Origin: Comamonadaceae bacterium
Lineage (GTDB): Bacteria > Pseudomonadota > Gammaproteobacteria > Burkholderiales > Burkholderiaceae_C
Assembly: GCA_013297985.1 (NCBI GenBank)
Contig: JAAFIY010000020.1
Span: 1 to 43,083, forward strand
Direction: 5' to 3'
Length of the DNA: 43,083 nt
Part shown: piece by piece, positions 1 through 43,083 of the stretch
Layout of the letters: every line of letters begins with the position of its first letter
Numbering within the stretch: position 1 is the stretch's first letter
The notes under the pieces: generated by a model
Told to the model about the DNA's origin: nothing
Database searches by the model: none
Seen by the model: the letters and a program-made list of their open reading frames with translations, nothing else
Translations under genes and position numbers: made by a program

Positions 1-1
1 G

Positions 2-241
2 CTCGTCGTCAACCAAGCCATGCAGCAAATGGGCCTGGACCAAGCCCAAAACCTGGCCACGGTGTTTGACGGCATCACCCGCCACAACCCCGAAGGCATG
101 TGGTTTAGGCGCTATGCGCAGACCGAGGGGTTTAAGGCTGCCGTGCAGTGGCGGGATAGCGGCAGGGACATTCCGGAAGGGGATGAGGCCCGGGCTTTGG
201 CTGCGCAGATGAAGCGGGCGCCAGACCGCAGCGGGCTGTAA
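2..241 (+). CDS. Enoyl-CoA hydratase/isomerase family protein, C-terminal fragment
   Basis: The reading frame is open from the window edge and ends at a TAA at 239-241, so only the last 79 residues are present. The residues after the internal Met at position 20 (QAQNLATVFDGITRHNPEG, then a WFRRYAQTEGFKAAVQWRD-like stretch) look like the C-terminal helical segment of crotonase-fold enoyl-CoA hydratases. Family members hydrate 2-enoyl-CoA thioesters in fatty-acid or aromatic-acid catabolism. The catalytic glutamates and oxyanion-hole residues lie in the missing N-terminal part, so the exact substrate class cannot be judged. The gene converges on the histidine kinase gene that ends at 285, leaving a 43 nt gap with no clear terminator. 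Confidence 0.7.
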   Translation, partial: LVVNQAMQQMGLDQAQNLATVFDGITRHNPEGMWFRRYAQTEGFKAAVQWRDSGRDIPEGDEARALAAQMKRAPDRSGL

Positions 242-284
242 CAGCGCATCTGCGGATTGGCGCTTGTCTAGCTGGTGTTGTGGC

Positions 285-2093
285 TCAATCGTTGCTAAAG
301 CTATCCGTGCTACCCGCCCATTGCGCACCCGGGCGTGCCTGGACAAGCTCAGGCCGTCCGGGCTGAGCCATTACCGCCATCAGATCGCCTAGCGCCACAG
401 GTTTGAACAGCAGCGGCACACCCGCGCGCTGCGCTTCGCGGATGCGCTCTGGCGCGGTGTCGCCGGAAATGAGCACGGCCGCCAGATCTGGCTGAATGGC
501 GCGCACCGCTTGGATGGCGTCAATGCCGGTGATGCCGTCGCGCAAGCGGAAGTCACACAGCAGCAGATCAAGCCGGTGCAGTTGCGCCTCATGCGCGGCG
601 CTGCTGACACCGTCTGCGGTGCAGACTGTGCAACCCAGCTCTTGCAGCAGCAAACGCATGCTTTCACGCACCAGGGGTTCATCGTCTACCACCAGCACAG
701 ACAGACCCCCCAAGGTGCTGGCTGACGAGTCTTCAGTAACGTGAGCACCACTTGGGGCAGCCTGGCGCGGCAAGCGCAATTCCACCGAGGTACCCGCGCC
801 TAGCGCAGACCGCAGCTGGAGCTGCACCCCAAGAAGGTGGCACAGCCTGCGCACAATCGACAAACCCAGGCCCAGGCCCTGCGCTCGGTCGCGTTCATCG
901 TTGTGGGCTTGATAGAACTCATCAAACACGCGGGCCTGGTCTTCCGGCGAAATGCCAATGCCGGTGTCTTTAACTTCCAGCACCGCCCATTCGCCATCCA
1001 GCCGGGCGCCGATGCGCACCTTGCCGCTGCTGGGGGTGAACTTCAGCGCGTTGTCCGTCAGGTTAGAAATGACCCGCGCCAGCAGCGTGGCGTCGGTGCG
1101 CACCCAAATAGGGTGCTGGGCATGCAGCTCCAAGCTCAGGCCTTTGCTGGCTGCCACCGGCACCACGGTGGATTGAAGCGATTGTACCAAATGGTCTAGG
1201 CGATGCAGGCGCATGTCGGCCTGCACCACGCCCGCATCGAGCTTGGACACATCCAGCAAGGCGTCCAACTGCCGCGACAGCATCTGATTGACTGAATTCA
1301 GATGACCAACGATTTCTGAAGTGGGGCCGTCCAGCGTGCGCAGCTTGAGCGCCGCCACCAGCACGCTCATGCTGTGAATGGGCTGTCGTAGATCGTGGCT
1401 GGCGGCGGCTAGAAAGCGGGTTTTAGATCGGTTGGCGGTATCTGCATTGGCCAACGCACGGGTCAGCTCCCCATTGAGCTGCTGCTCACCGAAACGCCAG
1501 GCGCAGGCCTCAAGGAACACGGCATGGGCGTGTTGGCCGATCACGCGCAGAAACCACAGGTACACGCCCAGCATGGCGCATATGCCGACTTGGGGCCAAG
1601 ACTGATCAAACCAGCTAGCGACACCCCAGGCCGCTACCAGGCCCCACAGCATGGGTGCTGCAAACGCCATAAACACCCGTTGGAAGCCCGAGGTGGTGAC
1701 CACCGAGACGGTGGACAAGGTAACCAAGACCAAGGTCAAGACGCTTTGAGTGGCCAGGCTCAACGCCGCAAATGCCAGCAGCGGAAGGGTTTGTACAAGC
1801 CCACTGCCCAACATCAATTGCCGGATGCGCTGGGTGCTTTGCTCGGCGTTGCCCAACAGCACCAAGCGCTCGGTGGATAGGTGGCGAAACATCCCGAATG
1901 CGGTGGCGGCCAGCCACCAGGCCCAGGGCCACACATCACCGGTGTCAAGGCTCCACAGAAACGCAAGTACGAAGTTGATAAAGATCAGCGCCAGATGCGA
2001 GCGCTGAGCTTGTTGCACAAAGAGTTGAACAAAGCGCTGGTGCGCCAGTGCTTGCACTGAGGCTGCCAGGGGCAAGGCCTCAGCGGCCGTCAT
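285..2093 (-). CDS. Membrane hybrid sensor histidine kinase with C-terminal receiver
   Basis: A 602-residue hybrid kinase. The N-terminal third has several hydrophobic segments (for example LALIFINFVLAFLWSL and LVLVTLSTVSVVTTSGF) that form a membrane sensor without an obvious periplasmic domain. A short linker helix leads to a HisKA domain with the H-box FLAAASHDLRQPIHSM, then a HATPase_c domain with N-box (NLTDNALKF), G1 (DTGIGI) and G2 (GLGLGLSIV). The C-terminal receiver begins VLVVDDEPLVRESM and has its phospho-acceptor Asp in LLLCDFRLRDG. I chose the ATG at 2093 because it overlaps the response-regulator stop in an ATGA arrangement; the frame is open 26 codons further upstream, but that part lies inside the regulator gene. 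Kinase and regulator therefore look translationally coupled and should form one phosphorelay. The signal is unknown. Confidence 0.88.
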   Translation of the reverse strand: MTAAEALPLAASVQALAHQRFVQLFVQQAQRSHLALIFINFVLAFLWSLDTGDVWPWAWWLAATAFGMFRHLSTERLVLLGNAEQSTQRIRQLMLGSGLVQTLPLLAFAALSLATQSVLTLVLVTLSTVSVVTTSGFQRVFMAFAAPMLWGLVAAWGVASWFDQSWPQVGICAMLGVYLWFLRVIGQHAHAVFLEACAWRFGEQQLNGELTRALANADTANRSKTRFLAAASHDLRQPIHSMSVLVAALKLRTLDGPTSEIVGHLNSVNQMLSRQLDALLDVSKLDAGVVQADMRLHRLDHLVQSLQSTVVPVAASKGLSLELHAQHPIWVRTDATLLARVISNLTDNALKFTPSSGKVRIGARLDGEWAVLEVKDTGIGISPEDQARVFDEFYQAHNDERDRAQGLGLGLSIVRRLCHLLGVQLQLRSALGAGTSVELRLPRQAAPSGAHVTEDSSASTLGGLSVLVVDDEPLVRESMRLLLQELGCTVCTADGVSSAAHEAQLHRLDLLLCDFRLRDGITGIDAIQAVRAIQPDLAAVLISGDTAPERIREAQRAGVPLLFKPVALGDLMAVMAQPGRPELVQARPGAQWAGSTDSFSND

Positions 2094-2707
2094 CCGAGCA
2101 GACCCAGATCCAGAGCTCGGCACATAGCCTGCGATCGGCTTTGCACGCCAAGCGCTTGATAGACGGCCCAAAGATGGGCCTTTACCGTGCCCTCTGCAAT
2201 GCCCAGCTCACGGGCGATGGTTTTGTTGGGCTTGCCTTGCAACAGCAACTGCAGCACGGCGGCCTGCTTGGCGCTAAAGGCGGGCGGGGCTTGAAGGCCG
2301 GGGGGCGGGTTCAGCGCCCGAATGGCCAGGGGCGGCAAATAGACGCCTCTGGCCATAGCCAGGCGCAGCGCATGAATAGTGACGTCTGGATCTGTGCTCT
2401 TTGGAATGAAGCCTGACGCACCGGCATCAATGACTTCGCGCACCAGGCGAGGATCTTCTTCCGCCGAGACAACCACCACGGGGGTGTCTTCAAAGAGCCG
2501 CTTCACGCTGTGCAGCGCCTCGAGCCTGCTGATGCCTGGCAGGTTCATATCGAGCAGAACGAGGTCAAAAGCGCATTTCAGCGCCGCTTGCTCAGCCTCG
2601 GCTACCCGTCCGACCCCTAGCACTGAGGCTTGCGCATTCAGGCCCGCCAGCAGCGCCTTCAGGCCTTCTCGATAAAGCGGGTGGTCATCAATGATCAAGA
2701 CGTTCAT
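2090..2707 (-). CDS. NarL/FixJ-family response regulator (REC + LuxR-type HTH)
   Basis: A 205-residue regulator. The receiver domain occupies residues 1-120, with the acidic pair Asp7/Asp8, the phospho-acceptor Asp53 in LVLLDMNLPG, and Lys in the FIPKS motif. A LuxR-type helix-turn-helix lies near residues 140-200 (FSAKQAAVLQLLLQGKPNK, then IARELGIAEGTVKAHL). Family members bind DNA as dimers after phosphorylation. It is the first gene of a two-gene unit; its stop overlaps the start of the hybrid kinase in ATGA, so the kinase is the likely partner. The upstream gap to argH (2708-2839) holds direct and inverted copies of a GTTTAC-like motif at 2751-2784 that could be an operator. The target genes cannot be told from sequence. 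Confidence 0.9.
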   Translation of the reverse strand: MNVLIIDDHPLYREGLKALLAGLNAQASVLGVGRVAEAEQAALKCAFDLVLLDMNLPGISRLEALHSVKRLFEDTPVVVVSAEEDPRLVREVIDAGASGFIPKSTDPDVTIHALRLAMARGVYLPPLAIRALNPPPGLQAPPAFSAKQAAVLQLLLQGKPNKTIARELGIAEGTVKAHLWAVYQALGVQSRSQAMCRALDLGLLG

Positions 2708-2750
2708 CGCGCCTTGATCATAGGGACGCAGCGCCTGCTTCTGGCGGGCC

Positions 2751-2784
2751 TTCGGTTTACTGTTTGATAAACCTTCGTTTACTT
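2751..2784. repeat. Direct/inverted GTTTAC repeats upstream of the NarL-type regulator
   Basis: On the plus strand the motif CTTCGGTTTACT (about 2750-2761) recurs as CTTCGTTTACT (about 2773-2783), and between them GTTTACTGTTTGATAAAC forms an imperfect inverted repeat with GTTTA/TAAAC arms. The cluster lies 45-75 nt upstream of the regulator start at 2707. This would fit a binding site for the regulator itself or another transcription factor. That role is inference. Confidence 0.4.
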
Positions 2785-2839
2785 GCTCTCAAGGGCTCCA
2801 GGCGGGACACCGGGTTCTTTGACCCGCCCAGCCACCGCG

Positions 2840-4252
2840 CTAACCGAGTCGCCCCTTGTGCCGCGCAATCTGCTCGCGCACCCGCACCGGCGCGGTGCCG
2901 CCCAGGGTTTGCCTGGCATTCAAACTGCCTTGCAGGCTGAGCACCTCAAACACATCGGCCTCAATGCTCGCGTGGAAGCCTTGCAGCTCTGCCAGTGGCA
3001 ACTCGGTCAGATCAACGCCGCGAACGCTTGCGGCCTTGACGGCGTGGGCCACGGTTTCGTGGGCATCGCGAAAGGGCAGGCCCTTCTTGACCAGGTAGTC
3101 GGCCAGATCGGTGGCGGTGGCGTAGCCGCGCTGGGCGGCGGCGCGCATGGCGTCGGCGTTAACGGTGATACCGGCCAGCATCTCGGCAAAGATGCGCAGG
3201 GTGTCGGCCAGGGTGTCTACCGTGTCAAACAGCGGCTCTTTGTCTTCTTGGTTGTCTTTGTTGTAGGCCAGGGGCTGGCCTTTCATCAGGGTGATCAGGC
3301 CCATCAGGTGGCCCACCACGCGGCCGGTTTTGCCGCGGGCCAATTCGGGCACGTCGGGGTTTTTCTTCTGCGGCATGATGGAACTGCCAGTGGTAAACCG
3401 ATCGGCAATTTTGATAAAGCCAAAGTTTTGGCTCATCCACACGATCAGCTCTTCGCTCAGGCGGCTGATGTGCACCATCACCAAGCTGGCGGCAGCGGCA
3501 AATTCAATGGCGAAGTCGCGGTCGCTGACGGCATCCAGGCTGTTTTGGCACACCTGCGCTTGGCCGTGCTCATCCACCATGCCCAAGGTGCGGGCCACGC
3601 GTTCGCGGTCTAGCGCATAGGTGGTGCCCGCCAGCGCGGCGCTGCCCAGGGGCAGGCGGTTGGTGCGGCGGCGCACGTCGGCCAGGCGTTCGTCGTCACG
3701 CGCAAACATTTCCACATAGGCCAGCAGGTGGTGGGCAAAGCTCACCGGTTGCGCTACTTGCAGGTGGGTGAAGCCGGGCAGGATCACGTCCACGTTTTGC
3801 TCGGCCACTTGCACCAGGGCGCGTTGCAAGTCAGCCAGCAGGCCGCGCAGGGTGTCGATCTCATTGCGCAGCCACAGGCGCACATCGGTGGCCACTTGGT
3901 CGTTGCGGCTGCGGCCGGTGTGCAGGCGCTTGCCCGCGTCGCCCACCAAAGCGGTCAGGCGGGCTTCGATATTGAGGTGCACGTCTTCCAAGTCCAGCTG
4001 CCAGGTGAACTGGCCGCTTTCGATGTCTTGGGTGATTTGCGCCATGCCGCGCTGAATGCTGGCCCAATCGGCTGCGCTCAGCAGGCCTTGGGCATGCAGC
4101 ATCTCGGCATGGGCCAGGCTGCCTTGGATGTCCACGCGCCACAGGCGCTGGTCAAAGTTGACGCTGGCGGTGTAGCGCTTGACCAAGTCGCTCATGGGCT
4201 CGGCAAACAGGGCCGACCAGCCCGCTGATTTGTTGTGCAGTTGGGACGTCAT
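2840..4252 (-). CDS. argH: Argininosuccinate lyase
   Basis: 470 residues, normal for the family. It catalyses the last step of arginine biosynthesis, splitting argininosuccinate into arginine and fumarate in the cytoplasm. The fumarase/aspartase superfamily signature [12 protein letters not shown] (about residues 280-291) with its catalytic Ser is intact, as are [18 protein letters not shown] and the [17 protein letters not shown] region. The ATG at 4252 starts [19 protein letters not shown], typical for betaproteobacterial ArgH. It is divergent from the AlgZ-like kinase, with only 50 nt between the starts, the arrangement also found next to algZ-algR in Pseudomonas. There is no T-run terminator after its stop; a weak CGGGT/ACCCG hairpin lies at 2811-2826. 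Confidence 0.97.
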
Positions 4253-4302
4253 GTGTAAACAGGGGGCTTGCAGGCATGCGCCCTGCGATACAACACAGGG
4301 CT

Positions 4303-5385
4303 ATGACCCAATCAGATGAAGACGCAAGTCTATCGGTGCTGCCCGAGCGGGCAGAACCCGCGCCACCGCCAGTGTCCCGCACGGGCGCGGCCTGGGCGCT
4401 AGACACCTGCCATGTGGGCTTGGTGCTGCGCGCCGTGCTGGGCGTGCAGGTGGTGCTGGCGGTGGGCGTGGCCTTTGCGGCGGCCGACGCCTGGCGTTGG
4501 GCGCTGCAATGGGCCCTGAGCGGGCTGGCGGCATTGCCTGCGGTGATGCTGTGGCTGGCCGCAGTCTGCGCATTAAAGGGCGCGCTGGCCACCCAGCGGC
4601 CCTGGGCGGTGCATGCCGCAACCGGTGGCTTGGGGGCCTTGGCCGGTGTGGGCGCCACGCTGGCGTGGCAGTGGTTAGACGCCATCAGCAGCCCCGACGG
4701 CATCTCGGCCGGTGCGGCGCCTTTGGTGGCTGGCGGCCTCACGGGCCTGGTGCTGGCGCTGGCAGTGGTGGCGGCCTTGGTGTGGCGCCATCGGCTGCAG
4801 CAGCCCGCAGCCGCCACTGCGCGCTTGGCTGAATTGCAGGCGCGGATTCGGCCGCACTTTTTGTTCAACACCCTCAACAGCGCCATTGCCCTCATCCGCG
4901 CTGAGCCCGCGCGTGCCGAAGCCCTGCTAGAAGACCTGAGCGACCTGTTCCGCCACGCCCTGGCCGAGCCCGGTGCCAGCACCGATTTGGCGGCTGAGCT
5001 GCACCTGGCCCAGCGCTACTTGGACATCGAAGCCGTGCGTTTTGGCCCGCGCCTGCAGGTGCATTGGGATGTGGACGACGGTGCTTTGCTGGCCCGCTTG
5101 CCACCGCTGTTGCTGCAACCCTTGGTTGAAAACGCGGTGCACCACGGGGTGGAGCCCAGCCCTAGCGGGGCGCAGGTGTGGGTGCAGGCGCAAGCGCGGC
5201 GGCGCAGCGTGGTCATCAAGGTGATCAACACCTTGCCTGGGGGCTCGGGTGCGGCCGGGCATGGGCTGGCCCTGCCCAATGTGCGCGACCGCGTGGCGCT
5301 GCTGCACGACGTGAACGCCAGCACCCGTTGGGGCCTGCTGCCTGATGGCCGCTGGCAGGTGCGCATTGAGGTGCCGTATGAGTAA
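4303..5385 (+). CDS. algZ: LytS/AlgZ-type membrane sensor histidine kinase
   Basis: 360 residues from the ATG at 4303 (MTQSDEDASL); an in-frame ATG at 4276 is possible but lies closer to the argH start. Four to five hydrophobic segments fill residues about 35-165. The His_kinase domain motif (ARIRPHFLFNTLNSAIALIR, His in RPHF) is followed by a HATPase part with LLLQPLVENAVHHGV and GHGLALPNVRDRV. This is the LytS/YehU class that signals to LytTR regulators. In Pseudomonas AlgZ (FimS) the kinase controls alginate and twitching-motility genes through AlgR; the same neighbours (argH upstream, algR downstream) support the name. Its stop codon overlaps the regulator start by 8 nt (ATGAGTAA), so the two are translationally coupled. 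The sequence GATACAAC just before the start may be a -10 element giving a very short leader. Confidence 0.85.
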   Translation: MTQSDEDASLSVLPERAEPAPPPVSRTGAAWALDTCHVGLVLRAVLGVQVVLAVGVAFAAADAWRWALQWALSGLAALPAVMLWLAAVCALKGALATQRPWAVHAATGGLGALAGVGATLAWQWLDAISSPDGISAGAAPLVAGGLTGLVLALAVVAALVWRHRLQQPAAATARLAELQARIRPHFLFNTLNSAIALIRAEPARAEALLEDLSDLFRHALAEPGASTDLAAELHLAQRYLDIEAVRFGPRLQVHWDVDDGALLARLPPLLLQPLVENAVHHGVEPSPSGAQVWVQAQARRRSVVIKVINTLPGGSGAAGHGLALPNVRDRVALLHDVNASTRWGLLPDGRWQVRIEVPYE

Positions 5386-6163
5386 CGCAGCGCCCCCGCT
5401 GCAGGTGCTGATCGTGGACGACGAGCCTTTGGCTCGCCAACGCATGCGCAACCTGCTGGCCGATTTGCAGCCGCAATTGCCCACGGTGGTGGCCGACGAA
5501 CTGGCCACCGCCACCGCAGCCTTGGCGCGCCTGGCCCAGGGCCCCGCAGTTGACGTGGTGCTGCTGGACATCCACATGCCCGGCATGAACGGGCTGGTAC
5601 TGGCCGACGCGCTGCGCGCCCAGCGCCAGCCGCCTGCGGTGGTGTTTGTCAGCGCCCATGCCGAGCACGCCCTGAAGGCCTTTGAGCTGCAAGCGGCTGA
5701 CTACCTGACCAAGCCGGTGCGCCTAGAGCGTTTGCGGCAAGCGCTACAAAAATGTGAGCGCCTTGCGGCCTATTCTAGGGCGCAGCAGCCCGAAATGCCT
5801 GCAAGCGCCGCCATGCCAAGCGATGAGCCCGCCTTGGTCGTCACAGACCGTGGCCGCACCCAGCGCGTACCGCTGTCACAGGTGCTGGTGCTGCGGGCCG
5901 AACTGAAATACGTCACCGTGGTGACGGCGCAAGCGCAGTTCATCTTGGATGCCTCGCTCACCGACTTGGAAGCCCAGCACCCCCAGTGGCTGCTGCGGGT
6001 GCATCGCAGCGCTTTGGTTAACCGCCGTGCGGTGCGCAGCCTGCACAAGGCAGCCACCGATGAGGGCGAAGGCTGGGTGGTGGAGCTGGCCGGTTTGGCC
6101 GATGCTGTGCCGGTGTCACGCAGGCATGCGGCGGATGTGCGACAGGCCCTGGGCTTGGCTTAA
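5378..6163 (+). CDS. algR: LytTR-family response regulator, AlgR-like
   Basis: 261 residues from the ATG at 5378, which overlaps the kinase stop. The receiver domain has Asp14/Asp15, phospho-acceptor Asp64 (VVLLDIHMPGMNG) and the KPV motif (DYLTKPVRLERL). The LytTR DNA-binding domain covers about residues 155-260 (LVLRAELKYVTVVTAQAQF, LLRVHRSALVNRRAV, VPVSRRHAADVRQAL), and resembles AlgR closely in its RVHR.ALV and VSRRHA..VR parts. It should be the partner of the kinase encoded just upstream. Its targets here are not evident; in Pseudomonas AlgR controls alginate and type IV pilus functions. Its stop TAA (6161-6163) overlaps the stop of the convergent glycosyltransferase gene, so no separate terminator fits between them. 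Confidence 0.88.
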   Translation: MSNAAPPLQVLIVDDEPLARQRMRNLLADLQPQLPTVVADELATATAALARLAQGPAVDVVLLDIHMPGMNGLVLADALRAQRQPPAVVFVSAHAEHALKAFELQAADYLTKPVRLERLRQALQKCERLAAYSRAQQPEMPASAAMPSDEPALVVTDRGRTQRVPLSQVLVLRAELKYVTVVTAQAQFILDASLTDLEAQHPQWLLRVHRSALVNRRAVRSLHKAATDEGEGWVVELAGLADAVPVSRRHAADVRQALGLA

Positions 6164-7968
6164 GTGGAACTGCCGCCATGCCCGACAGGCTGGGTGGCCT
6201 GCCGCCGATGTGCGTCCACGATGGTTTGGTAGGCGTCTTCAATCTGCCGCACCCGCTGTCGAGTGGCAAACAGGCGATGGGCGCGTCGGTCTAGCAGGTG
6301 GTTTCGTAGCTGAGTGCGTCGTTTGGGGTCTGCGCCCAGCGACAGTGCCAGATGCACCATGGCGTTGTCGTCGGTGCAGGCCAGTGTCGGCAGGCCCGCT
6401 GCGTGCAGCAAGCTGCTGGCCACGCGCGAGGCAAAGGTGTCGCCCTGCACGGTGACCACGGGCACGCCCGCATACAGCGCATCGGTCGCGGTGGTGTGGG
6501 CGTTGCAGGTGAGGGTGTCCAACATCAAATCCATCTGCGGCAAGCGGGCCAGGTGCTGCGCTTTGGGCAGCACCGGCGCAAACACCAAACGCTCTGGGTT
6601 GATCTTGGCGTCTGCCGCGCGCTGACGCAGGCTTTGCATGGCCTGATCTGAGGTGGCCAGCAACCACATCACCGAGTTGGGTAATCCTTGCAAGACGCGC
6701 ATCCAGACGCAGAAGCTGCGCCGATCGACCTTGCTCAGGTTGTTAAAGCAGCCCAGCACAGTGGCGTCTTCGGGCAGGCCTAGGGCCGCGCGGCTGGGCA
6801 TGGCCGGGTCAATAGGCTGCTCGTCATCGGTGAGCTGATAGGTGTCGGGCAGGCGCCAGACCCTTTCGCTGTAGTCTGCGTCATGGCCCTGGGGCACCAG
6901 CACCGCATCGGCCAACAAGTAACCGATGGGCGCAATTCCAGTGGTGCCAGGAAAACCCAAGTAGTTCACCTGCACCGGCGCACAGGCACGCGCCAACACG
7001 CCGGGGCGCCCACCTCCGGTCAGGCCTTTGAGATCGACCAGCACATCGATTTGGTCGGCCGCCACGCGAGCAGCCAACTCGGCATCGCCCATGCGGTGGG
7101 CATCCACAAAGTGGTCGCACCCCTGGGTGGCGCGGCCCCGCCAAGCGCTGCTGTCGGGGTAGCCGACGTTGTAGCCCCAGACTTCAAACTGAGTGCGGTC
7201 GTGCAGCTCAAACAAACGCCCCGCCAAATGCATGGTGGGGTGGTCGTGAAAGTCAGACGACACATACCCCAAGCGCAGGCGCTGCCCCGCCGGCGGCAGC
7301 GGGCGCAGCGGCAGGGATGGGGCGCTGTAGCGGGCCGATTCGGCCTGGCCGATCTGGAACAGCTCGCGGCGAGAAAACGGTAGAAAAAGCGCATCAAAAG
7401 GCGACACATAGTCGGCCCAGTGGGCAGCTGGGCCCTGGCGCTGCAGGCGCCGCACCTGGGCCAGGTAGGCGTCGATACCCGCCCAATCGCCAGACTCGAG
7501 TTGCGCGCGGGTCTGATTGCGCCAAGCCATGGGATTGCGGGGGTCTAGGGCCAGTGCCTGCGCATACGCGCCGATGGCCTGGGTGTGTTGGTATTGCACG
7601 CTGTAGGCGTTGCCCAAGTTGACCCATACGCCGGGGTGGTCGGGCCGAAGCTGTGGGCCCGCCTGCACCCAGCCCCAGCCTTCGTCGTATCGGTGCTGCT
7701 CCAGCAACAGCATGCCCAGGTTGCTGGCGGCCAGGCCGTGGCGCGGGTTATGGGCAAGCGCTTGGCGAAACAGGGTCTCGGCCTGGGCCTGATGCCCGTT
7801 CATCCACAGGTCAAAGCCACGTGCGTTGAGCGCACCCGCCGCGTCGTCCTCAGCACCGGGCCCCTCAGGCGATGGGCTCGGTGCGGTCAGTGGCTGGGTC
7901 GGGGGCGCGGGCTGGGAAGCGCCAGGCGATGCTGCGCGGCGTTGCTGCCACCATTTCAACAAGCTCAT
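6160..7968 (-). CDS. TPR / O-GlcNAc transferase-like glycosyltransferase (GT41 type)
   Basis: 602 residues from the ATG at 7968 (MSLLKWWQQ); a TTG four codons earlier is less likely. After a Pro/Ala-rich N-terminus, TPR-like helices fill about residues 50-170 (for example NPRHGLAASNLGMLLLEQHR and HPGVWVNLGNAYSVQYQHT). The GT41 catalytic region follows: GYVSSDFHDHPTMH with the HP motif of O-GlcNAc transferase (near 240), VNYLGFPGTTG, a Lys in FNNLSKVDRRS (near 411) matching the UDP-binding Lys of OGT, and CNAHTTATDAL (near 490) matching its CNGHTT motif. The enzyme should transfer a sugar from a nucleotide donor to Ser/Thr of proteins in the cytoplasm. It is the last of three same-strand genes after two lipoproteins. 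The acceptor is unknown; flagellin or another surface protein is a guess from the FlgO-like neighbour. Confidence 0.85.
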   Translation of the reverse strand: MSLLKWWQQRRAASPGASQPAPPTQPLTAPSPSPEGPGAEDDAAGALNARGFDLWMNGHQAQAETLFRQALAHNPRHGLAASNLGMLLLEQHRYDEGWGWVQAGPQLRPDHPGVWVNLGNAYSVQYQHTQAIGAYAQALALDPRNPMAWRNQTRAQLESGDWAGIDAYLAQVRRLQRQGPAAHWADYVSPFDALFLPFSRRELFQIGQAESARYSAPSLPLRPLPPAGQRLRLGYVSSDFHDHPTMHLAGRLFELHDRTQFEVWGYNVGYPDSSAWRGRATQGCDHFVDAHRMGDAELAARVAADQIDVLVDLKGLTGGGRPGVLARACAPVQVNYLGFPGTTGIAPIGYLLADAVLVPQGHDADYSERVWRLPDTYQLTDDEQPIDPAMPSRAALGLPEDATVLGCFNNLSKVDRRSFCVWMRVLQGLPNSVMWLLATSDQAMQSLRQRAADAKINPERLVFAPVLPKAQHLARLPQMDLMLDTLTCNAHTTATDALYAGVPVVTVQGDTFASRVASSLLHAAGLPTLACTDDNAMVHLALSLGADPKRRTQLRNHLLDRRAHRLFATRQRVRQIEDAYQTIVDAHRRQATQPVGHGGSST

Positions 7969-8039
7969 GCGGGAGGGCAAAAGGTTGGGACAACGGAAAG
8001 TGTCCCATGGCGCGGCGGCAACCGGCTAAATCGTGCGGG

Positions 8040-8651
8040 CTAGACGGCCAGCAGCAAACCCCGCACATTGGCGTCCACAGGCAGGGCGTAGTCGTGCGCC
8101 GCCACGATTTCATTAGGCGTGGCGCCGCCGTAGGGGCGCACCAGTTTCAGGCTCACATACAGGGTCTGCCCACTGCTGCCGTAGGTGCCCACCAACACGG
8201 CCTGGGCTTCGTGGCTGCGGCTGACTTCTTCGACCTCGCGCGACAGCATCAATTCACCCACACCGCTGCGCATCCACAGCCGGTCGCGCAGTTTGAGTTC
8301 GGCGACACTGTAGCCGCGCTGCACCAGGCGCCCGGCCAGTTGTTCAGAGAACACGCGGCCCAGTCGGCTGGACTCGTACAGGCGGTCCACTTGCACCAGG
8401 GTGCCCACCAGCAGCGCGCCGCGGCTGTCGAGTACGGCGCGCGACAGCAGGGCGTCAATGGCCGCGTGGTTGACTCGCACCAGGTCGGTGGGACGGGCCT
8501 GCGCCAAGCTCAGCGTTTGCGCCACGCTGGTGCCGTACAGGTTGTCGTAGTACGAGGTACAGCCCCCCAACATGGGTGCCAACACGGGCATCAAAGCAGC
8601 TCCCGTGGCGGCGCGCAGCGCGGTGCGGCGAGACAGTGGTGTGTGGTTCAT
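8040..8651 (-). CDS. FlgO-type outer-membrane lipoprotein with Tat-like signal
   Basis: 203 residues. The N-terminus MNHTPLSRRTALRAATGAAL carries a twin-arginine-like SRRTAL motif, a hydrophobic stretch and then a lipobox (LGGC, Cys31), pointing to a Tat-exported lipoprotein. The mature part matches the FlgO domain pattern: LVRVNHAAIDALLSRAV, VGTLVQVDRLYESSRLGRVF, EQLAGRLVQRGYSVAELKL, and EAQAVLVGTYGSSGQTLYVS. FlgO of Vibrio is an outer-membrane protein needed for flagellar stability and motility, but FlgO domains also occur away from flagellar genes, and no flagellar gene is in this window. Its start overlaps the stop of the preceding lipoprotein gene by 4 nt (ATGA). The OGT-like gene begins 71 nt downstream, so the three are probably co-transcribed. 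Confidence 0.82.
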   Translation of the reverse strand: MNHTPLSRRTALRAATGAALMPVLAPMLGGCTSYYDNLYGTSVAQTLSLAQARPTDLVRVNHAAIDALLSRAVLDSRGALLVGTLVQVDRLYESSRLGRVFSEQLAGRLVQRGYSVAELKLRDRLWMRSGVGELMLSREVEEVSRSHEAQAVLVGTYGSSGQTLYVSLKLVRPYGGATPNEIVAAHDYALPVDANVRGLLLAV

Positions 8652-9391
8652 CCGCCCATCACCTCAAAGGTTTTGCGCAACGGTGGCGGCGGAGGCGGTG
8701 GTGGAGGCGGTGGCGGCGGTGGGGGTGCGTCGTACAGCACGCGGTCAACCGCTTCGATGTAGTAGACGTCGGTGGTGCTGGCCAACAGCCGGTCAGCGCG
8801 TTCGATGCGGGTGGTGACCAGCACCTCGGTGCGGGTGGGGCCACCCCCAGCCAAGCCGTTGAGTTCGCGGTTGCGCATGTCCAGCGCAAAGCCAATGCCG
8901 ATGGCCGACGCGGCGGCTGAAAAATTGCTGTGCCTAAAGGCCAAGTCACGCGCCACACTCACACCCAGGCCCAGGCCGGTGAGCGGGTAACCGTTGCCGT
9001 TGCTGGCTTCGCTGGCGTGTTGCACCACTTGGGTCTCCACCAGCAGTGCCAAGGCACCAGGCACATTGGGGCGGGTGGTGATTTCAAAGCCTTGCTCCAA
9101 CAAGCGCGCTTGCAGCAGCTTGCGAAAGCTTTGCTCAAACGCCCCGCCGTTGTCGCCGCCCACAAACACCAAGGGCGCCACGTCGCGGGTGTCTGGCCGC
9201 TCTTTGAGCTTGCCTTTCACACGCTGGCTAATGTCGGTGGCCAGTACATCCCAGTGGTGAACGGCGCGGGCTTTTTTCTGCCCGGTGATGGGGTAGTTGT
9301 CGGCCCGTGGCACGTCCAGCGTGTTGGCACAGCCCGCCAAGGCCACGGCAGCTGCCAGGGCCAAAGGGGTAAGGGCGCGCTTAGGATTCAT
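8648..9391 (-). CDS. Lipoprotein of unknown function ending in a polyproline run
   Basis: 247 residues with a clear lipoprotein signal (MNPKRALTPLALAAAVALAG then Cys21, lipobox LAGC). I do not recognise a named domain. The central part (ISQRVKGKL, APLVFVGGDNGGAFEQSF, LLQARLLEQGFEITT, GALALLVETQVVQH) has the alternating pattern of small alpha/beta periplasmic folds such as FlgO or LpoB, but this is a weak impression. The C-terminus has about 15 consecutive prolines followed by LRKTFEVMGG. The stop overlaps the start of the FlgO-type lipoprotein, so the two are coupled and probably act together at the outer membrane. The proline run may span the peptidoglycan or bind a partner. Confidence 0.75.
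   Translation of the reverse strand: MNPKRALTPLALAAAVALAGCANTLDVPRADNYPITGQKKARAVHHWDVLATDISQRVKGKLKERPDTRDVAPLVFVGGDNGGAFEQSFRKLLQARLLEQGFEITTRPNVPGALALLVETQVVQHASEASNGNGYPLTGLGLGVSVARDLAFRHSNFSAAASAIGIGFALDMRNRELNGLAGGGPTRTEVLVTTRIERADRLLASTTDVYYIEAVDRVLYDAPPPPPPPPPPPPPPPLRKTFEVMGG
8682..8726. repeat. GGN trinucleotide tract encoding about 15 prolines (minus strand)
   Basis: Fifteen consecutive GGN triplets on the plus strand, read as CCN on the coding minus strand, make up the polyproline end of the lipoprotein. The tract is only partly uniform (GGT, GGC, GGA, GGG mixed), so it is not a perfect microsatellite. Translation of such a run normally depends on elongation factor P. Confidence 0.9.
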
Positions 9392-9480
9392 GTCGCAGGA
9401 TGCTAGGGCGACGCACTTGCGCGCAGTGGGTGCAAATGGTGGGGAAAAGCTTCGCTATTTGGGGGTTGGGATATGCCGGT

Positions 9481-9497
9481 GCTATTGAAAAGATAGC
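9481..9497 (+). repeat. 17 bp dispersed hairpin, copy A (GCTAT-7-ATAGC)
   Basis: GCTAT TGAAAAG ATAGC: a perfect 5 bp stem with a 7 nt spacer. Four other copies with the same 17 bp geometry occur in this window, at 19381, 21371, 26162 and 39915. This one lies 90 nt upstream of the polyproline lipoprotein gene. Confidence 0.6.
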
Positions 9498-9586
9498 TGG
9501 ATGCGGCGTGTTTTAGGGCGGTGGCGGCTGTTTTTGTGTTGAGGTTTTTTTGGGGCTTGATTTGGGCGCTCTGACCAGAAGCACAA

Positions 9587-9682
9587 CAGCCGAGCGGGCA
9601 GCCCGATAGCTCCATGTCCCCCGAAGAGTCCACTGGACTCTTCTCCTCCTCTACTTACGCTATCGGGCCGCCCACTCGGCTG
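9587..9682. repeat. Long imperfect inverted repeat with nested hairpin
   Basis: Arms 9587-9610 and 9659-9682 are 24 nt each and match at 22 positions when one is reverse-complemented (core CGGGC.GCCCGATAGC). Inside the loop, GAAGAGTCCA (9623-9632) and TGGACTCTTC (9634-9643) pair perfectly over 10 bp around a single C. The whole could fold into an almost 100 nt structure in DNA or RNA. Confidence 0.75.
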
Positions 9683-9736
9683 CTGCGCTTCCGTCACGGC
9701 AGTCGAATCGGGGGTGCTGCATCGGCTCAGCTCGTG

Positions 9737-9933
9737 GTGTGCGGCAGGGCCTTGGGGGCGCATGGATGCCGCCGAGGAACGCAGGGAGCACAGGTTGCGG
9801 CGAAGCCGTCCGCCGCAGCTGTTTGAGCGCAGCGAGTTCTGCGGCGGCCTGTGATCGCGAGTACCAGCAGGGCAGTTTGGCCGCATGCGGCCAAACCGGC
9901 GATTCCTTAAGCCCCGAAGGCCCTGCCGCACAC
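9737..9933. repeat. Inverted repeat with 23 nt arms enclosing further palindromes
   Basis: Arms 9737-9759 and 9911-9933 (core GTGCGGCAGGGCCTT / AAGGCCCTGCCGCAC) match at 22 of 23 positions. The 151 bp between them contains a perfect 9 bp stem (CCGCCGCAG 9810-9818 / CTGCGGCGG 9839-9847) and a 22 bp perfect palindrome at 9875-9896 centred on GCATGC. No target-site duplication or transposase is visible. Confidence 0.75.
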
Positions 9934-9984
9934 CGCGTGCGGAAGTTCGTCACCGAAACAACCGCCACACGCCACCGGCGGCCA

Positions 9985-10015
9985 GTTCGTCCGACCGCTA
10001 AAAAACCGGCCGAAC
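9985..10015 (-). terminator. Possible terminator hairpin after ppc
   Basis: GTTCG (9985-9989) pairs with CGAAC (10011-10015), with further CCG/CGG pairing inside and an A/T-rich loop. It starts 5 nt after the ppc stop on the minus strand. The T-rich part is in the loop rather than after the stem, so this is a weak call. Confidence 0.3.
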
Positions 10016-10019
10016 AAAA

Positions 10020-12926
10020 TCACCCCGTGTTTCGCAACCCCGCCGCAATCCCGTTGATGCTGATGTGGATGCCCGTGCGCACCCGCTCGGTGGTCTCGCC
10101 CGCACGCCAACGCCGGATCAGCTCCACCTGCAAATGGTGCAGTGGGTCGATATAGGCGAATCGGTTACGGATGCTGCGCGCCAAGCTGGTGTTGGCGGCC
10201 AAGCGTTGTGATTGGCCGGTGATCTGGTTTAGCGCGTCCGTCGTACGCTGCCATTCGGCCTCGATGCGGCCAAACACGTTGCGGCGCAGCCGGGCGTCTG
10301 GCACCAGGGCCGCGTAGCGACCCGCCAGGGCCAGATCGCTCTTGGCCAGCACCATGTCCATGTTGGACAGCAGCGTGCGAAAGAAAGGCCAGTCGTGCTC
10401 CATTTTTTGTAGCAGCTTCAGCGCTTGAGCAGGGCGCATGGCCGGGTTTTCGTTGATGAAGGCATGCACCGCCGTACCAAAGCCGTACCAGCCCGGCAAG
10501 GTCAAGCGGCATTGGCCCCAACTAAAGCCCCAGGGAATGGCGCGCAGGTCTTCAATGCGCGGGCCGCTGGCGCCTGCGCGGGGGCGTGCGGCGGGGCGTG
10601 AGCCGATGTTGAGCTCTGCAATCTCGCGCACCGGCGTGGCGCTGAAGAAATAGTCGGCAAAGCCCGGCGTGTCGTACACCAACGCGCGGTAGGCCGTGCG
10701 GCTGAGTTCTGACAAGGTTTGCGCCGCTTGCAAAAAAGCGCGGGGCGCGGGTTTGGTGGGCTGCAGCAGAGTGGATTCCAGCGTGGCGGCCACCAGCGTC
10801 TCTAGGTTGCGGCGGCCAATCTCGGGGTTGGCGTATTTGCTGCCGATCACCTCGCCCTGCTCGGTCAGCCGAATCTGCCCGCGCACCGTGCCCGGCGGTT
10901 GCGCCAAGATGGCTTGGTAGCTGGGGCCGCCGCCTCGGCCCACAGTGCCGCCCCGGCCGTGGAACATTCGCAGCGCAATCCGGCTGGCAGGTACGGGTGG
11001 GTGACCGGGCGCATGCAAGCCGTCGCGGGCGAGTTCGTCAAACAGCGCCACCAGCGCAGTGCCGGCCTGGTACAGGCTCCAGTTGCTGGTGAAGATACCG
11101 CCGTCTTTGTTGCTGTCGCTGTAGCCCAGCATCACGTCTTGCTCGGCACCGCTGGCGGCCACCAGTTCGGCAATACCGGCCAAGCTGTAGAACTCGCGCA
11201 AGATGGTGGCGCTGTGCTGCAGGTCGTCAATGGTCTCAAACAGCGGCACCACGATGAGGTCGGCCATGGGCGGGTCGCCGGCATCGGTGGGGTGGGCGCG
11301 CAACACGCCGTGCAGCAGGCCGCATTCTTTTTGCAGCAGCAGCACTTCGAGCAAATCGCTCACGCTTTCGGTGTGGCTGATGATGCAGTGGCGCACCGCC
11401 GCGCTGCCATAGCGCTGGCGCATCTGGCAAGCGGTGGCAAACACATCCAACTCTTTGGTGGCCAGCGCGCTGTACGTGTGACCCGGCACGCGCAGCGCAC
11501 GCGGGTCGCGCAGGGCGCTTAGCAGGCAGAGGCGGCGCTGGGCTTCGTCGAGTGCGGTGTAGTCGGCTTGCACCCGAGCGGCGGCCAACAGCTCGGCCAC
11601 CACCACCTCGTGCTGATCCGAGCTTTGCCGGATATCGACCGTGCCCAAATGAAAGCCAAACACCTGCACCGCCCGCAGCAAGTGGCGCAGTCGCCCGTCG
11701 GCCAGGGCGTGCAGCCGGTGGGCGCGCAGGCTGGCGTCTAGCACCTGCAAATCGGCCAACAAATCCTGTGCGGCGCGGTAGGGGTTGCCCGGCGGCAGCG
11801 CGTGGCGGGCGGCGTCACCCCCGGTGAGTTCTTTGAGCGTGGCGGCCAGCCGGGCATACAGGCCGTTGACAGCGCGACGATAAGGCTCATCCGCGCGGTG
11901 TTCATTACCGTCGCCTGAGCGCTCGGCCAGCGCCAGCAGCTCGGGCGTGGCGTCAATCAGCCGGGCAGACAGCGACAACTCTGCCCCCAGCCGATAGAGC
12001 TCACGCAAATGGTGGCGCAGGGCCACATCGGCCTGGCGGCGCAGTGCCAAGGCCAGGGTTTGACCGTTGACATTGGGGTTGCCGTCGCGGTCGCCACCAA
12101 TCCATTGGCCCATGCGAAAAAAGGGCTGGTCAACCGGTTCACCCAAGGCGTCTTCCAGCTCGGCATACAGGCGCGGGATTTCAGTGAGGAAGGTGGCTTC
12201 GTAGTAACTGAGCGCGTTTTCAATCTCGTCGGCCACGCTCAGGCGCGAAAAGCGCAGCAAGCGCGTGTGCCACAGCTGGGTGACATGGGCACGCAGGGCG
12301 CTTTCATTGGCGGCCAATTCGCGCTCGGCTAGCCGGTCGCGCTTTAAGCCGCTGGCCGCAGCGGCGTGGCCAATGGCATCGCGCTGAGTGAGCAAATCGG
12401 CAATCTCACGCTCAGCGTCCAGAATGCTTTTGCGCTGCACCTCGGTGGGGTGCGCGGTGAGCACCGGCGACACATGGGCACGCTGGAGCATGTCGGCCAC
12501 CGCCTTGGGTGTGACGCCCGCCCAGCGTAGGCGTGACAAGGCCACGTCAATGCTGCCTTCTTGGGTGTCTCCTGCACGCTCATGCACCTCGCGGCGGCGA
12601 ATGTGGTGGCGGTCTTCGGCCAAGTTGGCCAGGTGGCTGAAATAGGTAAAGGCGCGCACCACCCGCACGGTGTCGTCGGCCGACAAGCCTTTGAGCAATT
12701 TTTTCAAGGCCCGATCGGCCTCGGCATCGGCATCGCGCCGAAAGGCCACTGACAGGGTGCGCACCTGTTCTACCAAGGCGAAAGCCGCGTCGCCTTCTTG
12801 TTCGCGGATCACATCACCCAACAGGCGGCCCAGCAGGCGAATGTCTTGGGTGAGCGGTTGGTCACCCGAGCGCGGGCGGCGTGCCGGGGCGGCGGTGTCT
12901 GCGGTTTTGGCGGTGGCAGCGGGCAT
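10020..12926 (-). CDS. ppc: Phosphoenolpyruvate carboxylase
   Basis: 968 residues from the ATG at 12926 ([17 protein letters not shown]); the frame stays open 84 codons further, but that part is unlike the family and would overlap the hemC leader. It carboxylates PEP with bicarbonate to oxaloacetate, replenishing the TCA cycle. Both signatures are present: [16 protein letters not shown] with the catalytic His, and the SDSNKDGG and [19 protein letters not shown] segments with catalytic Lys/Arg. [15 protein letters not shown] and the C-terminus GLRNTG, the allosteric/C-terminal anchor of the family, are intact. It is divergent from hemC. In the same window ppsA and ppsR also act on PEP, though they lie 16 kb away. 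Confidence 0.97.
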
Positions 12927-13008
12927 GGCGAGCCTGAATGACGGGCAGATGAGCTGGACGCTACAAAAAACAGAGCGCCTCAGGGAGTCTGCAAGCGCGG
13001 TGTAGCCA

Positions 13009-13020
13009 GATGCTAGCATC
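13009..13020. promoter_or_regulatory. 12 bp palindrome in the ppc-hemC divergent region
   Basis: GATGCTAGCATC is a perfect palindrome almost midway between the ppc start (12926) and the hemC start (13107). It may be an operator or simply a chance palindrome; no clear -35/-10 pair is attached to it. Confidence 0.25.
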
Positions 13021-13106
13021 GCTTCGGTTCGACACGGGTTCGAAACACGGCGCCTGCGTGCATGGCCGTGCCAAGCCCTGCCGCGCCCCACGCCCGCCTT
13101 CAGTCC

Positions 13107-14069
13107 ATGCCGCCCATGACCTTCACCATCGCCACCCGCGAAAGTCGCCTTGCCCTGTGGCAGGCCCAACATGTGCAAGCGCTGCTAACGCAAGCAGGAG
13201 CCCAGGTACAGCTTTTGGGCATGACCACCCGGGGCGACCAAATCTTGGATCAGTCTTTGAGCAAGGTCGGCGGCAAAGGCCTGTTTGTCAAAGAGCTTGA
13301 AATGGCCTTGGCCGATGGGCGGGCTGACCTGGCGGTGCATTCGCTCAAAGACGTGCCCATGGACTTGCCCGCGGGCATGGCCCTGGCCTGCGTCATGGCC
13401 CGCGAAGACCCGCGCGATGCGCTGGTGTCGCCGCGCTACGCATCGCTTGACGCATTGCCCCCGGGCGCGGTGGTGGGCACCAGCAGCTTGCGGCGGGTGG
13501 TCTTGCTCAAAAGCCTGCGGCCCGACTTGCGTGTGGAGCCCCTGCGCGGCAACCTCGACACCCGGCTGCGCAAGTTAGACGAAGGGCGTTACGACGCCAT
13601 CGTGCTGGCCCGTGCGGGCCTGCTGCGGCTGGGTTTGGCCGAGCGCATTGCCTACACCTTTGAACCACACCACATGCTGCCCGCAGCGGGGCAGGGTGCC
13701 TTGGCCATTGAAACCGTGGCGCATCGCGCGGATGTGGCCCAGGCGCTGGAGCCTTTGGCACATGCGCCCACCTGGTTGGCGGTGGAGGCGGAGCGCGCTG
13801 TGAGCCGCGCCTTGGGCGGCAGTTGTTCGGTGCCTCTGGCGGCGCATGCGACCTTTGAAGCGGTAGACGCCATCGGCGCGGTGCAGCGCATGGTGCTGCA
13901 AGCGGCCTGGGGTGATCTGACCGGTGTGACTGATGCCTGGGCGAACGGCGCGAGGCGTTTGCTGACCGCGCAGGGCCATTCCGATGTGCAAACCCTCGCA
14001 GAGGCGCGCACCTTGGGTGAACAAGTGGCCCAGCTGCTCAAAGCCCAGGGTGCCGGGGCGATCCACTAA
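13107..14069 (+). CDS. hemC: Hydroxymethylbilane synthase (porphobilinogen deaminase)
   Basis: 320 residues from the ATG at 13107 ([19 protein letters not shown]); the ATG at 13116 is equally possible and neither has a strong ribosome-binding site. The enzyme polymerises four porphobilinogens into hydroxymethylbilane for haem synthesis. The conserved blocks are present: [68 protein letters not shown], and the dipyrromethane-cofactor Cys240 in GGSCSVPL. It starts the hemC-hemD-hemX-hemY run. In Pseudomonas hemC and hemD directly follow algR; here ppc and the lipoprotein group lie between. Confidence 0.97.
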
Positions 14070-14079
14070 AAGTGCAGCG

Positions 14080-14922
14080 GTGACGCCAGCGCCTTTGATC
14101 GTCACCCGGCCCGAGCCCGAAGCCTCCGACTGGGTGGCACGGCTGGCTGGGCGCGGCATTGCGGCGCAGGCCCTGCCGCTGTTGTTCACGCAAGCAGCCG
14201 CCGCAGACGTTGCGCAGCGTTGGCAGGGGGCCTTGAGCCGCTTGGCGCAGGCCCCCTCAAACCACTGGCCCCAGGCTTGGATGGCCGTTAGCGCGCCCGC
14301 TGTGCGCTTTGCCCAAGCAGCGGCGGGTCCGCTGTGGCAGCCTGCCGGGTGGGCAGCGGGGGGCATCGACGCATGGGCCACTGGGCCCGGTACACGCGGC
14401 GCTTGGATAGCTGCCGGTTGGCCCGCCGCATCGGTGTGGGCACCGCCCGCGGATGCGCCCCAATTCGACAGTGAAGCCCTGTGGTCGGTGGTGCAGGCCC
14501 GGGTGATCTCTGGCGCCGCGCCGCGCCCGGTGTGGCTGCTGCGTGGCAGCGATGCCAGCGGCCAGGCCCAGGGTCGAGACTGGTTGCTTCAGCAACTCCA
14601 AAACCTGGGCGTACCAGTGGCCAGTTGGCCGGTGTACCAGCGCGTGGCCAGGGACTGGACCCGCGATGTGCAGCACCAAGTCGATGGTGCTTTGGCCCAG
14701 GGCGCCGTCTGGCTCTTTAGCAGTTCAGAGGCTCTGGGCCATTGGCATGCGCAGTTGCGCCACCGAGCTGATGGGGTGGCCCGCGCCCGCCTGTTGGTGA
14801 CGCATCCGCGCATGGCTGAGCGGGCGGCGCAGTTGGGTCTGGGTGTGAGCCAAGTGTGGGTGTGCAAGCCCGATTTGGACGCGGTCGCGCAAGCCTGGGC
14901 GCAAGCCAGCCGTGCCCTCTGA
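14080..14922 (+). CDS. hemD: Uroporphyrinogen-III synthase
   Basis: 280 residues from a GTG at 14080, 10 nt after the hemC stop, giving a normal start (MTPAPLIVTRPEPEASDWV). Open frame upstream is inside hemC and unlike the family. The enzyme cyclises hydroxymethylbilane with inversion of ring D. Low sequence conservation is usual for HemD; visible hallmarks are the LIVTRPEPEA start, a PLLFTQ segment, AVSAPAVRFA, ATGPGTRGAW, VWLLRGSDASGQ and VASWPVYQRV, with the final SSSEALGHW and LVTHPRMAERAAQLGL that match the second Rossmann-like lobe. Position between hemC and hemX is decisive. Confidence 0.92.
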   Translation: MTPAPLIVTRPEPEASDWVARLAGRGIAAQALPLLFTQAAAADVAQRWQGALSRLAQAPSNHWPQAWMAVSAPAVRFAQAAAGPLWQPAGWAAGGIDAWATGPGTRGAWIAAGWPAASVWAPPADAPQFDSEALWSVVQARVISGAAPRPVWLLRGSDASGQAQGRDWLLQQLQNLGVPVASWPVYQRVARDWTRDVQHQVDGALAQGAVWLFSSSEALGHWHAQLRHRADGVARARLLVTHPRMAERAAQLGLGVSQVWVCKPDLDAVAQAWAQASRAL

Positions 14923-14975
14923 AGCCATCGCGCCGCGCCCGGTGCGCGGGGCACGCGCTGCCTACAATCCATCGC

Positions 14976-16070
14976 ATGTCTGAGCCCCTTGCCGCCCCAC
15001 CGATGGCCGCGTCTGATCCGACGCCTGCAGCCGCCGTGGCGCCCGACGCCGCAGCCAAGGTGCCGACGTGGGTGTGGGCGGTGCCCAGCACCTTGGCGCT
15101 GGTCGCGTTGGCCCTGGCGGCTTCGCTTTGGCAGCGTTTGAGCAGCATCCAAGAAAGTCTGGCCCGCCAAACGGCCGATTCAGCCGCGCAGGCCATTGAA
15201 GGCCGCACCCTGGCGCGCCAAGCCATGGACCAGGTGCGCGATTCCGCGGGCCGCCTGGCACTGGCCGAATCCAAGCTGGCCGAAAGTACTCTGCAGCGCG
15301 GCCAGTTGGAAGAGTTGATGCAAAGCCTGTCGCGCTCGCGCGATGAAAACTTGTTGGTGGACATTGAAGCCGGTCTGCGGCTGGCGCAGCAGCAAGCGCA
15401 GCTCACGGGCAGCTTAGAGCCCTTGGTGGCGGCGCTCAAATCGGCCGATCAGCGCATCTCGCGCGCTGCGCAACCGCGCCTGGCGCTGGTGCAGCGCGCC
15501 GTGCTGCGTGACCTGGAACGGGTGCGTGCCACCCGTGTCACCGACGTGCCGCAATTGCTGCAGCGCCTGGATGAGATGGTGCGCCTCGTGGACGAGATGC
15601 CCTTGGCCAATGCGGTGGGCGCGGCGCCTGAAGCCAAGGGCACCGATGGCGCCCGCGCCCGTGGCGGACCTGATCCAGCCGCGTCGGCCGTCAGTGCCGA
15701 CTGGCAGCAGTGGTGGCAGCGCTGGTGGTCAGCTGTGCGCAGCGAAGCGACGCAGTTGGTACGCCTGAGCCGCATCGATCAGCCTGACGCGGCTTTGCTC
15801 AGCCCTGAGCAGTCGTTCTTCGTACGCGAAAACATCAAGCTCAAACTGCTCAACGCCCGGCTGGGTCTGTTGGCGCGGCAAAACGATTCCGCTCGCAGCG
15901 ATCTGCTGGCCGCGCGTGCGGCGGTGCAGCGCTACTTTGATGTGGGGGCGCGCAAAACGGCGCTGTGGCAGCAGGCCATGGAAGAGGCCAGCGCCCAGGC
16001 TCAAAGTGGAGCTATCCCTGGCTTGGACGATTCACTCACCGCCCTGGCCGCTGCGGCCGCCGGGCGCTGA
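14976..16070 (+). CDS. hemX: HemX-family membrane protein
   Basis: 364 residues from the ATG at 14976 (MSEPLAAPP). An Ala/Pro-rich cytoplasmic N-terminus is followed by one membrane helix (about 32-52: VWAVPSTLALVALALAASLW) and a large alpha-helical, probably periplasmic, domain with coiled-coil character (SIQESLARQTADSAAQAIE, RTLARQAMDQVRDSAGRLA). The family is often annotated as uroporphyrinogen-III C-methyltransferase, but no SAM-dependent methyltransferase fold is visible, so the enzymatic name is probably wrong here. TACAAT lies 8 nt upstream of the start and could be a -10 box giving a leaderless or near-leaderless message in addition to read-through from hemC-hemD. Confidence 0.88.
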   Translation: MSEPLAAPPMAASDPTPAAAVAPDAAAKVPTWVWAVPSTLALVALALAASLWQRLSSIQESLARQTADSAAQAIEGRTLARQAMDQVRDSAGRLALAESKLAESTLQRGQLEELMQSLSRSRDENLLVDIEAGLRLAQQQAQLTGSLEPLVAALKSADQRISRAAQPRLALVQRAVLRDLERVRATRVTDVPQLLQRLDEMVRLVDEMPLANAVGAAPEAKGTDGARARGGPDPAASAVSADWQQWWQRWWSAVRSEATQLVRLSRIDQPDAALLSPEQSFFVRENIKLKLLNARLGLLARQNDSARSDLLAARAAVQRYFDVGARKTALWQQAMEEASAQAQSGAIPGLDDSLTALAAAAAGR

Positions 16071-16125
16071 GCGGGCGGCTCGGCCCCAGTCCACCGTTTT
16101 CTCAATCGCAGGCACCGAAACCTCC

Positions 16126-17505
16126 ATGCGCATCGCACTGTGGCTGTTGGGTTTGGGCGCTGCGGCGGTGGCACTGGCGCTGGCGGTGGGCACCAATCCA
16201 GGCTCGGTCACGCTGTTTTGGGCGCCGCATCGCATTGATATGTCGTTGAACCTGGCAGTGCTGCTGGCGCTGCTGGGTTTTGTGTTGGCCTGGGTCGGCG
16301 CGCGCGCGGTGGCGGCCCTGTTGTCACTGCCTGCGCAGGCCCGTGCCTGGCGGCGCCAGCGCACAGAGCGGGCCTTGCTGCACGCCCTGGCAGATGCCCA
16401 TGCGCAGTTGGCTGCCGGGCGCTTTGTGCGGGCCCGCAACGCCGCCGAGCAAGTGGTGCGCCTGCACGCCCTGCTAGCCACGGCGCCCGACACCCTGGCG
16501 CCCACCGCGCAGGTGCTGATCGCCGCCCGCCTAGCCGCTGCAGAGGCAGCCCACGCCTTGCAAGACCGTGCCCGGCGCGACGAGCACTGGCACCAAGCCC
16601 AGCGCGGCCTTAATACGGGGACTGATCAGGTGTTGCTGGACGCCTTGCGGCTGCGCGCGGCCCGCTGGCGCGTCGAAGACCGAGAACCAGCCCAGGCGCT
16701 GTCCTTGCTTGACAGCTTGGGCCAAGGCGCGGTGCGCCGCACGCAAGCCCTGCGCCTGAAACTGCAGGCGCACCAGGCCTTAGGTGAACCTGGCCCTGCC
16801 CTCGACGCCGCCCGGCTATTGCACAAACACCGAGCGTTTGCGGGCGGTACGGGCGAAGTGATCGTGCGCACCCTCGTGTTGGAAAGCCTGGCCCAAGCCC
16901 GCTCACCCAGCCAACTGCAAAGCGCCTGGGATGCCTTAGAGCCTGCTGAACGGCAGTGGCGCGATGTGGCGCTGGCAGCCACCGAGCGCTGGTTGGCATT
17001 AGGCGGGGACGGCGCCCGCGCCACCCAGTGGCTGCAGCCTGCCTGGGACGAATGCTTGCGCCAGCCCGCGCAGTGGACGGCCGAACAGCGCACCCGGCTG
17101 GTGGGCGCATTGGCCACCGCCTGCGCGCGTGGGGCGGGCCATCCGCACGACGATTTGGGCGACGACGGGGCTGGCTCGGTGCTCCCAGCGGCCAAAGCCA
17201 GCAGCCCGGGCAGTGCGCTGCTCAATGCGTGGCTGGTGCGTTGTGAACAGGCGGTGCTGCAGTTTCCGCAGGTGGGTGAATTTCACTTTCTGGCGGCGGC
17301 CGTGTGCCGCGAACTTCAGCTGTGGGGCAAGGCCCAGCAATGGCTGTCAACCAGCTTGGTGGGCCTGGGCGCTGGCCACCCCATGCGCCCCCTGGCTTTG
17401 GCCTGGCTGGCCGAGCTGGCCGAGCAGCGGGGCGACGCCGCTGTGGCCCTGGGGTATTGGCGCGATGCGGCCGGGGCCCGCTCGGGCGCCGCCGCGCCAC
17501 GCTGA
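16126..17505 (+). CDS. hemY: HemY-family TPR membrane protein
   Basis: 459 residues from the ATG at 16126 (MRIALWLLGLGAAAVALAL). Two N-terminal membrane helices (about 1-22 and 42-66) are the HemY_N module, with the family motif NPGSVTLFW between them. The rest is alpha-helical TPR-like (HALADAHAQLAAGRFVRARN, ALLATAPDTLAPTAQVLIA, GDAAVALGYWRDA). HemY of enterobacteria is linked to haem synthesis by gene order and its exact role is not settled; this is not the oxygen-dependent protoporphyrinogen oxidase of the same name in Bacillus. It follows hemX with a 55 nt gap. Confidence 0.88.
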   Translation: MRIALWLLGLGAAAVALALAVGTNPGSVTLFWAPHRIDMSLNLAVLLALLGFVLAWVGARAVAALLSLPAQARAWRRQRTERALLHALADAHAQLAAGRFVRARNAAEQVVRLHALLATAPDTLAPTAQVLIAARLAAAEAAHALQDRARRDEHWHQAQRGLNTGTDQVLLDALRLRAARWRVEDREPAQALSLLDSLGQGAVRRTQALRLKLQAHQALGEPGPALDAARLLHKHRAFAGGTGEVIVRTLVLESLAQARSPSQLQSAWDALEPAERQWRDVALAATERWLALGGDGARATQWLQPAWDECLRQPAQWTAEQRTRLVGALATACARGAGHPHDDLGDDGAGSVLPAAKASSPGSALLNAWLVRCEQAVLQFPQVGEFHFLAAAVCRELQLWGKAQQWLSTSLVGLGAGHPMRPLALAWLAELAEQRGDAAVALGYWRDAAGARSGAAAPR

Positions 17506-17530
17506 ATAGCTGCGCGTGTTAGCCGCTGCT

Positions 17531-17875
17531 TTAGCTTGAGCTTGAGCCAGCGGGACGCGGACGAGTGGGCGTCACAGGCGCCTCTACCGTGGCCTTTTGG
17601 CCGTCGATTTTGTTGGTGCGCATGTATTCGTCCATTTCTTTCCAGCCGGTAAAGATCTGGGCTTTGGACGAGCGCGGGTTCAAGTTAAAGCAGTCTTCAA
17701 TGCTGCGCAGGCCGTGGCGGCAGGCGGCGCCTTGGGCGCGGGCATCGGCTTCGCGCGCCAGCACCACCGGATCTGGACCCAGACCGGGGATTTTCTCGAT
17801 GTCGAATTCGCAGCCCGCCAAGGTGGCAGAGGCGACGACGATCAAGCCTGCGGCCAGGCGCTTAGAAGGGCTCAT
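17531..17875 (-). CDS. Small lipoprotein of unknown function
   Basis: 114 residues from the ATG at 17875 (MSPSKRLAAGLIVV); a start ten codons earlier is possible. It has a lipoprotein signal with lipobox LAGC (Cys22) and then a short domain with three more cysteines (one in AQGAACRHG, one in IEDCFNL), a KAQIFTGWKEMDEYMRTNKID segment and a Pro/Thr-rich, Ser-rich tail. I do not recognise the family. It is convergent with hemY (25 nt gap) and lies just upstream, in its own strand sense, of nothing else, so it is probably monocistronic. GATAAT 5 nt before the ATG resembles a -10 box, so the transcript may be almost leaderless. Confidence 0.65.
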   Translation of the reverse strand: MSPSKRLAAGLIVVASATLAGCEFDIEKIPGLGPDPVVLAREADARAQGAACRHGLRSIEDCFNLNPRSSKAQIFTGWKEMDEYMRTNKIDGQKATVEAPVTPTRPRPAGSSSS

Positions 17876-17926
17876 ATCGGCATTATCGGCAGCGCTGCGG
17901 GGCAATTAAAGGCCAAGTTAGACGAA

Positions 17927-17960
17927 AAAACCCGCCAGACGTTGCCGCTTGGCGGGTTTT
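17927..17960 (-). terminator. Intrinsic terminator of the Bax-inhibitor-1 family gene
   Basis: Perfect 11 bp stem: AAAACCCGCCA (17927-17937) and TGGCGGGTTTT (17950-17960). On the minus strand the stem is followed by TTTTTTCG, a good U-run, 37 nt after the stop of the Bax-inhibitor-1 family gene. Confidence 0.85.
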
Positions 17961-17996
17961 GTAGCTGGCAGCGCCTTGGGCGGCGCCCAAGCCCGC

Positions 17997-18695
17997 TCAG
18001 TCGTTCGAGCCGCCTGCCAAGCCCAGCAGGGCCAACAAGCTTTGGAACACGTTGAAGATGCTCAGGTACAGAGCCAGGGTGGCGCTGATGTAGTTGGTTT
18101 CACCGCCATCAATGATGCGCTTCAGGTCATACAACATAAAGGCGCTGAAGATGCCGATGGCCATCACCGAAATCACCATCATCATGGCCGACGAGCCCAC
18201 GAACACGTTGACGATGGCGCCCACCATCAACACCAGTGCGCCCACCATCAGCCACTTGCCCATGCCCGACAAGTCGCGTTTGATGACGGTGGCCAAGCTG
18301 GCCATCACAAAAAACACGCCAGCAGTGCCGGCAAAGGCCGTCATGATGAGTTCAGAGCCGTTCTTGAAGCCCAGCACCATCGCGATCATGCGCGACAGCA
18401 TCAGGCCCATGAAGAAGGTAAAAGCCAACAGCACTGGAACGCCAGCCGCTGAATTCTTGGTTTTCTCAATGGCGTACATGAAGGCGAAGGCGCCGCCCAA
18501 AAACACGATCAGGCCCACGCCGCCTGACAGGCCTCGGGTGATGCCGGTGGCCACGCCCACCCAGGCGCCCAAGACGGTGGGCAGCAGGCTCAAGGCCAGC
18601 AGCCAGTAGGTATTGCGCAGCACGCGGTTGCGCTGCTCGGCCGAGACGGCACCGCCGTAGTCGGCTTGCGTAAGCATGGTGCTCTGGTCGTTCAT
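17997..18695 (-). CDS. Bax inhibitor-1 family (YbhL/YccA-type) membrane protein
   Basis: 232 residues from the ATG at 18695 (MNDQSTMLTQADYGG), preceded by a strong AAGGAGT ribosome-binding site 8 nt upstream, which decides against the 26-codon upstream extension. Seven hydrophobic segments cover residues about 30-230, with family blocks RNRVLRNTYWLLALSL, FVASL-like MASLATVIKRDLSGMG, MLYDLKRIIDGGETNYI (an Asp-rich stretch that forms the pH-sensing Ca2+ leak pore in characterised members) and ALYLSIFNVFQSLL. Bacterial members such as YccA modulate FtsH proteolysis; others conduct Ca2+. Transcription ends at the hairpin 17927-17960. Confidence 0.92.
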   Translation of the reverse strand: MNDQSTMLTQADYGGAVSAEQRNRVLRNTYWLLALSLLPTVLGAWVGVATGITRGLSGGVGLIVFLGGAFAFMYAIEKTKNSAAGVPVLLAFTFFMGLMLSRMIAMVLGFKNGSELIMTAFAGTAGVFFVMASLATVIKRDLSGMGKWLMVGALVLMVGAIVNVFVGSSAMMMVISVMAIGIFSAFMLYDLKRIIDGGETNYISATLALYLSIFNVFQSLLALLGLAGGSND

Positions 18696-18820
18696 GAGAA
18701 AACACTCCTTGGAGGTAAGCCGCACAGACTGGCGGCAAGCCAATAGTAGATGGGGGCGAAAACCCCGGTGCAAGAGCCCCCGTGGCTCCTAGTGTTTGCA
18801 GGGTGACTGCCCGGTTACGG

Positions 18821-18836
18821 CCCGGCAAATGCCGGG
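18821..18836. promoter_or_regulatory. CCCGGCAAATGCCGGG inverted repeat upstream of the GlcG/HbpS-like gene
   Basis: A 16 bp palindrome 75 nt before the start of the GlcG/HbpS-like gene. It may be an operator or a hairpin in the 5' leader. The divergent region 18696-18910 shows no convincing -35/-10 pair. Confidence 0.3.
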
Positions 18837-18910
18837 TTGCCTTGAGCCCGACTATGCTCCACGCCCGCAGCCACGGCTGTGTCGATCTGTGTCCAAACCC
18901 TGCAAACTCA

Positions 18911-19318
18911 ATGAAAAACACCCCAACGCTTGAACTGGCCGACGTCAAACAAATCGCCGCTGCGGCCGAAGCCGAAGCCCTGGCCAACAAATGGGCGGTG
19001 AGCGTCGCCATTGTGGATGCAGGCGGCCACCTGCTTTGGCTGCAGCGCTTGGACGGCGCGGCGCCCATTTCCGCCCAAATTGCGCCCGCCAAGGCCCACA
19101 CGGCCGCCTTGGGCCGCCGCGAAAGCAAGGTGTATGAAGACATGATCAACGGCGGGCGCCAATCGTTCTTGAGCGCACCGGGCTTGAGCGGCCTGCTCGA
19201 AGGCGGCGTGCCCATCGTCAAAGACGGCCAGCACATCGGTGCCGTGGGCGTAAGCGGCGTGAAAAGCGCAGAAGACGCGCAGATCGCCCGGGCTGGCATC
19301 GCCGCCCTGGGTTTGTGA
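18911..19318 (+). CDS. GlcG/HbpS-like (DUF336) heme-binding family protein
   Basis: 135 residues from the ATG at 18911 (MKNTPTLELADVKQIAAAAE); the frame is open upstream but unlike the family. The fold is the Haem_degrading/GlcG family: AEALANKWAVSVAIVDAGGHLLW, LDGAAPISAQIAPAKAHTAA, GGVPIVKDGQHIGAVGVSG and SAEDAQIARAGIAAL. HbpS of Streptomyces binds haem and iron and takes part in redox sensing; GlcG is an uncharacterised protein of the glycolate operon. The protein has no signal peptide. It faces the iron-uptake block convergently, but co-regulation is not shown. Confidence 0.85.
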   Translation: MKNTPTLELADVKQIAAAAEAEALANKWAVSVAIVDAGGHLLWLQRLDGAAPISAQIAPAKAHTAALGRRESKVYEDMINGGRQSFLSAPGLSGLLEGGVPIVKDGQHIGAVGVSGVKSAEDAQIARAGIAALGL

Positions 19319-19344
19319 GCAGTCTGGCGACAAGCCCTTAAAAA

Positions 19345-19409
19345 AATCGGCCAGCTGCGCCCTAAAAACGGGCGTAAGCAGCTACAAAAAATGTAGCAAA
19401 TGGCCGATT
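19345..19409. repeat. Dispersed paired-hairpin repeat, copy B, inside an outer stem
   Basis: Hairpin 1 (GCTGCGCCC 19354-19362 with GGGC..GCAGC 19370-19382) is joined directly to hairpin 2, GCTAC AAAAAAT GTAGC (19381-19397). An outer stem, AATCGGCCA (19345-19353) with TGGCCGATT (19401-19409), closes both, giving a potential three-way junction. It lies between the convergent GlcG/HbpS-like and exbD genes and may end transcription from both sides. The right arm of hairpin 1 and hairpin 2 match the copy at 39887-39931. Confidence 0.7.
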
Positions 19410-19425
19410 GGCCTAGCAAGCCAGG

Positions 19426-19842
<417 letters not shown>

Positions 19843-19856
19843 GGGGTGCGCTCCGT

Positions 19857-20579
19857 TCAGGCCTTGGGGGTGGGGGCGGACTGCACCCGCGAACCCGTCA
19901 CAAAGTAGGCGTGCAGATCGTGCCCAAAGCGATTGAGCTGGCCCACCACGTTCTTGTTGCCCCGCACCAGGGCGTTGTAGCCCAGCACGGCGGGGATGGC
20001 CACTACCAGGCCAAAGGCGGTCATCACCAAGGCTTCGCCAATGGGGCCCGCCACCCGGTCAATGGTGGCTTGGCCCGCCGCGCCAATAGACAGCAGCGCG
20101 TGATAGATGCCCCACACCGTGCCGAACAAGCCAACAAACGGCGCCGTGGAGCCCACCGAGGCCAGCACCGCCAGCCCCGACTGCAGCCGCGCAATCGCGT
20201 CGTCAATGCTGTTGCGCAGGCAGCGGGTGAGCCAATCGGACACGTCCATGCCGTCGCGCAAAGAGCGGGCCTGCGCAGTGGCCGCCGGTTGGTTGAGGTG
20301 CGCACTGCCTTCACGGGCGGCTTGGGCCAGGGCCACAAAGGGGTTGTCTTCTGCGGCGCCCAGGCGGTGCAGGCCCTGATCCCAATCGGCGGCCTGCCAA
20401 AAGCCTTCTACCGCACGCGCCTGGGCAGCATGGCGGCGCAGGCCCAGTGCTTTCAAGATGATCACCAGCCAACTGGCCACCGACATGGCCAAGAGCAGCA
20501 GGGCCACTGCTTTGATGACGGCGTCGCCCTGGGCCCAGACCTGCATCAGGCCCATTTGCTGGTTGAGGTTGTCGTTCAT
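19857..20579 (-). CDS. exbB: ExbB/TolQ-family proton channel protein
   Basis: 240 residues with three membrane segments: LLLLAMSVASWLVIILKALGL near the N-terminus, then APFVGLFGTVWGIYHALLSIGA and EALVMTAFGLVVAIPAVLGYN. The family MotA/ExbB motif (GSTAPFVGLFGTVWGIYHAL and the Thr/Ala of GEALVMTAFGLVVAIPAV) is intact. It forms the pentameric channel of the TonB energising complex in the inner membrane. The start at 20579 lies 3 nt after the tonB stop, so tonB-exbB-exbD is a tight operon. Confidence 0.94.
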   Translation of the reverse strand: MNDNLNQQMGLMQVWAQGDAVIKAVALLLLAMSVASWLVIILKALGLRRHAAQARAVEGFWQAADWDQGLHRLGAAEDNPFVALAQAAREGSAHLNQPAATAQARSLRDGMDVSDWLTRCLRNSIDDAIARLQSGLAVLASVGSTAPFVGLFGTVWGIYHALLSIGAAGQATIDRVAGPIGEALVMTAFGLVVAIPAVLGYNALVRGNKNVVGQLNRFGHDLHAYFVTGSRVQSAPTPKA

Positions 20580-20582
20580 GCG

Positions 20583-21332
20583 CTATTCCAAAACAAAGTT
20601 GATCGGTACGTTAAACCACATGGCTTCTGGCACGCCGCCGCGCTTGCCAGGCACATAGCGCCAGCGCAGTACGGTTTGTATCGCCGCTTGATCCAGCCGT
20701 TCAAAGCCGCTGCTGGTGCGCACCTCGGCGCGCTGGGCGTTGCCGTCGGCGCCGATCAGCACCCGCACCACCACGCGGCCTTGCTCGCCCATGCGGCGGC
20801 TGAGCGCGGGGTACACCGGTTTGGGGTTTTGCAGGTAGTCGGCGTCGGTGGAGGGTAGTTCCACCTTGGCCGGTGGCGCCTGCGGCGGCGCGGGTGGTGC
20901 GGTCGTTGGGGTGGGCGCCGGCGCGGGTGGCGCAGGGGCGGCCGCAGCGGGTGCCACCGGGGCCGAAATAGGTGGCAGCGCTGCGGCTGGCGTGGTTATG
21001 CCAGTGGGTGCAGCCGGCGCGGGGGTGGGGTCGGCAATGGCCAGCGGCATGGGCGCGGGGGCAGGTGCCGGTACAGGTGGCTTGGGCGCAAGGGCGCTGG
21101 CGACCGGCGGCGGTGGTCTGCTGGGTGGCGGCGGCGGCGGCGGCGGCGGTGGGGGAGGGGGCGGCGGCGGTGTCACCACGGGCGGCGGGCTCAGGCTGGC
21201 CAATACCTGCGCGGGCACGATCAGCTCCACCGTGCGGCGCAGCAGCCCGGCATTCAATGCCCACAGTGCGGCGCCATGCAAAACCAGCACACCGCCCACC
21301 ACCGCCCAATCACGACTGCGCAAACGCCTCAA
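20583..21332 (-). CDS. tonB: TonB energy-transducing protein
   Basis: 249 residues. The N-terminus holds the membrane anchor (VVGGVLVLHGAALWALNAGLL, with the family's His in the helix). The middle is an extreme Pro/Ala-rich spacer that starts with a run of about 16 prolines (nucleotides near 21125-21169) and spans the periplasm. The C-terminal TonB domain is typical: YPALSRRMGEQGRVVVRVLI, GADGNAQRAEVRTSSGFERL, AIQTVLRWRYVPGKRGGVPEA and final NVPINFVLE. It couples ExbB-ExbD to outer-membrane receptors such as the one at 23555-25879. It begins 46 nt after bfd. Polyproline translation would need EF-P. Confidence 0.94.
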   Translation of the reverse strand: MRRLRSRDWAVVGGVLVLHGAALWALNAGLLRRTVELIVPAQVLASLSPPPVVTPPPPPPPPPPPPPPPPSRPPPPVASALAPKPPVPAPAPAPMPLAIADPTPAPAAPTGITTPAAALPPISAPVAPAAAAPAPPAPAPTPTTAPPAPPQAPPAKVELPSTDADYLQNPKPVYPALSRRMGEQGRVVVRVLIGADGNAQRAEVRTSSGFERLDQAAIQTVLRWRYVPGKRGGVPEAMWFNVPINFVLE

Positions 21333-21370
21333 CCTCTGTGGAGCGCACCGACGGCATCACCTGCCGAGTT

Positions 21371-21387
21371 GCTATCAATTAAATAGC
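21371..21387. repeat. 17 bp dispersed hairpin, copy C, spanning the bfd stop codon
   Basis: GCTAT CAATTAA ATAGC has the same geometry as the other copies. The minus-strand TAA stop of bfd (21379-21381) lies in its spacer, and its right arm encodes the last residues of Bfd (GAI). The element therefore forms the end of the gene and sits between bfd and tonB inside an apparent operon. Confidence 0.65.
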
Positions 21388-21621
21388 GCCTTGCGGCGTC
21401 AAATGGCCGGTAGCGCCGCTTTTATGCAAATAAAGCACCGCGCTGGCGGCACGACCGCCCGCACAGGCGGCTTCCGCATGCACCTGGCGGGCGCAGTCTT
21501 CACAGCGGCCACATTGGGTGGCTACGCGCAGCTCAAACTGAAGCTCGTCGAAGCTTACGCCCTCGCGCGAGCGCTGGGCAATGGTGCGGTCTGACACCTG
21601 GTGGCACACACAGACGATCAT
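21379..21621 (-). CDS. bfd: Bacterioferritin-associated ferredoxin
   Basis: 80 residues from the ATG at 21621 (MIVCVCHQVSDRTIAQ); an upstream extension of 28 codons is open but non-homologous. The BFD-like [2Fe-2S] ligands are Cys4, Cys6, Cys37 and Cys40 (CVC and CGRC), with an extra Cys43. Bfd reduces the ferric core of bacterioferritin and so releases stored iron during iron shortage. A promoter with a perfect TATAAT and a Fur-box-like palindrome lies about 100 nt upstream, within the end of the oxidase gene. The C-terminal residues are encoded by a dispersed hairpin repeat. It leads the bfd-tonB-exbB-exbD unit; the bfr gene lies 4.6 kb away on the same strand. Confidence 0.93.
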   Translation of the reverse strand: MIVCVCHQVSDRTIAQRSREGVSFDELQFELRVATQCGRCEDCARQVHAEAACAGGRAASAVLYLHKSGATGHLTPQGAI

Positions 21622-21718
21622 GGTGAAGTGCAGGGCTGAGTCAGTGGCTGGACGTGGGACGCGGTGCTGAGGACTACTAGGCGCTAAGCGCTCGGGTGAC
21701 CTCATGCAGCGCGGGGCG

Positions 21719-21748
21719 ATTATAAATACGAATCGATCTCATTTGCAA
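21719..21748 (-). promoter_or_regulatory. bfd promoter overlapped by a Fur-box-like palindrome
   Basis: On the minus strand TTGCAA (21748-21743) and a perfect TATAAT (21724-21719) are spaced 18 nt apart. The 23 bp between and around them (21724-21746) read AAATGAGATCGATTCGTATTT in the core, which agrees at 17 of 21 positions with the palindromic Fur-type pattern AAATGAGAAT-GATTCTCATTT. A repressor bound there would block the promoter. The TAA stop of the upstream oxidase gene is part of TATAAT, so promoter and coding end share bases. The leader to the bfd ATG would be about 90 nt. Confidence 0.7.
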
Positions 21749-22880
21749 TGCCAGAGTGTGGCCTTGGGTTGTAGGTGGCTGGGTGCAGCAACAGGCCTGT
21801 CGGCGCGGGCTGGTCAAAGTGGGCCCAACCGCACAGGGCCTGCGCCATTTGCACCTCATCGCGCAGCAGGCGCAGCACCTGCGCCACCCCAGCCGCACCG
21901 CCTGCCGCTAGGCCCCACAACACCGGCTGGCCTACCAGGACGGCCTGCGCGCCCAAGGCCAGTGCCTTGATCACATCGGTGCCGCGGCGGATGCCGCCGT
22001 CCACCAACACCGGCAGCGCGCCGTGACCCGCCTGGGCCAGCGCGTGCGTCACGCGCGGCAGGGCGTAGGCCGTGGGCACGGCGGTGTCCAGCACCCGCCC
22101 GCCGTGGTTGGACACGATCACGCCCGCCGCGCCGTGCTCGGCTGCCAGACAAGCGTCCTGTGGGTGCAGCACGCCCTTGATCCACACGGGCAATCCGCTG
22201 TGGCGGGCCAGCTCGGCCAGGTCTGCCCAGCGCGCGCCGTGTTGGGCGCGGCCCTGGCACCAGGCCTGGCGGTCTGACACGCCAGTGGCAGCTGGCGGCA
22301 AGTGGATGGCCCGCACGTGGGCCGGGCGCACGAAGCCGCTGCGCAGTTCTGCATCGCGCATGCCGCTGACAGGCGCGTCCACGGTGCAGACCAGCGCTTC
22401 ATAGCCCGCGTCAACGGCTTGGGCAGCGAGACGATGCACATCGGCGCGGTCGGCTGTGGGGTATAGCTGCATCCACAAGGGGCCGCGACCCGGATCGTCT
22501 TTGATAGCCTGGGTCACCGCAGTCAGCGGCGTGCTGGCCTGGGCGCTCAGCACATACCCCACGCCCTGTGCGCTGGCGGCCAATGCGCTGGCCAGTTCGC
22601 CATCGGGGTGCGCCAGGGTCTGGTAGGCCATGGGCGCCACCAGCAGCGCACTGGGCCAGCGGCGGCCCATGAGCTGGATGCCGTCATGCCCAGTGCCCAG
22701 GTCAGTCATCACCCGGGGGCATAGCTGCCATTGCTGCCAGGCGGCCGCGTTGGCGCGGGCGGTGTGGCCGTCAGCCGCGTGGCCGCATAAGTAGGCCCAA
22801 TGGGCGGGTGGCAGCTTCGCTTGGGCAGCGGCATGCCAGTCAGCCAAGGTGCGCGGCGCGCTAGTCAGGTGTGGCTCCAT
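21720..22880 (-). CDS. FMN-dependent alpha-hydroxy-acid oxidase/dehydrogenase
   Basis: 386 residues of the LldD/glycolate-oxidase family, which oxidise L-2-hydroxyacids to 2-oxoacids on an FMN TIM barrel. All active-site residues known from spinach glycolate oxidase can be aligned: Tyr30, Tyr140 (MQLYP), Asp168 (CTVDAP), Arg175, Lys235 (WIKGVL), His259 and Arg262 (VSNHGGR), plus the phosphate-binding DGGIRRGTDV and APMAYQ.LAHP. The Trp that lines the substrate pocket of glycolate oxidase is Gln114 here, so the substrate may differ. No signal peptide or membrane anchor is seen. Its start overlaps the end of the PiuC-type gene by 16 nt, which places it in the receptor-dioxygenase operon and suggests a role with a hydroxycarboxylate compound such as a siderophore; that is inference. 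Confidence 0.88.
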   Translation of the reverse strand: MEPHLTSAPRTLADWHAAAQAKLPPAHWAYLCGHAADGHTARANAAAWQQWQLCPRVMTDLGTGHDGIQLMGRRWPSALLVAPMAYQTLAHPDGELASALAASAQGVGYVLSAQASTPLTAVTQAIKDDPGRGPLWMQLYPTADRADVHRLAAQAVDAGYEALVCTVDAPVSGMRDAELRSGFVRPAHVRAIHLPPAATGVSDRQAWCQGRAQHGARWADLAELARHSGLPVWIKGVLHPQDACLAAEHGAAGVIVSNHGGRVLDTAVPTAYALPRVTHALAQAGHGALPVLVDGGIRRGTDVIKALALGAQAVLVGQPVLWGLAAGGAAGVAQVLRLLRDEVQMAQALCGWAHFDQPAPTGLLLHPATYNPRPHSGIANEIDSYL

Positions 22881-23542
22881 TGGCGCAGCAGGTTGTGATA
22901 CACGCCCGCTAGCGCCACGGTGTGGGCGTTGTCGCCGTGCGCTTGGCGCAAGGCGGTCAAGGCGCTATCAAGTTGCCACAGCAGGGCGCGCTGGGTGTTT
23001 TGGGGCACCAGGCTTTCAATCCATAAAAAACTGGCCAGCCGCTGCCCTCGGGTAACGGGTCGCACCTCGTGTACGGCGGTGGCGTCATACAGCACCGCGT
23101 GCCCGGCCGGCAGCTTGATGCCGGTACTGTGGCCCTCGATTTGAAGCTCACCGCCTTCATAGTCCGCCGGGTCACTAAAGAACACGGTGACGGACAAGTC
23201 GGTGCGCAGCGCCGTGCCGTCGGCCAACAGGCGCACCGCCTGATCCACATGCGCGCCATAGGCTGGTGCCTGGGGGGTGTAGCGGTTGAACTGCGGCGCA
23301 AACACACGCCGGGGCAGTGCATATGACAGCACCGCAGGTGAACGTTGCAGCGCTTGCAGGACCAGGGCGCGCAAGGCGTCGGCATGGGGGGCATCAGTGG
23401 CCAGTTGCTGGTTGCGCTTGACCGCGGCAGCTTGTGGGCCCGCCGTGCGGGCGCCATCGGTCCAGGGCCCCGCAGCCAGCCAAGCTTGTGCTTGTTGCAC
23501 TTCTTGCGGCTGCAAAAGCGCCACGGTGTTCACAGCAGACAT
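22865..23542 (-). CDS. piuC: PiuC/YbiX-type Fe(II)- and 2-oxoglutarate-dependent hydroxylase
   Basis: 225 residues of the PKHD-type hydroxylase family. The iron ligands are His98 and Asp100 (YGAHVDQAV) and His158 (TAVHEVRPV), and Arg168 (RGQRLASFLW) should bind 2-oxoglutarate. The N-terminal part (DGARTAGPQAAAVKRNQQL, PRRVFAPQFNRY) also fits. Members sit next to TonB-dependent siderophore receptors and are iron-repressed; the substrate has not been established to my knowledge. Here it starts 12 nt after the receptor stop and overlaps the oxidase start, so all three are one transcript. There is no signal peptide, so it acts in the cytoplasm. Confidence 0.93.
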   Translation of the reverse strand: MSAVNTVALLQPQEVQQAQAWLAAGPWTDGARTAGPQAAAVKRNQQLATDAPHADALRALVLQALQRSPAVLSYALPRRVFAPQFNRYTPQAPAYGAHVDQAVRLLADGTALRTDLSVTVFFSDPADYEGGELQIEGHSTGIKLPAGHAVLYDATAVHEVRPVTRGQRLASFLWIESLVPQNTQRALLWQLDSALTALRQAHGDNAHTVALAGVYHNLLRQWSHT

Positions 23543-23554
23543 GGGCTGGGCGGC

Positions 23555-25879
23555 TTAGAACCGGCTGCTCAGGGTGAGCTGCACCAGCCGCCCCGCGCCC
23601 GGTACGTAGTGGCCGCGATACAGCGCATCGGCGTAGTACTTGTCGGTGAGGTTGCTGATGTTCAAGCGCAGGCTGGTGGCGGCGTTCACGGTGTATTCAA
23701 GCAGTGCATCGGCCGTGGCGAAACCGGGCGCTTCCCAAGCGGGCGCGGTGACGTCGGCGGGCGATTGGCGAGCGCGGAAATTGATACCGCCGCCCAGACG
23801 CCAGTGGCTGCTGAGCTGGTAGGTGCTCCACACCGTGCCGCTGTGGCGGGGGCTTAAGCCAGGGCGATCGCCCACCCGATTGCCCACGGTGGTGGCGGTG
23901 GACGCGGCGCGGTCCACCCGCGCAATGGGCATCCACACATACGACGCATACACCTCCCACAGGGGCGTGATACGCCCGGCCACGTCTAGCTCAACACCTG
24001 CGCTGTGCCGCTGGCCTGACAGCAATAGCCGGGTGGCGGCGGTGTCGGGGTCGGTATTGCGTTCATTGAGCTTGGTGGTGCGAAAGACTGCGAATCGGGT
24101 GGACACGCGCTTGTTTGCTGATTCGATGCGCCCGCCGAGTTCGATGTTGCGGCTTTGTTCGGGCGGGGTGTTGGCGCTGAGGGCGTTGTACGAATAGGTG
24201 TCGCCCGAGGTGTTGAACGAGGTGCCCCACGCGAAGTGAAGCGAATGCCGATCGGTGGGCTGCCACAGCGCGCCTAAGCGCTGGCTCCAATCTGAAATGG
24301 TCTGGCTGTAGCTGACCTGCGCAATCGGTTGCGCGGCGTTGGCCGGCAAGTTGAACTGGGTGTAGTTGCCGCGCATTTGGTCATAGCGCACGCCACCTAG
24401 GAGCTTGATGGTGGGGGTGATGTGTACCAAGTCTTGGGCATACACGCCCACGGCGGTGTTTTCAAAGCGCGACGCATCGCGCAGATTGCGCAGCCCTTCG
24501 TCGATGCTGGGGCCCACGCCGCTGTCACTGGCAGCGCCCAAGTTGGTGGGCGGTTTAACGGGCACCACGCCGCCTTGCGCAGCGGTAAACGGTGTCTGCA
24601 CGTTCTTGCGTTCACGCGCCAAGTCAATACCGGTGAGCACTTCATGTTTGAAGCCCCAGGCACTGAACTTGGCGCTGAAATCACTTTGCACTTGCGCCGT
24701 TTGCACCTGTTGAATCTTGAGGTTGGTGCCGCGCGTCAATACGGTGTTGGCCGATAGGTTGGCGATGTCCACCGCTTGAGGATTGGTGACAGCGCCGGTG
24801 GTGGGCGCAAAGCGAATGGCGCTGGCGCGCAGGTCGCGGTTGTAGTCGCCTAAGCGCACTTGGGTGACGAGTTCCACCTCGCGGCTGAAGCGGTGGGTGT
24901 GGCGCAGGCCTGCCACGCTAGCTTGGCCGTGGTTGCGGTCACTGCCCATGCCGTAGTAGCCGGTAGGCGCCAGGCCCGGAATCAGCGTGGTGCTGGCCGA
25001 GCTGTCGCTGGCGCGCGGCCGAATCCAGGGCAGGCCGTAGTTGATGCCGTTGCGGTTGTCTAGGCTGAGCAGGTCGATTTGGAATTCATTGCGCTCGCCC
25101 ACCCCGGTGCGCCAGCTGAGCGCGCCGCCGCTTTTGTCAATCGTGCTGCCAGCGCCGTTGTTGTTGGCGCGGTTGGCCATCAGGTTGATGCGCAGCGCGC
25201 TGGAGTCGCCAAGCTTCCAGTTGAAATCACCCGTTACGCGGCGGTAGGTGTGGCTGCCCAGGGTCAGGTCCACTTGGTGTTCATCGATCAGCTGCGGCGT
25301 CTTGCTGACTTGGTTGACCACACCGCCAGTAGAGCCACGGCCAAAGAGCATCGAGGCCGAGCCGCGCAGAACTTCCACCCGATCCAACCAAAAGGTGTCG
25401 CGGTCGTAAAAAGCGGGATCGCGCAGGCCGTTCAAGTAAATGTCGCCCGTGGTGGCCAGTGAATAGCCGCGCAGGCGGATGTCTTCTTCGCCGCCTTCGG
25501 CCGCCTGAAAGGTGATGCCTGCGGTGTTGCGCAGCGCGTCTTTTAGGGTGTCTAGATTGCGCTCGTCCATGAGCTTTTCAGTGACCACGGTGATGGATTG
25601 CGGCACGTCGCGCAGCGCTTGGTTGCCTTTGCCCACCGTGGTGGTGGTCGCGCGCAAGCTGTCTTTGCCCTGGGGGGTGTCTGCCGACTCGGTGACGGTG
25701 ACGGCTTTGAGGGAGCGCGTTGGCTCAGCACCTGGCACCGGGGCTGGCGACTGCGCCCAAGCCTGACAACCGGCGGCCAGAAGCAGGGCGCCCAGGGGCA
25801 GCACGGCAGGGTGGGTGTGGGCTGGGGCGTCCGCTGCGGGGCTTTCAGAGACAAGCGGGGCGCGGTAAGGAATCTGCAT
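23555..25879 (-). CDS. TonB-dependent catecholate-type siderophore receptor
   Basis: 774 residues. The signal peptide has an unusually long N-region with few positive charges, then a hydrophobic core (LPLGALLLAAGCQAWAQS, probable cut after AWA). A TonB box-like AVTVTES follows, then the plug (RDVPQSITVVTEKLMDERN, GGEEDIRLRGYS, FWLDRVEVLRGSASMLFGRG, GGVVNQVSKTP) and a 22-strand barrel ending in LVQLTLSSRF with the terminal Phe needed for barrel assembly. It is closest in look to the Fiu/FhuE-like siderophore receptor group that pairs with PiuC dioxygenases. It lacks an N-terminal signalling domain, so no FecIR-type control is expected. A Fur-box-like palindrome lies about 120 nt upstream. The ligand cannot be read from sequence. 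Confidence 0.93.
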   Translation of the reverse strand: MQIPYRAPLVSESPAADAPAHTHPAVLPLGALLLAAGCQAWAQSPAPVPGAEPTRSLKAVTVTESADTPQGKDSLRATTTTVGKGNQALRDVPQSITVVTEKLMDERNLDTLKDALRNTAGITFQAAEGGEEDIRLRGYSLATTGDIYLNGLRDPAFYDRDTFWLDRVEVLRGSASMLFGRGSTGGVVNQVSKTPQLIDEHQVDLTLGSHTYRRVTGDFNWKLGDSSALRINLMANRANNNGAGSTIDKSGGALSWRTGVGERNEFQIDLLSLDNRNGINYGLPWIRPRASDSSASTTLIPGLAPTGYYGMGSDRNHGQASVAGLRHTHRFSREVELVTQVRLGDYNRDLRASAIRFAPTTGAVTNPQAVDIANLSANTVLTRGTNLKIQQVQTAQVQSDFSAKFSAWGFKHEVLTGIDLARERKNVQTPFTAAQGGVVPVKPPTNLGAASDSGVGPSIDEGLRNLRDASRFENTAVGVYAQDLVHITPTIKLLGGVRYDQMRGNYTQFNLPANAAQPIAQVSYSQTISDWSQRLGALWQPTDRHSLHFAWGTSFNTSGDTYSYNALSANTPPEQSRNIELGGRIESANKRVSTRFAVFRTTKLNERNTDPDTAATRLLLSGQRHSAGVELDVAGRITPLWEVYASYVWMPIARVDRAASTATTVGNRVGDRPGLSPRHSGTVWSTYQLSSHWRLGGGINFRARQSPADVTAPAWEAPGFATADALLEYTVNAATSLRLNISNLTDKYYADALYRGHYVPGAGRLVQLTLSSRF

Positions 25880-26000
25880 GGTTTTTTGGCGAATGGCTGG
25901 AACAACACGAGCGAGATCCCCCTGGGTGGCCCGACGCTCTCACCGACGAGCGCGGGGCAACGGAGCCTATGGGCTTGCGAATCTCAGGGTTGAGTGTATT

Positions 26001-26025
26001 GCAAATGCGAGTGATTCGTATTTGC
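26001..26025 (-). promoter_or_regulatory. Fur-box-like palindrome upstream of the siderophore receptor
   Basis: A 25 bp near-perfect palindrome with outer arms GCAAAT / ATTTGC and inner GCGA..TCGT, matching the Fur-type pattern GCAAATGAGAAT / ATTCTCATTTGC at most positions. It lies 122 nt before the receptor start at 25879. TACACT (25998-25993 on the minus strand) may be a weak -10; the -35 is unclear. It resembles the box inside the oxidase gene (21724-21746), supporting joint iron control. Confidence 0.75.
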
Positions 26026-26161
26026 TTAATTGGAGAGATGGTGGGTTCCGCGAGTTTTCGCCCTAGCGCAGACGATGTGCTGTGGCCGTAGCCGCCCGGC
26101 GGCCAAGGCAGCAAGCCGCGCGGCGTTTTGGGGCTATTCCGGCGTCTCTACGCCAGAACGT

Positions 26162-26220
26162 GCTACATATTCAATAGCAAGCGAGCGCTGCGCAAGCGCC
26201 CGCGCCTTGGCTGCGGGCGC
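26162..26220. repeat. Dispersed paired-hairpin repeat, copy D, after bfr
   Basis: Read on the minus strand: GCTAT TGAATAT GTAGC (26178-26162), preceded by a GC-rich hairpin and by GCGCCCGC (about 26197-26204) / GCGGGCGC (26213-26220). The block directly follows the bfr stop at 26222 and may act as its terminator. The 17 bp core differs from the copy at 39915 mainly in the spacer. Confidence 0.55.
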
Positions 26221-26221
26221 C

Positions 26222-26698
26222 CTAGCTGGCGTCGTCCATTTGGCTTTGCAGGTAGTTCTGCAAGCCCACTTTCTCGATCAGCTCCAGCTGCATTTCCAGA
26301 AAGTCGATGTGCTCTTCGGTATCTTGCAGGATGCTCTCCAACAGCTCGCGCGACACGTAGTCACGCTTGGCTTCGCACTCGGCGATACCTGCTTTGATGG
26401 TGGCTTGGGCGCCACGCTCGCTGGTCAGATCGCACTTCAGCACCTCGGGCACGCTTTCGCCCACCAGCAGCTTGCCCAAGTCCTGCAAATTGGGCAGGCC
26501 GTCGAGCATGAAGATGCGGTCCATCAACTGATCAGCGTGCTTCATTTCGCCGATGGACTCTTCGTACTCTTTCTTCGCCAGCTTGCCAAAGCCCCAGTGC
26601 TTCAGCATGCGGTAGTGCAAGAAATACTGGTTGATGGCTGTCAGCTCATTCTTGAGCTGGGCTTGCAGGTGGGTGATGACAGTGGGGTCGCCTTGCAT
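26222..26698 (-). CDS. bfr: Bacterioferritin
   Basis: 158 residues from the ATG at 26698 (MQGDPTVITHLQ), the standard Bfr start and length; the frame is open 21 codons upstream but without similarity. Ferroxidase ligands Glu18, Glu51 and His54, the conserved Tyr25, and the haem-ligand Met52 (IGEMKHADQLMDRIFMLDG) are all in canonical positions. It forms 24-mer shells that store iron as ferric mineral. No Fur-type box was seen upstream, in contrast to the uptake genes on the same strand. Bfd, the protein that releases its iron, is encoded at 21379-21621. Confidence 0.97.
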   Translation of the reverse strand: MQGDPTVITHLQAQLKNELTAINQYFLHYRMLKHWGFGKLAKKEYEESIGEMKHADQLMDRIFMLDGLPNLQDLGKLLVGESVPEVLKCDLTSERGAQATIKAGIAECEAKRDYVSRELLESILQDTEEHIDFLEMQLELIEKVGLQNYLQSQMDDAS

Positions 26699-26782
26699 GG
26701 GAGTATCCAGAGAATAGAGATCCATACCGTACGTTAGCGCATCTCCGATCTGGTCAGCCACAACCCCAAAGACGGTGGGCCT

Positions 26783-27973
26783 TCACAGCTCGCGCAATAC
26801 CTGCGTCAGGTGGGCCAGATCAGACGCGTCGTTGTAGACATGGGGCGACACGCGCAAAGCCTGCCCGCGCACCGACACCACGATCTTTCGCTCGGCCAGG
26901 GCCTGCTTGACGGCTTGGGGCTGCAAACGGGCAGGCAGCTTGATGCCAAAGATGTTGGCAGCGCGATCATCCTCATCGGCCACATCAAACCCGGCGGCGC
27001 AAAGCGCTTCAACACAAACGCTTTCAATACCCAGCAGATATCGCCGGATTTGCGCCGGTTGCCACTGCAGCAAGAGCTGGGTGCAAGCGTCCAGCATGTG
27101 GATCAGCACCGGGGACGCGCGCAAGGCCGTGTCAAACCGTCGCATGTCGGGCGCATAGCCGTCTTGATAGTCCACCAAGGTGGAGAAGTTTTCGCTGCCG
27201 TGGCGCATCAGCCAGCTTTCTTCTAGCGGGCTGCCGTTGGCAAACCGGGGGCCCAGAGCGGCAAACCCCAGACCGTAGTTGCACAGCATGGACTTGTAGC
27301 TGTGCACGATGAGGGCATCCGCGCCAATGGCGGCAAAGTCAATCGGCATGGCCCCAGCCGTTTGGGTGGCGTCCACCACAAACACCGCGCCCACTTCGCG
27401 ACAGCGTGCGCCGATGGCGGCCAGATCAAACAAGGTGCCATCGGTCCAGTGGGCTTGTTCCATGCAGACCAAGGCGGTGTGGGCGCCAATGGCTTGCAAA
27501 ACGGCTGCATTCCACAACTGCGCGCGGCTGGTTTGCCCGCTGCGTCGGGCTGACCAGGGCGCGTGTGGGGCGGGCACGGTTCGAATTTCAAGCCCTAGGT
27601 GGCGCCAATTGCGCCACGGATACACCCCGCTGGGAAACTGCTCGCCCAGCACCAGCACATGGGCGCCAGGCCGCTTTGCCATATCGGCTTGCAGCTGTTT
27701 GGCCACCATGGCCATGCCGTACGACACGGTGGGGATAAAGCACACGGCTTGTGTCGGCGCATTGACCAGTGCGGCGCATTGGCCGCGCACCCGATCGGCG
27801 TGGGTAAAGAAGTCCGCTGGTTCAATACCTACCGGAAAGGCCCGAGCCGCTAGTGCCCGAGCGCCCGCCTGCTGCGCGGCCACGGGCAAGGGACCCATGT
27901 AGGCGCTGTTCAGGTACACATACCCTTCGCCGTTGGGGTCTAAGGTGAAGTGGTCGCGTTGGCAGGTCAGCAT
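26783..27973 (-). CDS. Class-V aminotransferase-fold PLP enzyme, function unknown
   Basis: 396 residues from the ATG at 27973 (MLTCQRDHFTL); a TTG one codon earlier is less likely. It is a fold-type I PLP enzyme of the cysteine desulfurase / selenocysteine lyase / isopenicillin-N epimerase group: YLNSAYMGPLP at the N-terminus, FIPTVSYGMAMVAKQL, VFVVDATQTAGAMPIDFAAIGADAL, and the PLP-binding Lys in IVHSYKSML. A catalytic Cys loop like that of NifS/IscS is not evident, so a true cysteine desulfurase is not supported. It lies 84 nt upstream of bfr on the same strand and could share a transcript with it. The substrate is unknown. Confidence 0.82.
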   Translation of the reverse strand: MLTCQRDHFTLDPNGEGYVYLNSAYMGPLPVAAQQAGARALAARAFPVGIEPADFFTHADRVRGQCAALVNAPTQAVCFIPTVSYGMAMVAKQLQADMAKRPGAHVLVLGEQFPSGVYPWRNWRHLGLEIRTVPAPHAPWSARRSGQTSRAQLWNAAVLQAIGAHTALVCMEQAHWTDGTLFDLAAIGARCREVGAVFVVDATQTAGAMPIDFAAIGADALIVHSYKSMLCNYGLGFAALGPRFANGSPLEESWLMRHGSENFSTLVDYQDGYAPDMRRFDTALRASPVLIHMLDACTQLLLQWQPAQIRRYLLGIESVCVEALCAAGFDVADEDDRAANIFGIKLPARLQPQAVKQALAERKIVVSVRGQALRVSPHVYNDASDLAHLTQVLREL

Positions 27974-28052
27974 CAAAAAAAGCGAGTTCGCAAACAGGAA
28001 GCCCGAGTGTGCCGCGCCGACTGCCGCACAAACTGCCGCAAATAGGGCGGAT

Positions 28053-28092
28053 TCAGCGCTATCTAGGTAGCTTGTGCTGCAGCACCAAGCGC
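28053..28092. repeat. Palindromic stretch between ppsR and the PLP-enzyme gene
   Basis: A region with AGCGCT at both ends, GCTAT/GTAGC-like arms and a GTGCTGCAGCAC-type palindrome in the middle. It resembles the dispersed hairpin family but its spacing (14 bp core) differs. It may be a terminator-like structure after ppsR; there is no clear T-run. Confidence 0.3.
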
Positions 28093-28125
28093 TGCCGCTG
28101 CGCTGAACCCGCCTGGGGTGGGCGC

Positions 28126-28959
28126 TCAGTACACCAGTCGCTGCGGCTGGATTTCTTGCAAGATGGTGGTGGCGATCTCTTCGATGCTTTTGGTGGTGGT
28201 GGACAGCCAGCGGATGCCCGCGCGGCGCATCATGGCTTCGGCCTCGGCTACCTCCATGCGGCAGTTGTCCAGGGCGGCGTAGCGGCTGTCGGGGCGGCGC
28301 TCGTGGCGGATTTCGGCAAGGCGCTCGGGCGCAATCGACAAGCCGAATAACTTGGACTTGTGCGCTGCCAGCGCAGGCGGCAAATGCTGGCGCTCAAAGT
28401 CTTCGGGGATCAGCGGATAGTTGCTGGCTTTCAAGCCATATTGCATGGCTAAGTACAGGCTGGTGGGCGTTTTGCCGCTGCGGCTGACGCCAATCAAGAT
28501 GACGTCAGAACGCTCCAAATCTTTGTTGCTCTGCCCGTCGTCATGGGCCAAGCTGAAGTTGATGGCCTCAATTCGATCGTGGTAGGCCTGCGATTTAGAC
28601 GCATCACTAAAGCGGCCCACTCGGTGGTTGCTTTTGAGACCCAGTTCACGCTCGAGCGGCTGCACAAAGGTGCTGAACATGTCGAGCATCAAAAAACTCT
28701 GACCGTCTTCGCTGGCTCGGTACAACACTGACAGCACCTCGGCGTTCACGAGCGTCGTGAACACAATCGGCCGCTTGCCTTCGACGGCAGCCGTGTGCTG
28801 AATTTGCCGCAGCGCTTGGTGTGCCTTGTCCACCGTATCCACAAATGGCAGGCGAACATGGCGCGGCTTCATTTCAAACTGCGCCAAGATGGCATTGCCA
28901 AAAGTTTCGGCAGTGATGCCGGTGCCGTCTGAGATGAAAAAGACGCTTCGGTTGGGCAT
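28126..28959 (-). CDS. ppsR: PEP synthase regulatory protein (bifunctional kinase/pyrophosphorylase)
   Basis: 277 residues from the ATG at 28959 (MPNRSVFFISDGTGITAETF), the usual start; the 86-codon upstream extension is low-complexity. DUF299 family: a P-loop-like GVSRSGKTPTSLYLAMQYG (about residues 150-168) and the FVDTVDKAHQALRQI and PLIPEDFERQHLPP segments. The protein phosphorylates PEP synthase on Thr using ADP and reverses this with phosphate, so it turns the enzyme off and on. The divergent position to ppsA (210 nt between the starts) is the usual one and supports the call. Confidence 0.95.
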   Translation of the reverse strand: MPNRSVFFISDGTGITAETFGNAILAQFEMKPRHVRLPFVDTVDKAHQALRQIQHTAAVEGKRPIVFTTLVNAEVLSVLYRASEDGQSFLMLDMFSTFVQPLERELGLKSNHRVGRFSDASKSQAYHDRIEAINFSLAHDDGQSNKDLERSDVILIGVSRSGKTPTSLYLAMQYGLKASNYPLIPEDFERQHLPPALAAHKSKLFGLSIAPERLAEIRHERRPDSRYAALDNCRMEVAEAEAMMRRAGIRWLSTTTKSIEEIATTILQEIQPQRLVY

Positions 28960-29169
28960 GGGCAAACACCTAGAATGGTTGTCAATTATTGATCCCGCTA
29001 TGCGTGCGCTTTTTTCTGTTCTGCCCCCGCCTTTGCCCCCGCTTTTGAATGCGCCGCGCCGCTTGTGCGCGCGGTGCGGGTCGCGCTTGGCGGGGCGTGG
29101 GCCAGCGCGCTGGATGGCTTGCAATGGGCGCACGGGGTCGCACCGGTTTTTCAACCTCGGAGCTTTCCC

Positions 29170-31623
29170 ATGTCTCAACCCCAAGGGGCCGCTGCGGCCC
29201 CGCAAGCCGCGGAGCACCTCACCCCCTTAAGCCTTCAAGGCAAAGCCACCGCCCTGGTGCTGCCGTTTGAGCAGTTGCGCATGGCCGACGTCGAAATCGT
29301 CGGCGGTAAAAACGCCAGTCTGGGCGAGATGATTTCGCAACTCCCTCAGGGCGTAAAGGTGCCCACTGGCTTTGCCACTACCGCTCACGCGTTTCGGCAG
29401 TTTCTGGCGCATGAGGGGCTCGACCAGCGCATTGCCCAGCGTTTGGCTGCACTCGACACTGACAACGTGCGCGATCTGGCCGAAGCAGGCGCGCAGATCC
29501 GGGCCTGGGTGGTGGCACAACCTTTTCCCGCCGCGCTGGATGCAGCGGTGCGCGGCGCTTTCCAGACCTTGAGTGGCGGCAACGTCAGCGCTTCGTTTGC
29601 CGTTCGGTCTTCGGCCACGGCTGAGGATTTGCCCGACGCCTCTTTTGCCGGGCAGCAAGAAACCTTTTTGAATGTGCAGGGCGCGGACGATGTGCTGCAC
29701 AAAATGAAGGAAGTCTTCGCCAGTCTGTACAACGACCGCGCCATCAGCTACCGGGTGCACAAAGGCTTTGCGCATGCCGATGTGGCCCTGTCGGCCGGGG
29801 TGCAGCGCATGGTGCGCTCTGATTTGGGTGCGGCGGGCGTCATGTTCACCCTCGACACCGAATCGGGTTTTGATCAGGTGGTGTTCGTCACGGCCAGCTA
29901 TGGCTTGGGCGAAACCGTGGTGCAAGGCGCGGTGAACCCCGATGAGTTTTACGTGCACAAGCCCATGCTGCGCGCGGGCAAGCAAGCGGTGATCCGGCGC
30001 AATCTGGGCAGCAAGCTGATTCAGATGGTGTTTGCCACTGACGCCGAAAAAGCCGCCAGCGGCAAGCTGGTCAAGACCATTGACGTCCCCGCCGAACAGC
30101 GCAACCGCTACTGCTTGACGCAAGCCGAGGTAGAGCAGCTGGCCCGAGATGCCCTGGTGATTGAGCAGCACTATGGCCGCCCGATGGACATCGAATGGGG
30201 CAAAGACGGCAGCGACGGACAGATCTACATCCTCCAAGCCCGCCCCGAGACAGTGAAGAGCCAAGCCCAAGGCGCGGTCGAGCAGCGCTACACCCTAAAG
30301 GGCCGTGGCCCGGTGTTGGCAGAAGGCCGCGCGATTGGGCAGAAGATCGGCACCGGCCCGGTGCGCCTGGTGCGCGACATCGCTGAAATGGATCGGGTGC
30401 AGCCCGGAGACATCTTGGTGACCGACATGACCGACCCCAATTGGGAGCCGGTCATGAAGCGCGCGAGCGCCATCGTTACCAACCGCGGTGGGCGCACCTG
30501 CCATGCGGCCATCATTGCCCGTGAGTTGGGTATTCCGGCGGTGGTGGGCTGCAGCGATGCCACCAGCCAACTCAAAGAGGGCGCTTTGGTGACAGTCAGC
30601 TGCGCCGAAGGCGATACCGGGCGCGTGTACGACGGCATTTTGGACACTGAGATCTCGGTGGTGGAGCGCGGCAGCATGCCGCCGATTGCCACCAAGATCA
30701 TGATGAACGTGGGCAACCCGCAGTTGGCGTTTGACTTTTGCCAATTGCCCAATGAAGGCGTGGGCCTGGCGCGCTTGGAATTCATCATCAACAACAACAT
30801 TGGTGTGCATCCCAAGGCCATCCTTGACTATCCCAACATCGATGCAGATTTAAAGAAAGCGGTGGAGTCGGTGGCCCGCGGGCATGCCAGCCCCAAAGCC
30901 TTTTATGTGGACAAGGTGGCCGAAGGCGTGGCCACCATCGCTGCGGCGTTTTGGCCCAAGCCGGTCATCGTGCGCTTGAGCGATTTCAAGAGCAATGAAT
31001 ACCGCAAGCTCATTGGCGGCAGCCGCTATGAGCCCGAGGAAGAAAACCCGATGCTTGGCTTTCGGGGTGCCTCGCGCTACATCAGCGCCGAGTTTGCCGA
31101 AGCCTTTGCCATGGAATGCGAAGCCATCCGACGCGTGCGTGGCCAAATGGGTTTAAGCAACGTACAGGTGATGGTGCCCTTTGTGCGCACGCTAGGCCAA
31201 GCGGCCCGTGTCACGCAGTTGCTGGCCGCCCACGGTTTGAAGCGCGGCACCGATGACCTCAAAATCATCATGATGTGTGAGGTGCCCAGCAATGCCATCT
31301 TGGCTGACGACTTCTTGCAGTACTTCGACGGCTTTTCGATTGGCTCTAACGACTTGACCCAACTGACCTTGGGGCTCGATCGTGATTCCGGCCTAGAGCT
31401 GCTGGCCGCCGATTTTGATGAACGCGATCCGGCGGTAAAAGCCATGCTCACCCGGGCCATTCAGGCTTGTTTGCGTGCGGGCAAGTACGTGGGTATTTGT
31501 GGCCAGGGCCCCAGCGACCACCCGGACTTTGCGGCCTGGTTGGCTGATGAGGGCATTGCCAGCATTTCGCTCAACCCCGATTCGGTGGTGCAAACCTGGA
31601 AGCTGCTGGCAGCGCGTGGCTGA
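29170..31623 (+). CDS. ppsA: Phosphoenolpyruvate synthase
   Basis: 817 residues from the ATG at 29170 ([12 protein letters not shown]). An N-terminal extension of about 40 residues precedes the conserved start region [18 protein letters not shown]. Domains in order: PPDK N-terminal/ATP-grasp ([26 protein letters not shown]), the swivelling PEP-utilising domain with the phospho-His in [21 protein letters not shown] (about residue 440), and the TIM-barrel domain ([35 protein letters not shown], the [10 protein letters not shown] Cys). It converts pyruvate, ATP and water to PEP, AMP and phosphate for gluconeogenesis. It is controlled by PpsR, encoded divergently. The leader is about 200 nt and no sure promoter was identified. 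Confidence 0.97.
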
Positions 31624-31635
31624 GCAGCCGGTCGC

Positions 31636-31669
31636 GGCGGGCACCGTTCGCCGAACGCCGATGCCCGCC
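31636..31669. terminator. Possible hairpin between ppsA and the solute-binding protein gene
   Basis: GGCGGGCA (31636-31643) pairs with TGCCCGCC (31662-31669), with inner CCG/CGG pairing. It lies between two convergent stop codons (31623 and 31673). No T-run follows on either strand, so termination is uncertain. Confidence 0.35.
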
Positions 31670-31672
31670 CGG

Positions 31673-32686
31673 TTAGAAAAAGATCACGTCGGTGTCGGCA
31701 TCCACCTTGGTGGGTACACCCCAGGTTTCGCGCAGAAAGCGTGAGGCCGGTACTTCTAAGTTGATGCCTTTGGGTGCGATGGGCGACAAGAACCAGCGTT
31801 CGTACATGCGGCGGACTTCGCCGCTTTGGATCAGGGCACGCAACTCGCGATCCACTTCGCGGGTAAAGGTGACATCGTCTTTGCGGTACATCAGCGCCAG
31901 CGGCTCGATGGTGTGGCGCTTGTCCAGCAGCACGAAGTCTTTGGGGCTGGTGTGCTGAGCCCTGAACGCGGCCAGCAAGATGTCGTCTGTGATCCACGCA
32001 TCGGCTTGGCGCGCCACCAGGGCCGCAAAAGCGTCGCTGTTGCTGCCCACGCGCACCGGCACCAAGTTGCGCCCGGTTTCATTGGCCCGGTTGATGATCT
32101 TCTCGCCGGTGGTGCCTGTGGTGACCACCACTTTCTTGCCGCGCAAGTCAGTTAGCGTGGTGGCACCGAGATCAGCGCGGACCAGCACGCCGCCGCCGGC
32201 GATGAACGTGGGCACGCTGAAGTCCACCTGACGCCGCCGTTCGGCTGTGGCGGTGGTGTTGCCGCATTCCAAGTCAATCTTTCCGTCGAGCAGCGAGGGG
32301 ATGCGCTCTGAGGATTTCACCATCACCCAGTTGATGGTCAGGTCGGGCAGCCGCCACTCTTTGCGCAGGTTCTGAACGATGCGCTCGCAAAGCTCAATCG
32401 AATAGCCAATGGGTCGCTTATCGGCGTCCAGGTACGAAAATGGCACAGACGCATCGCGGTAGCCCACCAGGATCGTGCGCGTTTGCCGGATTCGTTCGAG
32501 CGTGCTGGGTGCAACCGCTGCAGGTCGGGCGGCCGACGCGGCGGTGCTGGGCGGGCTAGCGCGGGTTGGGGCCACCGATGGCCCCTGGGATGCCGCCTGG
32601 GCCTGCGCGGATGACGCGGGCCACAGTGCTGCGGCGCTCAATACCAGCGCGGTCATCGTCAAAAACGGGCGCAGACGCATTTGCAT
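31673..32686 (-). CDS. Periplasmic amino-acid-type ABC solute-binding protein
   Basis: 337 residues from the ATG at 32686 (MQMRLRPFLTMTALVLSAA), preceded by AGGAGAG 5 nt away; an ATG two codons in is also possible. The signal peptide ends in SAQAQA. The mature part has SBP_bac_3 features: LERIRQTRTILVGYRDASVPFSYLDADKRPIGYSIELCERIV, GKIDLECGNTTATAERRRQVDFSVPTFIAGGGVLVR and RGKKVVVTTGTTGEKI, like GltI/glutamate-aspartate binding proteins. No permease or ATPase gene is next to it, so it is an orphan here and the transporter must be encoded elsewhere or it serves another role. Three tandem CTGGGTTG units overlap its ribosome-binding region. Confidence 0.9.
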   Translation of the reverse strand: MQMRLRPFLTMTALVLSAAALWPASSAQAQAASQGPSVAPTRASPPSTAASAARPAAVAPSTLERIRQTRTILVGYRDASVPFSYLDADKRPIGYSIELCERIVQNLRKEWRLPDLTINWVMVKSSERIPSLLDGKIDLECGNTTATAERRRQVDFSVPTFIAGGGVLVRADLGATTLTDLRGKKVVVTTGTTGEKIINRANETGRNLVPVRVGSNSDAFAALVARQADAWITDDILLAAFRAQHTSPKDFVLLDKRHTIEPLALMYRKDDVTFTREVDRELRALIQSGEVRRMYERWFLSPIAPKGINLEVPASRFLRETWGVPTKVDADTDVIFF

Positions 32687-32695
32687 GTGGCTCTC

Positions 32696-32719
32696 CTGGG
32701 TTGCTGGGTTGCTGGGTTG
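32696..32719. repeat. Three tandem 8 bp units (CTGGGTTG) at the translation start region
   Basis: CTGGGTTG occurs three times without interruption at 32696-32719, starting at the AGGAGAG ribosome-binding site of the solute-binding protein gene (minus strand). Such a short repeat could change in number by slippage and alter the 5' leader. The effect on expression is not known. Confidence 0.7.
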
Positions 32720-33006
32720 GACGAGGTGAGTGTCCGGCACTATTCATGCGCGGCTGTGCTCCTGGCTCGACAGCAAGGGGCGGATCGCTACCAACGGCCA
32801 TGGGCAACCGGAGTGGGTGCTATCGATCCTGTAGCACATGGGGCGCATGAAGTCTGCTGCTCAAGCACCTAAAGCCCTTAGTCGTATTGGTGTTTTTGAT
32901 CAGGGAATGACCTAGCAAGGTCAACCCGGGTGTGCCCTGCGTTTGTCAGAAATTCGTAAGGCGCTGTCAGGACAGTGCAGGGTTAGCAAAAAGGTAGCTT
33001 CACCGG
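32720..33006. other. Non-coding divergent region of about 290 bp
   Basis: This lies between the solute-binding protein gene (minus) and the small membrane protein gene (plus). It holds one inverted repeat, TGACCT AGCA AGGTCA (32908-32923), and the near-palindrome CTGTCAGGACAG (about 32967-32978). No open frame, RNA gene or clear promoter pair was recognised. Confidence 0.6.
32908..32923. promoter_or_regulatory. TGACCT-4-AGGTCA inverted repeat
   Basis: A perfect 6 bp inverted repeat with a 4 nt spacer about 85 nt upstream of the small membrane protein gene. This geometry suits a dimeric repressor or activator; no family can be named. Confidence 0.35.
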
Positions 33007-33306
33007 ATGTTGTTGTTCCTGAATATCGTGCAGTTGGTGCTGTACATCGCGCTGCTGGCGTTGATCGGCCAGGGTGTTTTGTTTGTGTTGGCTGGCGCCA
33101 AGCGTTTCGACAACTTTTTCTACCAGCTGATACAGATCTTGACCAAACCCTTCACTTGGATGGCCCGCAAACTCACGCCGCGCCTGGTGGCCGACCGGCA
33201 TGTGCCGCTGGTGGCTTTTTTCTGGCTCGCCATTCTTTACGCCATCGTGACCTTCGAAAAACTCACGCTCTGCGCCACCTTGCCCGTGGGAGCATGCACG
33301 CAATGA
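33007..33306 (+). CDS. Small membrane protein of unknown function
   Basis: 99 residues with two clear membrane helices: NIVQLVLYIALLALIGQGVLFVLAG (about 6-30) and VPLVAFFWLAILYAIVTF (about 65-82). Between them lies an amphipathic, positively charged loop (FYQLIQILTKPFTWMARKLTPR). No named family is recognised. The stop codon overlaps the start of the TPR gene by ATGA, so the two are translationally coupled. Their products may work together at the inner membrane. The start ATG at 33007 has GGTAGCTTCACCGG upstream, with only a weak ribosome-binding site. Confidence 0.75.
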   Translation: MLLFLNIVQLVLYIALLALIGQGVLFVLAGAKRFDNFFYQLIQILTKPFTWMARKLTPRLVADRHVPLVAFFWLAILYAIVTFEKLTLCATLPVGACTQ

Positions 33307-33878
33307 GCACTTTGGCCTTTAAAGCTCAGCGTCTGTGGGTGATGACACTGCTGGTGTTTGGCCGCACAGAACCGGCGATTGAGCAGTTGCGCGGCATGCA
33401 GCGCCAGTGGCCGCATGACTTTTATGTGCTGTCCAGTTTGGGCCACCTGTACCTACAGGTAGGCAAACGGGCAGCAGCGCGCGAACTGCTTCAACACGCG
33501 ACCGAAGCCCACCCCGACAACGCCCACGGGTGGTTCAACTGGGGCTTCGTTCTCGAGGAAGACGGCGAAATTGAGCGTGCCCGTGATTGCTTTTTGCGCG
33601 CCACCGAACTCTCACCCTTGCTTGATCGGGCTTGGTATGGTTTGGGCCTAACCTACATCCGCCTAAACCAACTCGATTTGGCCGTTCAGGCGCTGAAGCG
33701 CAATACCCAGCTGCAGCCCATGAGCCCCTACGGCTGGTACCAGTTGGCGCGTGTCCATCTGGACCGCCAAGAGCCGCAAGAGGTGCAAAACATCATTCGC
33801 CACCTGAAGGGCTTTGAGCCCAAGGTGGCCGCTCAGCTTGAGCGTGAAACCGGATTCAAGGTGCCTGCGGCTCTGTAG
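33303..33878 (+). CDS. TPR-repeat protein coupled to the small membrane protein
   Basis: 191 residues from the ATG at 33303; an ATG three codons earlier is possible. At least three TPR units are visible: HDFYVLSSLGHLYLQVGKRA, NAHGWFNWGFVLEEDGEIER and LDRAWYGLGLTYIRLNQLDL, then a fourth, weaker one. There is no signal peptide, so it is cytoplasmic and probably binds a partner such as the membrane protein encoded just before it. The enzyme or complex it serves is unknown. The DUF4212 gene begins 203 nt later, with a separate leader. Confidence 0.82.
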   Translation: MSTLAFKAQRLWVMTLLVFGRTEPAIEQLRGMQRQWPHDFYVLSSLGHLYLQVGKRAAARELLQHATEAHPDNAHGWFNWGFVLEEDGEIERARDCFLRATELSPLLDRAWYGLGLTYIRLNQLDLAVQALKRNTQLQPMSPYGWYQLARVHLDRQEPQEVQNIIRHLKGFEPKVAAQLERETGFKVPAAL

Positions 33879-34028
33879 CAGAGCGCAGTCGCCTTTTGTG
33901 TCTGGCGTGTGCGCCGTGGCCTGACAAGGCCCGGCACGCAGCAGCCAAACCGCGATGACGAAGGTCTGAATGCGTGCGGAGGAGACCGCGCATTCTGGTC
34001 TGCGGGGCCCTCGTCAGCGTGTTGAGCC

Positions 34029-34050
34029 CATCAACTGGCAACAGTTGATG
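34029..34050. promoter_or_regulatory. CATCAACT-6-AGTTGATG inverted repeat before the symporter operon
   Basis: A perfect 8 bp inverted repeat with a 6 nt spacer, 32 nt before the DUF4212 start. It could be an operator near the promoter or a hairpin in the 5' leader just before the ribosome-binding site GAAAGG. No protein family can be assigned. Confidence 0.4.
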
Positions 34051-34081
34051 AGTGTGTCACCCACTAGAAAGGTAGAAAACC

Positions 34082-34339
34082 ATGCAGGTGTCAGAAAACC
34101 ACCAGCGATACTGGAGCAAGAACCTTAGGATCACCGGGATCTTGTTGGCGATCTGGTTCGTTGTCACGTTTGTCGTCGGCTATTTCGCCCGCGATCTCAA
34201 CTTCAACTTCTTTGGCTGGCCGTTCAGCTTCTGGGTCGGTGCCCAGGGCTCGTTGGTCGTGTATGTGGTCATCATTGCGTATTACGCCCACTACATGAAC
34301 AAGCTAGACCAAGAGCACGGTGTGGCGGAGGACCTCTGA
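34082..34339 (+). CDS. DUF4212 small subunit of a sodium/solute symporter
   Basis: 85 residues with two membrane helices (ITGILLAIWFVVTFVVGYFA and PFSFWVGAQGSLVVYVVIIAYYA). The family motif HQRYWSKNLRIT, DLNFNFFGWPFSFWVGAQGS and YAHYMNKLDQEHGV matches DUF4212 proteins, which are always encoded next to a VC_2705-type symporter and are thought to be its small subunit. A GAAAGG ribosome-binding site lies 10 nt upstream. The symporter begins 1 nt after the stop. Confidence 0.93.
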   Translation: MQVSENHQRYWSKNLRITGILLAIWFVVTFVVGYFARDLNFNFFGWPFSFWVGAQGSLVVYVVIIAYYAHYMNKLDQEHGVAEDL

Positions 34340-34340
34340 A

Positions 34341-36470
34341 ATGGCCGGCATGTCTCCCGACGGTGGCGGTTCCACCACCATCAGTGCATCTGAAAACGCC
34401 GCCTTCAAGGCGCAACTCAACAAGGTTTACGCTTGGTACACCGGGGGCTTTCTAGCCTTCGTGGTGGTCTTGGCGATCCTGGAGCAGTTTGGTCTGCCCC
34501 GCAATTGGATTGGCTTCATCTTCTTGCTGGCCACGGTGGCCTTGTATGCCGGCATCGGCATCATGAGCCGAACCAACGACGCGTCTGAATACTACGTGGC
34601 AGGTCGCCGAGTGCCAGCGGTCTACAACGGCATGGCCACCGGCGCTGACTGGATGAGCGCGGCGTCATTCATTGGTATGGCGGGCACCTTGTACCTGACG
34701 GGCTACGGTGGCCTGGCCTTCATCATGGGCTGGACGGGTGGCTACTGCTTGGTGGCGCTGTTCTTGGCGCCGTATCTGCGCAAGTTTGGGCAGTTCACCA
34801 TTCCCGACTTTCTGGGCGCTCGCTACGAGGGCAACTTGGCCCGATTCGTGGGCATCTTGATCGCCATTTTGGTGTCGTTCGTTTACGTGGTGGCGCAGAT
34901 CTTCGGCGTTGGCCTGATCACCACCCGCTTGACCGGCTTGGCCTTTGAGATCGGCATCTTTGTGGGCCTGGGTGGCATCTTGGTGTGTTCGTTCCTGGGC
35001 GGCATGCGCGCAGTGACCTGGACCCAGGTGGCGCAGTACATCATCTTGATCATTGCCTACATGATCCCGGTGGTGTGGCTCAGCGTGAAGCAGACTGGTG
35101 TGCCGGTGCCTCAAGTGATCTATGGGTCACAGCTGGCCAAGGTCACCGCCAAAGAGCAGCAGTTGATTGATGATCCCAAAGAGAAAGAGGTCATCGCCAT
35201 CTTCAAGCAGCGCTCGGACGATCTGGCCGCCAAGCTCAAGGATGTGCCCGCTGCGCTCACAGCCGACCGCACCGCAGCGCAGACCAAACTGGACGAGTTG
35301 AAGGCGCAGAACGCGCCGGTGGCTGACATCCAGGGCGCAGAGCGTGCATTGGCCGCCATACCCAAGGACGAAGCAGCCGCGCGCACCGCCTGGACGGCCG
35401 CCAAGGCCGCAGCAGACGCCCGCACTCGCCCCTTGGCTGGCATGCCGCGACACGGTCAGATCTACGCCGGTGACCCCAACGGTACTGAGGCGCAGCAAAA
35501 GACCTTCAACGAATCCCGACGCAACTTCTTGTCGCTGGTGTTTTGCTTGATGGTGGGCACAGCCGCCTTGCCGCACATCTTGATGCGCTACTACACCACC
35601 CCTTCGGTGAAAGAAGCGCGTCAGTCGGTGACGTGGTCGCTGTTCTTCATCTTCTTGCTGTACTTCACCGCGCCTGCGCTGGCGGTGCTCGTGAAATACG
35701 AGGTGTTCAACGTCCTTGTGGGAACGCCCTTTGACAAGTTACCTGCGTGGGTGGGCGCTTGGGCAAAGGTCGACCCCAGTTTGTTGAGCGTGTCGGACAT
35801 CAACAAAGATGGCATCTTCCAGTTGGGTGAGATGCGCATTGGTGGCGACATCATTGTGCTGGCGACGCCTGAGATCGGCGGTTTGCCCTATGTCATCTCG
35901 GGCATGGTGGCTGCAGGCGGCTTGGCTGCGGCGCTATCTACTGCGGATGGCCTGCTGCTGACGATTGCCAACGCGCTCAGTCACGACCTGTACTACAAGA
36001 TGATTGACCCCAACGCGCCCACCTCGCGCCGGGTGATGATCTCCAAAGTACTGCTGCTGGTGGTGGCCCTGGCCGCCGCTTATGTGGCGTCGCTGCGCAT
36101 CGCTGACATCTTGTTCTTGGTGTCCGCGGCGTTCTCACTGGCAGCGGCGGGCTTCTTCCCGGCGCTGGTACTGGGCATCTTCTGGAAGCGCGCCAGCAAG
36201 TGGGGTGCGGTGTTGGGCATGCTCTCGGGCGTCACCATCACCTTTTACTACATGGCCACCACCCAGGTCTGGATGCGCGGCTTGTTCGGCGTAACTGGTC
36301 CGATCGCCGACTACACTTGGTTTGGTATTGCGCCCATCTCGGCCGGTATCTTTGGTGTGCCGCTGGGCTTTGCGGTGATGATCATTGTCAGCCTGCTGAC
36401 CCCGGCGCCGAAGGCCGAGATTCAGCAACTGATCGAGCATGTGCGCTATCCCAACATCAAAACCGCTTGA
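34341..36470 (+). CDS. VC_2705/ActP-type sodium:solute symporter with a long helical insertion
   Basis: 709 residues from the ATG at 34341 (MAGMSPDGGGSTTI), longer than the usual 550-600. SSS-family segments are clear: ASEYYVAGRRVPAVYNGMATGADWMSAASFIGMAG, IPDFLGARYEGN, GGMRAVTWTQVAQYIIL, and AAALSTADGLLLTIANALSHDLYY with the Na+-site Ser/Thr. Between about 262 and 392 lies a hydrophilic, Lys/Ala/Glu-rich, helix-forming insertion (VTAKEQQLIDDPKEKEVI, KLDELKAQNAPVADIQGAER) before the next membrane helix. A further loop has an EF-hand-like DINKDGIFQLGE at 486-497. Relatives carry acetate or other monocarboxylates; the substrate here is unknown. Confidence 0.9.
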   Translation: MAGMSPDGGGSTTISASENAAFKAQLNKVYAWYTGGFLAFVVVLAILEQFGLPRNWIGFIFLLATVALYAGIGIMSRTNDASEYYVAGRRVPAVYNGMATGADWMSAASFIGMAGTLYLTGYGGLAFIMGWTGGYCLVALFLAPYLRKFGQFTIPDFLGARYEGNLARFVGILIAILVSFVYVVAQIFGVGLITTRLTGLAFEIGIFVGLGGILVCSFLGGMRAVTWTQVAQYIILIIAYMIPVVWLSVKQTGVPVPQVIYGSQLAKVTAKEQQLIDDPKEKEVIAIFKQRSDDLAAKLKDVPAALTADRTAAQTKLDELKAQNAPVADIQGAERALAAIPKDEAAARTAWTAAKAAADARTRPLAGMPRHGQIYAGDPNGTEAQQKTFNESRRNFLSLVFCLMVGTAALPHILMRYYTTPSVKEARQSVTWSLFFIFLLYFTAPALAVLVKYEVFNVLVGTPFDKLPAWVGAWAKVDPSLLSVSDINKDGIFQLGEMRIGGDIIVLATPEIGGLPYVISGMVAAGGLAAALSTADGLLLTIANALSHDLYYKMIDPNAPTSRRVMISKVLLLVVALAAAYVASLRIADILFLVSAAFSLAAAGFFPALVLGIFWKRASKWGAVLGMLSGVTITFYYMATTQVWMRGLFGVTGPIADYTWFGIAPISAGIFGVPLGFAVMIIVSLLTPAPKAEIQQLIEHVRYPNIKTA

Positions 36471-36530
36471 TGCTTGAACGCAGGCTTGGTGCGCAGTAGC
36501 ACTGCGCTGCCAAGGCCAGCAAGCCTTCAC

Positions 36531-36565
36531 GGCCCTGTCCCTCGTCAGAGGGGCGGGGCCTTTTT
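36531..36565 (+). terminator. Intrinsic terminator after the symporter gene
   Basis: GGCCCTGTCCCTC (36531-36543) pairs with GAGGGGCGGGGCC (36548-36560), and TTTTT follows at 36561-36565. It lies 60 nt after the symporter stop and directly before the -10 of the rpsF operon. Confidence 0.88.
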
Positions 36566-36568
36566 GCT

Positions 36569-36574
36569 TATAAT
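36569..36574 (+). promoter_or_regulatory. Probable -10 box of the rpsF operon
   Basis: TATAAT at 36569-36574, within TGCTTATAATGCTCGG, 113 nt before the rpsF start. The -35 would fall inside the terminator hairpin and has no good match. The leader would be about 105 nt. Confidence 0.6.
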
Positions 36575-36630
36575 GCTCGGTTTCCTTGGCCGCACCCAGG
36601 TTTGACGCATGGGGCGGCTTGTCGGGTAAA

Positions 36631-36663
36631 GCCTGCGGCCTTCCATGTTGGATGGTGGCAGGC
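36631..36663 (+). promoter_or_regulatory. Hairpin in the rpsF leader, possible S6:S18 control element
   Basis: GCCTGC (36631-36636) pairs with GCAGGC (36658-36663), and inside this CCTTCCA pairs with TGGATGG around a TGT loop. A leader hairpin that binds the S6:S18 complex is known before rpsF in many bacteria; whether this one has the required CCG bulge was not established, so the role is a suggestion. Confidence 0.35.
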
Positions 36664-36687
36664 GCCCTCAATCCACCAGGAGTTTGC

Positions 36688-37056
36688 ATGCGTCACTATG
36701 AAATCGTCATGCTGATCCATCCGGATCAGAGTGAACAGGTTCCAGCCATGCTGGAGCGCTACAAGAGTTTGATCACCACCGGCGGCGGCAAAATCCACCG
36801 CGTGGAAGACTGGGGCCGCCGTCAACTGGCCTACCCGATCAACAAGCTGGTTAAGGCGCACTACCTGTGCCTGAACATTGAAATCGGCCAAGCCACGCTG
36901 GACGAACTCGAGCACGCTTTCCGCTTTAACGACGCTGTGCTGCGCCACTTGAGCGTGGTGCGCAAGAAAGCCGATACCGGCCCGTCGCTGATGATGAAGT
37001 CGGTGGAGCGCGAAGAGCAACGCCGCACTTCGGCACCCGAAAGCGCCGACAACTGA
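36688..37056 (+). CDS. rpsF: 30S ribosomal protein S6
   Basis: 122 residues from the ATG at 36688 ([21 protein letters not shown]), with CAGGAG 7 nt upstream. The whole S6 fold is visible: [39 protein letters not shown] and [10 protein letters not shown]. It binds S18 on the small subunit platform. It is the first gene of rpsF-priB-rpsR-rplI. A 66-residue region upstream in the same frame is not part of it. Confidence 0.98.
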
Positions 37057-37073
37057 TCGACCCTCGGGGCAAC

Positions 37074-37436
37074 GTGGCCGCGCCACCGTCGCCAGACGCA
37101 CACACCGCATCGCTCAACCAAGTCTGTGTTCACGCCCGCATCGTGGAATTGCTGCCGATTCGCAGCACCCCAGCCGGTTTGCCAGTGATCGAGATGTGGC
37201 TAGAGCATGCTTCTGAGCAGTCTGAAGGCGGCCATGTGCGCCAGGTGGCACTGCGCATCAAGGCCAAGGCCTTGGGACTCTGGGCTGAAGCCCTGGCGCG
37301 CCAACCCATTGGCAGCACCTGGCGGTTTCAAGGCTTTTTGGCCAGCCCAGGCCGCACCCGTCAAGCGGTGTTGCATGTGCAAAGCGCCGAAGCTTGCTTT
37401 CCACCCGCCGCCCTGACGCCATCCGAACCTGTTTGA
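37074..37436 (+). CDS. priB: Primosomal replication protein N (PriB)
   Basis: 120 residues starting with a GTG at 37074, 17 nt after the rpsF stop. It is a single-stranded-DNA-binding OB-fold protein that helps load DnaB through PriA and DnaT at stalled forks. The family pattern LNQVCVHARIVELLPIRSTPAGLPVIEMWLEH, then VRQVALRIKAKALG and GSTWRFQGFLASPGRTRQAVLHV matches. Its place between rpsF and rpsR is standard in beta- and gammaproteobacteria. The dnaB gene lies 1 kb downstream. Confidence 0.95.
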   Translation: MAAPPSPDAHTASLNQVCVHARIVELLPIRSTPAGLPVIEMWLEHASEQSEGGHVRQVALRIKAKALGLWAEALARQPIGSTWRFQGFLASPGRTRQAVLHVQSAEACFPPAALTPSEPV

Positions 37437-37468
37437 AGAAGAACTGACCCTTTTCTGGAGCCTCCGCC

Positions 37469-37750
37469 ATGCCCGGTTTCAAGCGTTTCAACAAGGACAA
37501 GCGTCCTAAGCGCAACACCCAATCGCTGCTGTTCAAGCGCAAGCGGTTTTGCCGTTTCACCGTCGCTGGAGTCGAAGAGATCGACTACAAAGATGTCGAT
37601 ACCCTGCGCGACTTTATTGCCGAGAACGGCAAGATCATCCCCGCCCGCCTGACGGGTACCCGCGCGATTTATCAGCGCCAGCTCACCACCGCCATCAAGC
37701 GCGCGCGCTTTTTGGCCATGGTGCCCTACAGCGATCAGCACAAGCTGTGA
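37469..37750 (+). CDS. rpsR: 30S ribosomal protein S18
   Basis: 93 residues from the ATG at 37469, with a CTGGAG ribosome-binding site 9 nt before. Typical S18: [61 protein letters not shown]. It forms a heterodimer with S6. The gene is 32 nt after priB. Confidence 0.98.
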
Positions 37751-37784
37751 TCACGGCCGCACACGCGTAACGGAGTAATTCAAC

Positions 37785-38237
37785 ATGCAAGTGATCCTGC
37801 TTGAGAAAGTGGTCAACCTCGGCAACCTGGGCGATATCGTCAAGGTCAAGGACGGCTACGCACGCAACTTTCTGATCCCGTCGTCCAAGGCGCGGCGCGC
37901 CACCGAAACGGCCAAGAAAGAATTTGAAGCCAAGCGCCTCGAGCTTGAGAAAGCCGCTGCTGCCAAGCTGGCTGAGGCCCAAGCGCTGGGTGAAAAGCTC
38001 AGCGGCAAAACCATCAAGCTCACCCAGAAAGCGGGTGTGGATGGCCGTCTGTTTGGCTCTGTCACCAACTTCGACATCGCGGAAGAGCTCACCCGTCAGG
38101 GCTTCGCCGTGGCCAAGGCCCAGGTGCGCATGCCCGCTGGCCCGATCAAGACGGTGAGCGACACCAGCGTGGCGGTGGCCCTGCACACCGACGTGGTGGT
38201 GGACATCAACGTGAGCGTCTACGGCGAAACAGCCTGA
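37785..38237 (+). CDS. rplI: 50S ribosomal protein L9
   Basis: 150 residues from the ATG at 37785 ([32 protein letters not shown]), with GGAG 10 nt upstream. The N-domain motif ([16 protein letters not shown]), the long connecting helix ([20 protein letters not shown]) and the C-domain ([18 protein letters not shown]) are complete. It ends the operon; a strong terminator follows at 38288-38311. Confidence 0.98.
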
Positions 38238-38287
38238 TTCGCTGCCTGCCAACGGTTGGTGCAGCTTAGGCTGCGCTTGCCGCCCTC

Positions 38288-38311
38288 AAAGCCCGGCCTT
38301 GGCCGGGCTTT
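38288..38311 (+). terminator. Intrinsic terminator after rplI
   Basis: AAAGCCCGGCC (38288-38298) pairs perfectly with GGCCGGGCTTT (38301-38311) around a TT loop, and TTTGTGCTTT follows. It closes the ribosomal-protein operon 50 nt after rplI and separates it from dnaB. Confidence 0.88.
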
Positions 38312-38331
38312 GTGCTTTCTGGGCGCTTGAG

Positions 38332-38383
38332 TTGTCCACAGTCGGCGCTACAGTTTTCAACTGGCGCTGCACAAGCTTGTGCA
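38332..38383. promoter_or_regulatory. DnaA-box-like site and 16 bp palindrome upstream of dnaB
   Basis: TTGTCCACA (38332-38340) differs from the DnaA box TTATCCACA at one base. TGCACAAGCTTGTGCA (38368-38383) is a perfect 16 bp palindrome, and TTGCACAA occurs again near 38404. A small hairpin (CAGTT/AACTG, 38350-38362) lies between. These are candidates for control of dnaB transcription; no function is proven. Confidence 0.45.
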
Positions 38384-38444
38384 ATGACAGGCGCCCGCAG
38401 CCTTTGCACAATTGATGCACCCATCCAAGATCTAAAGGCCCGCT

Positions 38445-39842
38445 GTGATCAATGACCTCGCCTTGCCGTCGATGGCAGATGACCCGCGTGTGGCGCAGCT
38501 GCGCATTCCGCCGCACAGCATCGAAGCCGAGTCGTCGGTATTGGGCGGGCTGCTGCTGGACAACACGGCGTGGGACCGCGTGGGTGACCTTATCACCGAT
38601 GCTGACTTTTATCGCTATGAACACCGCTTGGTGTTTGGCGCTATCAGCACCCTGGTGGGCGAATCGCGGCCCGCCGACGTCATCACCGTCTTTGAGCGGT
38701 TGCAATCCCAAGGCAAGGCCGACGAGATTGGTGGCCTGCCCTATTTGAACGCGCTGGCGCAGTACGTGCCCAGTGCGGCCAACATCCGCCGCTATGGCGA
38801 GATCGTGCGTGAGCGCGCCATCCTGCGCAAGCTGGTGAGCGCCAGCGATGAAATCGCCACGGCGGCCTTTAACACCCAAGGGCGGGCGGTCGACAAAATT
38901 CTGGACGAAGCCGAACAGAAAATCTTTCAGATCGGCGAAGAAGGCTCGCGGATGAAGCAGGGCTTTCAGTCGATGGATTCGTTGGTGGTCACCCTGCTCG
39001 ATCGTGTGCAGGAGATGGCCGACAACCCCAACGACATTACCGGCGTGCCCACGGGGTTTGTCGATCTCGACCGCATGACGTCCGGCATGCAGGCGGGCGA
39101 CCTGATCGTGCTGGCCGCGCGCCCGTCGATGGGCAAAACCGCACTGGCGGTGAATATTGCCGAACACGTCGCTTTGAACGAAGGCCTGCCGGTGGCGGTG
39201 TTCTCCATGGAAATGGGCGCGTCGCAATTGGCGGTGCGGGTGGTGGGCTCGATTGGTCGCATCGACCAGGGCCGCCTGCGCACCGGCAAACTGACCGACG
39301 ACGAATGGCCGCGCTTGACAGAAGCCATCGAGCGCCTTCGCACCATCAGCCTGCACATTGATGAAACCCCGGGCCTCACGCCCAGTGAACTGCGGGCCAA
39401 CGCACGCCGCCTTGCGCGCACCTGCGGCGGCCGTTTGGGCCTGATCGTGGTCGACTATTTGCAGCTGATGAGCGGCTCGACCAGCAGCGACGAAAACCGC
39501 GCCACCGAACTCGGTGAAATCTCGCGCGGCCTGAAGATGCTGGCCAAAGAACTGCAGTGCCCGGTCATCGCCCTGTCGCAGCTCAACCGCGGAGTGGAAA
39601 CGCGCACCGACAAGCGGCCGATGATGAGTGACCTGCGCGAATCCGGCGCCATCGAACAAGACGCCGATGTGATCATGTTCATCTACCGCGACGACTACTA
39701 CAACAAAGACAGCAAAGAACCCGGCGTGGCCGAAGTCATCATCGGCAAGCAGCGCAATGGGCCTACCGGCACCATCAAGCTGGCTTTCCTGAAGCCCATT
39801 ACCAAGTTTGAGTCCCTAGCCTCGGGCTACGACAACCACTGA
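38445..39842 (+). CDS. dnaB: Replicative DNA helicase DnaB
   Basis: 465 residues starting with a GTG at 38445 (MINDLALPSMADDPRV); an ATG at 38472 would give MADDPRVAQLRIPPHSIEAE and is equally reasonable. The N-domain (RIPPHSIEAESSVLGGLLLDN, DADFYRYEHRLVFGAI) and the RecA-like C-domain with Walker A (LAARPSMGKTALAVNIAEH), H2/Walker B (LGLIVVDYLQLM), H3 (VIALSQLNRGVETRTDKRP) and H4 (DLRESGAIEQDADVIMFIYR) are intact, and there is no intein. It is the hexameric helicase of the replication fork. Its own promoter region starts after the rplI terminator. Confidence 0.98.
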   Translation: MINDLALPSMADDPRVAQLRIPPHSIEAESSVLGGLLLDNTAWDRVGDLITDADFYRYEHRLVFGAISTLVGESRPADVITVFERLQSQGKADEIGGLPYLNALAQYVPSAANIRRYGEIVRERAILRKLVSASDEIATAAFNTQGRAVDKILDEAEQKIFQIGEEGSRMKQGFQSMDSLVVTLLDRVQEMADNPNDITGVPTGFVDLDRMTSGMQAGDLIVLAARPSMGKTALAVNIAEHVALNEGLPVAVFSMEMGASQLAVRVVGSIGRIDQGRLRTGKLTDDEWPRLTEAIERLRTISLHIDETPGLTPSELRANARRLARTCGGRLGLIVVDYLQLMSGSTSSDENRATELGEISRGLKMLAKELQCPVIALSQLNRGVETRTDKRPMMSDLRESGAIEQDADVIMFIYRDDYYNKDSKEPGVAEVIIGKQRNGPTGTIKLAFLKPITKFESLASGYDNH

Positions 39843-39886
39843 ATCAGTAGCACGCCAAGCACGCTACAGGCGCAAACGAAAAAGCC

Positions 39887-39931
39887 GCTTAGGCCCAAGA
39901 ACAGGGCCTAAGCAGCTATAGTATATGTAGC
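39887..39931. repeat. Dispersed paired-hairpin repeat, copy E
   Basis: Hairpin 1 is GCTTAGGCCC (39887-39896) with GGGCCTAAGC (39904-39913), a perfect 10 bp stem and 7 nt loop. After one A comes hairpin 2, GCTAT AGTATAT GTAGC (39915-39931). It lies between the convergent dnaB and phoH genes and may serve as a two-way terminator. It is the most regular copy of the family seen at 9481, 19354, 21371 and 26162. Confidence 0.75.
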
Positions 39932-39947
39932 AGAGGCTTCGGGGGCC

Positions 39948-41708
39948 TTAAAGCACGTCGCTGGCAAAGTCGGCCAAGCGTGAACGCTCACCGCGCGCCA
40001 GGGTAATGTGCCCGCTGTGCGGCCACCCCTTGAACTTGTCCACCGCAAATGTCAGGCCGCTGGAGCCTTCGGTCAGGTAGGGCGTATCAATTTGCGCCAA
40101 GTTGCCCATGCAGATGATCTTGCTGCCAGGGCCCGCGCGGGTGATCAGCGTCTTCATTTGCTTGGGCGTGAGGTTCTGCGCCTCATCGATGACCACGTAT
40201 TTGTTCAAGAAGGTGCGGCCGCGCATGAAGTTCATGCTTTTGATCTTGATGCGGCTGCGCACCAAGTCGTTGGTGGCGGCACGCCCCCATTCGCCTGAGC
40301 CGGTGTCGTTCTTGGTCAGCACTTCCAGGTTGTCGTCCAGGGCGCCCATCCACGGGCCCATTTTTTCTTCTTCGGTACCGGGCAGAAAGCCGATGTCTTC
40401 GCCCACGCTCACGGTGGCGCGGGTCATGATGATCTCGGTGTAACGACGCTCATCGAGCACCTGCGTGAGGCCAGCGGCCAGCGCGATCAGTGTCTTGCCA
40501 GTGCCTGCGGTGCCAGTGAGGGTGACGAAATCGATCTCTGGGTCCATCAGCAAATTCAGCGCGAAGTTTTGCTCGCGGTTGCGGGCCGTCACGCCCCACA
40601 CCGCGTTCTTTTGATGACCATAGTCTTTGAGCGTCTTGAGGGTGGCCGTCTTGCCACGAATCTCGGTCACGCGGGCGTGCAGGGCGGGCTCACCCGGCTG
40701 TTCAAACGACACGTATTGATTGATCAAAAGCTGCGGCACGATGGGGCCGGTGACGCGGTAATAGGTGTGGCCGCCTTGACTCCAGCTTTCCACCGTCTTG
40801 CCATGCTTGGCCCAGAAGTCCTCAGGCAGGGCCAGGGCGCCGCTGTACAGCAGGTCACCATCGTCCAGCGCTTTGTCGTTTTGATAGTCCTCAGCAGCCA
40901 AGCCCAAGGCGCGGGCCTTGACGCGCATGTTGATGTCTTTGGACACCAACACCACTTCGCGCCCCGCGTGCATTGGCAATTGGCGCAGGGCATCGACCAC
41001 GCCCAGAATTTGGTTGTCAGCCTTGCCTGGCGGCAGGCTGGTGGGCAGGGTGCTGGCCAGCGTCTGGGTTTGAAAAAACAGCTTGCCACCGGCTTCGACA
41101 TGGCCGCTGCTGCTCAACGTGAGCCCGTCGGTGATGCTCGCGCCCACGCTGCCCGCCAACTGGTCGAGCGTGCGGCTGACCTGCCGGGCGTTGCGGGCTA
41201 CTTCGGTCATGCCCTTTTTGTGGCCGTCCAACTCTTCGAGCACGATCATCGGCAAAAAGATGTCGTGCTCTTCAAAACGGAACAGGCTGCTGGGGTCGTG
41301 CATCAGCACGTTGGTGTCCAACACAAAGAGCTTGGTGGGGCCGCTCGTGGCAGCGCGGCTGCGTCGCGGTGCTTTGGCAGCTTTGGGCGCGGTTGCCTTG
41401 GCGGATGCAGCCCGATCTGGGCCCGCTGGCATGGGTGAATGGTCTTCTTGCCGGAAGGCGGCCACCGAGGATGCGGCTGAATCGGCCGGCGCTCGGTCAT
41501 CCAAATCCGCCAAGCCGCCCACCTCGTGCAAGTTCAGCGCCACGCTGGCGCGCTCTACGTTGGCTTGCGGCAGCGCCGGGGTTAAGCCTTCATCGCGCGA
41601 GCTGCCCCGTTTTCGGCTGCTGCTGCGGCGTGGCGCCTGCCCGGGGGCGGCGTAGGCGTCGGCATTCAACAGAGCGGCACGCTGGATGGGAGCGGGGGGC
41701 AGTGGCAT
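39948..41708 (-). CDS. PhoH-family ATPase with N-terminal PIN domain
   Basis: 586 residues. After a low-complexity Ala/Pro/Arg-rich stretch of about 120 residues comes a PIN domain (KLFVLDTNVLMHDPSSLFRF, VLEELDGHKKG, VVLVSKDINMRVKA) with the acidic residues of a metal-dependent nuclease, and then the PhoH domain with Walker A (TLTGTAGTGKTLIALAAGL), TRATVSVGEDIGFLPGTEEEK, and Walker B (KYVVIDEAQNLTPKQMKT). PhoH2-type proteins of this build are reported to be ATP-dependent RNA helicases/RNases; the role in this organism is not known. The N-terminal extension is longer than in most relatives I know. Its 5' region up to Bcp holds the bcp terminator. Confidence 0.92.
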   Translation of the reverse strand: MPLPPAPIQRAALLNADAYAAPGQAPRRSSSRKRGSSRDEGLTPALPQANVERASVALNLHEVGGLADLDDRAPADSAASSVAAFRQEDHSPMPAGPDRAASAKATAPKAAKAPRRSRAATSGPTKLFVLDTNVLMHDPSSLFRFEEHDIFLPMIVLEELDGHKKGMTEVARNARQVSRTLDQLAGSVGASITDGLTLSSSGHVEAGGKLFFQTQTLASTLPTSLPPGKADNQILGVVDALRQLPMHAGREVVLVSKDINMRVKARALGLAAEDYQNDKALDDGDLLYSGALALPEDFWAKHGKTVESWSQGGHTYYRVTGPIVPQLLINQYVSFEQPGEPALHARVTEIRGKTATLKTLKDYGHQKNAVWGVTARNREQNFALNLLMDPEIDFVTLTGTAGTGKTLIALAAGLTQVLDERRYTEIIMTRATVSVGEDIGFLPGTEEEKMGPWMGALDDNLEVLTKNDTGSGEWGRAATNDLVRSRIKIKSMNFMRGRTFLNKYVVIDEAQNLTPKQMKTLITRAGPGSKIICMGNLAQIDTPYLTEGSSGLTFAVDKFKGWPHSGHITLARGERSRLADFASDVL

Positions 41709-41768
41709 TGGATAAGGTCAATGGCAGTGAAGGGAATGGGGCACCCGACAAGATTGCGCGCACCAACA

Positions 41769-41800
41769 AAAAAGCCGCCAGGCGAGCCGGGCGGCTTTTT
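41769..41800 (-). terminator. Intrinsic terminator after bcp
   Basis: AAAAAGCCGCC (41769-41779) pairs with GGCGGCTTTTT (41790-41800). On the minus strand it is followed by TTTTTTG-like bases. It lies 140 nt after the bcp stop and 60 nt upstream of the phoH start, so it insulates phoH from bcp. Confidence 0.82.
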
Positions 41801-41939
41801 GGGGGTGCGGTGCACAGCGCGTCAGGTAGGTGCATGCGACGCATTATGCATGGCGATATGTAGCAACTGTGTAATCGGCCGTCGCACGCCATGGCCGTAG
41901 GGGCCGCGATCGCGCTCCCGCAACAACCAAGGTAAAGAA

Positions 41940-42464
41940 TCAGGCGGCAGCCTGCACCGCCACCGCAGGAGCGGGGGCGTGCACAACGGTGCCTGACTTC
42001 TTCAAACTTTTGACCGACTTGAGCACTTCGTCCACGTGGCCGGGCACCTTCAGGCCGCGCCATTCTTGGCGCAGGATGCCGTCAGGGCCGATCAAGAAGG
42101 TGCTGCGTTCAATGCCCTTGACCTTCTTGCCGTACATGATCTTGTTTTTGACCACGCCGAACATGTGGCACAGCTTTTCTTCGGTGTCAGCGACCAACTC
42201 GAACGGCAATTCGAGCTTGCCTTTGAAATCGTCGTGCGATTTCATGTTGTCGCGCGACACGCCAAACACTTCGGCGCCAGATTTGACGAAGTCTTTGTAT
42301 TTGTCACGGAACTGCATCGCTTCGGTGGTGCAGCCGGGGGTGTTGTCCTTGGGGTAGAAATACAGCACCAACATGCGCCCTTGGTGCGACTGGTTGGTGA
42401 CCTTCACGCCACCAGTGGCGTTGGCTTCAAATTCGGGGAGCGGTTTATTGACAACGACGGCCAT
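41940..42464 (-). CDS. bcp: Bcp/PrxQ-type thiol peroxidase
   Basis: 174 residues from the ATG at 42464 (MAVVVNKPLPEFEANATGG), with GGAAGC upstream; the 26-codon extension has no similarity. The peroxidatic Cys45 lies in KDNTPGCTTEAMQFRD. The E. coli resolving Cys five residues later is Met50 here; Cys99 (EEKLCHMFGVV) is the likely alternative resolving residue, as in PrxQ proteins with the second Cys further along. It reduces peroxides with thioredoxin. A tail of about 20 residues rich in Ala, Pro and Val (VVHAPAPAVAVQAAA) follows the normal end and is unusual. Confidence 0.94.
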   Translation of the reverse strand: MAVVVNKPLPEFEANATGGVKVTNQSHQGRMLVLYFYPKDNTPGCTTEAMQFRDKYKDFVKSGAEVFGVSRDNMKSHDDFKGKLELPFELVADTEEKLCHMFGVVKNKIMYGKKVKGIERSTFLIGPDGILRQEWRGLKVPGHVDEVLKSVKSLKKSGTVVHAPAPAVAVQAAA

Positions 42465-42646
42465 GGACAAGAGCTTCCGAGGGTAGGGCGGGCAGGCGCC
42501 GTTTTGGTAGGCTTGGCCGGTGCGGCGCGGTGCACGTCGCATTCAGCCGGGACGGCTCCCGAGCAACCGGTGATTTTACCGCCAATCGCCCTTCGGCGTC
42601 TGCCGCAATGGCGGTCGATGCGTTCAACGGGCCCGGAGCGCCCGGT

Positions 42647-43021
42647 TTAACTGGCTTCCAACAGCAGCGCACAGGCCACGTTTCTACCTTCGCCAGCCAA
42701 GATGTTGTAAGTGCGGCAAGCGGCCTGGGTGTCCATGGTTTCAAGGCCGATGCGCGCTCGCATCAGGGGCTGCAGCCACGCTGGCGACACAAAGCGCAGC
42801 TTGGCGCCGCTGCCAAATACCACCAACTCAACCCCCAAGGCGGCCAGAGGTACAAAGTGCTCTGGTTGCAGATCTGCAAAGCGTGCGGGGCCCCAGGCTT
42901 GGCGCAAGCCGGTCGAAGTGATGAGCACCGAGTGCTGAACGCGCTCACCATTGATCGACACCCAATCGGCGCCATAGGCGGTGATGACTTGCACGCTGGT
43001 GGAGTCGGGCTGCAGTTTCAT
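42647..43021 (-). CDS. Mth938-like (DUF498) domain protein
   Basis: 124 residues from the ATG at 43021 (MKLQPDSTSVQVITAYGADWV). The domain is seen in ITAYGADWVSINGERVQHSVLI, ARFADLQPEHFVPLAALGVELVVFGSGAKLRFVSP and GLETMDTQAACRTYNILAGEGRNVACALLL. In animals a relative (NDUFAF3) acts in respiratory complex I assembly; the bacterial role is unknown. The upstream edge of the window cuts its promoter region. The next gene in its direction, bcp, starts 182 nt on, so they are probably separate. Confidence 0.9.
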   Translation of the reverse strand: MKLQPDSTSVQVITAYGADWVSINGERVQHSVLITSTGLRQAWGPARFADLQPEHFVPLAALGVELVVFGSGAKLRFVSPAWLQPLMRARIGLETMDTQAACRTYNILAGEGRNVACALLLEAS

Positions 43022-43083
43022 GCGTAGGTGGACATGGATTGATGCGTAACTAGCTCAAGTTTCGCACTTTGCCTATGGTCAAA

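Follow-up and report, generated by a model that had tools for sequence, protein, structure and literature searches.

The paired-hairpin sequence beside the ppc gene in this stretch of DNA from a Comamonadaceae bacterium (43,083 nucleotides, which we will call the window) is a truncated copy, from 9481 to about 9992, of a non-coding mosaic repeat that is dispersed through the genome. We propose, with a probability of roughly 55%, that the repeat is a non-autonomous element similar to REPINs and BIMEs, and that it was copied probably via single-stranded DNA. According to three papers (PMC3116915, PMC8266576, PMC2817692), REPINs and BIMEs are mobilised by RAYT (TnpA-REP) proteins. The parts of the window copy and its neighbours are as follows.

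9481 to 9556, plus strand: left end (LE), which begins with the hairpin GCTATTGAAAAGATAGC and is an imperfectly inverted relative of the right end (RE), as seen in the alignment of copies
9578 to 9691, folded strand minus: hairpin A, from inverted repeats, a covariance model and family evidence
9578 to 9610 with 9659 to 9691: outer stem of hairpin A, 33 bp
9612 to 9622 and 9644 to 9658: conserved internal loop of hairpin A
9623 to 9631 with 9635 to 9643: inner stem of hairpin A
9692 to 9726, no strand: linker from hairpin A to hairpin B, variable, in all full copies
9727 to 9943, folded strand plus: hairpin B, branched, with outer arms 9727 to 9766 and 9904 to 9943 and three inner hairpins
9943 to 9991, no strand: tail, two short units of the type CCGCxCACxCCACxxGCGGxxAGTTCGTCACC
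10020 to 13178, minus strand: ppc (phosphoenolpyruvate carboxylase), an ORF that matches Pfam PF00311 with 1028.8 bits
8648 to 9391, minus strand: ORF of 247 aa next to the element, containing a run of prolines and without a match in Pfam

The window copy contains LE, A, B and the two tail units, and it is without RE and without REP (the end palindrome described below). A simple pattern count found 0-4 tail units per copy and scored the window copy as 1. An earlier, sequence-only reading had reported two long inverted repeats with nested stems at 9587-9933. This extent was too short, and the repeats themselves are real. A search of the plus-strand sequence found arms at 9578-9610 and 9659-9691 (33 nt, 88% complementary) and at 9727-9766 and 9904-9943 (40 nt, 83% complementary), with nested stems between both pairs of arms. 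None of 100 dinucleotide shuffles folded as well, either as single-stranded DNA of the plus strand (z = -8.3) or as RNA of the minus strand (z = -10.0). The covariance models for hairpin A (R1) and hairpin B (R2), which are described below, matched the window at 9587-9680 (E = 1.9e-11) and 9752-9918 (E = 2.5e-50). Mechanical ORFs cross this stretch, and copies of the element differ from each other in gaps of one base and in whole blocks that change without loss of the stems. These differences imply that the element is not coding.

The element lies directly beyond the stop codon of ppc (at 10020), that is, downstream of the gene, where ordinary terminators might be expected. We consider it exceedingly improbable that the element is a set of terminators or of chance hairpins. 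Intrinsic terminators have a short GC-rich stem and then a run of T, and the region 9380-10060 contains one terminator-like site, no more than the 1.0 in shuffled sequences. Chance hairpins are ruled out by the fold z scores (-8 to -10), and both ideas are contradicted by the covariation and by the presence of about thirty copies.

We searched the bacterium's own assembly (3.76 Mb in 193 contigs, 90% complete) with 9560-9960 of the window. There were 20 near-full copies at 87-100% identity, one copy at 78% identity, and further partial copies. By DNA similarity, no full copy was present in any of 59 relatives, and four of them had matches of 28-80 bp. A pattern for the outer arms of hairpin A matched no genome contig records outside of the own genome. 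The element had no phage match, its loop motif (hairpin A) was absent from viral contigs, and the only plasmid match was 33 bp from a Variovorax plasmid, inside B. Of the alternatives that the sequence-only reading had offered, the dispersed element is therefore confirmed, while mobility is suggested by the copies, their mosaic form and the palindromes at their ends. We saw neither a copy in movement nor a clean empty site.

Aligning the copies in one orientation shows that a complete copy has the order REP - LE - A - linker - B - tail - RE - REP and is roughly 0.6 kb long. We scored the anatomy of 29 of the 30 loci, omitting one (L027) that holds only the B of a copy that was already counted. 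LE is present in 28 of the 29, at a near-constant 74-85 bp ahead of the start of the match; B is present in 21 and RE in 13. The right-end REP is found in 12 copies (with a gap of 7 bp in 11 and of 6 bp in 1) and the left-end REP in 7 copies (14-15 bp in 5 and 28 bp in 2). Just 3 of the 29 have a REP at both ends, 16 have one at near-fixed spacing at one end or more, and 13 have neither. Since the window copy does without a REP, as do 13 of the 29 in all, the REPs cannot be needed for persistence. The eight copies that lack B have several different junctions (L023/26/29, L022, L024, L025/28 and L030). This fits independent deletions better than the late insertion of B with a target duplication, which we rejected. 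B also occurs without the rest of the unit at two places in the own genome (contigs C58 and C25). The sequence that follows the own genome's ordinary A pair (the 3' flank of L303) is of TAGC type, TTTAATAGCTGCTTAGGC, and resembles the element's left end. This suggests that the left end might itself be a separate dispersed repeat.

In being modular, dispersed, non-coding and rich in hairpins, the unit is like MITEs and like mosaic repeats of intergenic DNA, for example BOX or Correia elements, although we saw no terminal repeat with a target duplication. Because LE and RE are imperfect inverted relatives of about 45 bp, they could be the terminal inverted repeats of a MITE that is moved by a DDE transposase. 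We think this is quite improbable: RE is missing from 16 of the 29 copies, including the window copy, so that inverted ends are present in only part of the copies; no target duplication was noticed by eye; and 12 of the 13 copies with RE end in a REP at fixed spacing.

The palindromes at the ends point to a different enzyme. The exact core palindrome, TTGGGGTCWGACCCCAA, occurs at 26 sites in the own genome, and 17 of these have a copy of the element no more than 106 bp away. It is absent from 58 of the 59 relatives and occurs three times in the other. Two pairs of REP palindromes that are 48 and 54 bp apart (contig C135 at 3841/3889 and contig C6 at 5120/5174) resemble ordinary short REPINs. 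The own genome has a single match to Y1_Tnp, a 234-aa RAYT-like protein (Y1/HUH transposase), and its gene is bracketed on both sides by AATAAyTGGGGTCwGACCCCAATTATT. A protein search found orthologs of this RAYT in 139 of 150 genomes of the family, with one in most genomes. Among 30 RAYT loci, including the own genome's, GGGGTCWGA was upstream of the gene in 20, its inverse was downstream in 27, and 19 had both, while the background of such 9-mers in unrelated loci is 0.0035 per kb. These single-copy orthologs across the family (L250-L279) carry an inverted REP, AATTGGGGTCAGATTCCAATT, which has no GTAG head. At its ends, the unit has palindromes of this AATTGGGGTCAGATTCCAATT type with two changes. 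Given that the same palindrome is found on both sides of the RAYT gene, far above background, we conclude that the unit's end palindrome is the REP of this RAYT, and the RAYT is a plausible enzyme for the REP-ended units.

The hairpins themselves are probably not read by the RAYT, as models R1 and R2 found neither A nor B within 1.5 kb of the RAYT gene at any of the 30 loci. Also, because the RAYT is nearly universal, the distribution of A and B among genomes cannot be explained by its presence. A search with PF01797 had found RAYT in 16 of 24 genomes with the A motif and in 19 of 24 without it, but this model misses diverged RAYTs (in genomes G119, G010 and G019). We withdrew the reading that RAYT and A are not associated, as the protein search found RAYTs that PF01797 had missed. 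That comparison was also unsound because some of the genomes "without" the motif have A according to the covariance model.

Hairpins A and B belong to two families that are apparently undescribed so far. We found no description of either in the literature that we searched, which excludes subscription journals and preprints, so this is a weak negative. Known RNA families are ruled out by Rfam: the window had no matches, the A loci had nothing near a cut-off, and the only hit among the B loci was a glycine riboswitch in the flanking sequence of one locus (L307). There, tandem glycine riboswitch aptamers lie next to a B pair (1173-1412).

Hairpin A has a conserved, purine-rich internal loop, with AGUAAAGGAGGAG facing CGGGGGACAUGAG. 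The pattern CATGTCCCCCG-N5..35-CTCCTCCTTTAC for this loop was found in 63 of 399 genomes of the family, from 37 of 141 genera; a control with the pattern reversed matched none. In a draw of genomes from across the class, 2 of 369 had it, counting the own genome. The carriers that are named among the matches listed include Hydrogenophaga, Rubrivivax, Rhodoferax, Variovorax, Rhodocyclaceae and Xanthomonadaceae. To describe the stems, we aligned 34 of the 138 exact-motif copies, taking one per locus and requiring equal length. Double changes affect 24 of the 27 pairs, and 87% of the stem cells are paired, versus 37-44% if the partner is slid. The loop is thus kept across genera while the stems turn over. 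The covariance model (94 nt, 27 pairs) finds 32 copies in the own genome and has matches in 8 of 36 relatives, with the own genome included. Among 94 A elements, no neighboring gene was shared, with genes called by a crude ORF caller that placed 41 of the 94 inside ORFs.

For hairpin B, we built a covariance model from 22 of the own copies (leaving out L014 and L021). It matched 30 of 100 genomes of the family, with a best E value outside of the own genome of 6e-18, and found 27 matches in the own genome. Double changes affect 15 of 53 pairs in the own copies, and 98.5% of the cells are paired, versus 31-47% when slid. From copy to copy, the stems of the inner hairpins change in blocks. The model covers 170 nt, to which outer stems of 18-35 bp are added. 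The sequence-only reading had suggested that covariation be sought, and it had named a unique, unconserved sequence without compensatory changes as a case that would refute its reading; we find the opposite, as the sequence is repeated and both hairpins have compensatory changes in their stems.

The two hairpins fold on opposite strands. In the outer stem of A, 197 distinct copies have 3,093 Watson-Crick cells, 318 A.C cells, 17 G.T cells and 118 others. The A.C excess is alike for A copies on either strand of their contigs (A.C to G.T of 158:12 and 160:5), which excludes a mutation bias that depends on the replication strand. On the opposite strand, A.C cells read as G.U wobbles, so the working form of A is single-stranded and is the minus strand in the orientation of the element. 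This also accounts for the mismatches that had been seen in the first inverted repeat, which are A.C on the plus strand and G.U on the minus strand. There, the A stem of the window is flawless over 33 uninterrupted pairs (-84.9 kcal/mol, compared to -67.5 kcal/mol on the plus strand). For B, we set the outer stems of 33 of 35 copies in register by Watson-Crick pairs alone and counted 26 G.T and 5 A.C cells, so it is the plus strand of B that folds. (A count of 73:4 for the own genome's copies of B is biased by the structure predictor, and we rely on the unbiased 26:5.)

Since G.U pairs are equally expected of RNA and of single-stranded DNA, the wobble bias cannot tell the two apart. The structure that the sequence-only reading had suggested is upheld by the compensatory changes and by the strand-specific wobbles, and it may act as RNA or as single-stranded DNA. 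Specifically, A (from the minus strand) and B (from the plus strand) could act as RNA, in the form of structured 3' regions or small RNAs that have the purine-rich internal loop described for A and are bound by a protein or the ribosome. The copies would then have spread by recombination or as passengers. We consider this possible, though doubtful. It would explain the preference for wobbles on one strand of A, regardless of the strand of the contig, and the conservation of the A loop across genera despite the turnover of the stems. The absence of a promoter-like site or of excess terminators within 9380-10060, and the lack of an Rfam match, count against it, and about thirty near-identical copies within a single genome are typical of mobile DNA.

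The arrangement of the hairpins in pairs also bears on this question. Among close A neighbors (loci L100-L227), 70 were in the "+-" arrangement and 3 were "-+", and 53 of the 70 were spaced by 100-119 bp. In terms of the folded strand, such pairs are minus on the left and plus on the right. B pairs in other genera have the same arrangement (left minus, right plus); we noted nine such "-+" pairs, most of which were confirmed on refetched sequence. The own genome has one ordinary A pair (contig C180) and one ordinary B pair (contig C86). The window unit, with A-minus on the left and B-plus on the right, follows the same grammar with unlike partners. We saw no A beside B in other genomes among the positions listed for the models and patterns. 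In 67 tight A pairs, the mean likeness of the two stems was 0.58, which is the same as for random A stems (0.58), and this makes the pairing of A with B less odd. In a pair, the folded strands point outward and away from each other, so any one transcript reads just one member in sense, which counts against a role as RNA.

One locus in Hydrogenophaga speaks for the RNA explanation. We fetched 14 loci, of which 4 had both of the same neighbors, which we take to be an aldehyde dehydrogenase and an aldo/keto reductase from reading their sequences. All four of these genomes keep an A element or a remnant of one between the two genes, with differing stems. Two (G806 and G815) have tight A pairs with different stems, and one (G231) has a single A. 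At L312 (genome G800), the outer halves of the left and right A hairpins are fused into a remnant that is a new, perfect palindrome.

Some A arms lie farther apart and have genes between them. In genome G303 (L080 1681-3137), an Mrr-type restriction gene is between the arms of an A pair, and the right neighbor differs; the corresponding A pair in a sister species of Hydrogenophaga (G806, L308 231-514) is tight, at 100 bp. Two wide units have inverted A arms that are 95% and 93% identical, compared to the mean of 0.58 for the stems of the 67 tight pairs. The first (L203 4702-7365) contains two unknown ORFs, and the second (L292 677-3711) contains an ATPase similar to AAA/ORC-CDC6 proteins and an unknown ORF. 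A and B might be a new class of strand-specific long hairpins whose outward-facing pairs serve some enzyme as the termini of mobile units, at times with genes inside, but we view this as unlikely.

The elements have a preference for sites between convergent genes. In the own genome, this holds for 18 of 28 copies, compared to 6 of 35 other window gene pairs (p = 2e-4). Elsewhere, 22 of 86 A elements are between convergent genes (versus 58/450, p = 0.005) and 5 of 86 are between divergent genes (versus 67/450, p = 0.02). The 86 exclude 2 elements inside ORFs and 40 with no gene on one side. Gene calls relied on ORF length and GC3 instead of a trained caller. This enrichment at the 3' ends of genes would suit structured RNAs.

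It would also suit the REPIN- or BIME-like element that we favor. When DNA is single-stranded, such as during lagging-strand synthesis, the hairpins would fold, and RAYT or another enzyme may recognise the folded ends. The unit would then be copied into new intergenic places, mostly between converging genes, where it would do the least harm. Copies that lose B, RE or the REPs would become immobile remnants, and the window copy would be one of them.

As the cited papers describe them, REPINs and BIMEs share several features with the unit: palindromes that lie between genes in inverted pairs at a distance of about 100 bp, compensatory changes, combination into mosaics, a single-copy RAYT gene flanked by inverted REPs, and strand-specific folding (TnpA reads REP and not iREP). 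Close inverted pairs are formed by A and B alike, and it is the end palindrome that flanks the RAYT gene in inverted copies. The differences from those descriptions are in size (about 94 nt for A and 170-260 nt for B, compared to 20-50 nt for REPs) and in the place of A and B, which do not flank the RAYT gene as REPs do (0 matches in 30 loci). Also, the two stems within an A pair resemble each other no more than random A copies do. Other REPs carry a GTAG head, according to PMC8266576 and PMC2817692; in A, the conserved internal loop replaces it. There is no GTAG or GTGG head before the palindrome in the consensus of 34 A copies or in the alignment of B, and GTAG is absent from the consensus of the RAYT REP as well. 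Moreover, the REPs here bound a structured cargo of roughly 0.6 kb, instead of the short spacer of other RAYT-associated REPs. Given the size, the head and the failure of A and B to flank the RAYT gene, we regard the unit as a variant of the REPIN/BIME kind and not as a member.

If this is correct, then the unit is a REPIN-like mosaic that is tied to the single-copy RAYT of its own genome, in a family of beta-proteobacteria. It exposes two widespread families of hairpins with a measurable grammar of strand and pairing, and it makes testable the old question of whether intergenic palindromes are signals in RNA or substrates for the transposition of single-stranded DNA. If pairs of A also bracket accessory and defence genes, genomes would have in them a new way to gain genes.
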